A stretch of 64,000 nt of DNA. Source: Streptococcaceae bacterium ESL0687. GTDB lineage: Bacteria; Bacillota; Bacilli; Lactobacillales; Streptococcaceae. The stretch's first letter is position 1. Each line of letters begins with the position of its first letter. Shown here one piece after another: positions 1 to 64,000 of the stretch. A program made the translations under genes and the position numbers. Under the pieces are notes generated by a model. That model made no database searches. It was given only the letters and a program-made list of their open reading frames with translations, and had not been told where the DNA came from. The stretch lies in NCBI GenBank assembly GCA_029392475.1, contig CP113940.1:1240001-1304000 (forward strand), read 5' to 3'.

Positions 1-478
1 GTCTAGCCTTAAAAAATTTTTTCATGATTGTACTACATTCTTCTTCGAGTAGACCAGATTCCACCTGCACCCTGTGGTTAAGTCTTGGATCTTCTAAAAT
101 TTGATAAAGGGAAACTGCTCCCCCAAATTTTTGATTAGTTGCACCAAAATATACCTGAGGAATCCTTGCCATACCAATTGCTCCTGCGCACATGACACAA
201 GGTTCAATCGTTACAAACATGGCACAGTCAGTTAGGCGCCAATTTCCTATAAACTCGTTGGCAAGATTAATGGCACATACCTCTGCATGATCAACTGCCT
301 TTTGTTGCAATTCCCTTTGGTTAAAGGATCTGGCTATAACTTTCCCCTCTTTTACAATTACAGCACCAATTGGAACCTCTTCATTATCAAAGGCCTTTTG
401 GGCCTCAAGGAGGGCCTCATGCATGTAATATTCTTTTTCTTCTTGGCTAAAAACTAGCTCTTTATCATCAGATTTCAT
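1..478 (-). CDS. tadA: tRNA-specific adenosine deaminase TadA (3' end cut by window edge)
   Basis: The product deaminates adenosine to inosine at the wobble position of tRNA-Arg(ACG). The visible 159 residues start at an ATG at 478 and contain the zinc motifs of the cytidine/deoxycytidylate deaminase fold: HAEVCAI (His-Ala-Glu, with the catalytic Glu) near residue 65 and EPCVMCAGA, with both zinc cysteines, near residue 95. The C-terminus and stop lie beyond position 1. The start overlaps the end of the upstream hydrolase gene by 11 bp, so the two are probably translationally coupled. HAEVC in place of the common HAEI is a conservative change. The assignment is secure from the motif pair and the tRNA-deaminase type C-terminal half. 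Confidence 0.93.
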   Translation of the reverse strand, partial: MKSDDKELVFSQEEKEYYMHEALLEAQKAFDNEEVPIGAVIVKEGKVIARSFNQRELQQKAVDHAEVCAINLANEFIGNWRLTDCAMFVTIEPCVMCAGAIGMARIPQVYFGATNQKFGGAVSLYQILEDPRLNHRVQVESGLLEEECSTIMKKFFKAR

Positions 479-1244
479 TAAAATCCCATTTTTTGTGAGG
501 AGCTGCAAGTTCAACTGGAATTGATCCAGCCTCATCTTGTGCCTCCTGTAAAAGACTTTCTAAATAATTTTCCTTAGCAATATGTTCTGGCGCGTGTTGC
601 GGAAGGTGGGTTAAAACCAAAAGATCAACAGAGGCCTCTCTAGCAATTTTTCCTGCTTCATAGCTTGTAAGATGGGCCGGGTGATGCTCCATACCCTTAA
701 AGAGATAAACATCTGCTAAAAACATCTGTGCATCCCGTGTAAAATCAACAAGCTCATCAAACCAACCAGTATCACCTGTAAAGACTAAAGTCTGACCAGT
801 CTTTCGCTCAACTATTCTCATTGCGTAGCAGACAACTGGGTGGACTGTTTTTATAAAGGTAATATCAAAGGGCCCAATCTTTTGCAGACCTGAAACATTA
901 TAAGCATGACCTTCAGAAACATCCTTTAAAGTCAGACGCTTAAAACTTACAGGGTCCTCATCATGGCCATAAATATCAAGAATTTTTCCGTCCCACTGAT
1001 TTTTTGGCCACAACTGGCGGTACTGCTGAAGTACACCTAAATCTGCAATATGATCCTGATGATAGTGGCTAATAATTACCGCATCAAGTTCTAATGGTGA
1101 TAGTTCATGTTCAAGTTCAGTAACAGCACGGCTTCCCGCATCAATCAAAAGATTAAAACCAGATTCACTAGTCAAAAGATAGCTGGTTGTCCCAGCATCC
1201 TTATAGGGATATCCTCCCCAACATCCTAAAGTCGTTAATTTCAT
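468..1244 (-). CDS. Metallo-beta-lactamase fold hydrolase, RNase Z/YhfI-like
   Basis: This is a 258-residue metal-dependent hydrolase. The HYHQDH motif (HxHxDH) near residue 60 and a later FTGDTGW segment with aspartate near residue 156 are the binuclear zinc site of the RNase Z-like branch. The N-terminal MKLTTLGCWGG is typical of YhfI-type proteins. The substrate is unknown, and tRNA 3'-end processing cannot be claimed because the family also contains phosphodiesterases. There is no signal peptide, so it is cytoplasmic. A strong SD (GGGAGG) precedes the ATG, and an extended -10 lies at 1279-1287. The gene is followed by overlapping tadA. Confidence 0.85.
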   Translation of the reverse strand: MKLTTLGCWGGYPYKDAGTTSYLLTSESGFNLLIDAGSRAVTELEHELSPLELDAVIISHYHQDHIADLGVLQQYRQLWPKNQWDGKILDIYGHDEDPVSFKRLTLKDVSEGHAYNVSGLQKIGPFDITFIKTVHPVVCYAMRIVERKTGQTLVFTGDTGWFDELVDFTRDAQMFLADVYLFKGMEHHPAHLTSYEAGKIAREASVDLLVLTHLPQHAPEHIAKENYLESLLQEAQDEAGSIPVELAAPHKKWDFNEI

Positions 1245-1278
1245 TGTAGATAACCTCCCTTAAAGATTTAATAAGCCC

Positions 1279-1287
1279 ATTATAGCA
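1279..1287 (-). promoter_or_regulatory. Extended -10 promoter of the MBL hydrolase-tadA unit
   Basis: Read on the minus strand, the sequence is TGC followed by a perfect TATAAT (1284-1279), about 35 nt before the ATG at 1244. The promoter sits directly after the terminator hairpin at 1292-1321, so the terminator's T-rich tail supplies the region just upstream of the -10 box. Confidence 0.7.
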
Positions 1288-1399
1288 AAATAAATACCCT
1301 TGGTCGCAACCAAGGGTATTTAAGGAGTTTTATGAAAAAGAAAAGTTTACTGATAATTAAATCAGTAGGATAAGTCGTATGTACGACTATTTAAGGGCT
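1285..1399 (-). ncRNA. Putative csRNA-like small RNA with anti-SD/anti-AUG linker
   Basis: This is a predicted transcript of about 115 nt with no plausible protein. Minus-strand order: -10 TATACT (1411-1406), inferred start near 1399, hairpin AGTCGTA/TACGACT (1388-1373), hairpin TACTGAT/ATCAGTA (1367-1348), an unpaired pyrimidine-rich linker (1347-1322), then a 13-bp terminator hairpin (1321-1292). The linker reads CUUUUUCAUAAAACUCCUUA. It is complementary to an SD (AAGGAG), a 5-nt spacer, AUG and the following AAAAAG. This layout and the CiaR-type repeat upstream match streptococcal cia-dependent small RNAs. Transcription is inferred, and no ciaRH genes are in the window. Confidence 0.68.
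1292..1321 (-). terminator. Intrinsic terminator of the small RNA gene
   Basis: A perfect 13-bp stem (1292-1304 with 1309-1321) with a 4-nt loop, followed on the minus strand by an ATTTTGC tail. It would also stop read-through from metI. Confidence 0.8.
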
Positions 1400-1405
1400 G
1401 AGGCT

Positions 1406-1438
1406 AGTATATAAATCAAACCTTAAAGAAACCTTAAA
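1406..1438 (-). promoter_or_regulatory. CiaR-type direct repeat and -10 box of the small RNA gene
   Basis: On the minus strand TTTAAG (1438-1433), five bases, TTTAAG (1427-1422), exactly ten bases, then TATACT (1411-1406). CiaR of streptococci is known to bind TTTAAG-N5-TTTAAG placed about 10 bp from the -10 box. No -35 hexamer is needed in that architecture. Binding by a CiaR homologue is inferred. Confidence 0.65.
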
Positions 1439-1542
1439 ATAATTTTATTTTACATAAAGTTTATTTATTATCAAATTATAATTAAAAATTTTACAATAAT
1501 TTGAAGCTTACAAGTGTGAAAAAAGTAATTTCCACCTTATAA

Positions 1543-2226
1543 TCAGGCTTTCCCATTTTTACTGGCCAGTTTAATGGTTAAATTACCTATTAATTGGGTT
1601 ATAAAGACCAATAAAAGAATTATCAATAGTGCAACAAGAGTTACATCATTGTGATATCTTTGATATCCCTTAGAGATGGCAAGCTGGCCAAGCCCACCAC
1701 CACCTACTGCACCAGCCATTGCAGTAAGTCCAATTATTGAAATCATTGTGAAATTACAAGCCCTGATAATAGGAACAAGTCCCTCTCTCAAATAAACCCT
1801 GAAAATAATTCCTGAATCACTAACACCCATTGATTTTGCGGCTTCAACAACTCCTGGATTAACCTCCAAAAGGGCATTTTGAATTTGACGGGCAAAGAAG
1901 GGAACAGTCCCTACAACTAGCGGTACAATAGCAGCTGTTGTTCCAACAATTGTTCCAACAATAAGCCTAGTGAAAGGAAAAATTACAGCAAGTAAGATAA
2001 CAAAAGGGATACTACGCCCAATATCAACAATCTTATCTAAAATAGTATAGATTACCTTGTTCTCTTTAAGACCACCTTTGCCTGTAACTAATAAAATAAT
2101 TCCTAAAAGCAAACCTAAAATTCCAGCAATTAAGGCTGATACCAAGGTCATATAGATTGTCTCAAGACTTGCTTGAATAAAATCATCTGGAATCTGACTG
2201 GCATATGGAAAATACTTTTCGATCAT
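1543..2226 (-). CDS. metI: Methionine ABC transporter permease MetI
   Basis: This is the membrane subunit of the MetNIQ importer for D/L-methionine and probably its derivatives. It has 227 residues with about five hydrophobic segments. The EAA loop appears as EAAKSMGVSDSGIIFRVYLREG around residues 128-148, the coupling site for the MetN ATPase. Length and the N-terminal region before the first helix agree with MetI. It overlaps metN by 4 bp (ATGA), so it is the last, coupled gene of metQ-metQ-metN-metI. The probable small RNA gene lies downstream. Confidence 0.92.
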   Translation of the reverse strand: MIEKYFPYASQIPDDFIQASLETIYMTLVSALIAGILGLLLGIILLVTGKGGLKENKVIYTILDKIVDIGRSIPFVILLAVIFPFTRLIVGTIVGTTAAIVPLVVGTVPFFARQIQNALLEVNPGVVEAAKSMGVSDSGIIFRVYLREGLVPIIRACNFTMISIIGLTAMAGAVGGGGLGQLAISKGYQRYHNDVTLVALLIILLLVFITQLIGNLTIKLASKNGKA

Positions 2227-3239
2227 TTTTTACCCCCAACTTCTTCAATCGTAACACTTTGAGTTTTTAAATATTCCCTGAGTTCTTCAAGATCAGGGGT
2301 TTGGTCAAAACTAACCAGCAAACTACCAAAAGGCGTATCTTGTAAATACTCAATATTTCCATACAAGATAGTTGCTGTCAGATTAAACCGCTTATAAAGT
2401 TCAATGATAACGGGCTCACCTGTATTATTACCGGAAAACTTAAGCTCATAGATATCTGCATCCTTATTGTGGCTGATGATTTTTTTCTCGGCCTGTTCAA
2501 TGTGAGTGGCCGTTCTTATAAAGTCACGAGTCAGAAGCTCTTCAGGTTGATTGAAGATATCTACTACCAGACCATGCTCAAGGACACGTCCATTTTCCAT
2601 AACAGCTACTTTATTACAGATTTCCTTAACCACCTGCATTTCATGGGTGATAACAATAATCGTAATCCCTAGAACTTCATTAACTTCCCTGAGTAAATCA
2701 AGAATGGCAAGAGTTGTTTTAGGATCTAGGGCACTTGTTGCCTCATCACAGAGAAGAATTTTTGGATCATTTGCTAGAGCACGCGCGATAGCCACCCTTT
2801 GCTTTTGACCACCCGAAAGTTGCGAAGGATAAAAGTTTTTCTTATCTAAAATCCCGACTAAGTCAAGCAGGCGTTCAACCTTTTTAGACTCTTCTTCCTT
2901 TGATAGACCGCTTCCCTTTAGGGGAAAGGCTACATTTTGGTAGATGGTTCTACTTTCCATTAGGTTAAAGTGTTGGAAGATCATCCCAATCTTCTTTCGC
3001 TCCTCCCTCAGCTCTTTGCCGCTTAACTTTTCTAAATTTTTTCCGTCTACAATAACCTGACCACTTGTCGGTTTTTGAAGAAGGTTTACTACACGAACAA
3101 GGGTTGATTTCCCTGCTCCTGAATAACCTACAATTCCGTATACATCTCCCTTATCAATCTTAAGGGATACTCCGTTAACAGCAGTTACATCTTTTGAACC
3201 CTGCTTAAATTTAACTACAATATCTTTTAAATCAATCAT
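2223..3239 (-). CDS. metN: Methionine ABC transporter ATP-binding protein MetN
   Basis: This is the ATPase of the methionine importer, 338 residues. Walker A GYSGAGKST is near residue 38, signature LSGGQKQR near 140, Walker B ILLCDEATSALD near 160, and the switch histidine in ITHEM near 197. The C-terminal part (about 265-335) is the ACT-like NIL domain that binds methionine and gives trans-inhibition in MetN proteins. SD GGAG precedes the ATG. A terminator-like hairpin (3268-3296) lies between the upstream metQ and this gene, so expression probably depends on partial read-through. It overlaps metI by 4 bp. Confidence 0.94.
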   Translation of the reverse strand: MIDLKDIVVKFKQGSKDVTAVNGVSLKIDKGDVYGIVGYSGAGKSTLVRVVNLLQKPTSGQVIVDGKNLEKLSGKELREERKKIGMIFQHFNLMESRTIYQNVAFPLKGSGLSKEEESKKVERLLDLVGILDKKNFYPSQLSGGQKQRVAIARALANDPKILLCDEATSALDPKTTLAILDLLREVNEVLGITIIVITHEMQVVKEICNKVAVMENGRVLEHGLVVDIFNQPEELLTRDFIRTATHIEQAEKKIISHNKDADIYELKFSGNNTGEPVIIELYKRFNLTATILYGNIEYLQDTPFGSLLVSFDQTPDLEELREYLKTQSVTIEEVGGKK

Positions 3240-3267
3240 TTACTACTCCATCTTCTAAAAAAAGAGA

Positions 3268-3296
3268 AAGGATGTCCCCAAAAAGGGACGATCCTT
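3268..3296 (-). terminator. Intra-operon terminator/attenuator between metQ and metN
   Basis: Stem AAGGATGTCCC (3268-3278) pairs with GGGAC-g-ATCCTT (3285-3296) with one bulged base. On the minus strand it is followed by TTTCTCTTTTTTT. It lies 12 nt after the metQ stop and 28 nt before the metN start, with no obvious new promoter between. Confidence 0.7.
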
Positions 3297-3308
3297 CTTA
3301 ATTACCCT

Positions 3309-4142
3309 TTACTCCCAAGCTGGCAAGTCATTGCCACCAGACTCATCCTTGATAAGTCCTGCTATCTTATCAGTTTGATAGGCAGCTACAATCTTTTTGA
3401 AATCAGGATTTGTTTCATCCTTCTTTTTAACGGCAACTAGATTCTTATAAATCTCGCCGACTTTTGAAAGATTATCTGTATCCAGATAGATTGCATCCTC
3501 TTTTGGTTTAAGACCACTATCAACAGCATAATTGGTATTGATGACTGCTGCTGCAACATCCGGCAAGGCTGCTGGTGTTTGTGAGGCATCAATCTCTTTA
3601 ATGTCCACTTGTTTTAGGTAACTTTCAATGTCATTTTTACTTGGAGACGTCGGTGCATTGTCCTTAAGCTTAATTACATTAATAGCATCTAAAAGTTGAA
3701 GGGCACGACCACCATTTGTTACATCATTTGGGATAGCGATTGTATCTCCTGACTTAATGTCCTTATAGTCCTTAAGCTTACTTGAATATAGTCCCATAGG
3801 AGATACGTAAGTATAGCCTATTGACACCAAGTCTTGATTCTTTTCCTTGTTGTAGTTATTTAAAAATCCTACACTTTGAAAGGCATTTAAATCAAGACTT
3901 CCATCAGCTAAAGCATCATTTGGTGTATTGTAATCACTAAACTGCTTGACTTTAAGTTCAATATCTTGGTCCTTAAGGCTTTTGGCCACAGACTTCCAAA
4001 TCTTGTCTTCCACATCAGATACCACCCCTATAGTATATGATTTTTTCCCAGTAGAAGAGCTATCCTTCTGGTTTCCACAGGCAGTAAGACTAAAGAGAGC
4101 TAGCCCTGCCAGTAAAGTCCCCAGTAATTTTCCTTTTTTCAT
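3309..4142 (-). CDS. metQ: MetQ/NlpA family substrate-binding lipoprotein (second copy)
   Basis: This is an extracellular lipoprotein that delivers methionine to MetNI. The signal peptide ends in lipobox LTAC near residue 24 (FSLTACGN). The mature part is the NlpA/lipoprotein-9 fold, with conserved QFSDYNTPNDALADGSLDLNAFQ and IAIPNDVTNGGRAL segments. The ATG at 4142 is chosen over the one at 4148 because AAAGGG lies directly against the latter and about 6 nt from the former. It is very similar to the copy just upstream (4190-5020), so it is a tandem duplicate. It is probably transcribed from the promoter before the first copy. The ligand of either copy may differ (methionine, sulfoxide or peptide). 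Confidence 0.9.
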   Translation of the reverse strand: MKKGKLLGTLLAGLALFSLTACGNQKDSSSTGKKSYTIGVVSDVEDKIWKSVAKSLKDQDIELKVKQFSDYNTPNDALADGSLDLNAFQSVGFLNNYNKEKNQDLVSIGYTYVSPMGLYSSKLKDYKDIKSGDTIAIPNDVTNGGRALQLLDAINVIKLKDNAPTSPSKNDIESYLKQVDIKEIDASQTPAALPDVAAAVINTNYAVDSGLKPKEDAIYLDTDNLSKVGEIYKNLVAVKKKDETNPDFKKIVAAYQTDKIAGLIKDESGGNDLPAWE

Positions 4143-4168
4143 AATCATCCCTTTTCTATAATTTAAGC

Positions 4169-4193
4169 AACCTAATCAACCTAATCAACCTAT
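4169..4193. repeat. 9-bp tandem repeat between the two metQ genes
   Basis: AACCTAATC is present twice in tandem (4169-4177, 4178-4186) with a partial third copy (4187-4193) that includes the stop codon of the upstream metQ. It fills most of the 47-bp gap to the chosen metQ start at 4142. Confidence 0.85.
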
Positions 4194-5020
4194 TTCCAAG
4201 CTGGAATATCATTTCCATCGGTTTCTTCTTTGATTAACTCAGCTGTTTTATCTGTTTGATAAGCCTTAACAATTTTCTTGAAGTCTTCATTTGACTCATT
4301 TTCCTTCTTAACGGCAATAACATTTTTGTAAATATTACCAACTTTGGCAAGGTTATCTGTATCTAGATAAAGGGCATCTTTCTTAGGACTTAGACCACTA
4401 TCAACAGCATAGTTAGTATTGATAACTGCTGCAGAAACGTCAGGTAGGGCCGCTGGAATTTGAGAAGCATCAAGCTCTTTAATCGTTACGTCTTTTGTAT
4501 ATGATTCGATATCACTAGTAGTTGGTGAAGCTGGTGCATTAGATTTAAGTTTAATGACATTAATTGCATCAAGTAATTGAAGGGCACGGCCACCATTTGT
4601 TACATCATTTGGAATGGCAATTGTATCACCTGACTTAATATCTTTATAGTCTTTTAACTTGTCTGAATAAAGTCCTAGAGGGGAGATAATTGTGTATCCA
4701 ATTGCTACTAGGTCCTCATTTTTTTCCTTGTCGTAGTTTTCCAAAAAGGCTACGTGCTGGAAGGCATTTAAATCAATACTTCCGTCTGCAAGGGCATCAT
4801 TAGGTGTATTGTAATCACTGAACTGCTTAATTTTCAGATTGATTCCCTCATCCTCTAAGGTTTTAGCAACTGACTTCCAAATTTTATTGGCTGAGTCTGA
4901 AACAACTCCAACGGTGTAAGTTTTTTCTGTTGAAGAAGAATCTTTTTTTCCTCCGCAAGCGGTAAGAGTTAATAGGGCTGCTCCTGCAAGTAGGGCTGTA
5001 AATAATTTAAACTTTTTCAT
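4190..5020 (-). CDS. metQ: MetQ/NlpA family substrate-binding lipoprotein (first copy)
   Basis: This is the first gene of the methionine import operon, a 276-residue lipoprotein with signal peptide and lipobox LTAC near residue 22. The mature domain shares long identical stretches with the copy downstream, including the DAINVIKLK and ALPDVSAAVINTNYAVDSGL regions. An extended -10 (TGTTATCAT, 5068-5060) gives a short leader of about 35 nt with no riboswitch. SD AAGGAG lies at 5034-5029. Its start region (5009-5024) is perfectly complementary over 16 nt to the putative small RNA at 14394-14545, and over 8+12 nt to the one at 1285-1399. Confidence 0.92.
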   Translation of the reverse strand: MKKFKLFTALLAGAALLTLTACGGKKDSSSTEKTYTVGVVSDSANKIWKSVAKTLEDEGINLKIKQFSDYNTPNDALADGSIDLNAFQHVAFLENYDKEKNEDLVAIGYTIISPLGLYSDKLKDYKDIKSGDTIAIPNDVTNGGRALQLLDAINVIKLKSNAPASPTTSDIESYTKDVTIKELDASQIPAALPDVSAAVINTNYAVDSGLSPKKDALYLDTDNLAKVGNIYKNVIAVKKENESNEDFKKIVKAYQTDKTAELIKEETDGNDIPAWK

Positions 5021-5059
5021 AAATCTTTCTCCTTAATAAGTTCTTTTTACTGTAAGACC

Positions 5060-5068
5060 ATGATAACA
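5060..5068 (-). promoter_or_regulatory. Extended -10 promoter of the metQQNI operon
   Basis: Minus-strand TGT-TATCAT, about 40 nt before the metQ ATG. Inverted TGATAA (5061-5066) and TTATCA (5088-5093) half-sites flank the -10/-35 region. They could serve a LysR-type sulfur regulator, but this is only a suggestion. Confidence 0.5.
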
Positions 5069-5072
5069 CAGG

Positions 5073-5124
5073 AATAAAAAATCTGGCTTATCATTTATTT
5101 ATAGGGCCATTAAGATTTTTTATT
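5073..5124 (-). terminator. Long inverted repeat ending the hydroxyacid dehydrogenase gene
   Basis: AATAAAAAATCT (5073-5084) is perfectly repeated in inverse at 5113-5124, with inner TGGC/GCCA pairing. The stem includes the stop codon of the dehydrogenase gene. On the minus strand the second arm gives a T-rich tail. The structure also overlaps the metQ promoter region. Confidence 0.55.
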
Positions 5125-5956
5125 GCCTAAGTTTTAAGTATCCCTCCCTTATTTTTTTAAGACTGGCTTCAAATTTTATGGTTTCCTCAGCTGATAAATC
5201 TGGTAAAATTTTTCTAACTACTCCTTCTTCCAGGGAAAATTCACTCAAAGATCCGTAAAAACATTCCCTTTGTGAGTCATAAGAGGATACGGGTAAAAGC
5301 TCCTTAGAACCCCTTCTTAGGTAATCAATAATTCTTGAGACACTTGAGGCTATACCAAAGGCCGTATGTTTTTTGGCCGAATAAATCTCCCAACCTGTTT
5401 GGGCAGCAAGCCTTGCCTCTTCCTCAGTGGCGTTTAAAGCTAGCTGACTTTCCCCGTGCTCTCCAACAACCAAAAGATTTTCCCGCTTACCCCGATTAAT
5501 GAGGCGATTGGTATCAATTAAGGTGCCACTTCCAATGATTCTAGTCTTATCATAGGAGGTTAAATCAGCCAAATAATGGACGATGACGTCGCAGGGATTA
5601 GTAATTGAGATAATCATGCCAGAAAAGCCTGAATCCTTAATCTTTGGTGCGACCTCTTCTACAACCTGCTTACTGACCCGCGTTTCAGCGAAGCGATCAC
5701 TAGCATTTTCTAAAACCCTAATATCTCCCGCACAGAAAACTAATATCTGAGCATCCTTCAATTCCTGATAGTCATTTTTTATAAGCTTAATTTCACTGGA
5801 AAGGTTTACTAGGACATCCTGAAGTTCCAAATATTCTGCCTGAAGCTTAGCCTCATTACTATCAATTAATACAAGCTCCTGAACCAGCCCTTGTAGACAT
5901 AAGGTATAAGCAAGAGTTGATCCCACATGTCCAAGCCCTATAATTCCAATTTTCAT
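5120..5956 (-). CDS. L-lactate/L-2-hydroxyisocaproate dehydrogenase family protein (short form)
   Basis: This is an NAD-dependent L-2-hydroxyacid dehydrogenase, 278 residues. The Rossmann motif GLGHVGST is at residues 7-14, and the coenzyme aspartate is in LIDSN near 33. The substrate-loop arginine region ends AETR, the catalytic Asp/Arg pair is in LIDTNRLI near 146, and the proton-relay histidine is in GEHGES near 166. It is about 25-30 residues shorter than usual LDH, mainly because the stretch between DTNRL and GEHGES is reduced. HicDH, which reduces branched 2-oxoacids, is more likely than housekeeping LDH. The ATG at 5956 is better spaced from AGGAGG than the one at 5959. An extended -10 TGGTATCAT lies at 6001-5993. 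There is no other member of a pathway beside it. Confidence 0.75.
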   Translation of the reverse strand: MKIGIIGLGHVGSTLAYTLCLQGLVQELVLIDSNEAKLQAEYLELQDVLVNLSSEIKLIKNDYQELKDAQILVFCAGDIRVLENASDRFAETRVSKQVVEEVAPKIKDSGFSGMIISITNPCDVIVHYLADLTSYDKTRIIGSGTLIDTNRLINRGKRENLLVVGEHGESQLALNATEEEARLAAQTGWEIYSAKKHTAFGIASSVSRIIDYLRRGSKELLPVSSYDSQRECFYGSLSEFSLEEGVVRKILPDLSAEETIKFEASLKKIREGYLKLRQ

Positions 5957-6070
5957 CATTAGTCCTCCTGGTTTCTTATGTTTTTAAAGCAAATGATACC
6001 ATAATATTTTTTCATCATGAGCAAAAAATATATTTACTGTAAATTTTTTGTTTTAAATTTTAGTTATTTT

Positions 6071-6079
6071 TGTTAGTAT
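6071..6079 (+). promoter_or_regulatory. Extended -10 promoter of thiT
   Basis: TGT-TAGTAT ends at 6079, placing the start of transcription near 6086, which is exactly where helix P1 of the riboswitch begins. Confidence 0.6.
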
Positions 6080-6085
6080 TAAGAT

Positions 6086-6173
6086 ACACAAGGGGTACTA
6101 AGATTAAATTTCTAATTTTAGTTGAGATTCACCCTCAGAACCTGATACGGTTAATACCGTCGTAGGGATGTGT
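6086..6173 (+). promoter_or_regulatory. TPP (THI-box) riboswitch aptamer
   Basis: P1 is ACACA (6086-6090) with TGTGT (6169-6173). The conserved cores are AGGGGT (6091), TTGAGA (6122), ACCCTCAGAACCTGATA (6131-6147) and the pyrophosphate-sensing end TAATACCGTCGTAGGGA (6152-6168). A short variable P3 (TTAAATTTCTAATTTTAG) lies between. These match the TPP aptamer closely. Ligand binding should repress thiT. Confidence 0.95.
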
Positions 6174-6193
6174 CGCTAGAGATAGCCATACTC

Positions 6194-6222
6194 CCTCCTT
6201 GTGAATTCCAGGAGGTTTTTTT
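6194..6222 (+). terminator. Riboswitch expression platform: SD-containing hairpin with U-tract
   Basis: CCTCCT (6194-6199) pairs with AGGAGG (6210-6215) and is followed by seven Ts. AGGAGG is also the only Shine-Dalgarno sequence of thiT, 8 nt before the ATG at 6224. The same hairpin could therefore end transcription and hide the ribosome site. Confidence 0.8.
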
Positions 6223-6223
6223 A

Positions 6224-6763
6224 ATGTCTACTACTACCAAACTTGATTTGAGAATTGCTCTTGAGGCCACAATCTGCGCCTCCCTTGCCATGGTCCTATC
6301 CTTCTTAAAAATCCGCTTCGGCTGGATTGATATAAGCCTTGGTCAAACCATTATTATTTTATTTGGGCTAAGAAGGGGACTTAAGGCAGGACTTTTTGCA
6401 GGACTCCTTTGGGGTATTCTCCACTTTTTAACTGGTCAAGTTTACTACCTATCATTTGCGCAAGTTATGGTTGAATACATCCTTGCCTTTGTCTTTGCAG
6501 GAACCTCAGGTATCTTTAGGGGGCAACTTAAGGAAAATCCTGAAAGAACTGTCGTTTTAGCCAGTATTTTTGCAACCTTTGCTCGCTTTTTCTGGCACTT
6601 TATTGCAGGTCTTATTTTCTGGGGGCAGTATGCCTGGGCCGGATGGAATCCATTTTGGTACTCACTAGTTGTCAATGGATCTAGTGCCATTCTAACTGCT
6701 CTTGTTGCCTCGTTAGTCCTTTTATTCACCGTTCGAAAATTTCCAAAAATTTTTCAGCCATGA
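6224..6763 (+). CDS. thiT: Thiamine transporter substrate-specificity subunit ThiT
   Basis: This is the membrane S-component that binds thiamine with very high affinity and works with the shared ECF module (EcfA, EcfA', EcfT, not in this window). It has 179 residues and six hydrophobic segments. The thiamine-site region has aromatic residues in RFFWHFIAGLIFWGQYAW near residue 125. The ATG at 6224 is chosen because it follows AGGAGG and because an upstream in-frame GTG would lie inside the riboswitch. It is monocistronic, with a terminator at 6768-6800. TPP riboswitch control agrees with the function. Confidence 0.93.
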   Translation: MSTTTKLDLRIALEATICASLAMVLSFLKIRFGWIDISLGQTIIILFGLRRGLKAGLFAGLLWGILHFLTGQVYYLSFAQVMVEYILAFVFAGTSGIFRGQLKENPERTVVLASIFATFARFFWHFIAGLIFWGQYAWAGWNPFWYSLVVNGSSAILTALVASLVLLFTVRKFPKIFQP

Positions 6764-6769
6764 TATAAT
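6761..6769 (+). promoter_or_regulatory. Extended -10 promoter overlapping the thiT stop codon
   Basis: TGA-TATAAT, in which the TGA is the thiT stop codon. Together with weak TTCCAA at 6741 (17-bp spacer) it could start the popT transcript just inside the thiT terminator hairpin. Confidence 0.45.
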
Positions 6770-6800
6770 TAACCCTAATTAACTTATTAGGGTTAATTTT
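6768..6800 (+). terminator. thiT terminator
   Basis: A perfect 12-bp stem, ATTAACCCTAAT (6768-6779) with ATTAGGGTTAAT (6786-6797), a 6-nt loop, then a short T-run. Confidence 0.75.
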
Positions 6801-6819
6801 ATTAGAAGGAGAAAACTCA

Positions 6820-7671
6820 ATGAAAGATTGGTTTGTTAGGGTAATTAAAGGGATGATTATTGCCCTTGGATTTATTTTACCTGGAGTCTCAGGCGGAGTG
6901 CTAGCAGCTCTTCTGGGTCTTTATCATAAAATACTATCGTTTTTAGCTAATATCAGACAAAATTTTGTCGCAAATATTCTTTACTTTCTACCTGTTGGTA
7001 TTGGGGGGATTATAGGGATTGGTCTCTTTAGTCGTCCTTTAGAATACCTTCTTGCAAACTACCAGGTGGTCGTCTTATGGGGCTTTGCAGGAGCAATAAT
7101 TGGCAGCATTCCCTCTCTTTGGAAGGAAGCTGCCAGTCAAAATAAAGGAATCCATTCTAAGGCTGACTGGTCTTGGATGCTTGGAAGCTTCTTGTTCTCA
7201 AGTATTTTCCTTTATTCTATGCCCTATCTTTTTGGTACCCTACCTGCAAATTTTGCAAGTTTTGTTTTAGCGGGTATCCTAATAGCCCTTGGTGTCCTAG
7301 TCCCTGGACTCAGCCCATCAAACTTCCTTTTAATCTTAGGCCTTTATAACCCTATGTTGACTGGGTTTAAAAACTTTGATTTACTTGGAGTCTTCCTGCC
7401 AATCCTTGTAGGAGCAGGTGTCACCATCATCTTATTTTCTAAACTAATGGAACATTTACTTGATAACCACTTCTCCTATGTCTACCACTTTATAATTGGA
7501 ATTGTGCTTTCAAGTACCCTTTTAATCCTCCTACCTAATCCAAAATCAGCTGATACTATAAGTTATATGGGAATTAATTTCCAAACAATTCTTATAGCCC
7601 TAGTTCTCTTTGTTTTAGGAGTAATATTAGGTTTTTGGATGAGTAAACTTGAGGAGAAATATGAACAATGA
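6820..7671 (+). CDS. popT: DUF368 family polyprenyl-phosphate transporter PopT
   Basis: This is a polytopic membrane protein of 283 residues with 8 or more hydrophobic segments. The DUF368 hallmarks are GFILPGVSGGVLA near residues 18-30 and the internally repeated ALGVLVPGLSPSNFLLILGLY near 158-178. Members of the family have been shown to recycle undecaprenyl phosphate across the membrane, alongside DedA-type UptA. The first gene of an operon, it overlaps the next gene by 4 bp (ATGA). SD AGAAGGAG precedes the ATG. Confidence 0.85.
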   Translation: MKDWFVRVIKGMIIALGFILPGVSGGVLAALLGLYHKILSFLANIRQNFVANILYFLPVGIGGIIGIGLFSRPLEYLLANYQVVVLWGFAGAIIGSIPSLWKEAASQNKGIHSKADWSWMLGSFLFSSIFLYSMPYLFGTLPANFASFVLAGILIALGVLVPGLSPSNFLLILGLYNPMLTGFKNFDLLGVFLPILVGAGVTIILFSKLMEHLLDNHFSYVYHFIIGIVLSSTLLILLPNPKSADTISYMGINFQTILIALVLFVLGVILGFWMSKLEEKYEQ

Positions 7672-8138
7672 GTAAGAAAAAACTGAAAAAAACACTGGTT
7701 GAGCAGATTCTTGACCAAAAGAAAATCCCCCATGAAGGGATTAAAATGAATATCTTAGAGGGACAAAATCCCCTTAATCTAGAAGAAAAAGATGTTTATA
7801 AGACTTTGGCCCTTAAAAATAATAAGGACCAAGCCATAATCGGAATCGTTCCCATCAACCAACACCTGTCACTAAAAAAACTAGCCCAGGCTAGTTCAAG
7901 TAAAAAAGTCGCTATGATTCCTTTAAAAGACCTACAGAAAACAACAGGATATGTTCACGGCGCCAACAATCCTGTAGGGATTTGGCAGACAAAAAAATTC
8001 CCTATCTTTATTGATAAACTAGCTGAAACAGAGGATTTTATAGTGGTATCTGCTGGTGAAATTGGTCGAAGTATTAAAATTAATCCTAAGGATCTAGCAA
8101 GTTTAGTCCAGGCTCAATTTAGTGACTTGATTGAATAG
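7668..8138 (+). CDS. ybaK: YbaK/EbsC family Cys-tRNA(Pro) deacylase
   Basis: This is a cytoplasmic 156-residue protein of the YbaK/ProX editing fold, which hydrolyses Cys mischarged onto tRNA-Pro. The N-terminal LVEQILDQKKIPHEG, the conserved lysine in YKTLALKN near residue 46, and the GYVHGANNPVGIWQTKKFPIFID block near 98-118 are family hallmarks. The glycines of the usual SAGExGxSI motif are present as SAGEIGRSI. It is translationally coupled to popT by a 4-bp overlap. The link to membrane lipid transport is positional only. Confidence 0.88.
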   Translation: MSKKKLKKTLVEQILDQKKIPHEGIKMNILEGQNPLNLEEKDVYKTLALKNNKDQAIIGIVPINQHLSLKKLAQASSSKKVAMIPLKDLQKTTGYVHGANNPVGIWQTKKFPIFIDKLAETEDFIVVSAGEIGRSIKINPKDLASLVQAQFSDLIE

Positions 8139-8149
8139 GAGCTAGGGCC

Positions 8150-9256
8150 ATGAAAAAAAGAAGGGATAAATCAGGTCTTTCACCAAGACGTCCCCTTTTG
8201 TTAGGATTTTTTATCTGCCTCTTTCTGATTCTTTTGGGTTTTACTTATAGCCAGGAAAAAAATAGTGATTTGACGGAACTTACACAAGAGGAGAGTTCTA
8301 GACTGATTAATCAACTTATAGTAGACTCCGATATGAATGGAAACCTACTGGTTAGTAAGAGAAAACAAGAGATTATCAGACAGGCCTATGGTTACTCGGA
8401 TGAGGATGAGGAAATTGCTAGTTTAAATACTACCATTTACCCCCTTGCATCCATCCAAAAAACCTTTACAGCCCTCCTAATCGCCCAACTTGTTGAAGAA
8501 GGAAAACTTACCTATGACTCCAAACTAGGGGACTTTAGACCAGATATTCCTAAGTCAAATAATGTTACGATTAGAGAACTTTTAGAACATACCTCATCTT
8601 ATGTTATGCCAGAAACGGCTAGTGAGGATGTCCTAGAAGACGAAGAAGAGCAAGTTGAATATGCCAAAGAAACAACTGATTACACTGGCTATCATAGTTT
8701 CTTTTATACCAATGTAAACTATACCTATCTGGCTGCCGTAATTAAAAAAATTGAAGGCAGCTCCTACAAGGAAAGCTTACAGAAAAGAATAATTGCTCCC
8801 CTTGGTCTTGAAAATACCTATTTTTGGGATGATTTACCTACTACTGCTAATGTGGCAGAAGAAATTAAGGGAAGTAACAGCCTTCAAAAGGTATATTCTT
8901 TAGAACTTATGAGTACCCTTCTGGGGGCAGGAAATCTCTATATGTCAGTTGATGATTTAATTAAGTACCAAGAGGCCATCAATGATAATAAGCTAGTTAA
9001 GCAAACTACCTTTGATGATTTGGTCAAACCCAAAACCAACGCCAACTATGCTGGAGGATATTTTTTAACCGGAGACAATTGCCTGGCAGTTACTGGAAAT
9101 ATATCCAGTAACCAACTAGGAAGTGGTGGGTATGTCAGTCTCCTTTATACCAATAGGGAGCAGGACATTATTATCGGTTGGCTGGGCAACAGCCTTCCTT
9201 CAAATTCTCTAATAAACATTGGTAAATCAATCTACCAAGACATCGGTAAATCTTAA
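8150..9256 (+). CDS. Membrane-anchored serine hydrolase, class C beta-lactamase/DD-peptidase fold
   Basis: This is a 368-residue extracellular enzyme. A positively charged N-terminus is followed by a transmembrane segment (about 16-32) with no lipobox. The active-site SxxK is SIQK near residue 102, followed by FTALLIAQLVEEGKL. The second-motif tyrosine is in FYTNVNYTYLA near 187, and the third motif HxG/KTG is diverged. It is probably a D-aminopeptidase, esterase or wall-modifying enzyme rather than a true beta-lactamase. It is the last gene after popT and ybaK (11-bp gap) and is followed by a strong terminator, so it shares an operon with the lipid-carrier transporter. Confidence 0.8.
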   Translation: MKKRRDKSGLSPRRPLLLGFFICLFLILLGFTYSQEKNSDLTELTQEESSRLINQLIVDSDMNGNLLVSKRKQEIIRQAYGYSDEDEEIASLNTTIYPLASIQKTFTALLIAQLVEEGKLTYDSKLGDFRPDIPKSNNVTIRELLEHTSSYVMPETASEDVLEDEEEQVEYAKETTDYTGYHSFFYTNVNYTYLAAVIKKIEGSSYKESLQKRIIAPLGLENTYFWDDLPTTANVAEEIKGSNSLQKVYSLELMSTLLGAGNLYMSVDDLIKYQEAINDNKLVKQTTFDDLVKPKTNANYAGGYFLTGDNCLAVTGNISSNQLGSGGYVSLLYTNREQDIIIGWLGNSLPSNSLINIGKSIYQDIGKS

Positions 9257-9258
9257 AC

Positions 9259-9291
9259 AAAAGGAGATCAAATTTAATTGACCTCCTTTTT
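9259..9291 (+). terminator. Terminator of the popT-ybaK-hydrolase operon
   Basis: AAAAGGAG (9259-9266) pairs with CTCCTTTT (9283-9290), with inner TCAA/TTGA pairing across one mismatch, then T-rich sequence. Confidence 0.85.
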
Positions 9292-9340
9292 ATTTGCGAA
9301 TTATTCCTCACGGTTTTTCAGATATTTCAGCTGCTATTTG

Positions 9341-9349
9341 TGCTATAAT
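9341..9349 (+). promoter_or_regulatory. Extended -10 promoter 6 nt before a start codon
   Basis: TGC-TATAAT with only AAGGGC before the ATG at 9356. A normal start point would coincide with the A of ATG. Confidence 0.7.
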
Positions 9350-9355
9350 AAGGGC

Positions 9356-9706
9356 ATGATTTTAAGAATATTTACCCTAGCATATCCCTTATTAATAATT
9401 TTTTTCCTCAACTACCTGTTCAAGTTTTTCAAGATTAGAAAATTTACTGGACTCAGGGTGCCTGATATAGCTACCCTATTTATAATCCTTGGAATTTATT
9501 TATTTTCCTTGAAGCTTACCACAACAAGTATGCTTCCCTACTTTTTAATCTTAATGAGTGGTCTTGGATTAGTTATTCTTTTGGTTGATCTTTTTTATGT
9601 TAGAAAATTCGACCGCAATAACTTTTTAAAATTATTCTGGCGTCTTTCCTTTCTCATCGCCTTCATCATGTATTATATGATGGCCATTTTATCATTTTTC
9701 AAGTAA
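9356..9706 (+). CDS. Small four-helix membrane protein, DUF3397-like
   Basis: The product is 116 residues, nearly all hydrophobic, with four probable membrane helices separated by short basic loops (FKFFKIRKF near 20; YVRKFDRNN near 82). Size and pattern resemble DUF3397 proteins of lactic acid bacteria, whose function is unknown. The ATG at 9356 is chosen because the membrane segment starts right after it. In-frame sequence upstream runs through a promoter and the previous terminator. The mRNA is probably leaderless, since -10 TATAAT ends 6 nt before the ATG. The stop abuts the stop of convergent ydbC. Confidence 0.7.
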   Translation: MILRIFTLAYPLLIIFFLNYLFKFFKIRKFTGLRVPDIATLFIILGIYLFSLKLTTTSMLPYFLILMSGLGLVILLVDLFYVRKFDRNNFLKLFWRLSFLIAFIMYYMMAILSFFK

Positions 9707-9922
9707 TTACTTGTTTGCAAGTTCCTCAAAAAGAACCTGAAATTCTTCATTGGTGAGGGTTATACCCTTACTCATTTTTGTATGATCAGGACTCCAAGAG
9801 CGAATATCATACTTGGCTGGACCCCCATTCCAACTCACTCGGTTGAGTTCCTTGGTCCAGCCCTTTTCATTTTCTGATAAAACAATTAGTGATTCTTCTA
9901 TTTCAAATTTTAATTCTGCCAT
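9707..9922 (-). CDS. ydbC: YdbC/PC4-like single-stranded DNA-binding protein
   Basis: This 71-residue protein is of the bacterial PC4 (p15) family. The Lactococcus member is known to form a dimer that binds single-stranded DNA. The diagnostic segment is WTKELNRVSWNGGPAKYDIRSWSPDHTKMSKGITLTNEE (about residues 22-60), with basic and aromatic residues for DNA contact. The ATG at 9922 is chosen because a GGAGG SD lies 8 nt upstream. A longer reading would start inside that SD. It is monocistronic and convergent with the small membrane protein gene, with zero bases between stop codons. Confidence 0.9.
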   Translation of the reverse strand: MAELKFEIEESLIVLSENEKGWTKELNRVSWNGGPAKYDIRSWSPDHTKMSKGITLTNEEFQVLFEELANK

Positions 9923-9980
9923 TACTATTTCCTCCACTTGATAATACGATTTTTAAATCGTTTTTTAGCTTAAAAATTTA

Positions 9981-10000
9981 AAAACGCCAAAGGGCGTTTT
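9981..10000 (-). terminator. nadR terminator
   Basis: AAAACGCC (9981-9988) pairs with GGCGTTTT (9993-10000) around a 4-nt loop, with T/A-runs on both sides. It works on the minus strand after nadR. Confidence 0.85.
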
Positions 10001-10003
10001 TTT

Positions 10004-11146
10004 TTAATACTCTAGACGTTTAATCACAACACCTGTATGTTCCTTAACTGCATCAATAGCATGATGATAACGAGCTAAATAGCCGTACTCATCTCGGAGT
10101 CCGTCACCTCGGTCATCTAAGATTACAACCTTATCCATCAAGTCAAATTCCTCAAGTTGGCGCATGAGTTCTTCATGGAATTCAAGGCGTGAGTCCTCCC
10201 AGTCCATATTCCTAAAGCCGTCATCCACATAACGAGTAATTGGTGGAATAACAAGGATTAAATCCATTTTTTCCTGCTTAATGGTTCTTAAAAATAGAGG
10301 TTCCAAGGCCTCTTGATCTTCAAGGGGCAGGTAGAGTTTGGCGTAAACCCTAGTTACAATGGCATCTGTATCTAAAAAGACAATTCCATTATTTGACGGA
10401 GAACAAATTTCATAAGAATTGGCATCATATTGGCCTGTAATCAACCTAGCATAGTCATCCACACGAAGCTCATCATCATCAATATTTGACTCTTCCTCAT
10501 AAATACGCGCATATTCTTCTGAGAAGGGAGCATTAATGGATCTGGCAAGCCGCCTTACAAGGGTTGTTTTACCAGTTGAAGCTCCACCCATAAAGGTTAC
10601 AATTTTACTAAAATGACGCCTGAACACCCTATTGATATCGTTCCAATATTTTTGCGGATTTTCCCTAATCATGGTAGAAGAGATGGCTATATCGTGGCGG
10701 TCAGCCCTTTCAACTGAGTAGGTATTCCCGTCATCAGGGAAACGTTTTGAAAGCTCTTCAACATACTCTTCTTCCCCCACATAAAAGGTTACTTGGAGAT
10801 TTTCTTGGATTGTATTTTCGTGAAGAATTTCAATCACTCGGTCAGTCCAAACGTCCCAGCCAAGGGGCATGGGTGGCATTCCGTTTTCATCAAGTTTTGC
10901 AACCTTAATATCAGGTTCATCATTGAAGGCCTGACGCAAATAACGAAATCTCTTTTCCAGATTCAAACCAATCTGATCACCCCGGTCATTATCATAACCA
11001 GATGCAATGAGTAAGACTCCGTCATTTAAAGCAGCTGTTTTATAAATCTGCTGCTGATGACCTGTATGTAGAGGGGCAAATGTTCCAAAGTAGATACCAA
11101 TCTTTTGGCCCTTTAATTTTCCCTTTGAAATATTGTTTGTAATCAT
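10004..11146 (-). CDS. nadR: Bifunctional NMN adenylyltransferase / ribosylnicotinamide kinase NadR
   Basis: This NAD-salvage enzyme has 380 residues and two domains. The N-terminal nucleotidyltransferase shows GIYFGTFAPLHTGHQ (GxFxPxHxGH) at about residues 17-31 and ISSTMIR near 155. The C-terminal kinase shows P-loop GGASTGKTTL near 187 and a DTDAIVT segment near 254. The N-terminal helix-turn-helix of enterobacterial NadR is absent, so it is an enzyme and not a repressor. The promoter is an extended -10 (TGCTATAAT) at 11239-11231, immediately after the clpC terminator. A terminator follows at 9981-10000. Confidence 0.93.
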   Translation of the reverse strand: MITNNISKGKLKGQKIGIYFGTFAPLHTGHQQQIYKTAALNDGVLLIASGYDNDRGDQIGLNLEKRFRYLRQAFNDEPDIKVAKLDENGMPPMPLGWDVWTDRVIEILHENTIQENLQVTFYVGEEEYVEELSKRFPDDGNTYSVERADRHDIAISSTMIRENPQKYWNDINRVFRRHFSKIVTFMGGASTGKTTLVRRLARSINAPFSEEYARIYEEESNIDDDELRVDDYARLITGQYDANSYEICSPSNNGIVFLDTDAIVTRVYAKLYLPLEDQEALEPLFLRTIKQEKMDLILVIPPITRYVDDGFRNMDWEDSRLEFHEELMRQLEEFDLMDKVVILDDRGDGLRDEYGYLARYHHAIDAVKEHTGVVIKRLEY

Positions 11147-11230
11147 ATCAATAACCTTTTCTTAAGTATTTGCTTCTTTTATAGAAATCTTTGGCTAAAA
11201 ATCAGCTAAGAATCTCCTAATAATATTTTA

Positions 11231-11239
11231 ATTATAGCA
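11231..11239 (-). promoter_or_regulatory. Extended -10 promoter of nadR
   Basis: Minus-strand TGC-TATAAT directly after the T-tract of the clpC terminator, about 85 nt before the nadR start. Confidence 0.7.
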
Positions 11240-11244
11240 AAAAA

Positions 11245-11263
11245 ATGTGTGAAATTCACACAT
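11245..11263 (-). terminator. ctsR-clpC terminator
   Basis: ATGTGTGAA (11245-11253) and TTCACACAT (11255-11263) form a near-perfect stem, followed on the minus strand by TTTTTTT. It lies about 70 nt after the clpC stop. Confidence 0.85.
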
Positions 11264-11334
11264 CTCTTTGATTCAGCTAGCTTACTTAGATTAACACCAA
11301 AGACTAATCACATCTAAGAAGGATTTACCATCTA

Positions 11335-13803
11335 TTACTTAACTTTAAAGTTAATTTTACCGGCAGAGCTTCCAACGGTTACTGTTTGACCACTTTTAAT
11401 TTCACCAGTTAACAACTTTTCACTCAGTTTGTCTTCAATCTCCCTTTGAATGGCGCGTCTTAAAGGACGAGCTCCGTATTCCGGATCAAAGCCAATCTTA
11501 GCAATATGTTTACTTGTTGCTGGGGTAATTTTAAGTTCAATGTCTTGTTCCTTAAGGCGAGCTGTGACTGACTTAAGCATTAGTTTTACAATTTCTTGGA
11601 TCTCTGTTTCTGATAAGTTGTGGAAGACAAGGATTTCATCAACCCTGTTAAGGAATTCAGGCCTATAAGCCTTTTTAAGCTCTTCCAAAATTCTAGCCTT
11701 CATGGCCTTGTAATCACGGGCCTCATCCTTACTTGAAAATCCAACTGTCTTTTCATCCCTTAGAGCAGTTGCCCCGATATTACTTGTCATAATGATAATT
11801 GTATTTCTAAAATCAACCTTACGTCCTTTACTATCAGTAACAAAACCATCATCAAGGATTTGTAAAAGAACATTAAAGACGTCTGGGTGAGCTTTTTCAA
11901 TCTCATCTAGTAGGACCACTGAATAAGGTTTTTGACGGACCTTTTCAGTCAATTGACCACCTTCATCAAAACCAACGTAACCAGGAGGCGCACCAATCAA
12001 GCGACTGGTTGAAAATTTCTCCATGTATTCACTCATGTCAATTCGAATTAAGTTGTCTTCACTACCAAAAATAGTGGCTGAAAGGGCCTTGGCAAGTTCT
12101 GTCTTACCTACTCCTGTTGGTCCTAGGAACATGAATGACCCAATTGGCCTTCTAGGATCAGAAATCCCGCTACGAGACCTTCTGATGGCCCGGCTCACAG
12201 CTTCAATAGCTTCATCCTGACCAATCACGCGCTCATGGAGTTCTTTTTCAAGATTAACTAGACGACTTGCCTCTGATTGGGTCATCTGACTTACCGGAAC
12301 ACCTGATAAATCACTAACAACCTCAATAATATCTAAATCAGAAACCCTTAAATCTTCTTTAGGATTTTGTCCTTCCTTAATTTTGATAAGTTTTCCAAGG
12401 AGCTCACTTTTTTCCTGGCGTAAATCTCTGACGTCTGTCACCTGACGGTTCAAAAGGGCAGCCTCAATTTTAGAATCCAAAGATTTTATCTCATCTTTTA
12501 AATCTTGATAGTTTGAATCATGTTCCAGACTATTTATCTTAACCCTTGCTGAAGCCTCATCCAAGAGATCAATTGCCTTATCGGGTAATTTACGGTTTGG
12601 CATATATCTGATACTGTTTTTAACAGCTGCCTCAAGGGCCTTATCTTCAATTTTTAATCCGTGGTAATTTTCATACTTGCTTCTAAGCCCATCTAGGATT
12701 TGAAGGGTTTCTTCCTCACTTGGTTCGTTAATTACTACCCTTGCTAATCGTCTTTCAAGGGCTGAATCTTTTTCAATTTTCTTTTGATATTCATCAAAGG
12801 TTGTTGAACCCATAAGTTGGAGGTCGCCCCGGGCTAGAGCTGGTTTTAGAATATTTGATGCATCAAGGGTCCCGTCCATTCCCCCACCTGAACTCATAAT
12901 CGTATGAATCTCATCGATAAAGAGAATGACATCTTGCGACTTACTTACCTCATCGATAATGGCAGTCATCCTGTCTTCAAATTCCCCGCGGAATTTAGTT
13001 CCAGCTAAGATGGCAGAAATTTCCACTGACATCAAACGTTTACCCTTTAAATCTTCAGGGACCTCACCACTAGCAAGTTTAAGAGCCAAGCCTTCAGCAA
13101 TAGCTGTTTTACCAACTCCAGGTTCACCGACAAGAACGGGATTATTTTTGGTCCTGCGACTTAGAATCTGAAGAACTCGTTCAACCTCTTTATCCCGGCC
13201 AATCATAGGGTCTAGCTTATCTTCACGAGCCAAACGAGTCATATCACGAGCTACACTATCTAGAGTTGGTGTCTTGCTGTTGGGTGAGACATCTGCTGCA
13301 ACTCCTCTTTTTGATGCAGGAACCACAGGTTTACGGCTTAAAAGGGCTTTTACATCAAGACGTGACTTATCAAGGAAGGTTTTTAGCATCTTCCCAATAT
13401 CAATGCCCAGACTTACTAAAATTCTTCTAGCAAAGGAATCATTATCTGATACAAGGATATAAAATAAGTGCTCTGATCCAATTTCTTCTTGACCATTTTC
13501 AAGGGCTAAAAATTGGGCTACTTCTAAAAGCTCTTCAAGCCTTGGCGATACCTGAAGAAGCTCGCCTTCTGCTAATTGAGGTTGGTCTGAAGAAAGAGGA
13601 CCCAATTCAATTTCAAAGTCGTCCCTTTCTAAATTTAAATCCCTGAGGGTTGTTGAACCATAGTTATCATAAAACTCGGCATAGGCAGCTAAAACATGCC
13701 CTGTTCCAACCACTCTTGAGTTGTAAGAAAAGGCAATCTTCTCAGCCTCCTCCATTATTGCCCTAACAGTCGGGGTAAATTTTAAGTTATTATTTAATTT
13801 CAT
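11335..13803 (-). CDS. clpC: ATP-dependent Clp protease ATPase ClpC
   Basis: This is an HSP100 unfoldase that feeds substrates to ClpP and may act with the McsB/MecA type of adaptor. It has 822 residues: N-terminal repeat domain (about 1-145), first AAA+ module with Walker A GEPGVGKTA near 226, a UVR-like coiled middle region near 430-465, and second AAA+ module with GPTGVGKTEL near 560 and the conserved RLIGAPPGYVGFDEGG pore region. The start overlaps ctsR by 14 bp, so it is co-translated with its own repressor. CtsR control is shown by the operator at 14287-14303. It is a standard class III heat-shock gene. Confidence 0.97.
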   Translation of the reverse strand: MKLNNNLKFTPTVRAIMEEAEKIAFSYNSRVVGTGHVLAAYAEFYDNYGSTTLRDLNLERDDFEIELGPLSSDQPQLAEGELLQVSPRLEELLEVAQFLALENGQEEIGSEHLFYILVSDNDSFARRILVSLGIDIGKMLKTFLDKSRLDVKALLSRKPVVPASKRGVAADVSPNSKTPTLDSVARDMTRLAREDKLDPMIGRDKEVERVLQILSRRTKNNPVLVGEPGVGKTAIAEGLALKLASGEVPEDLKGKRLMSVEISAILAGTKFRGEFEDRMTAIIDEVSKSQDVILFIDEIHTIMSSGGGMDGTLDASNILKPALARGDLQLMGSTTFDEYQKKIEKDSALERRLARVVINEPSEEETLQILDGLRSKYENYHGLKIEDKALEAAVKNSIRYMPNRKLPDKAIDLLDEASARVKINSLEHDSNYQDLKDEIKSLDSKIEAALLNRQVTDVRDLRQEKSELLGKLIKIKEGQNPKEDLRVSDLDIIEVVSDLSGVPVSQMTQSEASRLVNLEKELHERVIGQDEAIEAVSRAIRRSRSGISDPRRPIGSFMFLGPTGVGKTELAKALSATIFGSEDNLIRIDMSEYMEKFSTSRLIGAPPGYVGFDEGGQLTEKVRQKPYSVVLLDEIEKAHPDVFNVLLQILDDGFVTDSKGRKVDFRNTIIIMTSNIGATALRDEKTVGFSSKDEARDYKAMKARILEELKKAYRPEFLNRVDEILVFHNLSETEIQEIVKLMLKSVTARLKEQDIELKITPATSKHIAKIGFDPEYGARPLRRAIQREIEDKLSEKLLTGEIKSGQTVTVGSSAGKINFKVK

Positions 13804-14257
13804 CTTCCCTATCCAATCTTTGTAAAAATGATTTCACCATAAGTGACCTAGTAGCATCTGCATCCTTTGAGTTAAAATTTGAGTCACTCAGGACAGAAAG
13901 CATCAGGTTTCCTTCTCTAAAACTTATTATCTTTTCTTCAAAAAGAAATTGAATTATATCTTGCGTTGCCTTCTCACTAAGGAGATCTGGTATCTTATCC
14001 TGCACCTCTTGCAAAAACAGGTGCCTGTTGGAACATCTGATCTTTACAATCCTGATGTAGCCACCGCCCCCACGTTTACTTAGAACTTCATAACCACGAA
14101 GTAAGGTAAAGCGAGTTTTTATAACATAATTTATCTGACTGGGAACAACATCAAAAGTCTCTGCCAACTCAGAACGCTTGATTTCAATTTCTGAAGCCTG
14201 GTTGAGAAGTTTTTTCAAATATTCTTCAATCAAGTCAGATGTATTCTTCCTACTCAC
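13790..14257 (-). CDS. ctsR: Class III heat-shock repressor CtsR
   Basis: This 155-residue dimeric repressor of clp genes is inactivated by heat. The N-terminal winged helix contains SDLIEEYLKKLLNQ, SELAETFDVVPSQINYVIKTRF and the glycine-rich wing RGGGGYIRI that binds the DNA minor groove. The C-terminal half is the dimer/tetramer domain. A GTG start at 14257 is preferred because GGAGG is 7 nt away. The ATG at 14263 touches the SD and would add two residues absent from relatives. Its own promoter carries the CtsR operator. It overlaps clpC by 14 bp. Confidence 0.95.
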   Translation of the reverse strand: MSRKNTSDLIEEYLKKLLNQASEIEIKRSELAETFDVVPSQINYVIKTRFTLLRGYEVLSKRGGGGYIRIVKIRCSNRHLFLQEVQDKIPDLLSEKATQDIIQFLFEEKIISFREGNLMLSVLSDSNFNSKDADATRSLMVKSFLQRLDREDEIK

Positions 14258-14286
14258 TTTCATCCCTCCCTTCCCTCTAAACTTTA

Positions 14287-14316
14287 TTGACCTATACTGA
14301 CCTTAGTTTTATTATA
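14287..14316 (-). promoter_or_regulatory. ctsR-clpC promoter with CtsR operator
   Basis: -10 TATAAT is at 14316-14311. Directly downstream on the minus strand lie AGGTCAG (14303-14297), three bases and AGGTCAA (14293-14287), the tandem heptad CtsR site. It overlaps the transcription start, so bound repressor blocks initiation. Confidence 0.9.
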
Positions 14317-14393
14317 AACAAATTTTATGAAATTTTCCATGAAAATACCTTGTAAAACTAGCCGTAAGGATAGATTAGAGCTTTAGGTAAAAC

Positions 14394-14421
14394 AAAAGAC
14401 CAGAAGTAAATCTGGTCTTTT
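14394..14421 (-). terminator. Terminator of the recG/small RNA transcript
   Basis: AAAAGACCAGA (14394-14404) pairs with TCTGGTCTTTT (14411-14421), with a 6-nt loop and TTTTGTTTT tail on the minus strand. Confidence 0.85.
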
Positions 14422-14435
14422 ATGTAGGAGTATTT

Positions 14436-14483
14436 TTAGGAGTTTTGTTTATTCGGGATTTCAAATCCCTTAGGAGTTTTGTT
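14436..14483 (-). repeat. Direct repeat in the small RNA linker
   Basis: The 14-bp plus-strand sequence TTAGGAGTTTTGTT occurs at 14436-14449 and again at 14470-14483, on either side of a small hairpin. In the RNA both copies present CUCCU as unpaired sequence. Confidence 0.85.
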
Positions 14484-14551
14484 ATTTATGAAAAAGTTTT
14501 ACGACCTTGGTCGATAGATATATAATAAAACTTTTTACATGACCCTACATC

Positions 14552-14580
14552 AGTCTAAAGTACCATTTGTTTTCAATCAA
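14552..14580 (-). promoter_or_regulatory. Possible promoter overlapping the recG stop
   Basis: Minus-strand TTGATT (14580-14575), 17 bp, TAGACT (14557-14552). Each hexamer matches the sigma-A consensus at 4 of 6 positions. It would start the small RNA near 14545. Confidence 0.4.
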
Positions 14581-16588
14581 AGACATCCAGGTCAGATAAA
14601 TTCTCAAATAAAATTCCATAATGAGGATTTGACCTAAAATCATCTCTTTTAAATACTTCTTCTGCTTCCATTCTTGCCGTCTCTAAAACATTATAGTCAA
14701 CAACAATATCAGACACAGTAAACTCTGGTAGCCCTGACTGGCGAACTCCAAATATTTCACCAGAACCTCGCATCTTGAGATCCTCTTCAGCTAAAACAAA
14801 GCCATTGGTCGTTTCAGTCATAATCTTCATCCTTTGTTTACCCTGATCACTTTTGGGGTTAGCCACAAGGATGGCATATGATTTTTTACTACCCCGACCA
14901 ACCCGTCCCCTAAGTTGATGGAGCTGGCTGAGTCCAAAGCGGTCAGCATTCATAATAACCATAATCGTTGCATTAGGGACATTAACTCCAACCTCAATTA
15001 CAGTTGTTGACACCAAAATATCATAATCTTTAGCCTTAAAAGAGGCCATGATTTCATCTTTTTCCTGGGCCTTCATCCTGCCATGCAAGAGGGCAATTTT
15101 GGCCTGATTTCCAAAGTAATCCTCCAAGTCTTGATAAAGATCTTGAGCATTTTTAAGATCCAAGCTTTCACTTTCTTCAATTAAGGGCGAAATAAAATAA
15201 ACCTGGGCTCCTTTCTTAAGCTCATCTTTAATCCAAGCCAAAACTTGCGAAAATTGTTCCTGTTTGACCCACCTGGTTGTTATAGGTACCCGTCCGCTAG
15301 GAAGTTCGTCAATAATCGATACATCCATGTCACCAAAGGAGGTTATGGCAAGGGTTCGTGGAATGGGAGTTGCAGTCATCATAAGAACATCAGGATTTTC
15401 ACCCTTCTCCCTAAAAAACTTCCTCTGTTTGACCCCAAAGCGGTGCTGCTCATCTGTAATAACTAGACCTAGCTTTTTAAATTCAACCCCCTCTTGAATT
15501 AAAGCATGGGTTCCAACCACCATATCAACTGAGCCATCAGAAAGACCTGCTAATACCTCCCTTTTTTCAGCAGGTTTCATCCCACTAGTTAAGAGACCAA
15601 CCCTAAGTTCTGGAAAAAGTTCTTCCAGACTAATCAGGTGCTGGTTGGCTAAAATTTCTGTTGGTACCATCATAGCTGATTGAAAACCTGCCGTATAGGC
15701 CCCGTACATGGCTAAAGAAGCGACAGCCGTTTTTCCTGACCCAACATCTCCTTGCAGGAGACGATTCATATGACTGGGAGACTTTAGGTCCTGCTTAATT
15801 TCGTCAAGAGTTCTCTTTTGAGCCTTGGTTAGGTCAAAGGGGAGTTGATTTATCTTTTCATTTAAAAGGTCATCCTTATAAGGTAGGCTCATACCTGCTG
15901 TTAGTTTTTTCTCCCTATATTTCAAGGCCTGCATTTTAAGTTGAAAGTAAAATAACTCCTCAAATTTCATCCTTCTAAGGGCTTGCTTGTGGGCCTCGTC
16001 ATCCTTTGGAAAATGCATGTTAAAAACAGCTTCCCTCCTTGAAAGTAGACGGTATTTTTCAAGAAGATAAGCAGGTAAAGTTTCCTCTATAAGATTAAGG
16101 GCACCAAGATCCATTACCTGTCTAATCAAAGAAACAAGTTTTCCTTGCTTAATCCCTTCTTTAAGACGGTAAACGGGTTCCTGGCCATTATCTACTTGGG
16201 CTAATAGCTTAATTCCTGAAAGGGCCGCTCTTCTAGCATCCCATTTGCCGTAAATGGCTAGAGTTGCTCCTACCTCAATCTTCTGAGCCAAATAGGCTTG
16301 ATTAAAAAAACTAACTGAGATTACTAGATCATCCTGCTTGATTTTGAAATTCAGGCGATTTTTCTTATATCCATAGTATTGGCTGGAAGCTGGCGTTACA
16401 ACCTCCCCAACAACCGTTGATTTTTCTCCGTCAACCAGTTCAAAAACTGATTTGCCTGAAAAGTCTTCATACCTAAAAGGAAAGTAAAAAAGAAGATCCT
16501 CAAGGGTTGAAATGCCAAGTTTCTGATAATTCTCAAGAGCCTTGGGACCCACACCCTTGAGATATTGAATTGAATCACTTAATTTCAT
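14573..16588 (-). CDS. recG: ATP-dependent DNA helicase RecG
   Basis: This branch-migration helicase remodels stalled replication forks and Holliday junctions. It has 671 residues. The N-terminal wedge/OB domain (about 1-240) begins with the HhH-like YLKGVGPKALENYQKLGI. The helicase core has GDVGSGKTAVASL (motif I, near 279), DEQH (motif II, near 377), the TATPIPRT motif and a C-terminal half with TTVIEVGVNVPNA and QLRGRVGRG. An extended -10 (TGCTATACT, 16646-16638) gives a leader of about 45 nt. The SD before the ATG is weak (AGAG). It is separated from ctsR by the putative small RNA. Confidence 0.97.
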   Translation of the reverse strand: MKLSDSIQYLKGVGPKALENYQKLGISTLEDLLFYFPFRYEDFSGKSVFELVDGEKSTVVGEVVTPASSQYYGYKKNRLNFKIKQDDLVISVSFFNQAYLAQKIEVGATLAIYGKWDARRAALSGIKLLAQVDNGQEPVYRLKEGIKQGKLVSLIRQVMDLGALNLIEETLPAYLLEKYRLLSRREAVFNMHFPKDDEAHKQALRRMKFEELFYFQLKMQALKYREKKLTAGMSLPYKDDLLNEKINQLPFDLTKAQKRTLDEIKQDLKSPSHMNRLLQGDVGSGKTAVASLAMYGAYTAGFQSAMMVPTEILANQHLISLEELFPELRVGLLTSGMKPAEKREVLAGLSDGSVDMVVGTHALIQEGVEFKKLGLVITDEQHRFGVKQRKFFREKGENPDVLMMTATPIPRTLAITSFGDMDVSIIDELPSGRVPITTRWVKQEQFSQVLAWIKDELKKGAQVYFISPLIEESESLDLKNAQDLYQDLEDYFGNQAKIALLHGRMKAQEKDEIMASFKAKDYDILVSTTVIEVGVNVPNATIMVIMNADRFGLSQLHQLRGRVGRGSKKSYAILVANPKSDQGKQRMKIMTETTNGFVLAEEDLKMRGSGEIFGVRQSGLPEFTVSDIVVDYNVLETARMEAEEVFKRDDFRSNPHYGILFENLSDLDVFD

Positions 16589-16705
16589 ATACTCTGCCAG
16601 ATTGCCTGGTGTCCTTTCTCTAACTTTTCTTGCCTCCAGTATAGCATAATAACTACACTTTAAGCCGGTAGATGGTCAGTAAAGATAGTTGTACTCCTAA
16701 TAAAA

Positions 16706-16727
16706 AAAGACAAATTAAGTTGTCTTT
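16706..16727 (-). terminator. Terminator after the unknown lipoprotein gene
   Basis: AAAGACAA (16706-16713) pairs with TTGTCTTT (16720-16727), with a 6-nt loop and a T-run on the minus strand. Confidence 0.85.
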
Positions 16728-16728
16728 C

Positions 16729-17373
16729 TTAAAAAATAAATTTATCTTCTAAATACTTATAAGCAAATTTTTCATTATAATCCTGGACAGTAAAGGTTAG
16801 ATCATCACCATGTCCTAAGACGACATTACAAGCACTTGAATCGTAGGTTATTCCGCCATCATAGAAGTCACCATTTAAAATATAAAAAATAGTAGTGGGA
16901 TCTTCAAGATTAGCATAAATATGACCATTGAACTCCTTAGTCAGGCCCCTATAATTTCGGTCAAAACTTATTCGAAAAACCTTATTAATTACCTTAGATT
17001 CTCCTTCTTCACTTGTTTGGCAATAAAATTTAATCCTTGGACGGTAGTCATCAGCGACTAAAATTTCCCTCGAAAAAATTCGGAAGGTTTCTTCTAAGGT
17101 CTCGCCTGCCTGATTGTTCCCTTCATTTATGTTCTGACCTATTTCTTCTGTTGCAAGATTCGTAGTAATCCCTTCAGACTTAGCAATCTCTGCTGCAAGC
17201 TGCTCTTTAGTTAAGACCGGTGTAATATCAGCTTGACTACTTCCCTCCTGAGACTTAGAACTACCAGTTACTGTAGTATCAGAAGATTCCTGAATCTCTT
17301 TCCCCACCTGCTTACAGCCCATTAAAGAGGTGAGAGTAAAAGCTAAAATTATAATTGCTAGTATTTTCTTCAT
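16729..17373 (-). CDS. Lipoprotein of unknown function
   Basis: The product is a 214-residue predicted lipoprotein. MKK start, hydrophobic helix and lipobox LMGC place the modified cysteine at about residue 20. The next 60 residues are Ser/Thr/Gln/Glu-rich and probably a disordered linker. The C-terminal 130 residues contain several Tyr/Asp-rich beta-like segments (IFYILNGDFYDGGITYDSSAC) and may be a small ligand-binding or inhibitor domain. I do not recognise the family. SD TAGGAG precedes the ATG. It has its own terminator and lies between recG and fakA. The MKK/linker/domain plan resembles the second unknown lipoprotein (20174-20851), but sequence similarity is not evident. Confidence 0.7.
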   Translation of the reverse strand: MKKILAIIILAFTLTSLMGCKQVGKEIQESSDTTVTGSSKSQEGSSQADITPVLTKEQLAAEIAKSEGITTNLATEEIGQNINEGNNQAGETLEETFRIFSREILVADDYRPRIKFYCQTSEEGESKVINKVFRISFDRNYRGLTKEFNGHIYANLEDPTTIFYILNGDFYDGGITYDSSACNVVLGHGDDLTFTVQDYNEKFAYKYLEDKFIF

Positions 17374-17458
17374 TTTAAACTCCTATCTACCTCTAACTCT
17401 ACCACAAAATTAAATCTTTGTGAAATAAATATTTAATTTTATCCTTGAATCATAATAA

Positions 17459-17477
17459 AAGACCCCATAAGGGTCTT
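17459..17477 (-). terminator. fakA terminator
   Basis: AAGACCC (17459-17465) pairs with GGGTCTT (17471-17477). On the minus strand the second arm is followed by TTATTATG, a modest U-tract. Confidence 0.75.
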
Positions 17478-17484
17478 AGATTTA

Positions 17485-19158
17485 TTATTCAACACTAAAC
17501 AGATAAGGGTAAACAGGTTGGTCTCCTTGGTGAATTTCAACTTCAACTTCTGGATAGTCCTCTTCAATATCCTCAGCAAGACTTTCAGCAAGTTCGCGGC
17601 TACCATCTTCACCTATGTAGATTGTAACAATTTCACTTTCGTCATTAAGCATCTTATCTAGGGTCGCACTCATGGCATCTCCAATATCTGGAGTTGAAAC
17701 GACAATCTTATTGTCAATCATTCCTAGGATATCATTTTCATGAATTTCAAGACCATCAATTGTAGTATCACGAACAGCATTAGTTACTGATCCACTAACA
17801 ACATCAGAAAGGGCTTGAGTCATGCGTTCCTTATTTTCTTCCAGGCTACGGCTTGGATCAAAACTTAATAGGGCTGTAAAACCTTGGGGAACAGTTCTTG
17901 ATTCAACAACAACTGCTGGTTTTTCAACAACCTCTGCCGCTGTTTGAGCAGCCATAAAGATATTCTTATTATTAGGCAGGATAATAATGTTTTTAGCATT
18001 GACGCTTTCAATGGCTACAACAATATCCTCTGTTGATGGATTCATTGTTTGACCACCACTTATAACATAATCAACACCCAGTCCCTTAAAGACCTTAGCT
18101 AATCCTTCCCCGGCAGCAATTGCAATCACACCAAACTCCTTAGCTTCTTCTAAAGGAGCTGTTGGAGCTTTTTGGGCTTCTTTTTCAAGAACGTCATCAT
18201 GCTGGTTACGCATGTTGTCAACTTTCACTTTAACTAGACTTCCGTATTTAAGACCTTCTTGCATCACAAGACCCGGATCTTCTGTATGGACATGGACTTT
18301 TACAATCTCATCATCATTTACCACTAAAAGAGAATCGCCCAATTCATTTAAATAGGTACGGAATTCATCATAGTCAAATTCTTTTCTAGCAGTAGGACCC
18401 TTGCCTAGGGCAACCATGATTTCTGTACAGTAACCAAATTTAATATCTTCAGTCGCTACATGTCCTGCTACTGATTTGTGGTGTTCTGCATTTACCATCT
18501 CATCCATTACAGCTGGTGTCGCAACAAAATCAGTACTTTCTAGGTACTCACCAGTCGCTGCCGCCAAGAAGCCTTCATAAATATAAACCAGACCTTGTCC
18601 ACCAGAGTCAACTACTCCAACTTCCTTAAGAACTGGAAGCATGTCAGGAGTTTTAGCAAGGGCTACATTTGCTCCCTCAAGAGCTGCACGCATAACCTCG
18701 ATTGCATCATCAGATTCTTCAGCCTTTCTCAGGGCATAAGTTGCTGCTCCGCGGGCAACAGTAAGGATTGTTCCCTCAACTGGTTTCATAACAGCCTTGT
18801 AGGCAACCTCAACCCCACCTTGAAAGGCAGAGGCTAAAGCCTTACCGTCAAGTACATCAAGGTCTACAATTTGCTGTCCAAAACCACGGAAAAGCTGGCT
18901 TAGGATAACTCCACTGTTTCCACGCGCACCCATTAAAAGACCTTTTGATAGGATTTGTGCGACCTGTCCAACAGTTGCTGCCGGTTTATCTGCTACTTCC
19001 TTGGCACCATTTGTGATTGTCATACCCATATTTGTCCCGGTGTCTCCATCTGGAACTGGGAATACATTAAGAGAATTCACATATTCAGCTTGGTTATTTA
19101 GGCGTGTACTTGCTGCCTGAACCATTTCTTGAAATAAACTTGCATTAATTTTTGACAT
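17485..19158 (-). CDS. fakA: Fatty acid kinase catalytic subunit FakA (DAK/DegV family)
   Basis: This is a cytoplasmic 557-residue kinase that phosphorylates fatty acids held by FakB proteins, feeding phospholipid synthesis. The N-terminal DhaL nucleotide domain shows NVFPVPDGDTGTNMGMT (the Mg-binding aspartates) near residues 30-46 and GARGNSGVILSQLFRG near 77-92. A middle zinc/EDD-type domain has the FGYCTEIMV segment near 245, and the C-terminal domain (about 330-557) is DegV-like. It is adjacent to the Asp23-family gene (1-bp gap), the usual yloU-yloV order of Firmicutes, with rpmB upstream and recG downstream. Confidence 0.93.
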   Translation of the reverse strand: MSKINASLFQEMVQAASTRLNNQAEYVNSLNVFPVPDGDTGTNMGMTITNGAKEVADKPAATVGQVAQILSKGLLMGARGNSGVILSQLFRGFGQQIVDLDVLDGKALASAFQGGVEVAYKAVMKPVEGTILTVARGAATYALRKAEESDDAIEVMRAALEGANVALAKTPDMLPVLKEVGVVDSGGQGLVYIYEGFLAAATGEYLESTDFVATPAVMDEMVNAEHHKSVAGHVATEDIKFGYCTEIMVALGKGPTARKEFDYDEFRTYLNELGDSLLVVNDDEIVKVHVHTEDPGLVMQEGLKYGSLVKVKVDNMRNQHDDVLEKEAQKAPTAPLEEAKEFGVIAIAAGEGLAKVFKGLGVDYVISGGQTMNPSTEDIVVAIESVNAKNIIILPNNKNIFMAAQTAAEVVEKPAVVVESRTVPQGFTALLSFDPSRSLEENKERMTQALSDVVSGSVTNAVRDTTIDGLEIHENDILGMIDNKIVVSTPDIGDAMSATLDKMLNDESEIVTIYIGEDGSRELAESLAEDIEEDYPEVEVEIHQGDQPVYPYLFSVE

Positions 19159-19159
19159 T

Positions 19160-19522
19160 TTACTCTGATACCACCTTCACATCCTGCACAAAAATATTCA
19201 CTGAGTCGGCAACAATACCAAGTTGATTCTCTAAGTTAAACTTGACACGTTCCTGAATATTTTTAGCAACCTCATTTATTTTTACACCATAACTTACAAC
19301 AACATAAACGTCAACAGTTATGCCTTCTTCTTTATTGGAGATGACTACACCTTTTGAATAATTTTCCTGACCTAAAATGACCTTAAAGCTATCTTTGACT
19401 GCACTTTTGCTCGTCATACCAACAACTCCAAAAATCTCAGTCGTGCTCGCACCAACAACTGTCGAAAGAACATCATTTTCAATTTCAACAGCACCGTTCT
19501 TTGTATTAATAGTAACAGCCAT
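19160..19522 (-). CDS. Asp23/Gls24 family protein (YloU-type)
   Basis: This 120-residue Asp23-family protein is the conserved partner gene of fakA in Firmicutes. The family signature is visible as IENDVLSTVVGASTTEIFGVVGM (residues 13-35) and GITVDVYVVVSYGVKINEVAKNIQERV (about 68-94). No signal peptide or membrane segment is present. Relatives associate with envelope stress or membrane-anchored scaffolds. The molecular role of the YloU subgroup is not settled. Its SD is AAGGAG. It is one base from fakA, so both are made from one mRNA. Confidence 0.88.
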   Translation of the reverse strand: MAVTINTKNGAVEIENDVLSTVVGASTTEIFGVVGMTSKSAVKDSFKVILGQENYSKGVVISNKEEGITVDVYVVVSYGVKINEVAKNIQERVKFNLENQLGIVADSVNIFVQDVKVVSE

Positions 19523-19633
19523 TTTTCTGCTCCTTAGAATTTAATTACTGTAATTTTATCATAATTCTTGAAAATAAAAAAGTCGCGACTCAGCACGACG
19601 GTCTTTTATTCTATTGATTAATCAATAATAAAA

Positions 19634-19822
19634 TTAGATACGTTCAACTTTACCTGATTTAAGAGCACGAGCTGAAGCCCAAACTTTTTTAGGTTTACCA
19701 TCGATAAGAACAGTTACTTTTTGAAGGTTTGGTTTGAATGTACGCTTAGTTTTGTTCATAGCATGTGAACGGTTGTTTCCTGATACAGTCTTACGACCAG
19801 TAAAATAACAAACTTTAGCCAT
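19634..19822 (-). CDS. rpmB: 50S ribosomal protein L28
   Basis: This is a 62-residue ribosomal protein. [32 protein letters not shown] is the classic L28 N-terminus, without the zinc cysteines of some paralogues. Strong SD AGGAG. The promoter is TTGCAA (19902-19897), 16 bp, TAAAAT (19880-19875) with TG before it. It lies upstream of, and opposite in function to, the Asp23-fakA pair. A perfect 16-bp palindrome TATTGATTAATCAATA (19612-19627) follows its stop. Confidence 0.97.
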
Positions 19823-19874
19823 TTTTATATCTCCTGTTAATTTTTTTTGTTAATCATAGATAACATACTTATCC

Positions 19875-19902
19875 ATTTTATCATAATTATATCTTATTGC
19901 AA
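19875..19902 (-). promoter_or_regulatory. rpmB promoter
   Basis: TTGCAA (19902-19897), 16-bp spacer, TG-A-TAAAAT (19880-19875) on the minus strand, about 50 nt before the ATG. Confidence 0.75.
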
Positions 19903-20016
19903 GGGATTTATAATATTATTTATATTATTCATATTTTAAAAAGGGAATAGAAGTCTTAAGCTACCCTACAAATAGATTATCTAAATTTTATGTAATCTTA
20001 TCCATAAATCCAAAAA

Positions 20017-20066
20017 TTCAGTAAAAATAAAAAAAGAAATCTTTATGGATTTCTCTTTTTACTGAA
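20017..20066 (-). terminator. Composite terminator hairpin after the second lipoprotein
   Basis: An outer 11-bp stem TTCAGTAAAAA (20017-20027) / TTTTTACTGAA (20056-20066) encloses an inner 7-bp stem AGAAATC (20035-20041) / GATTTCT (20048-20054). A long T-rich tail follows the inner stem on the minus strand. Confidence 0.75.
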
Positions 20067-20173
20067 GTAGTCTTTATAATTTTTCCTAGAAGACTTTCCT
20101 GAGATATGCTGCTATTAAAATTAACGAGGGCTTAATAACCACTAAAGAATTATTCCAGGGAGATAAAACATTC

Positions 20174-20851
20174 CTACCCCACAATCTGCCAGCTTCCATC
20201 ATTTTTTACGAAACATGGGAAGCTTCCCCCGTATTCACCTGGATAATTTTTTAAGGTAACGGTGACTGTAATTCCATTCTTATTTTTCAGGCCAATACCC
20301 AAGATCAAACCATATTTTTCATCGTATTCTTTTAGGCCTTCCCTAATAATTCTCATGGCAACTTCCTCATTTAAGGTAGATGCATCAACTGGGAAAGATG
20401 CTTTCCCGCGCGAACGACGAGGTAAACCATCTTCTCGAGGAGGCATTTGTGCATCAATTGCATCTATCTCCTCATCAGTCATACTTGTCCCATTGTATTC
20501 CTCATTGCGGGCAATATCTTCTGAGGTCAGACCAGCATTATAGTCTATTGATTCGTTTGTATTATTATTCGAAGTAGCTATAATTTCATTATTACCTGTT
20601 GAAACCGTGCTGACCGGTTCTTGATTTATCGAATTTTCTTGCGCCCCTTGGTATCCCCCTTCTTTACTTGTATCAGAACCTACATTTTCAACTTGGTCAA
20701 TCTGAGTCTCTCTTTTATCAGACTTATTAGCTGCCTTTTTGTCAACTTCTTCAGTCTTCACACCACTGGTAGACTTAACTTCAGATGTCTTGTGATTTCC
20801 ACAAGCTGTAAGAACCGCAACTGACGATAAAATAAATAAGTATTTTTTCAT
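20174..20851 (-). CDS. Second lipoprotein of unknown function
   Basis: The product is a 225-residue predicted lipoprotein. The signal peptide ends at lipobox LTAC, with the modified cysteine at about residue 17. It is followed by a long, low-complexity Ser/Asn/Glu/Lys linker (about 20-110), typical of wall-spanning spacers. The C-terminal part (about 145-225) is a compact domain with EVAMRIIREGLKEYDEKYGLILGIGLKNKNGITVTVTLKNY. I do not recognise the family. SD GGAG precedes the ATG. It is divergent in regulation from neighbours, being alone between clpP and rpmB, with an unusually long 3' region. Confidence 0.7.
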   Translation of the reverse strand: MKKYLFILSSVAVLTACGNHKTSEVKSTSGVKTEEVDKKAANKSDKRETQIDQVENVGSDTSKEGGYQGAQENSINQEPVSTVSTGNNEIIATSNNNTNESIDYNAGLTSEDIARNEEYNGTSMTDEEIDAIDAQMPPREDGLPRRSRGKASFPVDASTLNEEVAMRIIREGLKEYDEKYGLILGIGLKNKNGITVTVTLKNYPGEYGGSFPCFVKNDGSWQIVG

Positions 20852-20957
20852 TTTTTACTCCATATAACTATTGATATATTTATGATATTAACTTCACAAA
20901 ACAACCCTATAATTATAGTCCTTTTCCCGCTAAAAACAAGAATTTTTTAAAATAAAA

Positions 20958-20983
20958 AAAGACTCCCTTTTCAGGGAATCTTT
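20958..20983 (-). terminator. clpP terminator
   Basis: AAAGACTCCC (20958-20967) pairs with GGGAATCTTT (20974-20983) with one mismatch. The T-run on the minus strand lies 7 nt after the clpP stop. Confidence 0.85.
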
Positions 20984-20989
20984 CTTATT

Positions 20990-21586
20990 TTATTTCAATT
21001 TATTATTTTCCATGATTTGATCAATAAAGCCATAATCAAGAGTTTCCTGAGCACTCATCCAGTTATCACGCTCAGCATCTTTATTAACACGCTCAATTGG
21101 TTGACCTGAATTTTCTGCAAGAATTTTTTCTAAGGTATTACGGGTTTTTAGTAGGTGTTCTGCAGCAATTGCCATATCAGTCTGTTGAGTTCCGCCACCA
21201 GTACCACCCATTGGTTGGTGAATCATGTATTCAGCATGAGGTAGCATGAAACGTTTACCCTTGGTTCCACTTGAAGCGATAATAGTCCCCATTGAAGCGG
21301 CCATTCCCATAACGATTGTTTGAACATCTGATTTGATGAAGTTCATAGTATCAACAATAGCAAGACCTGCAGATACTGATCCTCCTGGAGTATTTACATA
21401 CAGGTAAATATCTTTTGTGCTATCTTGGGCATCTAGGAAAAGAAGTTGGGCAATGATAGAATTTGCCATATTGTCTTCAACTTCTCCAGTAAGCATAATA
21501 ATACGGTCTTTTAGAAGACGAGAGTAAATGTCATAGGCACGTTCTCCGCGGCTAGATTGTTCGATGACTGTAGGTACTAGATTCAT
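20990..21586 (-). CDS. clpP: ATP-dependent Clp protease proteolytic subunit ClpP
   Basis: This is the serine protease barrel of the Clp system, 198 residues. The catalytic triad is visible: Ser in [19 protein letters not shown] near 98, His in [12 protein letters not shown] near 123, and Asp in [14 protein letters not shown] near 172. It works with ClpC, encoded in this window, and other Clp ATPases. AAAGGAG precedes the ATG. The promoter is TTGACC (21679-21674), 17 bp, TAAAAT (21656-21651). The -35 box and spacer are covered by a CtsR heptad pair. It has its own terminator. Confidence 0.98.
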
Positions 21587-21650
21587 AATTTCTCCTTTTT
21601 AGTTTAATAAAAATTAGCATGGTCACAAATCTTAAGCGACCTTTTTGTTA

Positions 21651-21680
21651 ATTTTACACTTTTGGTCAAGAATGGTCAAA
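21651..21680 (-). promoter_or_regulatory. clpP promoter with CtsR operator over the -35 box
   Basis: Plus-strand GGTCAA (21664), four bases, then GGTCAAA (21674-21680) form the tandem CtsR site. Read on the minus strand its first half is the -35 TTGACC, 17 bp before TAAAAT. The position differs from the ctsR operator, which lies downstream of its -10. Confidence 0.92.
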
Positions 21681-21758
21681 TAGTTCGTATTACTGAGCGC
21701 AATTATTTTAAATCACCCCTTTTCAACTAGCTTCTACTAGCCTATATCCTACTAATAA

Positions 21759-21767
21759 TGGTATAAT
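21759..21767 (+). promoter_or_regulatory. Extended -10 promoter 6 nt before a start codon
   Basis: TGG-TATAAT, then TTCTCC, then the ATG at 21774. There is no SD. The start of transcription should fall on the start codon. Confidence 0.7.
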
Positions 21768-21773
21768 TTCTCC

Positions 21774-22304
21774 ATGAATATTCAAATTATTTTATCAACT
21801 TTAACCGGTATGGCCCTAGGAATCCTTGGAATGGGCCTAGGCTTTTACCTCTACCATCTTTATGACGAAAATCGTTACAAAAAACAGTTGGCCATTGACA
21901 AAAAATTAAAGGAAGTGGAAGTAAGAAATATTTTAAACAAGAAAATTAATGAACTTTTAAATCGTCCCCTAGATACGAGAGATGACTTTTTAATCATCCC
22001 CCAAAAGGATATTAAAATTCCCTTCTATGACTATAATTTTCTTAAAAATTTCACCTCCATGTATAATCGTTATCTTCCGGCCTACTTTTTAGAAACTTTT
22101 TTCAAGGACCTATCACACAGGCTTGCAACCTACTCAGACGAGGATGATATGAAAAACGGGGGCTACATCTTTAAAGATGCCCGGATTATCCTTGAAAATT
22201 TCTCAAAAGAAGTAACCCATGACATGGAGAAAAAACAAAGAGAACTTGAGAAGGTCGTAAATGTCTATCCAAGTATCTTGAAAAAACAGTATTTTGATCT
22301 CTAA
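21774..22304 (+). CDS. Membrane-anchored protein of unknown function
   Basis: This 176-residue protein has one N-terminal membrane helix (about 5-28, glycine-rich GMALGILGMGLGFYLYHLY) and a charged cytoplasmic or surface part with high helix propensity (VEVRNILNKKINELLNRPLD) ending in a Lys/Glu-rich tail. There is no lipobox. I do not recognise the family. The leader is absent: -10 TATAAT ends 6 nt before the ATG and no SD is present, so the mRNA is probably leaderless. It is convergent with ftsY, sharing the hairpin at 22314-22331. Confidence 0.65.
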   Translation: MNIQIILSTLTGMALGILGMGLGFYLYHLYDENRYKKQLAIDKKLKEVEVRNILNKKINELLNRPLDTRDDFLIIPQKDIKIPFYDYNFLKNFTSMYNRYLPAYFLETFFKDLSHRLATYSDEDDMKNGGYIFKDARIILENFSKEVTHDMEKKQRELEKVVNVYPSILKKQYFDL

Positions 22305-22313
22305 TAAAAAAAC

Positions 22314-22331
22314 GAAGACCATCTGGTCTTC
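22314..22331. terminator. Bidirectional terminator between the unknown membrane protein gene and ftsY
   Basis: GAAGACC (22314-22320) pairs with GGTCTTC (22325-22331), with a run of A before and of T after, so it works from both sides. Confidence 0.88.
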
Positions 22332-22341
22332 ATTTTTTTAT

Positions 22342-23574
22342 TTAAATCAATGACGAGAAAACTCCAACGACAAAGTTTTCTGGTGAAAAGTCTTCTAAGT
22401 CATCAATTTTCTCACCTAGTCCAACCAGTTTAACAGGAATCTGAAGTGTGCTTTCAATGGCAAAAACAATTCCACCCTTGGCACTTCCATCTAACTTGGT
22501 CAAAATAATCCCTGTCAGAGGAGCTACACTTGAAAACTGCTTGGCCTGCTCAATTGCATTTTGCCCTGTAGTTGCATCAACTGCTAGCAAGGTTTCATGA
22601 GGAGCACTTGGAACTTCCCTTTGAATAATACGAATTATTTTTTCAAGTTCCTTCATCAAATGATCCTTGTTTTGTAAACGCCCAGCCGTATCAATCAAAA
22701 GAACGTCATAGTCTTCATCGCGAGCTTTTTTGACTGCATCAAAGACTACACTTGCAGGATCTCCTCCTTCACGTCCAACTACAACAGGAACCTGGCTTCT
22801 TTGACCCCACTCAACCAATTGGTCTGTGGCTCCAGCCCTAAAGGTATCAGCAGCGGCTAGAAGAACCTTCTTACCTTCCAGACGGTATCGATTTGCAAGC
22901 TTACCAATGGTTGTTGTTTTACCAACACCATTTACCCCCACAAAGATAAAGACAGAAAGGCCGTCCTTTTGAAGATTTAAGCTGTGGTTTAGTCCATTAT
23001 CATCTAAGGTATCAGCAAGCTTTTCGATGATGACATTTTTTACATCCTCACGCTTCCTAGCATTTTTAAGCCTTACCTCTTCCCTCAATTCTTCTGCAAT
23101 ATCAAGGGATAGCTCATAACCTACGTCACTTAAAATTAAAGCCTCTTCAACATCTTCAAAAAATTCTTCGTCTACTCCCCTGAAGTTAGCCATAAGGGCA
23201 TTAAACCTATCTCCAAAAGAGCGGCTTGTCTTCTTAAGTGATTTTTGATATTTTTCTTCAAGCTTTTGCTCAGGTTCAACTTTTTTTGGTTGAGCAACTT
23301 CCTTGATTTCAACCTGCTCAACTTTTTCAAAGCTTGCAGGATTTGAAATTTCTACTTGTTCAAACACTTCTTCATCTTGAGACTTAGAAGCTTCTTCTGG
23401 CTGCTCAAAACTTGACAAATCCTTGCTGTCAGAAGAATGGCTATCCTCTTCTGACTTACCAACAGGCAAGTCTATAGGAAAATCATCAATTTGAACTTCT
23501 TCGACCTGTTCATTTTGCTCTATCTGCTCTTTGTCTTTATTTTTTCTTTTAAATAATTTATCAAATAAGCCCAT
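22342..23574 (-). CDS. ftsY: Signal recognition particle receptor FtsY
   Basis: This SRP receptor GTPase targets ribosomes making membrane proteins. It has 410 residues. An acidic, Glu/Gln/Lys-rich A domain (about 8-125) is followed by the N helical bundle and the G domain with FVGVNGVGKTTTIGKLA (G1, near 215), DTFRAGATDQL, DTAGRLQNK and TKLDGSAKGG. The ATG at 23574 is chosen because GGAG lies 6 nt upstream. A longer reading starts within the SD. It is the last gene of rnc-smc-HAD-ftsY. Confidence 0.96.
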   Translation of the reverse strand: MGLFDKLFKRKNKDKEQIEQNEQVEEVQIDDFPIDLPVGKSEEDSHSSDSKDLSSFEQPEEASKSQDEEVFEQVEISNPASFEKVEQVEIKEVAQPKKVEPEQKLEEKYQKSLKKTSRSFGDRFNALMANFRGVDEEFFEDVEEALILSDVGYELSLDIAEELREEVRLKNARKREDVKNVIIEKLADTLDDNGLNHSLNLQKDGLSVFIFVGVNGVGKTTTIGKLANRYRLEGKKVLLAAADTFRAGATDQLVEWGQRSQVPVVVGREGGDPASVVFDAVKKARDEDYDVLLIDTAGRLQNKDHLMKELEKIIRIIQREVPSAPHETLLAVDATTGQNAIEQAKQFSSVAPLTGIILTKLDGSAKGGIVFAIESTLQIPVKLVGLGEKIDDLEDFSPENFVVGVFSSLI

Positions 23575-23614
23575 AATATTCTCCAATTAAATCTAAATTT
23601 TACTAGTTAAAAAT

Positions 23615-24409
23615 TTATAAAATATGTTCTTCAATCGCCCAAGCGACACCATCTTGATCATTTGTAAGGGGAATTGTATGGTTGGCTACTTGCTTGATTA
23701 AATCGACTGCATTTCCCATGGCCATACCGTATCCTGCCCATTCAATCATTGACAGATCATTTTCCTCGTCCCCGATGGCCATAACCTCTGATTGATCAAT
23801 ATTTAAAATATCGATTAACCCCTTAAGACCTGTTGCCTTAACCACACCCCTTGGCATAACCTCAAAAATTATGTCCCTTGATTTAAATGACTCAAAAGAT
23901 CCCGCTAATTTTGCTTGAAGGTCTTTAACATGCTCATCAAGGGTAGTAACCTCGGCACAGAAAATAGCCTTATTATAAATCCGGTCAGAAGGCAAATCCT
24001 CAACTGATGATTCAAAATAAGTAAGAGCTGGATTAATCTTCCTATAATCAGTCGGTCCATCAAGTTCATATACTCTGTCATCACTTAAGATTGAAAGAGG
24101 CAGGCCAAAACTTGAACCCAGCTTATGAATTTCTTTAATTTCATCAAGACTTAGGGAAGATTTACTTAAAATCTCTCCTGTATTTCTTTGGACCAAGCCA
24201 CCATTAAAGGTAATACTATACTCTTCTTGGTCAATTAAATCCAAATCCTCTAGGAGGTACTTAATCGATGTCAGAGGGCGACCTGTAGTGACCACTAGCT
24301 TAACACCTTTTTTTCTAGCCTCATCGAGTGCCCACCTATTTTTATCAGATACCTTTTTTTGACTATTTAATAAGGTACCATCTAAATCAAGGGCTAGTAA
24401 TTTTATCAT
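23615..24409 (-). CDS. Cof-type HAD-IIB family phosphatase
   Basis: This 264-residue HAD hydrolase carries DLDGTLL (motif I, residues 8-14), VVTTGR (motif II, near 40), a lysine region near 196, and GDEENDLSMIEWAG (motif IV, near 215). The C2B cap between motifs II and III is typical of Cof/YidA sugar-phosphate or pyridoxal-phosphate phosphatases. The substrate cannot be told from sequence. It is 11 bp downstream of smc and 40 bp upstream of ftsY in the same operon, an arrangement often conserved in Lactococcus/Streptococcus. Confidence 0.88.
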   Translation of the reverse strand: MIKLLALDLDGTLLNSQKKVSDKNRWALDEARKKGVKLVVTTGRPLTSIKYLLEDLDLIDQEEYSITFNGGLVQRNTGEILSKSSLSLDEIKEIHKLGSSFGLPLSILSDDRVYELDGPTDYRKINPALTYFESSVEDLPSDRIYNKAIFCAEVTTLDEHVKDLQAKLAGSFESFKSRDIIFEVMPRGVVKATGLKGLIDILNIDQSEVMAIGDEENDLSMIEWAGYGMAMGNAVDLIKQVANHTIPLTNDQDGVAWAIEEHIL

Positions 24410-24420
24410 CTTATCTCCTC

Positions 24421-27400
24421 TTAATTATCTTCTTTTATATCCTTTAATTTAACAGATACAATTTTTGAAATTCCAAATTCCTGCATAGTTACCCCGTAGA
24501 TAGAATCCGCTGCAGCCATGGTTCCCTTCCTATGGGTTACCACAATAAACTGATTGGCTCCATCAAAATTCGCCATATAATTACCAAAACGTTTAACATT
24601 CGCTTCATCAAGGGCTGCTTCGACCTCATCCAAGACTACAAATGGCACTGTTTTAACCTTTAAGATAGCAAACAGCAAGGCTAAAGCTGTAAGGGATTTT
24701 TCTCCCCCACTCATTAGATTAAGGCTCAAAAGTTTTTTACCTGGCGGTTGAACAACGATTTCAACTCCGGCTTCCAAAAGATTATCACTTGTCAGTTCAA
24801 GATCAGCCTGACCGCCGTCAAACATCTGTTCAAAGGTCCTCTTAAAGCTTTCCCTGACAGCTTCAAAGGTATTTTTAAAGCGAATTTTAACCTCATCATC
24901 CATTTGGAAAATTGTATCAAGAAGCATCTCTTTTGATTTTAGGAGGTCATCTTTTTGGGTACTTAAAAATTCATACCTACCACTAACCTCATCATACTGG
25001 CTAATGGCATCTAAGTTAACTGCACCAAGAGCTCTAATTTTCCTTTCAAGCTCCTTAAGTTCATGCTCAGCCGCCCTTAAATCTTCAAGGTTAGTCGCCT
25101 GATTTTGAGCCTCTTCAAAGCTCATTTGATAATGATCAGTAAGAATCAGCTGCTTGTCCATCAGATATTTTTTAGACTGCTCAAGTTCAAGCTCCAGCCT
25201 AGTATGACTATCACCGTACTCTTCACGGGCCTTAATATTTTTACTGCTTAGGTCTTCAAGGTCATCTAACTGCCCTTGAAGATCATCTAGTTCAAATTTT
25301 ATTTGAATAATCTTATGGTCACAAGCAGTAAGCCTGATTTCAACTTCAGAAAGTTTGGCTGAAAAATTATCCCTGTCTTCTAAGCTGAGCTTACTACTCT
25401 CAGAAAGACTGATCTGGTAACTTGCTAGTTCTTTTTTAAGGTCAGAAATACCTACTTCAAGACGCTCTTTTTCTGAACTTCTAAATTTAATTTCACTTGT
25501 AAGTTCAGTAAGTTTCAAGCGGCTGGTTTGAAGTTTGTCCTGCAAATCTCCTCTGACTTCCTTGAGACTGGCCTGATTTTCCCTAAGAGCTTCAATTGAC
25601 TTGTTAACCTGGTCTTTTTCAAGTTTAAGCTGGTCAAGGTCTTTTCTAATGGCTACTGCCTGCTCATCCAGCTGGTTAAGCTCCAGTAATTTATCCTTAG
25701 AACTTAATTTTGCCAACTGATTTTTTAGCTCAGCTTCTTCCTTGTGTAAGTGCTCTAGCTTAAATACCTGCTCCTGTTTCCTTAAACGAGCTTTTTCAGC
25801 AGATTCACGGTTTTGTTCAAGTTTTGCAAGTAGGGCTTGATCCTTATTTTGAAGGTCTTTAACAGTTTTTTCTAGAAGTTTAAGCTCTTCTTCTAAATCA
25901 GGTAACTTGGCTTTTAGATTTTTAATCTCAGCCTGAGTAAAGGTGATTGAATTTTTTCTCGTTGAACCACCTGAATATGAACCTCCAGGCATTAAAATTG
26001 TACCGTCTAAGGTTACAATTTTAAGCTTGTAGTCTATCTCCCTTGCAAGCTGGCTGGCATTTTCAGTCGTATCTACAATAACTGTTGTCCCAAGTAGATT
26101 AGATAGGGCTGGTAGTAGCTTCTCTTGAAAACTAATCAGATCAAGAGCCCGGCCAATAAATCCTGGTAGGCCCCTAAGTTTATTAAGGCTTGCCTGAGAC
26201 AGATCCCTACTTTTAATTGTTGTCAGAGGTAGAAAGGTTGCTCGTCCTCCCCTAGTTTTTTTAAGGAAACTAATTGCTTTTTGGGCAGAAGCCTCATCTT
26301 CAACAATTAAATTTTGGGCATTACCACCTAAAGCAACCTCAAGAGCAACAGAATACTTGCTATCAAAGTTTATTAAATCAGCTACAGGACCTATAATGCC
26401 ACCAATTTTGTCAGCATTATTAAGAACTGCCTTAACTCCCTGGTAATAATTACTGTGATTAGCCTGAATATTTTCAAGGCTTGCAAGCTTGGCCTTTTGA
26501 TTTTTAAGTTCGTCAAGCTTGTCAAACATAATGGTTTGAGCCTTTTGATACTTGTGGTCAACAGCTTCTCTTTTTTCAGATAAAATTCTTCTATCTTCTA
26601 AAATTTCAGCAATTAACTCATCTGCTCCTACAACTTCCTTTTGAGAACGGGTAAGTTCAAGTTTAGTTTCTGAAAAACGGTCTTGAAGTTCTTTCGAGCT
26701 GTCATCTTGCTCCTTGGAAGCCCTTAAAATATTTGCTATGTCAGAATCATTTTTTACCAGTTGATTATTTAAACTTGCCTCTTTGTCAACTAGGCTTACA
26801 TACTCCTGCCTAAGTTGCTCCATAAGGGCTTCTGGATCATCTGCATATTTTTCTTGGTCAGCTTCCATTTTTTTAATGGCTGCAAGTAGGGCTTCTTTTT
26901 CTAGATTATTTTCATCTAAAATAGCCGTAATCTTCTCTACCTGTTCTTGGTAGCCAGAAAGTTTTTTGCTGCTTTCAAGTAGACGGGCTTCAAGCTCTGC
27001 CTTACTTTTATCAGAAGCATCTTTTTGGCTATCAAATAATTCAAGCTTTCCTTGATAGTCAGCCTTCAGCTTGGTTAAATTAACCACCTCAGATTGGAGG
27101 TTTTCCCGTTCAAGGCTAAGTTTTCGTCTTCCTTCTTTAATAGAAGAAACCTTGTTTTCATAAGCTATTTTTTTCTGCCTTAAATCAGCTAAAATAGAAG
27201 AAATTTCTTCAAAGGCCTCATTTCGCGCTTCATATTTTATCTTTTCTTCTATCAGTTGGGCAACAACAACGGATAATTCCAGATTTCTTCTTGTCCCGTC
27301 TAGATCCTTATATTTCAGAGCCTTATCCCTTTGCACCCTTAGAGGTGCTAATTGGCTATCCAACTCATAAATAATATCTTCCAAGCGGTCAATATTTTCC

Positions 27401-27951
27401 TGGGTTCCGTTTAACTTGCCTTCTGTTTCCTTTTTCCTGGTCTTGTATTTTAAAACCCCAGCAGCTTCTTCAAAGATTAACCTGCGGTCTTCTGGCTTAC
27501 TACTAAAAATTTCTTCAATTTTACCCTGAGAAATTATAGAAAAAGAATCACGTCCAAGACCCGTATCGGTAAAAAGATTATGGACATCCTTCAAACGAAC
27601 TTTTTTTCCGTTTATTAGAAACTCACTATCACCATTTCTGTAAAGGCGCCTTGTTATAGTAAGGTCTGAATCAGAATTCAGGTATTTATCCCCATTGTCA
27701 AAACTTACAATGACTTCAGCAAAATTTAAGGCCTTGCGACTTTCAGTACCTGAAAAGATGACGTCTGGCATCTTTGTTCCGCGTAAACTCTTGGCTGATT
27801 GCTCCCCAAGAACCCAGCGCAAACTCTCTGCAATGTTTGATTTACCAGAACCGTTTGGACCAACGATTGCGGTAATTCCTGAATTAAAATCAATCTTGGT
27901 CCTATCAGCGAAGGATTTAAAACCAACCATTTCTATTTTCTTAAGAAACAT
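24421..27951 (-). CDS. smc: Chromosome segregation protein SMC
   Basis: This is the ATPase of the condensin-like SMC-ScpAB complex, 1176 residues. N-terminal head with Walker A GPNGSGKSN near 32-40, long coiled coils (about 165-500 and 670-1000), hinge domain about 505-660 with conserved glycines (GGNAQNLIVEDEASAQKAI), and C-terminal head with signature LMSGGEKSLTALALLFAI near 1085 and Walker B VPFVVLDEVEAALD near 1110. Length is normal. It overlaps the rnc stop by one base and starts with a strong AGGAGG SD. Confidence 0.98.
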   Translation of the reverse strand: MFLKKIEMVGFKSFADRTKIDFNSGITAIVGPNGSGKSNIAESLRWVLGEQSAKSLRGTKMPDVIFSGTESRKALNFAEVIVSFDNGDKYLNSDSDLTITRRLYRNGDSEFLINGKKVRLKDVHNLFTDTGLGRDSFSIISQGKIEEIFSSKPEDRRLIFEEAAGVLKYKTRKKETEGKLNGTQENIDRLEDIIYELDSQLAPLRVQRDKALKYKDLDGTRRNLELSVVVAQLIEEKIKYEARNEAFEEISSILADLRQKKIAYENKVSSIKEGRRKLSLERENLQSEVVNLTKLKADYQGKLELFDSQKDASDKSKAELEARLLESSKKLSGYQEQVEKITAILDENNLEKEALLAAIKKMEADQEKYADDPEALMEQLRQEYVSLVDKEASLNNQLVKNDSDIANILRASKEQDDSSKELQDRFSETKLELTRSQKEVVGADELIAEILEDRRILSEKREAVDHKYQKAQTIMFDKLDELKNQKAKLASLENIQANHSNYYQGVKAVLNNADKIGGIIGPVADLINFDSKYSVALEVALGGNAQNLIVEDEASAQKAISFLKKTRGGRATFLPLTTIKSRDLSQASLNKLRGLPGFIGRALDLISFQEKLLPALSNLLGTTVIVDTTENASQLAREIDYKLKIVTLDGTILMPGGSYSGGSTRKNSITFTQAEIKNLKAKLPDLEEELKLLEKTVKDLQNKDQALLAKLEQNRESAEKARLRKQEQVFKLEHLHKEEAELKNQLAKLSSKDKLLELNQLDEQAVAIRKDLDQLKLEKDQVNKSIEALRENQASLKEVRGDLQDKLQTSRLKLTELTSEIKFRSSEKERLEVGISDLKKELASYQISLSESSKLSLEDRDNFSAKLSEVEIRLTACDHKIIQIKFELDDLQGQLDDLEDLSSKNIKAREEYGDSHTRLELELEQSKKYLMDKQLILTDHYQMSFEEAQNQATNLEDLRAAEHELKELERKIRALGAVNLDAISQYDEVSGRYEFLSTQKDDLLKSKEMLLDTIFQMDDEVKIRFKNTFEAVRESFKRTFEQMFDGGQADLELTSDNLLEAGVEIVVQPPGKKLLSLNLMSGGEKSLTALALLFAILKVKTVPFVVLDEVEAALDEANVKRFGNYMANFDGANQFIVVTHRKGTMAAADSIYGVTMQEFGISKIVSVKLKDIKEDN

Positions 27952-28691
27952 TAGTCCTCCTTCTTCTGGTGGATAATACTTGTTTCAAGTACTAAATTAT
28001 CGTTACTTTCAAGGGCATTTCTCGCAGCTGCTTGTTCAGCATTTTTCTTTGATTTACCAGCTCCGTGTCCAATTTCCTCACCATTGAGGTAGACTGTAAC
28101 CTCAAATATTCTTTCGTGAGCCGGACCACTTTCCTTGACCACCTTGTAACTAATATCCACGTCTCCATTGGCCTGAAGAGCTTCTTGTAGGCTTGTTTTA
28201 AAGTCTACAATTTTTTCAAATTCGCCACTTTGAATGGTTGGAATAATTACCTGGTAGATAAAGGCTTCAGCTGCCTTGAAATTTTTATCCAACAAAAGGG
28301 CACCTAAAAATGATTCAAACAGATTTTCAAGGTTGGTATCCCTGTTTCTTCCACCACTTTTTTCTTCTCCGTGTCCCAAAAGGAGATACTTATCAAAATT
28401 ACACTTACGTGCAAAATTGGCCAGACTTTCCGTCCTTACAATATTTGAACGCATTTTTGAAAGTTCTCCTTCTGGACGATCCTCATATTTTTTAAAAAGA
28501 AATTCTGAAATCGTTAGTCCTAAAACGGCATCTCCAAGAAACTCCAACCTTTCGTTGTTTGAAGCTTTTGGGAGACGTTGTTCATTTGCATAACTCGAGT
28601 GGGTAAATGCTTGTTCTAGGAGCTTAAGATTTGTAAAGTTAATTCCGTATTTTTCCTGTAATTCAAGGTTTAATTCTTCAATGTTATTCAT
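27951..28691 (-). CDS. rnc: Ribonuclease III
   Basis: This double-strand-specific endonuclease matures rRNA and cuts antisense duplexes. The product has 246 residues. The catalytic signature [16 protein letters not shown] is at about 38-53, the second metal-site glutamate is in [13 protein letters not shown] near 120, and a C-terminal dsRBD (about 160-228) has [16 protein letters not shown]. The ATG at 28691 is chosen: GAGGAG SD lies just before, and the promoter -10 TATAAT (28716-28711) is upstream of it, so the longer reading would start before the mRNA. It starts the rnc-smc-HAD-ftsY operon. Confidence 0.95.
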
Positions 28692-28710
28692 TTTTTTCTC
28701 CTCTTTCCGT

Positions 28711-28719
28711 ATTATATCA
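28711..28719 (-). promoter_or_regulatory. Extended -10 promoter of the rnc-smc-ftsY operon
   Basis: TG-A-TATAAT on the minus strand, placed directly after the T-run of the walJ terminator and 20 nt before the rnc ATG. Confidence 0.75.
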
Positions 28720-28725
28720 AAAAAA

Positions 28726-28746
28726 ACGATTGAATTCTTCAATCGT
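28726..28746 (-). terminator. walRKJ operon terminator
   Basis: ACGATTGAA (28726-28734) pairs with TTCAATCGT (28738-28746), with a 3-nt loop and eight Ts on the minus strand, 6 nt after the walJ stop. Confidence 0.9.
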
Positions 28747-28752
28747 CATTTT

Positions 28753-29556
28753 CTAGATATCAAATAGGGGACTTGCTTCAATATGAGAAGTATCATAGAT
28801 TTTAATTTCTTTTCTCACATCAATATCATTTTGCATTAAGGTAGTCTCCATGGTCATGTGAGCCAAATCCTTAATGTTATTTTGTTGACTCCTATGTCCC
28901 AAAAATATCTTCTTGGTCCTATTACCCAAAACGTCCAGTGCTGCACGAGCCCCGTCCTCATTTGATAAGTGTCCGTGATCACTTAAAATACGCTGCTTGA
29001 TTCTCCAAGGATATGAACCCATCCTAAGAATCTCTACATCATGGTTACTTTCCATCAAATAGGCATCTGCATTTTCAATGGTTTTAGCCACCCTTTCACT
29101 GACGTATCCTGTGTCAGTAAGCATAACAAAACTCTTGTCATCCTTCATAAACCTATAAAACTGGGGAGCTGCTGCATCATGGCTAACTCCAAAACTTTCA
29201 ATGTCTAAATCCCCTAGGGTCATGGTCTGACCCAGTTCAAAAATATTTTTTTGTTCACTTGCAATCTTCCCGCAAGAATCCCCAATGGCATCCCAAGTAG
29301 CTTGGTTGGCATAAAGGTCAAATTTATACTTTCTTGCTAGAACCCCAAGTCCTGCAATATGATCCTTATGTTCATGGGTGACCAAAAGGGCATCAACATC
29401 TTTTAGATCTCTGCCAATATCTGACATAAGACCCTCTATTTTTTTACCCGAAAGTCCTGCATCAACTAAAATCTTCTTCTTGGGACTTTCTAGGTAAAAG
29501 ACATTCCCACTACTTCCTGATGCTAAAATACTATATTTAAATGCTGAATCTTCCAA
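28753..29556 (-). CDS. walJ: Metallo-beta-lactamase fold protein WalJ (VicX)
   Basis: This 267-residue hydrolase is encoded with WalRK in most Firmicutes. It has been linked to coordination of cell division and WalRK signalling and may act as an exonuclease. The motif THEHKDH (HxHxDH) is near residue 65, and the ILASGSSGN start is characteristic. GTG at 29568 also opens the frame, but TTG at 29556 gives the usual length and has AGGA five bases upstream. It is followed by a strong terminator. Confidence 0.92.
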   Translation of the reverse strand: MEDSAFKYSILASGSSGNVFYLESPKKKILVDAGLSGKKIEGLMSDIGRDLKDVDALLVTHEHKDHIAGLGVLARKYKFDLYANQATWDAIGDSCGKIASEQKNIFELGQTMTLGDLDIESFGVSHDAAAPQFYRFMKDDKSFVMLTDTGYVSERVAKTIENADAYLMESNHDVEILRMGSYPWRIKQRILSDHGHLSNEDGARAALDVLGNRTKKIFLGHRSQQNNIKDLAHMTMETTLMQNDIDVRKEIKIYDTSHIEASPLFDI

Positions 29557-29585
29557 TCTTTTCCTCACTTTAAAAACTGGGAATT

Positions 29586-31010
29586 TTATCCCCAGTCATC
29601 TTCTTCTGTAACAACCTCTGTTAGGGTTGGATTATATGGGAGAATAATGGTAAAGGTTGTACCATGCTCTCCGTCACTTGATGCCCAAATGTAGCCATCA
29701 TGTAACTTAATTACGTCTCGCACAATGGCAAGACCCAGGCCAGTTCCACCCTGCTTCCTATTACGGTCCTTGTCAACCCGGTAAAAACGATCAAAAATCT
29801 TAGGTAAATCCTTTTTAGGAATCCCTATTCCTTCATCGGTAACCTTAAGTAGAATTTGATTGTTGGTCTCTTCTAAGGAAACGGTAATTGTTCCACCTTC
29901 AGGTGAATACTTGATGGCATTATTCATTATATTATCAATAACTTGACCCATCTGGTCGGTATCAATTTCAACCCACACAGGCTTCAAAGGAATCTTTCTT
30001 ACAATTTTAATGGTCTTATCAAGTCCTGTACTAACAGACATCTGGTCAAAACGGTTGAGCTGAAAGTGAAGGAAGGCCACCAAATTGACCATCTCCTTGT
30101 CAGCAACCATATCCTCTCGGTCCATCCGTGATAGGGTCAAAAGATCACTAATCATCCTAATCATTCTATTGGTCTCATCAAGGGACACAGCTAGAAAGTT
30201 GGGAGCAATCTCTGGATCCATCCAAGCCCCTTCCTCCAAGGCTTCCAGATAACTTTTCACACTGGTCAAAGGAGTTCTCAGCTCATGGGATACATTGGCA
30301 ACAAAGAGCCTTCTCTCCCGTTCTGCTGTTTCCTGCTCAGTTACGTCATGGAGAACAACTACAAGCCCTGAAATAAAGCCATTGTCCCTCCTAAAAAGAG
30401 CAAAATGAAGCTGAATACTTACATACTCGCCCATCTCATTTTCCCGGTCAATGATAACTTCAGGAGACTGGGTCAAAAGATCCCTAAAGCTATATTTGCT
30501 TGATAGCTTCAAGACATCAACAATCCTCTTGTTTAAAATCTTCTTTTCCGTGAATCCAAGCATGGTTAGGGCTGCAGCATTTGCTGTTACGATTTTACCC
30601 CGCCTATCTGTTGCAATGACCCCATCGGTCATATAGGTCAAGATCCCATTTAAACGGTTGTGCTGGCTCTCTAAAGTATCTTGCGTTTTTTCAATCTCTT
30701 CTCCCAGTCTTACCACATTATCATAAAGAAGGGTTGTTTCATTATTTCCTGAAATATTTTTTCTTTCGGAATAATTTTTGTTAGTATAATCTTCCACCTG
30801 CTTAGAAATCTTAAAAATTACACCCGAAAGCCTTTGGCTGACAAAAATTGCAACAACCAGACAGATTAAACTGAACACCATAAAGCTTCTATAAAGAATC
30901 AAATTTTGAATCAGTAAATCATAATTAAAGGCTATAAAAATCGAAAAAAGTAAGACGACCACAAGGGCTGCCTTAAAAACTATCGAATTGTAAAATTTTA
31001 TTTTCTTCAC
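29586..31010 (-). CDS. walK: Sensor histidine kinase WalK (VicK)
   Basis: This is the membrane kinase of the essential cell-wall two-component system, 474 residues. Two close hydrophobic segments (about 12-28 and 40-58) leave almost no extracellular loop, unlike the PAS-loop WalK of Bacillus. Then HAMP (about 60-112), PAS (about 118-225), HisKA with phospho-acceptor His242 in ANVSHELRTPLTS, and HATPase with N-box DNIMNNAIKYS and G-boxes DEGIGIP / GGTGLGLAI. GTG start, 6 bp after walR. The short sensor loop agrees with the streptococcal/lactococcal type. Confidence 0.95.
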   Translation of the reverse strand: MKKIKFYNSIVFKAALVVVLLFSIFIAFNYDLLIQNLILYRSFMVFSLICLVVAIFVSQRLSGVIFKISKQVEDYTNKNYSERKNISGNNETTLLYDNVVRLGEEIEKTQDTLESQHNRLNGILTYMTDGVIATDRRGKIVTANAAALTMLGFTEKKILNKRIVDVLKLSSKYSFRDLLTQSPEVIIDRENEMGEYVSIQLHFALFRRDNGFISGLVVVLHDVTEQETAERERRLFVANVSHELRTPLTSVKSYLEALEEGAWMDPEIAPNFLAVSLDETNRMIRMISDLLTLSRMDREDMVADKEMVNLVAFLHFQLNRFDQMSVSTGLDKTIKIVRKIPLKPVWVEIDTDQMGQVIDNIMNNAIKYSPEGGTITVSLEETNNQILLKVTDEGIGIPKKDLPKIFDRFYRVDKDRNRKQGGTGLGLAIVRDVIKLHDGYIWASSDGEHGTTFTIILPYNPTLTEVVTEEDDWG

Positions 31011-31016
31011 ACTTAT

Positions 31017-31733
31017 CTAGCTATCCTTATCATTCTTGGCTTCACTTAAGTAGTAGCCAACACCGCGGCGAGTAGCCACGTATTCTGGGCGACTTGGAGT
31101 ATCCTCAATTTTTTCTCTCAGACGACGAACTGTCACGTCAACAGTCCTTACGTCACCAAAATAGTCATAACCCCAAACCGTTTGAAGGAGGTGCTCACGC
31201 GTCATAACTTCTCCTATATGTTGGGCCAGATAATGAAGGAGTTCAAATTCCCTATGGGTAAGCTCAAGGGGCTCATCTCTTTTATAAGCAACATATTTTT
31301 CAGGAATGATTTTTAAATCACCCACAACAATCTCCTGCTTGGAATCATCTTCCTGAGCTAAATTTTGAGCAGCCTTAATTCTTCTAAGGTTGGCCTTAAC
31401 CCTGGCTAGAAGTTCACGATTTGAAAAAGGCTTGGTTACATAGTCATCAGCGCCAAGCTCTAGACCAATTACCTTGTCAAATTCACTATCCTTGGCAGAG
31501 ACCATAATGATTGGAATGTCGCTTGATTTTCTAATCTCACGCGCCACTTCTAACCCGTCTATCTTAGGAAGCATAAGGTCAAGAAGGACCAAATCTGGAT
31601 TTTCTTCCTCAAATAATTTTAAGGCTTCTTCCCCATCAAAGGCCGTTATAACCTCGTATCCTTCTTTGGTCAAATTAAATTTTACGATGTCACTAATCGG
31701 TTTTTCATCATCAACTACTAATATTCTTTTCAT
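31017..31733 (-). CDS. walR: Response regulator WalR (VicR)
   Basis: This is the OmpR-type transcription factor of WalRK, controlling wall hydrolases. It has 238 residues. Receiver domain with DD at 8-9, phospho-acceptor Asp in [14 protein letters not shown] near 52, and the conserved Lys in [10 protein letters not shown]. Winged helix domain with [12 protein letters not shown] and [15 protein letters not shown]. The ATG at 31733 ([13 protein letters not shown]) matches relatives. The longer GTG reading adds six unneeded residues. The promoter is TTGTAA (31794-31789), 17 bp, TATAAT (31771-31766). It is divergent from the amino acid transporter. Confidence 0.96.
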
Positions 31734-31765
31734 AGTCATCCATCCATTCACGTATCTTTTGCCTT

Positions 31766-31794
31766 ATTATACATTTTTTTAAAATTTATTACAA
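31766..31794 (-). promoter_or_regulatory. walR promoter
   Basis: TTGTAA (31794-31789), 17-bp spacer, TATAAT (31771-31766). Confidence 0.8.
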
Positions 31795-31843
31795 AAAAGG
31801 TGGCTATACTGTAAAAATTTCCAAAATTGTTCTAATTGGTCTA

Positions 31844-31886
31844 ATTTTTCTGAATTTTTGACACATTAATATTTTTTTGTTAGAAT
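31844..31886 (+). promoter_or_regulatory. Promoter of the amino acid ABC operon with CodY-like box
   Basis: Perfect -35 TTGACA (31858-31863), 17 bp, -10 TAGAAT (31881-31886). ATTTTTCTGAATTTT at 31844-31858 matches the CodY consensus AATTTTCWGAAAATT at 12 of 15 positions and touches the -35 box, so repression by CodY in amino-acid-rich cells is plausible. Confidence 0.65.
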
Positions 31887-31927
31887 AGGCCAATGTCAGA
31901 AAAAGTGACAATAAGAAAGGAGTTTTT

Positions 31928-32668
31928 ATGGCACTTATTGAATTTAAAAATGTTGAAAAATATTACGGGGACTATCATGCTCTAAAGGACATTAATTTAG
32001 AGGTTGAAGAGGGACAAGTAGTTGTTCTCCTTGGTCCATCTGGTAGTGGTAAGTCAACTCTTATCCGTACCATAAATGCCCTTGAACAGATTGATTCTGG
32101 AGAATTAATTGTCAATGGCCACCATGTCGAATCCGCAACTGCCCAAGATTTAATTGATCTTCGTAAGGAAGTTGGAATGGTTTTCCAGCATTTCAATTTA
32201 TATCCGCATAAAACTGTACTTGAAAATGTGACTTTAGCACCAATCAAAGTCCTTAAAGAAAGCAAAGCTGACGCTGAAAAAACTGCTAAAGAATATCTTG
32301 AATATGTAAACATGTGGGATAAAAAAGATAGCTATCCAGGCATGCTTTCTGGTGGACAAAAACAAAGGGTTGCAATTGCCCGTGGTCTTGCCATGCATCC
32401 AAAGCTTCTTCTTTTTGATGAACCAACAAGTGCTCTTGACCCAGAAACAATCGGTGACGTTCTTGAGGTTATGCAAAACCTTGCTAAACAAGGAATGAAC
32501 ATGCTTGTTGTAACGCATGAAATGGGATTTGCCCGCAATGTTGCCGACAGGATTATTTTCATGGCTGATGGTGAAATCTTACAGGATACAACAGACGTTG
32601 CCGGATTCTTTGATAATCCTACAGAGGAGCGTGCTAAACAATTCCTTGGTCAAATCATTTCCCACTAA
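31928..32668 (+). CDS. Polar amino acid ABC transporter, ATP-binding protein (GlnQ-type)
   Basis: This cytoplasmic ATPase of the PAAT importer family has 246 residues. Walker A GPSGSGKST is near 37, Q-loop in FQHFNLYPHKT, signature MLSGGQKQRVAIARGLA near 137, Walker B LLLFDEPTSALD near 157 and switch His in VTHEMGFA. First gene of a four-gene operon (ATPase, binding lipoprotein, two permeases) like glnQHMP of streptococci. The substrate is probably glutamine, glutamate or aspartate. SD AAAGGAG is strong. It is divergent from walR. Confidence 0.92.
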   Translation: MALIEFKNVEKYYGDYHALKDINLEVEEGQVVVLLGPSGSGKSTLIRTINALEQIDSGELIVNGHHVESATAQDLIDLRKEVGMVFQHFNLYPHKTVLENVTLAPIKVLKESKADAEKTAKEYLEYVNMWDKKDSYPGMLSGGQKQRVAIARGLAMHPKLLLFDEPTSALDPETIGDVLEVMQNLAKQGMNMLVVTHEMGFARNVADRIIFMADGEILQDTTDVAGFFDNPTEERAKQFLGQIISH

Positions 32669-32720
32669 TGCAATCGGTTATTAATTCATTTTAAGTATTG
32701 TAAATCAAAAAGGAGGAATG

Positions 32721-33545
32721 ATGAAAAAATTAAAAAAATCACTGATGATTTTTACTGGACTCCTCTTTCTTTTTTCTTTAGCAGCTTGTGGATCTTCTAC
32801 AAAAACTAGTTCAGAAGGATCTTCTTCAGATACTAAGGCTTTAGATAAAATAAAAGAGAGTAAAAAATTTAGGGTTGGTGTTAAGCAAGACGTACCAAAC
32901 TTTGGATTTAAGGATCCGGAGACAGGAAAATTTTCAGGAATTGAAATTGAACTTGCGCAGATGATTGCTGATGAGTTAGGGGCTACTCCCGAGTATGTTC
33001 CTGTAACTGCTCAAACAAGGGGACCTCTTCTGGACAACAATCAAGTTGATGCAGTCCTTGCAACCTTTACTATTACAGATGAAAGAAAGCTAACCTATAA
33101 CTTTACAGAACCTTACTTTACAGATGAAGCAGGTTTCCTAGTTAAAAAGAAATATGGTTATGAAAACATTAAAGATTTAGATGGTAAAACAATTGGGGTT
33201 GCCCAGTCGTCAAGTACCAGAAAAAATCTTGAAAAGTTGGCTGCTGAAAATGGAATTAGCTTTAAATACACCGAACTTTCAGACTACCCTAGCCTTAAAC
33301 TATCTTTAACAGCTGGTAGAATTGATGCCTTTGCTGTTGATAAATCAATCCTGACAGGTTATGTCGATAATGAGACTGAAATCCTAGACATCGGATTTGC
33401 CCCTCAAAAATACGGGATTGCAAGCAAAAAATCAAATACTGATTTAAATGATTACATGAACCAACTGCTTGAAAAATGGAGACAAGACGGTACCCTCGAC
33501 AAATTATATACCAAATATAATTTAAAGGATGCCTCAACCAAATAA
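32721..33545 (+). CDS. Polar amino acid ABC transporter, substrate-binding lipoprotein
   Basis: This is an extracellular family-3 solute-binding protein of 274 residues. Signal peptide with lipobox LAAC near residue 22, Ser/Thr-rich linker, then the SBP_bac_3 fold with FRVGVKQDVPNFGFKDPETGKFSGIEIELA, the ligand-arginine region TITDERK near 124 and DGKTIGVAQSSS near 165. The second of two adjacent ATGs (32721) is better spaced from AGGAGG. An Arg in the TDERK motif and a following Thr agree with an alpha-amino acid ligand. Glutamate/aspartate versus glutamine cannot be separated by eye. Confidence 0.9.
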   Translation: MKKLKKSLMIFTGLLFLFSLAACGSSTKTSSEGSSSDTKALDKIKESKKFRVGVKQDVPNFGFKDPETGKFSGIEIELAQMIADELGATPEYVPVTAQTRGPLLDNNQVDAVLATFTITDERKLTYNFTEPYFTDEAGFLVKKKYGYENIKDLDGKTIGVAQSSSTRKNLEKLAAENGISFKYTELSDYPSLKLSLTAGRIDAFAVDKSILTGYVDNETEILDIGFAPQKYGIASKKSNTDLNDYMNQLLEKWRQDGTLDKLYTKYNLKDASTK

Positions 33546-33570
33546 GCATTTATCTTAGAAAGGAGTTTCT

Positions 33571-34251
33571 ATGAGCCCTTTTGCTCTTGAACGTTGGCAG
33601 GCACTATTCAATGATTTTGGTATCTTTGGTAAAGCTTTTCTTTATACTCTTGGAATATCAATCTGTGCCCTCATACTTGCCATGGCTCTTGGTATCGTTT
33701 TTGGTTCCATGTCAGCAAGTAAAAATAAAATTCTTAAAGGAATTAGTAGAGTTTACGTTGAAATTTATCAAAATATTCCCCTTCTCATCCAATTTGTGGT
33801 TGTCTACTACGGATTCCCTATTTTAAATGAACACCTCATGCTTAGTGCCTTTTGGACGGCTGTCCTCTGTGTGGGACTCTACCACGGTGCTTACATCTCT
33901 GAGGTTATCAGAAGTGGGATTGAAGCTGTACCCCGCGGCCAACTTGAAGCCGCTGAGTCACAAGGTTTTTCTTACCGGGAGTCTATGAGACTAATTATTT
34001 TACCACAAGCGGTAAGGATGATTATCCCCCCTCTAACCAACCAGGTCGTTAACCTAATTAAAAATACCTCAACTATCGCCCTAATCGGTGGTGCTGATCT
34101 AATCTTTACAGCCAAGAGCTGGTCATCAGGAAACCTAAGTTTCATTCCAGCCTTTATCGCAGTCGGTGTTCTTTACTTCGTACTCTGCTTCCCTATTGCT
34201 ACATATGGTAGAAGAATTGAAGAAAGAAACAAAGATTCTTACAGCATTTGA
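33571..34251 (+). CDS. Polar amino acid ABC transporter permease (first)
   Basis: This is a 226-residue inner-membrane permease of the HisM/GltJ type with five hydrophobic segments. The family signature is YHGAYISEVIRSGIEAVPRGQLEAAESQGFSYRESMRLIILPQAVR near residues 109-150, with the EAA loop that contacts the ATPase. It pairs with the second permease to form a heterodimeric channel. SD AAAGGAG. The gaps in the operon are 20-30 bp. Confidence 0.92.
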   Translation: MSPFALERWQALFNDFGIFGKAFLYTLGISICALILAMALGIVFGSMSASKNKILKGISRVYVEIYQNIPLLIQFVVVYYGFPILNEHLMLSAFWTAVLCVGLYHGAYISEVIRSGIEAVPRGQLEAAESQGFSYRESMRLIILPQAVRMIIPPLTNQVVNLIKNTSTIALIGGADLIFTAKSWSSGNLSFIPAFIAVGVLYFVLCFPIATYGRRIEERNKDSYSI

Positions 34252-34278
34252 TGATTTTCATCAATAGAAAGGAGACAA

Positions 34279-34947
34279 ATGTCATTATCTGAACAAGCAC
34301 AACAAGTATTTACTCCTGCAAATATTAAATTCCTGATGGAAGGACTTATGCTAACTCTATGGATCTCACTACTTGCCATTGTATTTAGTACCTTCTTTGG
34401 AACGATTTTAGCTGTCATGAGAAACAGTAAAAACAAATTTTTAAAAATTCTTGCAGGTATTTATATCGAAATCGTCCGTAATGTACCCAATCTACTTTGG
34501 ATTTTTGTAATTTTCCTTATCTTCAAGCTAAAATCAGTTCCTGCAGGTGTAACAAGTTTCACTGTTTTCACATCTGCTGCCCTAGCTGAAATTATCCGCG
34601 GAGGATTAAACGGGGTTCCTAATGGTCAGGTCGAAGCTGGTAAATCACAAGGTTTTTCAGACCTTCAAATTCTTACTATCATCGTCCTACCCCAGGCCAT
34701 TAGAAAAATGCTCCCTGCGATTATTTCGCAATTTGTAACAGTCATTAAAGATACAAGTTTTCTTTATTCGACAATTGCCCTTCAAGAATTATTTGGTAGC
34801 TCACAAATTCTAATGGGTAAATATTACCAAGCTGGGCAGGTTTTCATGCTTTACGGAATCGTAGCCTTAATTTACTTCGTAATCAACTTTATTATCAGTC
34901 AATTTTCACGTAGACTTTCAAGAAGTTGGGCAGATTCACTTGAATAA
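34279..34947 (+). CDS. Polar amino acid ABC transporter permease (second)
   Basis: This is the 222-residue partner permease. It has five hydrophobic segments and the signature AALAEIIRGGLNGVPNGQVEAGKSQGFSDLQILTIIVLPQAIR near 102-143. It is clearly paralogous to the first permease but not identical in length. Last gene of the importer operon, with a strong terminator 9 bp downstream (34956-34983). SD AAAGGAG precedes the ATG. Confidence 0.92.
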   Translation: MSLSEQAQQVFTPANIKFLMEGLMLTLWISLLAIVFSTFFGTILAVMRNSKNKFLKILAGIYIEIVRNVPNLLWIFVIFLIFKLKSVPAGVTSFTVFTSAALAEIIRGGLNGVPNGQVEAGKSQGFSDLQILTIIVLPQAIRKMLPAIISQFVTVIKDTSFLYSTIALQELFGSSQILMGKYYQAGQVFMLYGIVALIYFVINFIISQFSRRLSRSWADSLE

Positions 34948-34955
34948 AATTGCGT

Positions 34956-34983
34956 AAAAAAGCAACCTTAGTGTTGCTTTTTT
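34956..34983 (+). terminator. Terminator of the amino acid ABC operon
   Basis: An 11-bp perfect stem, AAAAAAGCAAC (34956-34966) with GTTGCTTTTTT (34973-34983), and a 6-nt loop. Confidence 0.92.
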
Positions 34984-35046
34984 TGTGAACTTTTTTAGTC
35001 TAAATTGCCAAAAACACCAATAAAACACAAGCTTCCCAGTAGATTT

Positions 35047-35075
35047 TTGACATAAAATTTTTGGTAGGGTAATAT
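35047..35075 (+). promoter_or_regulatory. Promoter of the GH13 gene
   Basis: TTGACA (35047-35052), 17 bp, TAATAT (35070-35075), giving a leader of about 70 nt. I see no convincing cre site in it. Confidence 0.75.
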
Positions 35076-35150
35076 TTAATTAAAGGTAGCTCTTACTATA
35101 TAGATCATATAATTCAAGGGATTCCTGACCAATAATACAAGGAGGATAAG

Positions 35151-36968
35151 ATGGCTGAAGTTTTTTTTAATCCCTGGGATCAGACCTATAAATACCCCTT
35201 CGGGGCCTGTAAAAAAGATACTGACATTCACTTTAAAATAAAGGTTAAAAGTCCAAATAGAATTGACCTTAAACTCATTTTAAAGGGAGAAGATGATATC
35301 GAACAGAGCTTTTCCATGAACAAGTCTGAAATCGATAATTTCTATGAAATTAAACTGGCATCCTTTGACCAAGTTGGGACTTATTCCTACTTCTTTCAAA
35401 TGGAAGAACATGAAGATGATAGGTGCTACCGCTTTTTCTACGGGGCAACAAATCCTAATCTAGGCAAGGGGCAGTGCTATGATAAAAAAGAGAAGGTTAC
35501 TCCTTACACTCTTACAATTTTTTTAAGTGATGATAAGGCTCCAGATTGGTATCAAAATGCTATCTTCTACCAAATCTTTCCTGACTCTTTTGCCAAATCT
35601 TCTATAGAAACAATTGAAAACCCTTACAACAATATTCTTTTCTACGGAAAAACGACCGACCGGCCTTATTATGTCAAGAAAAGTGACGGCGACATTGCCC
35701 GCTGGACATATTACGGCGGGAACCTGGCAGGAATTAAGGAAAAAATCCCCTACCTAAAAGAGCTTGGTATAACTGCCCTTTATCTGAATCCAATTTTTAT
35801 GGCTTCAAGCGTTCACCGGTATGATACAGCTGATTATATGAAAATAGATCCACTTTTAGGAAGCCCGGAAGACTTTCTAAGTCTTTTAAAGGAAGTACAT
35901 GCCCAGGGTATGTACCTGGTTCTTGACGGGGTCTTCTCACATGTAGGAAAAAATTCAATTTATTTCAACTATGATGGTCGCTTTGGTTCACATGTAGGCG
36001 CCTATCAAAATCCCCAAAGTCCCTACATGGATTGGTTTAAGTTCGAACATTATCCTGATGACTACAAATCCTGGTGGGGTATCAAGGACCTACCTGAAAT
36101 TGACAAAAATAACCCAACCTTCCAGGACTATATCTATAAGGGGAAAGACTCAGTCATTAATAAATGGACTGAGATGGGAATTGACGGCTGGCGACTTGAC
36201 GTAGCCGATGAGCTACCCGATTTCTTCATTGAAGGAATTAGAAAGTCCCTTGATGCATATGAAGATAAGGTTCTAATTGGTGAGGTCTGGGAGGATGCTA
36301 GTCGCAAGATTTCTTACGGAGTCAAGCGAAAATATATCCTGGGTAAATCCCTTGAAGCTGTAATGAATTATCCTTTTAGGAAGATGATTATTGACTTCTT
36401 AAACCAACAATTTTCCTCTAAGGAAGCTTACAGTCAACTTATGAGTCTTAGAGAAAATTATCCGAAAGAAGTCTTCTACAATAATTTTAATAATCTAGGA
36501 ACCCATGACACACCGAGAATTTTAACTGAACTTTCAGGGGATACGAAAAAATTAGAGCTAGCCCTGCAGATGCTTGTAGCCCTTCCCGGGGTTCCCTGCT
36601 TCTACTATGGTGACGAGGCAGGTGTCAGCGGTCAAGCAGATCCTGATAATAGATCCTTCTTCCCTTGGGATAGTGCCAATCAAGAACTTACTGCTAGCTT
36701 TAAAAAATGGATTGCCCTTCGTAAGGAAAATAAAGTTCTTACTCACGGCGATCTACTAGCTTTTTATACAGACAAGAGTCTAGGAATAATCAGGTACGAT
36801 AATAAGGCCTTTACCGTCTTTATTTTTAACCCTAGTAATCAATCAGATTACATCACAAAAAATAATTTGAAATATTCACAAAATATACCTGACCAAATAC
36901 TAAATATCTTCTTAAATGCTAGTATCCCTTCAAATAATGCACTTTATTTGGCAAATAATTGGGAATGA
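35151..36968 (+). CDS. GH13 alpha-glucan hydrolase (neopullulanase/cyclomaltodextrinase type)
   Basis: This cytoplasmic 605-residue glycoside hydrolase has no signal peptide. The N-terminal beta domain (about 1-120) is CBM34/E-set-like. The catalytic barrel begins at DWYQNAIFYQIFPDSFA and contains DGVFSHVG (region I), GWRLDVADE with the nucleophile Asp near 346, IGEVWED with the acid Glu near 376, and NLGTHDTPR with the third Asp near 451. It probably trims maltodextrins or glycogen branches inside the cell. It lies directly upstream of glgB with its own promoter, so it is functionally tied to glycogen turnover. SD AAGGAGG. Confidence 0.88.
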   Translation: MAEVFFNPWDQTYKYPFGACKKDTDIHFKIKVKSPNRIDLKLILKGEDDIEQSFSMNKSEIDNFYEIKLASFDQVGTYSYFFQMEEHEDDRCYRFFYGATNPNLGKGQCYDKKEKVTPYTLTIFLSDDKAPDWYQNAIFYQIFPDSFAKSSIETIENPYNNILFYGKTTDRPYYVKKSDGDIARWTYYGGNLAGIKEKIPYLKELGITALYLNPIFMASSVHRYDTADYMKIDPLLGSPEDFLSLLKEVHAQGMYLVLDGVFSHVGKNSIYFNYDGRFGSHVGAYQNPQSPYMDWFKFEHYPDDYKSWWGIKDLPEIDKNNPTFQDYIYKGKDSVINKWTEMGIDGWRLDVADELPDFFIEGIRKSLDAYEDKVLIGEVWEDASRKISYGVKRKYILGKSLEAVMNYPFRKMIIDFLNQQFSSKEAYSQLMSLRENYPKEVFYNNFNNLGTHDTPRILTELSGDTKKLELALQMLVALPGVPCFYYGDEAGVSGQADPDNRSFFPWDSANQELTASFKKWIALRKENKVLTHGDLLAFYTDKSLGIIRYDNKAFTVFIFNPSNQSDYITKNNLKYSQNIPDQILNIFLNASIPSNNALYLANNWE

Positions 36969-37004
36969 GTTCTCTTTTTCTAAATTATTGTTAAAAAATT
37001 AACG

Positions 37005-37033
37005 TTGATTATGTATTTTTAAAGATATATACT
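37005..37033 (+). promoter_or_regulatory. Promoter of the glg operon
   Basis: TTGATT (37005-37010), 17 bp, TATACT (37028-37033), about 50 nt before the glgB start. A small GAAAAT/ATTTTC hairpin lies at about 37040-37055. Confidence 0.6.
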
Positions 37034-37084
37034 TATGATGAAAATTATTATTTTCACAATTTCAAAGGATAGGAGATAAGGGCA

Positions 37085-38929
37085 CTGAGTAAGGCATATA
37101 AAACTTTTACCACTGGAGAAAATTTTAAGGCAGAAAATTACTTCGGCCATCACCGCCGCAAGCATGGTTTTGTCTTTAGAGTTTGGGCTCCCAATGCACT
37201 AAAAGTAGAATTGGTTGGCGACTTTACCAATTGGGTGGAAAACCGTCTGGCCATGAAGAAAATTAATAACGAGGTCTGGGAAATTGTGACCGACCTTCCA
37301 TCAGAAGGAGATCTCTATAAGTTCCTTGTAACCCGTGCAAACGGTGAGGAAATAATGAAAATTGATCCCTACTCCCTGGAATTAGAAGAAAGACCTGGAA
37401 CAGCATCAGTTGTTAGGGATTTCCCCAAGAAGGAATGGAAAGATAGTAGGTGGATCAAGCAAAGAAATAAAACAGACTACTCCAAAGAAGCTGTAAACAT
37501 TTACGAGATTCATGCAGGAAGTTTTAAAACACATGATGACGGCAGTCCTTTAACCTTTAAGGATCTAAAGAAGACACTAATTCCCTACCTCAAGAAAATG
37601 AATTATACCCATGTAGAATTCATGCCTCTAATGGCTCATCCCCTAGGCATGTCTTGGGGATATCAGTCAGTTGGTTACTTTGCCCTTGAAAAAACCTTTG
37701 GTCAACCTGAAGAACTTAGGGACTTTATTGAAGCCTGCCACCTTAATGGGATAGGAGCAATTGTTGACTGGGTACCAGGACATTTTTGTATCAATGATGA
37801 TAGCCTAGCCTACTATGACGGAACTCCAACCTATGAATACCAGGATCCAAATAGGGCCAACAACTACCGCTGGGGGGCTTTAAACTTTGATCTAGGAAAA
37901 CCTCAGGTTCAATCGTTTTTGATTTCATCTGCTCTTTTTTGGCTTGAATACTACCACTTTGATGGAATCAGGGTTGATGCTGTGAGTAACATGGTCTATC
38001 TTGATTATGATGACGGACCTTGGACCCCCAACCACGAGGGAACAAATGTCAATCTAGACGGCTTCCACTTTCTTAGGAAATTAAATGCCGTAATTAAGAA
38101 AAAATATCCTAATGTTCTAATGATTGCTGAAGATTCTTCCAGTCAAATTAAAGTCACAGGAAGTCTTGAAGAAGGAAGCCTTGGCTTTGACTACAGGTGG
38201 AATATGGGCTGGATGAACGATGTTTTAAAATTTTATCAAATGGATCCCATCTACCGAAAACATAATTTTACCCTCCTAACTTTTAGCTTCATGTATATGA
38301 TGAGTGAAAAATACATCTTGGCCCTGTCCCACGACGAAGTTGTCCATGGCAAAAAAAGTCTCATGCATAAAATGTGGGGCGACCGTGACCAGCAGTTTTC
38401 AGGCCTTAGAAATCTCTATGCCTATCAGATGTGTCATCCTGGGAAAAAACTGCTCTTTATGGGAAGTGAATGGGGACAATTTTTAGAGTGGAAATTCGAC
38501 CACGCTCTTGAATGGGTTGATTTAGAAGATCCCCTCAATAAAAAAATGCAAACCTATACCAAGCATTTAAATAGCTTTTATCAAAAAAATAAATGTCTCT
38601 GGGATATCGACCATGATTACTCGGGAATTGAGATCATCGATGCTGATAATGTCGATGAAAGCGTTCTATCATTTGTTAGAAAAAGTGACACAGATTTTAT
38701 TGTATGTGTCTTTAATATGACCCCTGTTGAAAGAAAAGACTTTACCATCGGTGTACCAATTAAGGGAGTGTATATCGAAATTTTCAATAGTGAACTTGAA
38801 AAATTTGGCGGCAAATGGAAAAAACATAATCCAAATACCAAAAGTGAAAAGGGAAAATGGAAGGATTATAAATCAACCCTAACATTTACCCTTCCAGCTT
38901 TTGGAGTCTCAATTTGGAAACTGAAATAG
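37085..38929 (+). CDS. glgB: 1,4-alpha-glucan branching enzyme GlgB (apparent CTG start)
   Basis: This enzyme makes the alpha-1,6 branches of glycogen, 614 residues. N-terminal CBM48 ([23 protein letters not shown]) runs to about 110. The GH13 core has [16 protein letters not shown] (nucleophile Asp near 295), MIAEDSS (Glu near 347) and [11 protein letters not shown] (Asp near 415). The frame is open only from 37073, with a stop at 37070, and has no ATG, GTG or TTG until 37211, which lies inside the CBM48 and lacks an SD. CTG at 37085 lies 9 nt after AGGAG and keeps the full domain. ATA at 37076 is the only other choice. First gene of glgBCDAP. Confidence 0.88.
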
Positions 38930-38952
38930 TTTTATGAATGAAAAAGAAAGGT

Positions 38953-38970
38953 ATTCTTACTAATAAGAAT
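38953..38970 (+). other. Intercistronic hairpin before glgC
   Basis: ATTCTTA (38953-38959) pairs with TAAGAAT (38964-38970), a 4-nt loop directly upstream of the glgC SD (AAGG at 38973). There is no U-tract, so it is more likely an mRNA-stability element than a terminator. Confidence 0.55.
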
Positions 38971-38984
38971 TTAAGGTAGTTCAG

Positions 38985-40127
38985 ATGTCTAATGGAATGC
39001 TCGCACTTATTTTAGCCGGGGGACAAGGAACCCGACTTGGAAAACTTACTCAATCAATAGCAAAACCTGCTGTTCCCTTTGGGGGACGTTACCGAATTAT
39101 TGACTTTGCCCTCTCAAATTGTGCCAATTCAGGTATCAAAAATGTTGGTGTAATCACCCAATACCAACCTCTAGCCTTAAATGAGCATATAGGAAACGGA
39201 TCATCTTGGGGGCTTGACGGGGTTGACTCTGGCGTATCAATTTTACAACCTTATAGCGCAGCTGAGGGAAATAAGTGGTTTGAAGGTACCAGCCATGCTA
39301 TTTACCAAAATATTGACTATATTGACCACATTAATCCTGAACACGTTCTAATCCTTTCAGGAGACCACATCTACAAGATGGATTACGATGACATGCTAAA
39401 GGCCCACCGTGATAAACTAGCAAGCCTTACAGTGGCAGTAATCGATGTACCCCTCAAAGAAGCTAGTCGTTTTGGAATCATGAACACTGACTCTTCCAAC
39501 AGAATTGTTGAATTTGAAGAAAAACCAGAAAATCCCAAATCAACTAATGCTTCTATGGGAATCTACATCTTTAACTGGAAGGAATTAAGGGAAACCCTAG
39601 TCAGTGGTGCTAAGAACGGCGTTGACATGAACGACTTTGGTAAAAATGTTATCCCAGCCTTTCTTGATGCCGGAGAAGGTGTTTACGCCTACGAATTTAA
39701 TGGCTACTGGAAGGACGTCGGCACCATCGAATCCCTTCATGAAGCTAATATGGAATATATCTCTCCTAATAACAAACTGGATTCAAGAAACCGCCAGTGG
39801 AAGATTTATTCCCGCAATGAAATTGTTCCACCAAATTTTATTACTGAAAAAGCTGAAATTCAGGACTCTTTAGTTGTCGACGGATGTGTTGTCTCTGGTA
39901 GTATTAAGCATTCAATCCTATCAACTAATGTTCAGGTAAAAGAGGGAGCAAGGGTTGAGGACACCTTTGTTATGCCAGGAGCCATCATTGGTGAAAATGC
40001 TATTATCAAAAATGCCATTATTGGATCTGGAGCCGTTATCGGGGAAGGAACTGAAATTATTGGAGAAGACGAAGTTCAAGTTGTAGGCTATAAGGAAGTC
40101 GTGGGGGTACCAAGTGATGAAAATTGA
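38985..40127 (+). CDS. glgC: Glucose-1-phosphate adenylyltransferase GlgC
   Basis: This enzyme makes ADP-glucose, the first committed step of glycogen synthesis. It has 380 residues. N-terminal nucleotidyltransferase with [15 protein letters not shown] near 7-21 and [19 protein letters not shown], a GDHIYKMDY motif near 125, glucose-1-P region [10 protein letters not shown], and a C-terminal left-handed beta-helix (about 290-370) of hexapeptide repeats. It overlaps glgD by 11 bp. Together they form the heteromeric GlgCD seen in Gram-positives. Confidence 0.96.
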
Positions 40128-41256
40128 TAAATACTGTGCAATCTTAGGAAATGCTGTTGGAAGCCATGAAATGGGAGAACTCACCGAGAATCGCCCACTA
40201 GCAACCCTTCCCTTCGATGGAAAATACCGTCTGATTGATTTTCAACTATCAAATTTAATCAATGCCGACATCCACAATGTTTATGCAATTTTCCATGAAA
40301 ACAAAGTAAATAGCGTTCTTGACCACATCCGAAATGGACGTGAATGGGGACTAAGTAGCCTGCTAAGCCACCTTTTCATCGGTTTTTACAACAAGGATTT
40401 CAACAGCCACTATGCTGATGATGACTACTATGAAAAACTTTTAACCTACCTCAAAAGAACAAGTAGCGATTACACGATTTTCTCTACCTGCGATATTCTT
40501 TGTAACATTAACTTGGGACAGGTCATTCATATCCATAGTGCTAGCGAACGAACCATGACTGTGGTCTACAAGAAGCTTCCAAGAGACAAGATGTCTTCTG
40601 AGAACCAGGTCCTTGAAATTGATGAAACAGATACTGTAATTGGAACTAAAAACTTTACTGAAGACTCAGCCTGCGAAGAAGAAACCATGTCAACTGGTAT
40701 CTATGTGATTAATACCAACTGGTTGATCCAACAAATGGAAATGGAACAGGCCCAGGAAAATCCGCGCAAACTTCGCTACCTTCTTAGTAGTCTGGTTGCT
40801 GATGTTAAAGCCTTGGCCTATGAATACACAGGTTACCTATCAAACATCCACGACATCAATTCTTACTACCAGTCTAATATGGACATGCTCAACCCACAAA
40901 AATTCAACTCATTATTTTACAGTAGCCAAAAGGTCATTACCAAGGTTAAAAATGAAGAAGCTACTTATTATTCAGAAGATTCACAGGTTGAAAATTCTCA
41001 TTTTGCTTCTGGATCAATTGTTGATGGTAGGGTTGAACATTCAATCGTATCAAGGAATTGTAAAATCAGTAAAAACTCAACTGTAAAGGATTCAATTCTC
41101 TTTCCAAGGGTTAACATTGGAGAAAATGTTTCCATTGAATATGCAATTATTGATAAGGGTGTTGTTATTTCTGACAACGTTAAGATTAAAGGTAGCCCTG
41201 ATGCACCAATCGTTATTGCAAAATCACGCCAAATTACAGAGGATATTATTCTATGA
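40117..41256 (+). CDS. glgD: GlgD, ADP-glucose pyrophosphorylase second subunit
   Basis: This 379-residue homologue of GlgC lacks an intact GGxGTRL loop, having [21 protein letters not shown] instead. It is therefore likely a regulatory or stabilising subunit with little activity alone, as known for Gram-positive GlgD. The fold is retained: [21 protein letters not shown] and a C-terminal hexapeptide region ([30 protein letters not shown]). The ATG at 40117 has GGGGG about 10 nt upstream. An adjacent GTG at 40114 is also possible. It overlaps glgC and glgA (4-bp ATGA), so translation is coupled throughout. Confidence 0.94.
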
Positions 41257-42689
41257 AAATACTACTAGCTGGAGCTGAAGCCGCTCCCTTTATCAAGACG
41301 GGAGGCCTAGGAGATGTCCTTGGGGCCCTTCCTAAAAGTCTTAATAAAAATGACGACATTGATGCGAGAGTCATTATTCCCTACTACAAAAATATTCCGG
41401 AAAAATTCCGCAATCAGGTTGAAGATTTATTCTTTACTCATGTTGACGTTGGTTGGCGTAGGATGTATGCTGGGGTCAAACACCTCCACCACGGAAACGT
41501 TCACTACTATTTCATAGACAATGAATACTACTTCTACCGGGATGATGTTTACGGCTACTATGATGACGGGGAACGCTTTGCCTTCTTCCAGCAGGCCATC
41601 TTACAGGTTCTACCTCAACTAGGCTTTGTCCCTGATATTTTACACGTAAATGATTATCACACAGCCATGATTCCCTATCTTCTAAGAGAAAAATATTCAT
41701 GGATTGAAGGTTATCCTCAAATGAAGACAATCCTTACCATCCATAATATCGAATTCCAGGGGCAATACAGTCCTGACATGCTGGGAGATTTATTCTCTAT
41801 GGGACTTAATAAGTACCAGGACGGAAGTCTTGAGCAAAATGGCTGCCTTAACTGGCTTAAAGCTGGTGTCATCTACTCAGACAAGGTTACAACAGTCTCT
41901 CCAACCTATGCTAGAGAAATCCAAACCCAGGAATTTGGTAAGGGGCTTGACTCCGTTTTAAGGCTTGTTCAGGGTAAACTATCAGGCATTGTTAACGGAA
42001 TCGATACCGAAATTTATGACCCAGCAACTGATAAAAATCTTGTTGAAAATTATTCCCTTAAGCACATGAAAGGTAAAAAAGTTAACAAGATGGAACTCCA
42101 AAAGCAGGTAGGTCTTCCTCAAAGAGATGACGTCCTTCTAATCGGAGTTGTAAGCCGCCTAACCTACCAAAAGGGCTTCCAGCTGGTGGTTGAAAGATTA
42201 AATGAAATTCTTTCTTGGGATAAAATTCAAATCATTATTCTAGGAACAGGGGACCCGAAATTTGAGCATGACTTTTCTTGGTTTGGCGGGGTCTTTCCCG
42301 ATAAGATTTCAGCCAATATCAGCTTTAATCTAAAGCTTGCCCAAAGAATTTATGCTGGCTGTGACTTATTCTTAATGCCAAGCGCCTTTGAACCGTGTGG
42401 TCTTTCTCAGATGATGGCCATGCGTTACGGAACCCTACCTTTGGTCCACGAAATTGGAGGACTTAAGGATACAGTTACTCCTTATAATAAGTATACCCAA
42501 GAGGGTGATGGTTTTGCCTTTAATAACTTTGATAGCTACTGGATGATGGAGGTTCTAAAAAATGCCTATGACCTATTTATCCAGGATCAAAATACTTGGA
42601 AAAAACTGCAAAAGCAGGCCATGAAAAAAGATTTTTCTTGGGATACAGCAAGTCTTGCCTACCTAGAGCTTTACAGGGAAAGCAAATAA
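41253..42689 (+). CDS. glgA: Glycogen synthase GlgA
   Basis: This GT5 enzyme transfers glucose from ADP-glucose to the growing alpha-1,4 chain. It has 478 residues. The ADP-glucose loop KTGGLGDVLGALPKSL is at about 15-30, HNIEFQGQY near 163, and the C-terminal GT1-type domain has GVVSRLTYQKGFQLV near 296 and the catalytic EPCGLSQMMAMRYGTLP near 381-397. The start overlaps glgD by 4 bp. Confidence 0.97.
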   Translation: MKILLAGAEAAPFIKTGGLGDVLGALPKSLNKNDDIDARVIIPYYKNIPEKFRNQVEDLFFTHVDVGWRRMYAGVKHLHHGNVHYYFIDNEYYFYRDDVYGYYDDGERFAFFQQAILQVLPQLGFVPDILHVNDYHTAMIPYLLREKYSWIEGYPQMKTILTIHNIEFQGQYSPDMLGDLFSMGLNKYQDGSLEQNGCLNWLKAGVIYSDKVTTVSPTYAREIQTQEFGKGLDSVLRLVQGKLSGIVNGIDTEIYDPATDKNLVENYSLKHMKGKKVNKMELQKQVGLPQRDDVLLIGVVSRLTYQKGFQLVVERLNEILSWDKIQIIILGTGDPKFEHDFSWFGGVFPDKISANISFNLKLAQRIYAGCDLFLMPSAFEPCGLSQMMAMRYGTLPLVHEIGGLKDTVTPYNKYTQEGDGFAFNNFDSYWMMEVLKNAYDLFIQDQNTWKKLQKQAMKKDFSWDTASLAYLELYRESK

Positions 42690-42744
42690 ATTAACTCTTA
42701 ATATTCTTAGTACTAAATAAACTTTACTCAAAAAGAGGTCACTT

Positions 42745-45141
42745 ATGGAACTTACAAAAGAACAATTTATTCGCGATTTTAAAAATCAGCTACATGAAGA
42801 TTTCATGATCAAGGCAAAAGATGCTACAACAGACGAACACTTTGTAGCCCTTGCTCACCTACTCAAAAATTATGCCAGTAATGAATGGATTAAAAGACGC
42901 CACGACTTAAAGAAAGATCAAGAGAAAACAGCCTACTACTTTTCAATTGAATTTCTACCTGGAAGGATGCTTGAAACCAACCTACTAAATATGGGAATTC
43001 TTGACTTGGTTCAGGAGGCCTTGGAAGAGCTTAATATTAATTTCGATGACCTAGCAGCGTCTGAAAATGATATGGCCCTTGGAAATGGTGGTCTGGGTCG
43101 TCTGGCTGCAGCCTTCATGGATTCTCTTGCTACTATTTCAGCTCCAGGTTTTGGAAATGGAATTCGTTACAAATACGGCCTGTTCAAGCAAAAAATTGTT
43201 GATGGTTATCAGGTTGAACTTCCAGATGCCTGGCTGGGCAAGGACGGAAATGTCTGGGAGATTAAAAAACCTCACTCAGCTGTTAACGTGCGTATCTACG
43301 GAGATGCCTTCTTATATCCAAATGATGACGGTTCATACGATGTTCTTTATAAGAACCATCGTAATCTAAGGGCTGTTCCTTATGACATCCCGCAAATTGG
43401 TTTCCAAAATGGGATTGTTAACAACCTTAGACTTTGGGACGTTGAAATCCCTGAAGAAGATGAACTTCGTTACCCAACAATTGAGAGCAGGAGGCAGGTC
43501 GAAGATATTACAAATATTCTTTACCCAGATGACACCTCTTATGAAGGAAAATCACTTCGCCTAATTCAGGAATACTTCATGGTTTCAGCAGGTCTTCAAA
43601 CAATTGTTGAAAATTACCTTAAAATGGGACTTCCACTAAAAGATATCCACCAAAAGGTAGCTGTCCATATCAACGATACCCATCCAGCCCTTGCTGTACC
43701 AGAATTCATGCGTATCCTAATGGATGAGTATAGACTTAATTGGGAGGACGCCTGGCATGCTACTGTAAATACCATGAGCTATACCAACCATACTATCTTG
43801 TCAGAGGCGCTAGAAAAATGGGAAACCAATCTCTTCCTAGGAATCCTGCCTCGTATCTACCAAATCGTAAGTGAGATTGACAACCGCTATATTTCAGAGG
43901 TAAGTAAAAAGTTTGACTGCCAGGTAGTTGAAAATACTCGTATCATCAAAAATGATCAAATTCATATGGCAAATCTTGCTATTATTGGGGGACATTCCAT
44001 TAATGGGGTAGCAAAACTTCATACAGAACTTCTCATTGATGATGTCCTAAAGAATTTCTATCAGGTCTATCCTGAAAAATTCAACAATAAAACCAATGGT
44101 ATCGTTGTTCGTAGATGGTCACAAATCGCAAATCCTCTGATGTCTGAAAAAATTGACCAACTTATTGGAAGTGACTGGCGAAAAGATATCCACCAAATTC
44201 AAAATCTAGAGAATTTTATCGACCAAAAAGAGGTGCTTGAAGATTTTTATACCGTCAAAAGAGACAACAAAAAACGTCTGGCTGACTATATCGAAAACAC
44301 CCAAGGGATTAAGGTCAATCCTGATGCTATTTTCGATGTCCAGGTCAAACGGCTTCATGCTTACAAGCGTCAGCTGCTAAACCTCCTTCATATAATCAAG
44401 TTGTACTGGGATCTTAAGGATAACCCAGATCTTGATATGACTCCGCGCGTCTTTATTTTTGGTGCCAAGGCAGCACCTGGTTATAAATTTGCTAAGGCTG
44501 TTATTAAACTTATCAACGAGGTCGCAAATCTTGTTAATAATGACTCTGAAATCAAGGATAAGATTAAGGTTGTCTTCCTAGAAAACTACAATGTAACCCT
44601 TGCTGAGTTAATTATTCCAGCTGCTGATGTGTCAGAACAAATTTCAACAGCAGGTAAAGAGGCCAGCGGAACTTCTAATATGAAATTTATGATGAACGGG
44701 GCCATAACACTTGCTACCCTTGACGGAGCAAACATTGAGATTAAAGACGCCGTTGGTGATGATAATATTGTAATCTTTGGAATGAATACAGAAGAAGTTT
44801 ATAAACACTATGAAAATCATGACTATAATTCAAGGGCTATCTATGAAAATAACCCTGTAATTCGTAGGGTTGTTGATAGCTTTATTAATGGATCTATCCC
44901 TAATTCAGAGCGTGAAGGTCAAGAAATATATGATGCCTTGATTCTAAATAACGATGAATACTTCCTACTTGGGGACTTTGAGAGTTACGTCAAAGCCCAA
45001 GAATACATTGATCAAATCTACCGTGATAAATATTTATGGACTAAAAAAGCCATGCATAATATTGCCAAGTCAGACCGCTTCAGCTCTGACGATACCATTA
45101 GACTTTATGCAGATGAAATATGGAAGATTAAACATAATTAA
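42745..45141 (+). CDS. glgP: Glycogen/maltodextrin phosphorylase GlgP
   Basis: This PLP-dependent GT35 enzyme releases glucose-1-phosphate from glycogen. It has 798 residues. Glucan-site region GNGGLGRLAAAFMDSLAT near 110, HINDTHPALAVPE near 310, VKRLHAYKRQLLN near 535, and PLP-binding EASGTSNMKFMMNGA with the Schiff-base Lys near 648. The short, unregulated bacterial type without a long N-terminal extension. Last gene of the glg operon, followed by a bidirectional 14-bp terminator. A synthesis and breakdown enzyme in one operon implies turnover rather than simple storage. Confidence 0.97.
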   Translation: MELTKEQFIRDFKNQLHEDFMIKAKDATTDEHFVALAHLLKNYASNEWIKRRHDLKKDQEKTAYYFSIEFLPGRMLETNLLNMGILDLVQEALEELNINFDDLAASENDMALGNGGLGRLAAAFMDSLATISAPGFGNGIRYKYGLFKQKIVDGYQVELPDAWLGKDGNVWEIKKPHSAVNVRIYGDAFLYPNDDGSYDVLYKNHRNLRAVPYDIPQIGFQNGIVNNLRLWDVEIPEEDELRYPTIESRRQVEDITNILYPDDTSYEGKSLRLIQEYFMVSAGLQTIVENYLKMGLPLKDIHQKVAVHINDTHPALAVPEFMRILMDEYRLNWEDAWHATVNTMSYTNHTILSEALEKWETNLFLGILPRIYQIVSEIDNRYISEVSKKFDCQVVENTRIIKNDQIHMANLAIIGGHSINGVAKLHTELLIDDVLKNFYQVYPEKFNNKTNGIVVRRWSQIANPLMSEKIDQLIGSDWRKDIHQIQNLENFIDQKEVLEDFYTVKRDNKKRLADYIENTQGIKVNPDAIFDVQVKRLHAYKRQLLNLLHIIKLYWDLKDNPDLDMTPRVFIFGAKAAPGYKFAKAVIKLINEVANLVNNDSEIKDKIKVVFLENYNVTLAELIIPAADVSEQISTAGKEASGTSNMKFMMNGAITLATLDGANIEIKDAVGDDNIVIFGMNTEEVYKHYENHDYNSRAIYENNPVIRRVVDSFINGSIPNSEREGQEIYDALILNNDEYFLLGDFESYVKAQEYIDQIYRDKYLWTKKAMHNIAKSDRFSSDDTIRLYADEIWKIKHN

Positions 45142-45173
45142 AAAAACAGTAAGGCTTGACCTTACTGTTTTTT
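45141..45173. terminator. Bidirectional terminator between glgP and yhaM
   Basis: A 14-bp perfect stem, AAAAAACAGTAAGG (45141-45154) with CCTTACTGTTTTTT (45160-45173), around a 5-nt loop. It serves both converging operons. Confidence 0.93.
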
Positions 45174-46131
45174 ATTTGAGTTTTTTATCATCAAAATGTG
45201 GTTTATAAAGATTACGATTATCAAGGGCAAATATTCTTGGAGTCATCTCTCCTGGCTCAACTTGATTCAAGGCAGTTGTCATCATCATCATACTAGCATC
45301 TAAATTATCAATCATGTGGATGATTTCAGCTTCCATGATATGAGGACGAACAGGGCTTCCGTATTCCAGTAAACCGTGGTGGCTCAAAAGAACGTGGCGT
45401 AACAAGATTACATCCTCATCCATTTCGTCAATTTTAAGCTCAGCAACAGCCTTTGATACCTCTTCATCGATTAAAACAATATGGCCAATTAAATTTCCTG
45501 CAAGGGTATAGGTTGTATTAGTTACCCCGCTCAATTCAATTGTTTTTGCCATATCATGAAGGAGAATTCCTGCATACATTAAACTTTGATTTAATTGCGG
45601 ATAAATTTCTGTTATCTTTTCCGCTAATTGAATCATTGTTACCGTATGAAAAGCCAACCCTGTTTCAAAGGCATGGTGGTTAACCTTTGCGGCTGGATAT
45701 TTAAAGAATTCTTCATCGTATTTTTTGAAAATATGGCGAACAATTCGGTTCCAGTTGCCATTTTCAATCTTGAAAATAACATTTTGAACATAGTTCCTTA
45801 ATTCTTCAGCTGAAACTGGTGGTTTTTCTTTAAAGTCAGCTGGATCATTTGGTTCTGTGTTTTCTGGTAGACGAAGGAAAATTTGATTCACCTGAGGCAT
45901 TCCATTGTAAAGCTCTTTGGTTGCTCTCATATAAACAACTCGTCCAGGGATAAACTCTTCCACATTATGGGGCTGTGCGTCCCAAAGATTTCCTGATATG
46001 GTTCCTGTCCTATCCTGGAAGGTCATAGCCATATAGTTTTTACCTGCCCTAGTCTTTCGAACTTCTGCAGATTTTATAAGATAAAAACCTTCAAAGTGGT
46101 CACCCACCGATAAATCTTTTAAAAATGTCAT
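45172..46131 (-). CDS. yhaM: 3'-5' exoribonuclease YhaM (OB-HD)
   Basis: This 319-residue nuclease trims RNA 3' ends and, in streptococci, degrades transcripts by a few bases past the terminator. The N-terminal OB fold (about 10-95) has FEGFYLIKSAEVRKTRAGKNYMAMTFQDRTG. The HD phosphohydrolase domain has HAFETGLAFHT near 157 and the metal HD pair in ILLHDMAKTIE near 194. It is last in yhaO-yhaN-yhaM, with a 4-bp ATGA overlap with yhaN. It reaches the shared terminator with glgP. Confidence 0.94.
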   Translation of the reverse strand: MTFLKDLSVGDHFEGFYLIKSAEVRKTRAGKNYMAMTFQDRTGTISGNLWDAQPHNVEEFIPGRVVYMRATKELYNGMPQVNQIFLRLPENTEPNDPADFKEKPPVSAEELRNYVQNVIFKIENGNWNRIVRHIFKKYDEEFFKYPAAKVNHHAFETGLAFHTVTMIQLAEKITEIYPQLNQSLMYAGILLHDMAKTIELSGVTNTTYTLAGNLIGHIVLIDEEVSKAVAELKIDEMDEDVILLRHVLLSHHGLLEYGSPVRPHIMEAEIIHMIDNLDASMMMMTTALNQVEPGEMTPRIFALDNRNLYKPHFDDKKLK

Positions 46132-48317
46132 AATTCTATTAAATCTCCTTGATTCCTAAATTTTTCATCACTTGTAAAGACAAATGTTTGTACGCTCTCC
46201 GAAAATTCCTCCAATAATTTAATGAAATTTTCCTTGCGTTTTCCGTCATACCTTAGGAAACTATCATCAAAAAAGACCGGAAAATTAAGATTTTTAGCTT
46301 CAATAAAGGCCAGTCTCACAGCTAATTGAAGCTGATCTCTTGTTCCAGTTGAAAGATCAAGTAATCTGATACTCTTAAGACTTGGTCCACTAACCTTTAA
46401 AAGTCCCTTAGAAATCTTAAGTTCCTCCCACTTGCCATCTGTCAAAATAGACAGGTAGTGGCTAGCCTTGGTTAAAATTTCTGGAAGACTATAGGTTGAT
46501 AAACTTTGGGTTGCAGCCCTCAAGCTTTCAATCTGCCCTTCCTTGAGCAAGTAATCTGAAAGCATATCTGAAAGTTCACTTCTTTTCAGCTCAAGCTCTT
46601 GGTATAAATTTTCCAAACTTTGATCAGACTTTTGCTGGTCGATCTTAACCAAAATTAAACTATTTTGGTCAATCTGCTCACTTAATTGATTTCCCAGCTG
46701 ATCAATCTTTTGGTCAATCGAATCTTTATCTTTAGCCATTTGATCAAAATCAGGCTCAACTTTTTCTCCGAAATCAAAAAGCTGATCCAACCTTCTTTCC
46801 TCCTGGACGAGGTATTTTTTTTGCTGGATGAAAGTCTCATGAAGTTTTATTTCCTCTTGAACTTGATCCAACTGCGGGTTTTCCCTTAGGTAGACATCAG
46901 ACTTGGCATACAAGTTTTTAAGTTGCCGGTCATTTTCCCGGTTATCCAGACTTTCATAATTGAAGATAAGCTCTAAAATCCTTTCCTTGATTTCAAGAAT
47001 TAGATTATAGCGCCCTTCAATGCCTTCTGGCAGGCGGTACCAGTCCCTAAAGTAGTCAGTTAGTTCAAAGTAATCCTTAGTAGCCTGACTATTTTTTGCT
47101 TCCTCATTTATTTTGCCCCATTTTTTTGAACTTGTAAGCAGGTAAACCATGCTAAAAATAATTTCAAAAACGAGCAAAATTGATAAAAAGATCTTCATTC
47201 CAGCAGGTAAAAAGATAAGGCCCACTAAGGTAGCTAGAACAATAAACATTAAGCCCAGTAAAAGGGTATTACTTCTTTCAATAGTTTTAACCTGCTTTTC
47301 TTTTTTTCCAATAACCTCTGGATATAAAAGCTCAATCTGCCTAATCAGACTCCTTGTATCGTCTTCTAATAAAAAATTGTCCCTAGGATTATTAAATTTT
47401 TCAAGTTGCCTTTCATTGGCAGCAATCTTATCCTCAAGCCTTCCTATTCGCGACTGCAAGATTTCAAAATTATGGTAGCTGGCAAGTAACTTATCATAGT
47501 CAATTTTTTCCTGCCTTTCTGCCTCAACCTTTAGCTGGTCCCTTAGATTTGTAAGCTCTAAATAATCAACCTTCGCAGCCAGTTTTGCCTGTAAAAACCT
47601 CTTGTCTCCTTCCAGCTCAGCTAGTTTCAGACGACTTTCCTTGATTTCCTGCTCCCGCCTTGCTCCCGCCTTAATCAGAGGCGCCAAAGTAAGTTCTTCT
47701 GCTTCCTTTGCAAGAATTTTTTCCTTAATCTGGTCAACATGTAAAAGAAGTTTGTTTAGAGGCTTAGTCAAAGCTCTTGGACTAGTATAAATCTGATTTT
47801 TTTCCCTAAGGATTTCCTGCTCCTCAGTGTAGAGTTCGACTGAACCTGTGGTCAAAGCCATCCGCCATTTTTCTTCCAAACTCTCTTCGTCATAATCTTT
47901 TTCCTGGTTTATTTGAAGATTGTCCTGGGTTACTGAGTAGATCTGATCAAAAAGCTTAGGGGTCATAGGAGAAACCAGATCCTGCCAATCGGTTTCCGTT
48001 AATTTTTGACCAGAAGCTATATACCTACCCTCAAAATTTTGGCTCCCGCTCTTACTCAGCTTGATTCTTTCAATTACAAGATCCTTGCCATCAATTTCAA
48101 GATAGATTCTTCCGCCATAAACCCTACTATCTTTTGGAGTAAAATCCCTATTCTTAGTGGTCTTATTCTCAAAACCAAAAATCATATATTTAATAAAGGA
48201 CAAAAGAGTTGATTTTCCAGCTTCATTGGCACCCATGAAGATTGTTAGTTCTTCAAATTCATAGGAGCGATTTACTAGTTTACCAAATCCATCGATTTCA
48301 ACTTTTTTAAGCTTCAA
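46128..48317 (-). CDS. yhaN: SbcC-like ATPase YhaN (TTG start)
   Basis: This 729-residue SMC/Rad50-like protein is the ATPase partner of YhaO. N-terminal KLKKVEIDGFGKLV and Walker A GANEAGKSTLLSFIKY near 33-48. Long coiled coils (about 165-330 and 400-600) are interrupted by two membrane-like hydrophobic helices (LLLGLMFIVLATLVGLIF and the next segment, near 355-400), a feature of the YhaN family. The C-terminal head has STGTRDQLQLAVRLAF and Walker B FPVFFDDSFLRYD. TTG at 48317 is chosen because GGAGG is 6 nt upstream and the longer frame has no SD. It overlaps yhaO by 11 bp. Confidence 0.9.
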   Translation of the reverse strand: MKLKKVEIDGFGKLVNRSYEFEELTIFMGANEAGKSTLLSFIKYMIFGFENKTTKNRDFTPKDSRVYGGRIYLEIDGKDLVIERIKLSKSGSQNFEGRYIASGQKLTETDWQDLVSPMTPKLFDQIYSVTQDNLQINQEKDYDEESLEEKWRMALTTGSVELYTEEQEILREKNQIYTSPRALTKPLNKLLLHVDQIKEKILAKEAEELTLAPLIKAGARREQEIKESRLKLAELEGDKRFLQAKLAAKVDYLELTNLRDQLKVEAERQEKIDYDKLLASYHNFEILQSRIGRLEDKIAANERQLEKFNNPRDNFLLEDDTRSLIRQIELLYPEVIGKKEKQVKTIERSNTLLLGLMFIVLATLVGLIFLPAGMKIFLSILLVFEIIFSMVYLLTSSKKWGKINEEAKNSQATKDYFELTDYFRDWYRLPEGIEGRYNLILEIKERILELIFNYESLDNRENDRQLKNLYAKSDVYLRENPQLDQVQEEIKLHETFIQQKKYLVQEERRLDQLFDFGEKVEPDFDQMAKDKDSIDQKIDQLGNQLSEQIDQNSLILVKIDQQKSDQSLENLYQELELKRSELSDMLSDYLLKEGQIESLRAATQSLSTYSLPEILTKASHYLSILTDGKWEELKISKGLLKVSGPSLKSIRLLDLSTGTRDQLQLAVRLAFIEAKNLNFPVFFDDSFLRYDGKRKENFIKLLEEFSESVQTFVFTSDEKFRNQGDLIEL

Positions 48318-49443
48318 AATCACCCTCCTTTTTAAATACGAATTTATCATCAATGTATGAGGCTAGATTCTTATCAAGATCATCAAAAAATTCAGCTGAT
48401 AGTATCTGCCTTATTTCCTTATTATTGGGAAGACCCTCTGTTAAATCTTCAAATTTTGGAAGTTGAAGATTGCTAATAGGAAGAGCAATCTTTTCAGAAT
48501 TATTGCCCTCTTCTAAAGGAAGGAGGACAATCTTTCGAATGAGCATCCCTTGATCCATCAGGGCATCAATGAGTTCTCCGTTTTCAAGGGCCTCCATCAA
48601 ATCCTTAGCTATCCACTTATAATTTTCAAGATAAAGACTATAAATCTCACTTGAATCAACCAGACTAGTTGAGATTCTATCCGTAAGCTCAGTAAGATTT
48701 TTAACCCCTAATAAGTTAATCCTTTTTTTAACCCAGTGAACCTGCGCCAAATCGATAAATTCAAGATTAAAAGATGTCTTTGTCAGATTAACTAAGGCTA
48801 TCTGACTGGTAATCTCCTTGCTATTACGACCAAGGGGAGTCCCTGGATAGATGATATTATCTGCTAGTACAGTCTTTAGGTGAATATGCCCAAGAGCCCA
48901 GTAATCATAGTTATTTTCTTTTAAATCAAGAAGAGTGGTTGGTGCGTAATTTTCGCCGCCTAACTCCCCGTGGAAGATACCAATATGGTAATCGCTTATT
49001 GCGTCTCTTACTGGATAATCTTTGATTTTATTGTCCCCAATATGGGCATGATTATAAGAAAATGCCGATATAATAGCCCGTTCACCTTGAGCATTCTCAA
49101 AGGATTTACTTTCAACTTCTTCCTTGTAAAAAACCTCAACATTACTAGGGAAATTAAACCAATAGACATCTTCCCGGTAGTAATCATGATTTCCAAAAAT
49201 CAAAAAGACCTTAATTCCCTGCTCTTTAAGACGTTCAAGTTGAGTCATAAAGTAGTTTTGCATCTTGATGCTAGGTTTTGACTGGTGAAAGTTATCTCCA
49301 GCGAAAATAACAAAATCAAGATTTTCGGCCAGTGCAAAATCGATAATATCTTCAAGGATTTGATAGGGACGATAGGATAATTCCTGACGTAAACCCTCAA
49401 ATTCACGGTCTAAATGGAGATCTGCTACATGCAAAAATTTCAT
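48307..49443 (-). CDS. yhaO: SbcD-like DNA exonuclease YhaO
   Basis: This 378-residue metallophosphoesterase is of the Mre11/SbcD family. The motifs are present in order: FLHVADLHLDREFEG (DLH, residue 8-10), FAGDNFHQS (GDxx, near 49), IFGNHDYYR (GNHD, near 84), GIFHGELGG (near 153) and LGHIHLK (GHxH, near 178). With YhaN it should form a Rad50-Mre11-like nuclease acting on DNA ends. First gene of yhaOMN. The product is small for SbcD but normal for YhaO. Confidence 0.94.
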   Translation of the reverse strand: MKFLHVADLHLDREFEGLRQELSYRPYQILEDIIDFALAENLDFVIFAGDNFHQSKPSIKMQNYFMTQLERLKEQGIKVFLIFGNHDYYREDVYWFNFPSNVEVFYKEEVESKSFENAQGERAIISAFSYNHAHIGDNKIKDYPVRDAISDYHIGIFHGELGGENYAPTTLLDLKENNYDYWALGHIHLKTVLADNIIYPGTPLGRNSKEITSQIALVNLTKTSFNLEFIDLAQVHWVKKRINLLGVKNLTELTDRISTSLVDSSEIYSLYLENYKWIAKDLMEALENGELIDALMDQGMLIRKIVLLPLEEGNNSEKIALPISNLQLPKFEDLTEGLPNNKEIRQILSAEFFDDLDKNLASYIDDKFVFKKEGDFEA

Positions 49444-49470
49444 AATAACCTTCTAATCTAATCTTTGATC

Positions 49471-50127
49471 CTAAAGCGCTTTTTCAAGGGCTACCTTTAA
49501 ACTTTGAATTCTTTGGTCGAGGTCTCCATTAAAGACATAAGAACCTGCCACAAAGACATTTGCACCAGCACTTTGACAAAGTTTTATGGTCTGATCATCA
49601 ACCCCACCGTCAACTTGAATATCGTAGGAATAGGCATGTTCATCCTTAATTTTCTTAAGCAGGCGAACCTTGTCAAGGCATTCAGGAATGAATTTTTGTC
49701 CACCGAAACCTGGATTTACAGTCATAACTAATACCTGGTCAACCATTGAAAGAACTGGACTAATCAACTCAACTGGTGTACCTGGATTAATAACGACACC
49801 TGCCTTAAGACCAGCTGCCTTAATTTTTTGCAGGGTACCATGAATATGGTTGGTAGCTTCTGCATGAACAGATAAAATATCAGCCCCTGCTTCTGCAAAT
49901 TCTTCTACATACTTATCAGGATTTTCAACCATCAAATGGCAATCAAATACAAGCCTAGTTGATTTTCTAAGAGCCTTAACGACACCTGCACCGAAGGTTA
50001 GGTTGTCAACAAAATGACCATCCATAACATCAATATGGATATAATCAGCTCCTGCTGCTTCAAGAAGCTTTACATCACGTTCAAAATTTCCAAAATCTGC
50101 GCTTAATATTGATGGTGCTATTTTCAT
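49471..50127 (-). CDS. rpe: Ribulose-phosphate 3-epimerase
   Basis: This TIM-barrel enzyme of the pentose phosphate pathway has 218 residues. It contains APSILSADFGNFERDV, metal-site HIDVMDGHFVDNLTFGAGVV with His/Asp near 33-35, CHLMVENPDKYV with His near 67, and MTVNPGFGGQKF near 140, plus DGGVDDQTI near 174. The neighbour rsgA is 3 bp upstream, and the pair rsgA-rpe is conserved in Firmicutes (often with thiN). Confidence 0.97.
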   Translation of the reverse strand: MKIAPSILSADFGNFERDVKLLEAAGADYIHIDVMDGHFVDNLTFGAGVVKALRKSTRLVFDCHLMVENPDKYVEEFAEAGADILSVHAEATNHIHGTLQKIKAAGLKAGVVINPGTPVELISPVLSMVDQVLVMTVNPGFGGQKFIPECLDKVRLLKKIKDEHAYSYDIQVDGGVDDQTIKLCQSAGANVFVAGSYVFNGDLDQRIQSLKVALEKAL

Positions 50128-50130
50128 AAT

Positions 50131-51018
50131 TTAACCTTTCTTACTCCTATTTTTTGCATAAACCTGCCTCTGATTTTGAACCTCAGACAGAAGCTGCAAG
50201 TAATCATCATATCTACTTTGAAGAATTTCACCCTTAGCTACCGCTTCTTTAACCGCACAACTTGGCTCATGGGTATGGGTACACTCACGAAACTTACAAC
50301 CATGACTGTAGTGGCGGATATCAATGAAGGCTTCATTGAGCCCCGGGGCATCTTTAACCTCATAGTCAAGGGAGCTAAATCCTGGTGTATCTGCAATCCA
50401 TCCCCCTGCAACCTTGAACAGCTCCACATGACGGGTTGTATGACGACCACGACCTAACTTGTCAGATATCTCCTGAGTCGCAATTAGCAGTTCAGGGGCA
50501 ATCTTATTCAAGAGGGTTGATTTTCCAGCCCCAGTTTGACCCATAAAAACTGTCACCTGGTCCTTAAAGTTTGGCAGAAGCTCCTCTGGCTTAAAGTAGA
50601 TATCATAGCCAATTTTTTTATAGTCTTCTTGGACCTTTTCAAAAAAACTAAGATCTTCTAAAAGATCAAGTTTACTAATATAGATAAGGGGTTTAATATC
50701 CTTATGTTCTAATAAGACCAAAAAACGATCCAAAAGATTTAGTGAAAAGTCTGGCTCAACGGCACTCATAACTACAACAGCCTGATCAATATTGGCAATC
50801 GGTGGGCGAACTAGTGAGTTTTTTCTCTCTTCAATTTTTAGAATATAGCCTTCTTCGTCTTCCTTGGAACCAGCTGTAAATTCCGCAAAATCACCAACAA
50901 CTGGCTTAACATCTTTTTTCCTAAAATTTCCACGCGCACGTGTTCTTTCAATCTTCCCCTGGTCTTCAATATAGTAAAATCCAGCAAGAGATTTAATAAT
51001 TCTTCCTTTTTTTATCAT
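50131..51018 (-). CDS. rsgA: Small ribosomal subunit biogenesis GTPase RsgA
   Basis: This circularly permuted GTPase checks late 30S assembly. The product has 295 residues. An OB fold (about 1-75), then permuted G motifs ISKLDLL (G4, near 119), [12 protein letters not shown] (G1, near 168) and DTPGFSS (G3, near 218), and a C-terminal zinc finger with Cys-X-His-X-Cys residues in [19 protein letters not shown]. The ATG at 51018 is chosen. TATAAT ends 6 nt before it, so the mRNA is probably leaderless, and the longer GTG reading would start inside the promoter. Confidence 0.95.
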
Positions 51019-51024
51019 AATTCT

Positions 51025-51030
51025 ATTATA
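51025..51030 (-). promoter_or_regulatory. -10 box 6 nt before the rsgA start codon
   Basis: Minus-strand TATAAT (51030-51025), then AGAATT, then ATG at 51018, with no SD. The -35 is weak (CTGAAG at a 17-bp spacer). Confidence 0.6.
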
Positions 51031-51189
51031 CACAATTCTAACCTATCCTTCAGTATAAATAGTTATCTGTGGGTAAAAGCGGGTAAACCTTTAAACTCTT
51101 AAACTTTTTATACTTCTGAATTTCGGCAACTTCCTATTTACTTAGTTTTAGTTAAAGTATACTTTATTTACCCTTTTTAATGAATTATA

Positions 51190-51219
51190 AAATAAAAATG
51201 GGTAACCCCATTTTTATTT
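51190..51219 (-). terminator. rsmA operon terminator
   Basis: AAATAAAAATGGG (51190-51202) pairs with CCCATTTTTATTT (51207-51219), overlapping the rsmA stop codon at 51214-51216. Confidence 0.8.
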
Positions 51220-52089
51220 CCAATATTTATAAAGGGCATTTGCCAGACGGGCAAAATCCTCGATACTCAAGGCCTCTCCCCGAATACTTGGCTTGATATC
51301 AACCTCTTCAAGGGCCTTAGTTAGTTTTTCTTTGACCTCATCATCTTTTCCAAAGGATGCCAAAAGGTTGTTCCAAAGGGTCTTTCTGCGGTGTAAAAAG
51401 GCTAGTTTTGTCACCCTAAAGAAGAATGACTCATTGTCCACCTTCACAAGGGGCTCAGGACGGCGGACCATCTTAAGGATGGCACTGTCCACATTTGGAG
51501 CTGGAATGAAGACCGTACGCGGTACGATAAAGGCAACTGAAGCCTCCATGTAATATTGAACGGCGATACTTAGGCTTCCATAAGCCTTGGTATTAGGTTT
51601 TGCACTGATTCGATCCGCAACCTCTTTTTGCATCATAACGACAAATTCCGCAAATGGAATCTGGCTCTCAATCAGATGCATAAGGATTGGCGTTGTGATG
51701 TAATAAGGAAGATTTGCTACAACCTTGATTGGAAGATCTGGATTTTTGAAGTTCTTGATTTGACTTCTTAAATCAGCCTTTAGGATGTCTTCATTGACCA
51801 CTTGAACATTGTCATAAGGGCTCAACGTTTCCTTAAGGATTGGAATCAGGCGGTCGTCGATTTCAAAGGCCATAACTTCTGCTGCCTCACGGGCCAGAAA
51901 TTCAGTCAAGGCTCCGATACCAGGGCCGATTTCAATTACATTGACTTCACGACTAAGGTCGGCCGTTTCAGTGATCTTAGCTAAAATATTGGGGTCTGTT
52001 AAAAAGTTTTGCCCAAGACTTTTCTTGAAGGAAAAGCCGTGGCGCTCTAAGATTGCTCTTGTATTTTGATAGTCTGCGATATTACTCAT
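51214..52089 (-). CDS. rsmA: 16S rRNA dimethyladenosine transferase RsmA (KsgA)
   Basis: This enzyme dimethylates A1518/A1519 of 16S rRNA with SAM. It has 291 residues. [14 protein letters not shown] near 20-33, SAM motif [15 protein letters not shown] near 51-65, FEIDDRL near 76, and the catalytic [10 protein letters not shown] near 126-135. It overlaps rnmV by 8 bp and belongs to the conserved tatD-rnmV-rsmA operon. Confidence 0.97.
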
Positions 52090-52651
52090 TATATTCTTTC
52101 ATTACCTTTCTTACCTCTTCTTCGTCAATGGCAAAGAGGGCTAAACGTTTGGGCAGCTGCTTAGCGTTAGTATAGCCAATTCTCAGCTCTTCACCTAGAT
52201 ATTCCCGGCGGCTCTTGCCGTCATCACTCATGATAAGGCCCAGTTCCCGAAGAACAGCTTGCGGGATTTCCGGAAAATCCTCTCGGGCATTGTGGGCACC
52301 TGACAGGGCCATTTTTAAATCTTCAAAAGAGGCATGTTCCACTCCCAGAGACCGTCCTTTTGAATGAGATGAAGGTCTTGCCTCTTCTCTTCTTAAGAAG
52401 GCCTGCTTGACTGATGGCAAGGCCTGGACGATTCTCTTTCTGATTTTCTCACCTGAAAAGTCAGGGTCTGTAAAGACAATAACTCCACGGAGCTGGTCTA
52501 ATATTTCAATTTTTTCAAGATCTTCATCCGTTATGGCAGAGCCTCTGGTCTCATAGGTGTCGACCTCGAAAAACTGCTTCAGCCTCCTCGTGTCGTCCTT
52601 ACCTTCCACCACTACAACTTCAGAAATTTTGATTTTTTCTTCTGGCTTCAT
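52082..52651 (-). CDS. rnmV: Ribonuclease M5
   Basis: This Toprim-domain nuclease matures 5S rRNA in Firmicutes. It has 189 residues. The Toprim motifs are [16 protein letters not shown] (catalytic Glu near 16) and [15 protein letters not shown] (DxD near 60). The C-terminal half is the 5S recognition extension. It overlaps rsmA by 8 bp and follows tatD by 9 bp. Confidence 0.95.
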
Positions 52652-52660
52652 AAAGCACTC

Positions 52661-53455
52661 CTAGAGTCCGATTTCTTGATCGGTCACAGGGCCCAAACCA
52701 AAAATACGGTGGGCATTTTCTGCCGTAGCACGCGCCACTTCCTCATAGGTTATTCCCCGCAACTCAGCAATTTTCTCCACAACCATCTTAGTATAGGCCG
52801 TGTGGTTTTGCTTACCCCTGTAAGGGACTGGGGCCAGATAGGGGGCGTCAGTTTCCACAAGGATTTTATCTAGCGGAAGTTTGGCTGTTGCCTCTTGAAG
52901 ATCAGTGGCCTTCTTAAAGGTTACTACTCCTGAAATAGAGATGTACATGCCAAGGTCAACAAATTTTTGGGCCTCTTCCAGAGTACCTGAAAAGCTATGC
53001 ATGATTCCACCGTGCGGACCGACGCCAGCGGACTCGATAATTCCATAGGTGTCATCCATGGCGTCCCTGGTATGGACGATAAAGGGTAGATTTACCTGTT
53101 TAGACAGTTCAATCTGCCTTCTGAAGACTGCTTCTTGTACTTCCTTTGGTGAGGTCATCCAGTGGTAGTCGAGACCAATTTCCCCCCAGCCGACAACTTT
53201 TTTATTATCCATCTTAGACAGGAGGTAGTCTTCCACCGCCTGGTCATAGTCTCCTGCCTCAGTCGGATGCCAGCCGATGATGCTGTAGATATTATCATAT
53301 TTTTTAGAAAGAGCCAGGCTTTCTTCAATGGTTGGTTTGTCAAAGCCAACAACAGCCATTTCAGTCACATCAAACTGACGGGCTAGTTCCAATTCCTCGT
53401 CCGTTTTCCCAAGGAAGTCTTCCACATTAAGGTGGGTATGGGTATCAAAAATCAT
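52661..53455 (-). CDS. tatD: TatD family metal-dependent DNase
   Basis: This TIM-barrel nuclease has 264 residues. Metal ligands are visible as FDTHTHLN (HxH near 5-7), GWGEIGLDYHW (Glu near 93), PFIVHTRDA (His near 129), MHSFSG (His near 154) and VETDAPYLAP (Asp near 206). First gene of tatD-rnmV-rsmA. TatD proteins are 3'-5' DNases linked to oxidative DNA damage. No promoter could be marked with confidence before it. Confidence 0.94.
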   Translation of the reverse strand: MIFDTHTHLNVEDFLGKTDEELELARQFDVTEMAVVGFDKPTIEESLALSKKYDNIYSIIGWHPTEAGDYDQAVEDYLLSKMDNKKVVGWGEIGLDYHWMTSPKEVQEAVFRRQIELSKQVNLPFIVHTRDAMDDTYGIIESAGVGPHGGIMHSFSGTLEEAQKFVDLGMYISISGVVTFKKATDLQEATAKLPLDKILVETDAPYLAPVPYRGKQNHTAYTKMVVEKIAELRGITYEEVARATAENAHRIFGLGPVTDQEIGL

Positions 53456-53515
53456 ATTCTCTCTCCTTGCCTGCCTTCACTTACCAGTAAAATTTATTCC
53501 ATTTTTCCAAATAAA

Positions 53516-53540
53516 AATGAAAGCACTAAGTACTTTCATT
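53516..53540 (-). terminator. spx terminator
   Basis: AATGAAAGCAC (53516-53526) pairs with GTACTTTCATT (53530-53540) with one wobble. TTTTTATTT follows on the minus strand. Confidence 0.7.
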
Positions 53541-53607
53541 AATTATAACATAATTGAGATGTAGGCATAGCCAGATAATCCAGCCATAGACTAAGAAATA
53601 ATGAATC

Positions 53608-54006
53608 CTAAATAACACTTCTTAAACGGGCATCTCTATTTTCAATAACTCTTACTGAGCGAGGAAGGAAGGTTCTAATCTCCTCCTCATTATATCCTAT
53701 ATTTAATTTTTTCGAGTCCATAATTATTGGACGTCGTAAAATTTGGGGATTCTCAGTAATAATTTTAACTACTTGACTAAATGTCAGCTCCTCAAAATCA
53801 ATATTCAACTGCTTGACGTATCTGTTGCGTGTAGAAATAACACCATCAATTCCATCCTCTGTCATTTCAAGAATCGTTTGAACTTCTTCTTTAGTTAAGG
53901 GATTACTTATGATGTTTCTTTCAACAAAAGCAATTTGATGTTTGGTAAACCAAGCTTTGGCCTTTTTACAACTTGTGCAAGATGGGGCAGTATAAACAGT
54001 AAGCAT
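53608..54006 (-). CDS. spx: Spx/MgsR family transcriptional regulator
   Basis: This is a 132-residue Spx-type ArsC-fold protein that contacts the alpha-CTD of RNA polymerase. The redox switch CTSC is at residues 10-13 (CxxC), followed by WFTKHQIAFVERNI. The RPII segment near 92, corresponding to the RNA-polymerase-contact region, is present. Spx is normally degraded by ClpXP. Lactococci have several Spx paralogues, and which one this is cannot be told. Promoter TTGCAA (54075-54070), 16 bp, TG-A-TATAAT (54053-54048). SD AAGGAG. Confidence 0.9.
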   Translation of the reverse strand: MLTVYTAPSCTSCKKAKAWFTKHQIAFVERNIISNPLTKEEVQTILEMTEDGIDGVISTRNRYVKQLNIDFEELTFSQVVKIITENPQILRRPIIMDSKKLNIGYNEEEIRTFLPRSVRVIENRDARLRSVI

Positions 54007-54047
54007 AAATCACACTCCTTTGTAAAGGGAACCACTATCATGTGATT

Positions 54048-54075
54048 ATTATATCATACGTTATTAATATTGCAA
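54048..54075 (-). promoter_or_regulatory. spx promoter
   Basis: TTGCAA (54075-54070), 16-bp spacer, TGA-TATAAT (TATAAT 54053-54048). A CodY-like sequence CCTTTTCAGAAATTT lies just upstream (54077-54091), with 3 mismatches. Confidence 0.75.
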
Positions 54076-54119
54076 GCCTTTTCAGAAATTTAATTTATCG
54101 AAAATATATTTAACTGTTA

Positions 54120-55265
54120 TTAATCTTCTATTTCAATTTCTCCAAGTTCCAAACCTAAATCTTCACTTTCAGCGGCCTTGGCTGGTTTATCCTTCTTAGA
54201 ATCTGCTACTGGCTTATCATCTTCTAGCATCCCAAACTTAATTCGAACTTCCCTATCAATCTCATCAAAGACCTCAGGGTGTTCCTTAAGATAAGCTTTG
54301 GCTTTTTCAGAACCTTGACCGATTCTCTCACCCTTATATGAATACCAAGCACCTGATTTGTTGACAATGTCCAAATCTGATGCGATTTTTAACAGCTCTC
54401 CAGTTTGTGAGATCCCCTCACCATACATGATTTCAACCTCAGCCACTTTGAAAGGTGGTGCAACCTTATTTTTAACAACCTTAATCTTGGTTTCCTTACC
54501 AACATTTTGATCTTTTTCATCCCCAGTACCCTTGATTTGTGTATTTCCACGAACGTCAAGACGGATTGATGAATAGAACTTAAGCGCACGTCCACCAGGA
54601 GTTGTTTCTGGGTTACCAAACATTACCCCAACTTTTTCACGCAGCTGGTTGATGAAGATAGCAATTGTCTTAGTCTTGTTGATACTGGCTGATAGCTTAC
54701 GCATGGCCTGACTCATCATCCGAGCCTGTAGACCCACGTGAGAATCTCCGATGTCGCCGTCAATTTCAGCGCGCGGTACAAGGGCTGCAACCGAGTCGAT
54801 AACAACCAGATCAATAGCACCACTGTCGATTAGTTTTCCAGCGATTTCAAGACCTTGTTCTCCACTATCAGGTTGTGATAAAAGGAGTTCGTCAATATTA
54901 ACACCTAGGGCTTGGGCATAGGCAGGATCAAGTGCGTGTTCGGCATCAATGAAGGCTGCAATCCCACCCTCTTTTTGAGCCTGAGCTACAGCGTGCAGGG
55001 CCACAGTTGTCTTACCAGATGATTCTGGCCCATAGATTTCAATAATTCTTCCTTTAGGGTAACCACCTGCACCAAGGGCAATATCAAGAGCCAGGCTTCC
55101 AGAACTCATAACTTGAACCTTCTGCTCAGCCTTGTCACCAAGACGCATAAGTGCTCCCTTACCGTAGTCTTTTTCAATTATTTTAAGGGCATCATTGAGG
55201 GCACGTTCCCTCTCGTCACCAAATTTCTTTGTAACTTCTTCTGTTTTTTTCTTAACTTTAGCCAA
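54120..55265 (-). CDS. recA: Recombinase RecA (TTG start)
   Basis: This is the strand-exchange ATPase and SOS co-protease, 381 residues. Walker [10 protein letters not shown] near 74, Walker [11 protein letters not shown] near 148, DNA-binding loop 2 and the conserved [28 protein letters not shown] near 215-243. The C-terminal acidic tail ([16 protein letters not shown]) is typical. TTG at 55265 is chosen: GGAG lies 6 nt before it and the product begins [15 protein letters not shown] like relatives. Extended -10 TGGTATAAT (55311-55303). No convincing terminator follows, so read-through towards spx is possible. Confidence 0.96.
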
Positions 55266-55302
55266 TTTTTTCTCCAATCTTAAATTGTAACAAGGTAGGT
55301 CT

Positions 55303-55311
55303 ATTATACCA
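55303..55311 (-). promoter_or_regulatory. recA extended -10 promoter
   Basis: Minus-strand TGG-TATAAT, about 40 nt before the TTG start. Confidence 0.65.
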
Positions 55312-55513
55312 TTTTTAGGTCCATAGTTCATGTTAGACCACTTGGATAAAATACCCATCACTTCCCTTATTTACCCATTAGTTACCTATTCATACGAAAA
55401 AAATTAATTATTTTACCCTTAAAATTTTATTTATATTTTCAACTAAAATCTTAGTCTTTTTTTGGAAAAAGAACTATAATGGTCTCTATACATTTATTTA
55501 GTGGAGGAAACTT

Positions 55514-57511
55514 ATGCCCTTATTAGAACTTAAAGATATTAAAAAATCTTACTACCTGGGAAAGGAAGAATTCCCTGTATTAAAGGGTATTAATTTATCC
55601 TTTGAACGAGGAGAATTTGCAAGTATTCTCGGTGAATCTGGGGGTGGAAAATCAACCCTCATGAATATCATCGGAGGACTAGACAATAAATTTTCCGGCG
55701 AGGTGATTGTTAATAACGTCAACCAAAGATCAAAAACAGAAAAGGCCATGGATGAATACCGCAGAAGTACCATCGGTTTTATTTTCCAAAGTTTTAATCT
55801 CGTTAATTATTTGACTGTTTTAGACAATGTCCTTTTAAGCCTTAAAATGACTAGCCTTTCCCACCAGGAACAGGTGAAAAAAGCTGAAGACTTATTAAGA
55901 CAAGTGGGTCTCTTTGACCATCGAAAAAAGAAACCCAATCAGTTATCTGGTGGACAAAAGCAAAGGGTAGCCATCGCCCGAGCCCTCGCTAATAGCCCTG
56001 AAATTATTATCGCTGATGAGCCGACAGGTGCCCTAGACAGTCAAAATACAAGAGATGTTCTTCGGATCTTAAGAGAAATTGCTGAAAGTGGTACAACCGT
56101 TGTTGTCGTAACCCATTCGCAAGAGGTTGCTGACTACGGAACAAGAATTATTAGGCTTGCTGATGGGCGAATTGTTGATGATGAAAAGTTAAGGGATCCT
56201 TATCAGGTTGTAGAAAAACCTAAAAACTTCAAAGCCAAGGCCTTAAGTTTTGCAAGTTCCCTTGGAATGTCTTGGAAGCATTTCAAATATAACTGGAAGC
56301 AAAACCTTCTAATTTCAATTGGTACAGGGATTGGACTTTTTGCCGTTATGCTCTTTTTAGGACTTGGAAACGGAATTAGCAAGTTTGCCGAAAAGCAGGT
56401 ATCTGAGCAACTCAATCCCAACCATCCAACTATTATGAGGAGGGTCTCAAAGGATGATAAAACTCCTAATGAATTAGCCCTACAAGAAAGCAGCCAGGCC
56501 GTCTTAACAGGAGATTCAAAAGTTTTATTTGATGATGCCTTAATTGCAAAACTTAAAAGTGTTAACCATGTCACAGCAGTTGAGGAAACTTACAGTATTC
56601 CTCTAGTCGTTCCTGGTAAAATCACCCTCAATGACCAATCTGAAAACTTCCAAACAGTAGTAAGTTGGGGAAGTAACCAGCAGGAAGCTTCAGTCAAAGA
56701 AGGACACATTCCAGGCGACAACGAAGTCCTTATAAGTAAACAAACTGCTATGAAATTTAATCCCGATGATTATAGTTCAATCGTTGGTAAAGAGGTCAAA
56801 GTTAACTATTCTACCCTTTCAAGTGACGGAACAAAAGCTGTTACCATTGAAAAAAATTACACTGTATCTGGTATAGTTGATTCTCTTACAAGTTCAAATA
56901 TGGCTATCTTTAGCTATAAGGGACTTAAAGAGTCTCTAGAAGCTGCTGGAGCACAAACTAAGTCAAGTATTGTATCAGTTGATATTGACGATTCTAAAAA
57001 TGTAGACCAAGTCCTATCTGATATTCAAAATATCAAGGTTGACGGTAAAAAAGCCTTCGTTACCCTGGGAACTGGTGACATTCTCAAAACAATTAATGGT
57101 TACCTAGATATCATTAAATATGTTCTTGCAGCTATTGCTGGAATCTCATTAATCGTTTCAATCTTTATGATTGTCGTGACAACTTACATGTCAGTTACAG
57201 AAAGAACCAAAGAGATTGGTATCCTTCGTGCCATGGGAGCCCGTAAGAAAGACATTCGCCGCCTCTTTACTGGAGAAAGCCTTATGTTAGGTCTTCTGGC
57301 AGCAATCATAGCAATTGCTGGAGCCCTACTAGGAGAATTTGGTCTTAATAAGGCCCTTTACGATTTAGCCAAATTTGACTTAGTTCAGGTTACAAGTAGC
57401 GATATAATCTTTGCTATACTTGTGGGTATTGTAATTGCCCTTCTATCAAGCATTGCACCATCAAGTCGTGCAAGTAAAATGAATACAATTGAAGCTCTTT
57501 CAGTTGATTAA
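55514..57511 (+). CDS. MacB-type ABC transporter, fused ATPase and permease
   Basis: This single 665-residue chain has an N-terminal ABC domain (Walker A GESGGGKST near 40, signature LSGGQKQR near 147, Walker B IIIADEPTGALD near 168) and a C-terminal FtsX-like permease. Helix near 266 (NLLISIGTGIGLFAVMLFLGL), a large extracellular domain (about 290-530), then three helices near 535-560, 592-612 and 630-655. The FtsX motif TERTKEIGILRAMGARKKDIR is near 560. Fusions of this kind act in bacteriocin/antibiotic resistance or envelope export. The substrate is unknown and there is no partner adaptor gene nearby. SD GGAGG. Confidence 0.88.
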   Translation: MPLLELKDIKKSYYLGKEEFPVLKGINLSFERGEFASILGESGGGKSTLMNIIGGLDNKFSGEVIVNNVNQRSKTEKAMDEYRRSTIGFIFQSFNLVNYLTVLDNVLLSLKMTSLSHQEQVKKAEDLLRQVGLFDHRKKKPNQLSGGQKQRVAIARALANSPEIIIADEPTGALDSQNTRDVLRILREIAESGTTVVVVTHSQEVADYGTRIIRLADGRIVDDEKLRDPYQVVEKPKNFKAKALSFASSLGMSWKHFKYNWKQNLLISIGTGIGLFAVMLFLGLGNGISKFAEKQVSEQLNPNHPTIMRRVSKDDKTPNELALQESSQAVLTGDSKVLFDDALIAKLKSVNHVTAVEETYSIPLVVPGKITLNDQSENFQTVVSWGSNQQEASVKEGHIPGDNEVLISKQTAMKFNPDDYSSIVGKEVKVNYSTLSSDGTKAVTIEKNYTVSGIVDSLTSSNMAIFSYKGLKESLEAAGAQTKSSIVSVDIDDSKNVDQVLSDIQNIKVDGKKAFVTLGTGDILKTINGYLDIIKYVLAAIAGISLIVSIFMIVVTTYMSVTERTKEIGILRAMGARKKDIRRLFTGESLMLGLLAAIIAIAGALLGEFGLNKALYDLAKFDLVQVTSSDIIFAILVGIVIALLSSIAPSSRASKMNTIEALSVD

Positions 57512-57512
57512 T

Positions 57513-57539
57513 AAAAAGCATGCCCAGGCATGCTTTTTT
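57513..57539 (+). terminator. Terminator of the MacB-type gene
   Basis: AAAAAGCATGC (57513-57523) pairs with GCATGCTTTTT (57528-57538), then T. Confidence 0.9.
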
Positions 57540-57557
57540 CTTATGGATTAAAACAAA

Positions 57558-57585
57558 AAAAGAAGCAGAATAATCTGCTTCTTTT
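57558..57585 (-). terminator. rpsD terminator
   Basis: A 12-bp stem, AAAAGAAGCAGA (57558-57569) with TCTGCTTCTTTT (57574-57585), followed by T-rich sequence on the minus strand. Confidence 0.9.
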
Positions 57586-57598
57586 GACCAGGTAAATC

Positions 57599-58210
57599 TT
57601 AAAGTTGTTTGTTGTAGAATTCTACGACAAGAGCTTCGTTGATTTCTGGGTTGATCTCATCACGTTCTGGAAGACGCTCAAGAGTACCAGTAAGTTTGTC
57701 AGCATCGAATGATACGAATGCTGGACGTCCAAGAGTAGCTTCAACAGCTTCAAGGATAGCTGGAACTTTTTGAGATTTTTCACGAACGCTGATTACATCA
57801 CCAACTTGTACGCGGTATGATGGGATATCAACGCGGCTTCCGTTAACAAGGATGTGTCCGTGGTTAACGAATTGACGTGCTTGACGACGAGTAGTAGCAA
57901 GACCTAAACGGTAAACTACGTTGTCAAGACGTTGCTCAAGAAGAACCATGAAGTTGAAACCAAGAGTTCCTTCTTTGATTTTGCTTGCTTGTACGAATAG
58001 GTTACGGAATTGACGTTCAGTTACTCCGTAAGAGAAACGAAGTTTTTGTTTCTCAGCAAGTTGTAAACCGTATTCAGATAATTTGCTACGGTTGTTTGGT
58101 CCGTGTTGTCCTGGTACGTAGTTACGACGTGCGATTTCTTTACCAGTTCCAGAAAGTGATACACCTAAACGGCGTGAAAGTTTCCAAGATGGTCCTGTAT
58201 AACGTGACAT
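57599..58210 (-). CDS. rpsD: 30S ribosomal protein S4
   Basis: This primary 16S-binding protein of 203 residues is also known to repress its own translation in several bacteria. [25 protein letters not shown] start, GQHGPNNR near 45, and the S4 RNA-binding domain [31 protein letters not shown] near 92-122. The zinc-free form. The ATG at 58210 with SD GGAGG is chosen. A longer in-frame reading would pass through the structured leader (58260-58345). Single gene with its own terminator. Confidence 0.97.
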
Positions 58211-58259
58211 GTATGTCATCCTCCAAAATATTATTTTTTGAAGAAACAATGTTTTGAAT

Positions 58260-58345
58260 AATTCCAGGTCCGTGCACTGCATCTTCACCTTTACAGCTTT
58301 GGCTACTTTAACTAACCAGATGCATTGTTGACGGGGTCCTTAACT
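58260..58345 (-). promoter_or_regulatory. Structured rpsD leader, probable S4 autoregulatory RNA
   Basis: On the minus strand CCGT (58334-58331) pairs with ACGG (58273-58270), enclosing TGCATC (58324-58319) pairing with GATGCA (58283-58278) and a 30-nt loop region with AAAGTAGCCAAAGC. It fills the leader before the S4 SD, so S4 feedback control is likely, though the fold was judged by eye only. Confidence 0.6.
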
Positions 58346-58384
58346 ATTCTGCTGCACTATTTCAACTTTACTAGTTTATCAAGA

Positions 58385-58696
58385 TTATTCTTCTGTGTCA
58401 ATATTAACTTCATCAATTTCAACCACTTCGACAACTTCTTCCTGATCAGCGTAGTGGATAAGAATATTTTCAGTTAAAATATCAGAGTAGCTGTAGCTAG
58501 CTCTTTCCTTAGGACGAGAGTCTTGATCGTAAACAACAATAAAAAGTGAATCGTAAACTTCAGAAAGGGTACCTTCCCTACGGTTTTCACGCTTACGACC
58601 GTACTGGCTTGTAATACCAACTACCTGTCCTTCGTGATTTTTTACGTCTTCCTTAATTTTTTTCATTTTTTCAACATCTTCGAATGCTTGTGACAT
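58385..58696 (-). CDS. veg: Veg family protein
   Basis: This small cytoplasmic protein of 103 residues carries the Veg signature VKNHEGQVVGITSQYGRKRENRREGTLSEVYDSLFIVVYD (about 18-57) of the DUF1021 family. In Bacillus, Veg stimulates biofilm gene expression by interfering with SinR. Here its role is unknown. The C-terminal 20 residues are very acidic. It lies 20 bp after dnaB, and the rpsD leader follows. Confidence 0.9.
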   Translation of the reverse strand: MSQAFEDVEKMKKIKEDVKNHEGQVVGITSQYGRKRENRREGTLSEVYDSLFIVVYDQDSRPKERASYSYSDILTENILIHYADQEEVVEVVEIDEVNIDTEE

Positions 58697-58716
58697 AATA
58701 TCCTACTTTCTAGTAA

Positions 58717-60075
58717 TTAAAATTCTTCCATATTCGAAAGATTGACAAATTTATTATATTCCTTAATGAAGGCAAGTTTTACTGTTCCTCGCGCTCCACT
58801 ACGGTTTTTTTCAATAATAACCTCAACTGTGTTATCCTCTTCAAGGGATTCAGACTCCTCACCTTCTCTAGCGTAATAGTCTTCCCGGTATAAAAAGGCC
58901 ACAATATCCGCATCCTGCTCGATAGATCCAGATTCCCTAATATCAGATAAAACTGGTCTTTTATCCTGCCTCTGCTCCACCCCACGGGATAGCTGACTTA
59001 GGGCAATCACAGGAACCTTTAATTCCTTGGCTAAAATTTTAAGCTGTCTTGAAATTTCTGAAACTTCCTGTTGACGGTTCTCCCGGCCTGTCCCTGAAAT
59101 CAACTGCAAGTAGTCGATTAGGATAAGACCAAGATTACCTGTTTCCTGGGCAAGTTTCCGGGCACGGGCTCTGATTTCTGTAATCTTAATTCCCGGCGTA
59201 TCATCAATGTAAATCCCTGAGTTTGAAAGAGTGCCTGCTGCTATAGTCAGACTATTCCAATCATCCCGGGATAGGTTACCTGTCCGAAGATTATAAGATT
59301 CAATCCTACCTTCTGCAGCAAGCATCCTTTTGACCAAACTTTCAGCCCCCATCTCTAAAGAAAAGATGGCAACTGATTTATCAAGCTTTGTTCCTATATT
59401 TTGTGCAATATTAAGGGCAAAGGCCGTCTTACCGACAGCAGGACGAGCTGCAAGGATTATTAATTCCTCTTCATGAAGTCCAGTAGTTAAGTCATCAAGG
59501 GCCGGGTATCCTGTTGCTAGACCAGTAATTCGGTTGTCTTGCTGGCTAAGTCTATCGATTTCTTCAAAGCTATCATTAACAAGATCAGAGATTCTTTTAA
59601 AGCCAGAACGGTTTTTATTCTCAGCCACATCCATCAGCTTGTTTTCAGCTTCATTTAAAATATCATAAGGATCTTCTTCCTGGGCATAGGCTTTCTCTAC
59701 ACTCTGGGTTAAATTGCTAATTAAATTTCTTAGAAGGGACTTCTCCGCAACGATTTTAGCATAGTAGGCTGCATTGGCACTGGTTGGAACAGCACTTGCA
59801 AGTTCAGCAATGTAGGAAACACCGCCGATATTTTCAAGCTCTCCATCTTTTTCTAAGGCATTCCGAACTGTTAGGACATCAATCGGTTCCTTCTCATCAG
59901 AAAGCTTGATCATATTTCGAAAAATTGTCCTGTGGGCCACCTTGTAAAAGTCTGCCAAATCCAGATATTCACGGACTTCAATCAAGCGATCAGCATCCAA
60001 AAATATCGCCCCTAGAACAGCCTGCTCAGCTTCTAAATCTTGAGGAGGAACCTTCATAATATCCTGATCAGGCAT
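58717..60075 (-). CDS. dnaB: Replicative DNA helicase DnaB
   Basis: This hexameric fork helicase of 452 residues has an N-terminal DnaB domain (about 10-110, PPQDLEAEQAVLGAIFLD), a linker, and a RecA-like C-terminal domain with Walker A AARPAVGKTAFALN near 208, Walker B LGLILIDYLQLI near 316, and SQLSRGVEQR. No intein is present. It overlaps rplI by one base. The operon gdpP-rplI-dnaB is usual in Firmicutes. SD GGAG. Confidence 0.97.
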   Translation of the reverse strand: MPDQDIMKVPPQDLEAEQAVLGAIFLDADRLIEVREYLDLADFYKVAHRTIFRNMIKLSDEKEPIDVLTVRNALEKDGELENIGGVSYIAELASAVPTSANAAYYAKIVAEKSLLRNLISNLTQSVEKAYAQEEDPYDILNEAENKLMDVAENKNRSGFKRISDLVNDSFEEIDRLSQQDNRITGLATGYPALDDLTTGLHEEELIILAARPAVGKTAFALNIAQNIGTKLDKSVAIFSLEMGAESLVKRMLAAEGRIESYNLRTGNLSRDDWNSLTIAAGTLSNSGIYIDDTPGIKITEIRARARKLAQETGNLGLILIDYLQLISGTGRENRQQEVSEISRQLKILAKELKVPVIALSQLSRGVEQRQDKRPVLSDIRESGSIEQDADIVAFLYREDYYAREGEESESLEEDNTVEVIIEKNRSGARGTVKLAFIKEYNKFVNLSNMEEF

Positions 60076-60527
60076 TATGCTTCTCCAACGTGAACTCTAA
60101 TTGTAGCTGTAACATCCCTGTGCAGTTTAACAGGTACCTTAGTCACCCCTAGACTTTTAATAGGATTTTCAAGCTGAATCTTGTGTTTATCTAATTTGAC
60201 CTGATATTGGTCACTTAGGGCACTTGCAATTTTTTTAGAGTTGATAGCTCCAAATAATCTTCCGTCTTTACCAACTTTTTCAGTCAGCTCAACCATTGTT
60301 CCCTCTTCTTCAAGGAGCTCTTTTAATTTTTTAGCCTCTGCTAAAATTTCTGCCTCCTGTTTATCTTGGGCCTTCTTTTGTCCCTTTAATTCACTAATGG
60401 CCGCATTTGTTGCTTCCTTGGCTAGATTTTTTTTGATTAAGAAATTTTGAGCGTATCCAGAAGGAACCTCTTTAATTTCTCCCTTTTTTCCCTTACCTTT
60501 TACATCTGCTAAAAATATAACTTTCAT
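60075..60527 (-). CDS. rplI: 50S ribosomal protein L9
   Basis: This 150-residue ribosomal protein is shaped as two small domains joined by a long helix. The signature is [33 protein letters not shown]. The central helix is [29 protein letters not shown]. The C-terminal rRNA-binding domain starts near 80. It is between gdpP (6-bp gap) and dnaB (one-base overlap). Confidence 0.98.
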
Positions 60528-60533
60528 TTTTTA

Positions 60534-62522
60534 CTATCCTTCCCTGTCATCTATCTTGTCTTTTTTCTCATCTCTGAGAACCTCTAAAAGCTCTGCTTTA
60601 ACCTCTTCAATTGTTTTCTCATAGACCTGAGCTGCCGCATTATTGAAGTGTCCACCACCACCAAAGGCACTCATAATTGTTTGCACATTATAATCCCCCC
60701 GGCTTCTTGCCGATATGGCAATGTATCCATTTTTATGGCGGGCAATAGCAAAGGCCATATTGATATTAACCATATCAACCAAAGTTTCAGCAGCAATGGC
60801 TGTTTTTACATTATCATATTTTTTATCAGGATTTCCGCAGGCTACTACTGTGTGTTCACCGACAAAATCTGCATTTAAGATAATCTCATTTACATCCTTA
60901 TAATCATTATAGTTGGTTGCAAGAATGTCCTTGACTAAATTGCCATCAGCACCTTGTTCCCTAAGGAAGCTTGCTGCTTCAAAGGTCCTACTTGTTGCTC
61001 CCTTACTGAAACTTTTAGTATCAACTGAAATCCCTGCTAGAGTAATACTAGCCTCAAGACTTGTCATCTTTTTAGGATTAGTTGTCTGGTACTGAAGAAG
61101 CTCTGTTGCAAGTTCACTGGCACTACTTGCCCCACTTTCAATATAAGTCAGCATGGCATGATTTGGAAAATCTTCATCCCTCCTATGGTGGTCAATTACA
61201 ACTAACTTATCAAAGGCCTTATAAAACTCTTCATTGAGGGTCATCTTCGGCTTAGAGTGGTCAACCATAATCAAAAGAGAATTATCTCTTCTGAGCGCCT
61301 TGGCCCTGTTGGTTGTGATAATATATTTTTTACCGTCCTCTGCCACATCAAGTTTAGCAATAGCCCTTTGAACATCTGGTAAAAGTTGCTTTTTATCGTA
61401 AACTACATAGGCAGGCTTACCTGCAAGATTTGCAAAAATCTTCATGGCAACCGCTGAACCTAGGGCATCCATATCAGGAAACTTGTGACCAACGATAAAA
61501 ACATTGTCACTTTCACTAATAATCGTGTTGATGGCTGTCGCAATAGCACGCGCCCTAGTCCTTGACCTTTGCGACCTGCTAGCTGAATTTCCCCCAAAGT
61601 ATCTAATGGGAGCAGAGTCAATATTTTCTTTGACAACAACCTGGTCACCCCCTCGAACAAGAGCTAGTTCAAGGTTATTAAGGGCTGTTCTACCGATTGA
61701 TTGGTGATTTTCAATCCCGTAACCAACCCCTATACTATAGGTCAAGGAAACATTTTTTTCAGCAGCCTTCTTCTTAAATTCTTCAGAAAAACTAAAATTA
61801 TCATCCATGATTCGGCTAAGAGTCCTATAGTCTGTAAAGAAATAGTAACGACCTGCAGAAACCCGCCTTGTAAAGATTTTATATTTGCTAGAAATACTAT
61901 CAATGGAGTTGGTAATAACACTATTAATCGTTGTTCTTTCACTTTCAGAAATTAAATCAGTGGTATCATCATAATTATCAACTGATAAAACACCAATAAC
62001 CGCACGACTATCAGCTATAATATTTTTTGCATCAAGCTCCTCACTGGCATCTAAAAAGTAAAGGAGATGCTTATCCTTGTCATGCTTAACAGTATACTGC
62101 TTGTTATCAAGACTCATATATTTACTGATACCTTCTTCAATTTGACTGGTTATTTTCCTAATTTCATCCCTGCTAAAATACTTTACGGCATCACCAAAAA
62201 TTAAATCAACATAAGGATTAAACCATTCAATTTCATAGGTATCCGGCGTATATCGAACGACTCCTAAAGGCATCTTTTCAAGGGTTGAACTCAAAGAATT
62301 TTCAGCCATTTCATTTGCATTTCTAATAAAATCAACAGTGTTACTTTGGTAGACCTTTTTTTGGTACAGAATCACCGCAAGAACTGCTAAATTTAAGAAA
62401 AACAAAATCACCATTGAGTTAATTCTTGACTCAGAAACCCTAATGACAATACATTCTATTAGAAATAAAATCCCTAACATGATGGTCGTTGTTAGTGAAG
62501 ACAATTGATCAAAACGTTTCAT
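60534..62522 (-). CDS. gdpP: Cyclic-di-AMP phosphodiesterase GdpP
   Basis: This membrane protein of 662 residues lowers c-di-AMP and so affects osmotic balance and beta-lactam tolerance. Two N-terminal helices (about 10-28 and 33-53), a PAS-like haem/sensor domain (about 80-140), a degenerate GGDEF domain with no intact GGDEF (near 170-300), a DHH phosphoesterase domain with HKFPDMDALGSA near 345 and VDHS / VIDHHRRDEDF near 420-450, and a DHHA1 domain with GGGGHFNNAAA near 627. Extended -10 TGATAAAAT (62552-62544). SD AGGAG. First gene of gdpP-rplI-dnaB. Confidence 0.96.
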   Translation of the reverse strand: MKRFDQLSSLTTTIMLGILFLIECIVIRVSESRINSMVILFFLNLAVLAVILYQKKVYQSNTVDFIRNANEMAENSLSSTLEKMPLGVVRYTPDTYEIEWFNPYVDLIFGDAVKYFSRDEIRKITSQIEEGISKYMSLDNKQYTVKHDKDKHLLYFLDASEELDAKNIIADSRAVIGVLSVDNYDDTTDLISESERTTINSVITNSIDSISSKYKIFTRRVSAGRYYFFTDYRTLSRIMDDNFSFSEEFKKKAAEKNVSLTYSIGVGYGIENHQSIGRTALNNLELALVRGGDQVVVKENIDSAPIRYFGGNSASRSQRSRTRARAIATAINTIISESDNVFIVGHKFPDMDALGSAVAMKIFANLAGKPAYVVYDKKQLLPDVQRAIAKLDVAEDGKKYIITTNRAKALRRDNSLLIMVDHSKPKMTLNEEFYKAFDKLVVIDHHRRDEDFPNHAMLTYIESGASSASELATELLQYQTTNPKKMTSLEASITLAGISVDTKSFSKGATSRTFEAASFLREQGADGNLVKDILATNYNDYKDVNEIILNADFVGEHTVVACGNPDKKYDNVKTAIAAETLVDMVNINMAFAIARHKNGYIAISARSRGDYNVQTIMSAFGGGGHFNNAAAQVYEKTIEEVKAELLEVLRDEKKDKIDDREG

Positions 62523-62612
62523 AATTACACTCCTGTCCGCAATATTTTATCATAAATACCGATAAAAATAAAGAAGCGGGCAAGTCATCTGAGAATCAAG
62601 AAAAGACAAAAA

Positions 62613-62628
62613 AGGAGCTTCTGCTCCT
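62613..62628 (-). terminator. mnmG terminator
   Basis: AGGAGC (62613-62618) pairs with GCTCCT (62623-62628), with a 4-nt loop and TTTTTT on the minus strand, directly after the mnmG stop. Confidence 0.88.
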
Positions 62629-62629
62629 C

Positions 62630-64000
62630 TTATTTTTTATTTTTTCCTTCAAGGTAGACCATCAAAATACTGATATCTGCTGGATTTACCCCACTAATTC
62701 GACTGGCTTGACCAATTGTTTCGGGATTAATCTTTTTGAATTTTTGACGGGCTTCTGTAGCGATTGAATCAATGGCATCCCAGTCAATGTTAGCTGGAAT
62801 CCTTTTAGCCTCAAGACGGTGCATTTTGTCTATCTGATCCATTGCCTTCTTAATGTAGCCTTCGTATTTAATTTCAATTTCTAGTTGCTCAATGATTTTG
62901 TCATCAAGATCTTCAGCAGCTGGTTCAATGAAATTAAGAAGGTCACTGTATTTAATCTCAGGACGCCTTAGGAAGTCCCTTGCTGTCATGGCATCTTTCA
63001 AAGGCTTATACCCGTATGATTCAATAATTTTATTGGTTTCTGCTGTCGGCTTAAGTTTAAGCTCAGATAAACGTTTATTTTCTGCTTCAAGCTTATATTT
63101 TTTAATCTCGTAAGCATCAAAGCGGTCAGCATCAACAAGGCCAATCTCACGTCCTAGCTCTGTCAATCGCATGTCAGCATTATCATGGCGAAGAATCAAG
63201 CGGTACTCAGCCCTACTTGTTAAAAGACGGTAGGGTTCAATGGTTCCTTTGGTAACCAAATCATCAATCATAACTCCAATATAGGCGTCACTTCTTTTTA
63301 GGATAAATTCAGGTTTTCCTTGAGCCTTTAAGGCTGCATTAATTCCTGCAATAATTCCTTGACCACCGGCTTCTTCATAACCTGAGGTACCGTTGGTTTG
63401 ACCAGCTGTAAATAGGCCCGAAATAAGTTTGGTTTCAAGGGTTGGGCGAAGTTGATGAGGTAGGACTACATCGTATTCAATGGCATAACCAGAACGCATC
63501 ATCTCTACCTGCTCAAGACCAGGAATGCTTCTTAAAATTTCAAATTGCACATCCTCAGGCAGGCTGGTTGAAAGACCCTGAACATAGACCTCGTCAGTAT
63601 TACGACCTTCAGGCTCTAAAAAGAGTTGGTGGCGTGGTTTATCTGAGAAACGGACAATCTTATCTTCAATTGACGGGCAGTATCTTGGCCCAACTCCTTT
63701 TACAACACCAGAAAACATTGGTGCCCTGTGAAGATTATCATTAATAATCTTGTGGCTTTCTTCACTTGTATAAGTCAACCAACAAGGAATTTGGTCCTTG
63801 TCATAGTCAGCATCTCGAGATAGGTAGCTAAAGTGATTAGGCTCCTCATCTCCTGGTTGAATTTCAGTTTTGCCGTAGTCAATACTTTGAGCCTTAACAC
63901 GAGGCGGAGTACCTGTTTTAAAACGGGCAATCTCAAAACCAAGATCACGAAGATTGTCAGCCAGGGTAATTGATGCTAGGGAATTATTTGGCCCTGATGA
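62630..64000 (-). CDS. mnmG: tRNA 5-carboxymethylaminomethyluridine synthase subunit MnmG (5' end beyond window)
   Basis: This is the FAD-binding partner of MnmE for modification of the wobble uridine of several tRNAs. The visible 456 residues are the middle and C-terminus. The frame stays open from 64000 through [32 protein letters not shown] (residues conserved in the FAD/active site), [15 protein letters not shown] and [19 protein letters not shown], then the C-terminal helical domain that binds MnmE and tRNA. There is no frameshift in the part seen. The first ~170 residues with the GGGHAG FAD motif should lie beyond the right edge. Confidence 0.97.

Follow-up and report, generated by a model that had tools for sequence, protein, structure and literature searches.

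The closest described relatives of the element analyzed here are the cia-dependent small RNAs (csRNAs) of streptococci, for which published numbers are two to six per genome (PMC3091779, PMC8186281). In pneumococcus, comC is repressed by csRNAs that pair with its initiation region; changes in comC that disrupt this pairing relieve repression, and compensating changes in the csRNAs restore it (PMC4507080). The CiaRH system has been stated to be present in all streptococci and apparently absent elsewhere, Lactococcus being named (PMC3091779), and the 2021 csRNA inventory covers streptococci alone (PMC8186281). Our search of the openly accessible literature returned no description of csRNAs in Lactococcus or Floricoccus, nor of the wider range described below.

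Here, we analyzed a locus in a 64,000-nt stretch of DNA (the window), where a first-pass annotation had proposed a csRNA homologue in a Lactococcus-like genome. Promoter geometry, an anti-SD/anti-AUG linker, a terminator, conservation, the presence of CiaR and CiaH and a 30/31 match to the streptococcal core all support the homologue, and we conclude that the element is very probably a csRNA gene whose product would act as a CiaR-activated, trans-acting repressor of translation initiation. The host is a member not of Lactococcus but of the genus that includes Floricoccus tropicus and F. penangensis. This genus is represented by four genomes, two of which match the records of F. tropicus DF1 and F. 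penangensis HibF3 locus by locus; the host is a smaller relative, with G003 (1.45 Mb) nearest to it. Floricoccus-like bacteria have been reported from Melipona stingless bees (PMC12157432).

The CiaR-type promoter and its probable regulator

Read directly from the sequence, the minus strand from 1438 to 1406 is TTTAAG-gtttc-TTTAAG-gtttgattta-TATACT, just as first annotated. The half-site spacing, the -10 element at 10 nt and the intact G of both half-sites are those of a csRNA promoter as set out in PMC3091779. When searched as a pattern, TTTAAG-N5-TTTAAG-N10-TANNNT occurred once in the 1,465,505-bp genome, and the reversed control did not occur. Loose half-site pairs, with up to two mismatches, were at chance level within the window (25 found versus 26 expected), so that it is the exact form and the spacing to the -10 element that carry the signal.

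The genome encodes the CiaR homologue whose presence the earlier annotation had suggested checking. This protein is 78% identical to pneumococcal CiaR, and the next response regulator reaches 37%; the query was an S. pneumoniae R6-type sequence, and an S. pneumoniae record (L108) gave the same N terminus and helix. Its DNA-recognition helix, VVEVYISKLRKKL, differs from that of S. pneumoniae, VVEVYVSKVRKKL, by two conservative changes. CiaH is encoded alongside. Over almost the whole protein, F. tropicus CiaH shares 45% identity with its pneumococcal counterpart; the same ciaH gene is present in the window's genome, and the CiaH proteins of streptococci span 47-86% (PMC3091779).

Further CiaR-type boxes were found in the host genome, the genes behind them being annotated by eye. 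Weaker ones lie upstream of a PrsA-like gene and an LtaS-like gene, and others precede ciaRH and htrA, which are known CiaR targets in streptococci. Overlapping tandem half-sites of the CiaR type were seen upstream of an LtaS-like gene at G000:C1:1067503 (L029). Another box, at G000:C1:120543, was weighed as a possible second csRNA but dismissed, as it has neither linker nor terminator. This box (L007, 1500-1533; also L132, L134 and L254) has zinc-ABC-transporter-like genes on one side and the 3' end of an RluA-family gene on the other. In the L. garvieae group (L255-L257), a csRNA-like gene is located at the RluA 3' end and adjoins a zinc-binding-lipoprotein-like gene. The Floricoccus zinc-locus box, which is without an RNA body, is perhaps a decayed csRNA copy.

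Architecture and conservation of the predicted RNA

Features of the locus, with positions in the window
Feature	Position	Strand	Basis
Upstream CiaR half-site TTTAAG	1433..1438	-	direct reading; intact in 4/4 genomes of the genus
Downstream CiaR half-site TTTAAG, 5 nt from the upstream one	1422..1427	-	direct reading; full pattern unique in the genome
-10 element TATACT, exactly 10 nt past the second half-site	1406..1411	-	direct reading
Predicted small RNA, ~113 nt	1287..1399	-	start predicted 7 nt past the -10 (rule of PMC3091779), end predicted at ~1287; fold z = -6.5; 90-95% identity in 3 other genomes
Hairpin 1, 6 bp	1373..1388	-	predicted fold; base pairing conserved across all four genomes
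ATCCTA, first part of the csRNA-conserved box (ATCCTAAAAC in streptococci)	1366..1371	-	core comparison
17-nt self-complementary insertion, hairpin 2, splitting the csRNA box	1349..1365	-	core alignment and fold; predicted stem 1348-1367, 7 bp
Anti-TIR linker AAACTTTTCTTTTTCATAAAACTCC	1324..1348	-	complementary to SD, AUG and first codons; invariant in 4 genomes
Intrinsic terminator, 14-bp stem and U-rich tail	1287..1322	-	stem 1322-1291; between-species stem variants keep pairing
metI, methionine ABC permease, upstream neighbour	1543..2226	-	BPD_transp_1; order kept in 4/4 genomes
Metallo-beta-lactamase-fold hydrolase, downstream neighbour	468..1244	-	order kept in 4/4 genomes
metQ (NlpA lipoprotein), candidate target, best of 44 window genes	4190..5020	-	predicted pairing energy -19.2

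The predicted fold consists of three hairpins (-33 kcal/mol, z = -6.5), and none of 200 shuffles was equally stable. Two hairpins precede the terminator, as had been described, and the terminator stem comprises 14 bp rather than the 13 bp first given. This terminator is the only one found within 1200-1700. As is the rule for csRNAs, the element is intergenic and its intrinsic terminator lies less than 250 nt from the -10 element (84-115 nt past it).

The sequence complementary to the SD and the start codon is found, again as in csRNAs, in an unpaired region: the linker is largely single-stranded in the predicted fold (mean probability of ~0.89), with CAU and CUCC unpaired. The first description of an unpaired linker thus holds for most of the segment but not for UUAAA, a part of the anti-SD next to these motifs that sits in the terminator stem. 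Likewise, the plus strand at 1321-1340 is indeed TAAGGAGTTTTATGAAAAAG, so that the linker is the reverse complement of an SD, a spacer and AUG as had been claimed, but the spacer between AAGGAG and ATG is 4 nt long and not 5.

In all four genomes of the genus, the element is found between metI and the metallo-hydrolase gene in the same order, just downstream of metI as first described. The three other genomes carry it at 90-95% identity, each with an intact CiaR promoter. The first-pass annotation had made its reading depend beforehand on the conservation of linker and repeat in relatives; the linker proved invariant, as did ATCCTA and most of the stems. All base pairs are kept in the four genomes, and the differences in the terminator preserve pairing. 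One pair changed on both sides, a covariation score that shuffles reach as well. The covariation signal is almost absent within the genus because the four sequences are too similar, and this thin covariation among four closely related sequences is a point against the csRNA reading.

The hydrolase gene starts ~46 nt past the terminator stem on the same strand. Together with the conserved gene order, this would be in line with a cis-acting leader, in which the hydrolase operon would be transcribed from the CiaR promoter upstream of it and the terminator would serve as an attenuator instead of ending a free-standing RNA. We consider such a leader improbable. Indeed, in other genera csRNA-like genes that share the core have unrelated neighbours and end at a terminator, and the linker carries an anti-SD and an anti-AUG with no leader ORF. 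Additionally, the hydrolase may have its own promoter, as judged by eye from an extended -10-like sequence, TGCTATAAT, past the terminator in the host genome.

Homology to the streptococcal csRNA core

We searched 297 Streptococcaceae genomes for a CiaR promoter followed by TCAT...CTCC; the reversed control gave one match in all 297. The recurrent streptococcal core recovered by this search was ATCCTAAAACTTTTCTTTTTCATAAATCTCC. Aligned with it, the Floricoccus RNA reads ATCCTA-[CTGATTTAATTATCAGT]-AAACTTTTCTTTTTCATAAAACTCC, in which 30 of 31 positions are identical and a single self-complementary 17-mer interrupts the match. The alignment scored 47.2, a value that none of 5000 shuffles attained; among 2282 window tiles, the runner-up scored 34.4. 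Apart from the 17-nt hairpin insertion, the RNA thus contains the conserved core sequence of csRNAs. The insertion was seen only in Floricoccus and is 16 nt long in G003. A 30/31 core with one clean hairpin insertion therefore argues for a csRNA in which a hairpin has come to interrupt the conserved box, and, judged from the sequence, the core is homologous to that of streptococcal csRNAs and not merely analogous.

The Rfam csRNA model speaks against this, since the element scored 22.7 on RF02379 against a gathering score of 57, while five pneumococcal csRNAs reach 66-104. However, the streptococcal csRNA-like loci L038 and L279, which have CiaR promoters, gave no match to the Rfam csRNA model even at an E value of 0.5. 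RF02379 hence does not span the family, and a low score need not count against membership. At gathering scores, the Rfam scan of the window detected no csRNA; a TPP riboswitch (6081-6185, plus strand, 73.2 bits) was the only family recovered. Permissive matches (an L31-Coriobacteria leader on the plus strand, Ref84, rli22, PyrR and others) fell below threshold and were discarded; they reflect either generic features or the terminator hairpin together with AAGGAG.

An anti-TIR-type small RNA of independent origin, without CiaR control, would also score below the csRNA threshold, and Ref84 did score slightly better, though again sub-threshold. This origin would also fit the existence, in F. tropicus and F. 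penangensis, of a linker copy that lacks a CiaR box. It is nevertheless very unlikely, given the perfect CiaR promoter in 4/4 genomes and a core match that includes ATCCTA, which lies outside the anti-TIR segment. The linker copy in question is a second, exact one of 29 nt with its own terminator (near 1501-1529 in F. penangensis L046 and F. tropicus L047) and is possibly a paralogous sRNA under another promoter; no copy of this type was found in the window's genome. Finally, a plus-strand mini-gene (TAAGGAG-TTTT-ATGAAAAAG) encoding the short peptide MKKKSLLIIKSVG has its own SD, an ATG and 13 codons in three genomes but was rejected as scarcely credible, because a 1-nt deletion in the hairpin-2 loop of G003 shifts the frame (MKKKSLLIINQ) and leaves the RNA structure unchanged, no promoter-like site lies just upstream on the plus strand, and the same letters recur in streptococcal csRNAs on the other strand, downstream of CiaR promoters.

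Proposed mode of action and candidate targets

As a csRNA gene, the element would be activated by phosphorylated CiaR binding to TTTAAG-N5-TTTAAG at a -10-only promoter, yielding a stable RNA of ~113 nt that ends at its own terminator. The unpaired UUUUCUUUUUCAUAAAACUCC linker would pair with several mRNAs at the SD, the start codon and the first codons, typically AUGAAAAAG, and block ribosome binding, by which CiaRH would down-regulate mostly envelope and transport genes in trans.

Complementarity of the Floricoccus linker extends over AAGGAG-N4-AUGAAAAAGAAAAG. Over 44 window genes, its predicted pairing energy with initiation regions was -11.9 kcal/mol; shuffled linkers gave -8.6 (0/100) and internal coding sequence gave -6.8. 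Part of this advantage is generic anti-SD pairing. Targets were sought with patterns on the genome and among the window genes. The predicted candidates are metQ of the adjacent operon, with at least one copy scoring -18.4 or better in each of the four genomes, and, from the genome-wide patterns, a 106-aa secreted protein with no assigned family (-26.3, also in G003) and a PdxK-like kinase (-23.5). Because complementarity to AUGAAAAA-type starts is generic, each of these predictions taken singly is weak. Two adjacent metQ-like genes are located upstream of metN-metI in the window (3309-5020, minus strand), and F. tropicus and F. penangensis have three.

csRNA-like genes beyond Streptococcus

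CiaR orthologues of ~75-84% identity, with CiaH adjoining, are also encoded in Lactococcus and Pseudolactococcus-type genomes (L. petauri CiaH, 45% identical). Genes with the csRNA-like sequence pattern (CiaR promoter, CCyAAA box, TCAT...CTCC and terminator) were found in Lactococcus, for example in L. garvieae (L257), L. petauri (L272), L. formosensis (L255) and L. ileimucosae (L256). Pseudolactococcus-type csRNA-like loci (L260-L263, L273-L275) include those of L. laudensis (L262), L. raffinolactis (L263), L. insecticola (L261), L. hodotermopsidis (L260) and L. chungangensis (L273). Genomes of the Streptococcaceae genus g5 hold at least 11 csRNA-like genes apiece; these are nearly identical, and every one has a CiaR promoter of its own (G007: L200-L206, L208, L209, L211 and L212; G016: L199, L214-L219 and further places). 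Outside the Streptococcaceae, the pattern occurred in five genomes (G404, G357, G371, G439 and G076; L325-L330), all of family f3 of the Lactobacillales, and gave no match in the other sampled Lactobacillales families, with none for the reversed control. By eye, the f3 csRNA-like genes with a CiaR-type promoter resemble Rfam Ref84.

As far as sequence can tell, CiaRH and csRNA-like genes outside Streptococcus are in conflict with the published streptococcal-only view. The taxonomic range of csRNAs found here appears to be unreported, and the hairpin insertion adds a structural twist. The probable Floricoccus csRNA points to a stress-controlled RNA system of greater age and wider spread than the literature describes. 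We give an even chance to a broader hypothesis, in which CiaRH-csRNA would be an old Lactobacillales module, kept in Floricoccus, Lactococcus, the Pseudolactococcus type and the csRNA-rich g5, with csRNA-like genes in a second family. Lineages would have reshaped it by hairpin insertion, copy-number change and movement or loss of copies, as at the zinc-uptake locus (a csRNA in Lactococcus, only a box in Floricoccus), and in Floricoccus it would feed back on the adjacent methionine-uptake operon. If csRNAs are family-wide, harmless lactococci and Floricoccus would offer models of a regulator so far examined largely in pathogens, and comparing the genera could tell the invariant pairing core from the variable hairpins and thereby predict conserved targets.

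Comparison with known small RNAs

Like the Streptococcus csRNAs or Ccn sRNAs (RF02379; PMC3091779, PMC8186281), the Floricoccus element is intergenic and has the CiaR promoter TTTAAG-N5-TTTAAG-N10-TATAnT, and its predicted length of 113 nt is within their range of 51-202 nt (PMC3091779, PMC8186281). Ref84 (RF02846), an Enterococcus sRNA, aligns below threshold over CUUUU...UUUUUCAU...ACUCCUU plus the terminator, and its 23.5 bits against a gathering score of 52 make it a lead and not a membership. The csRNA2-type loci of S. pneumoniae 19F (L331) and the csRNA-like locus of G059 (L038), a genome we took to be a Streptococcus, share the linker AAACTTTTCTTTTTCATA and the CiaR promoter with our element. 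In these loci, however, the TCCTA box and AAAC adjoin directly, and the 5' hairpin and terminator sequences are unrelated. What the element has in common with streptococcal csRNAs is a 5' hairpin, ATCCTA...AAACTTTTCTTTTTCATAA...CTCC, a terminator and an unpaired anti-SD and anti-AUG. Unlike them, it occurs outside Streptococcus, as one copy found in its genome instead of the two to six of streptococci, and its ATCCTA/AAAC box, uninterrupted in other csRNAs, is broken up by a 17-nt hairpin.
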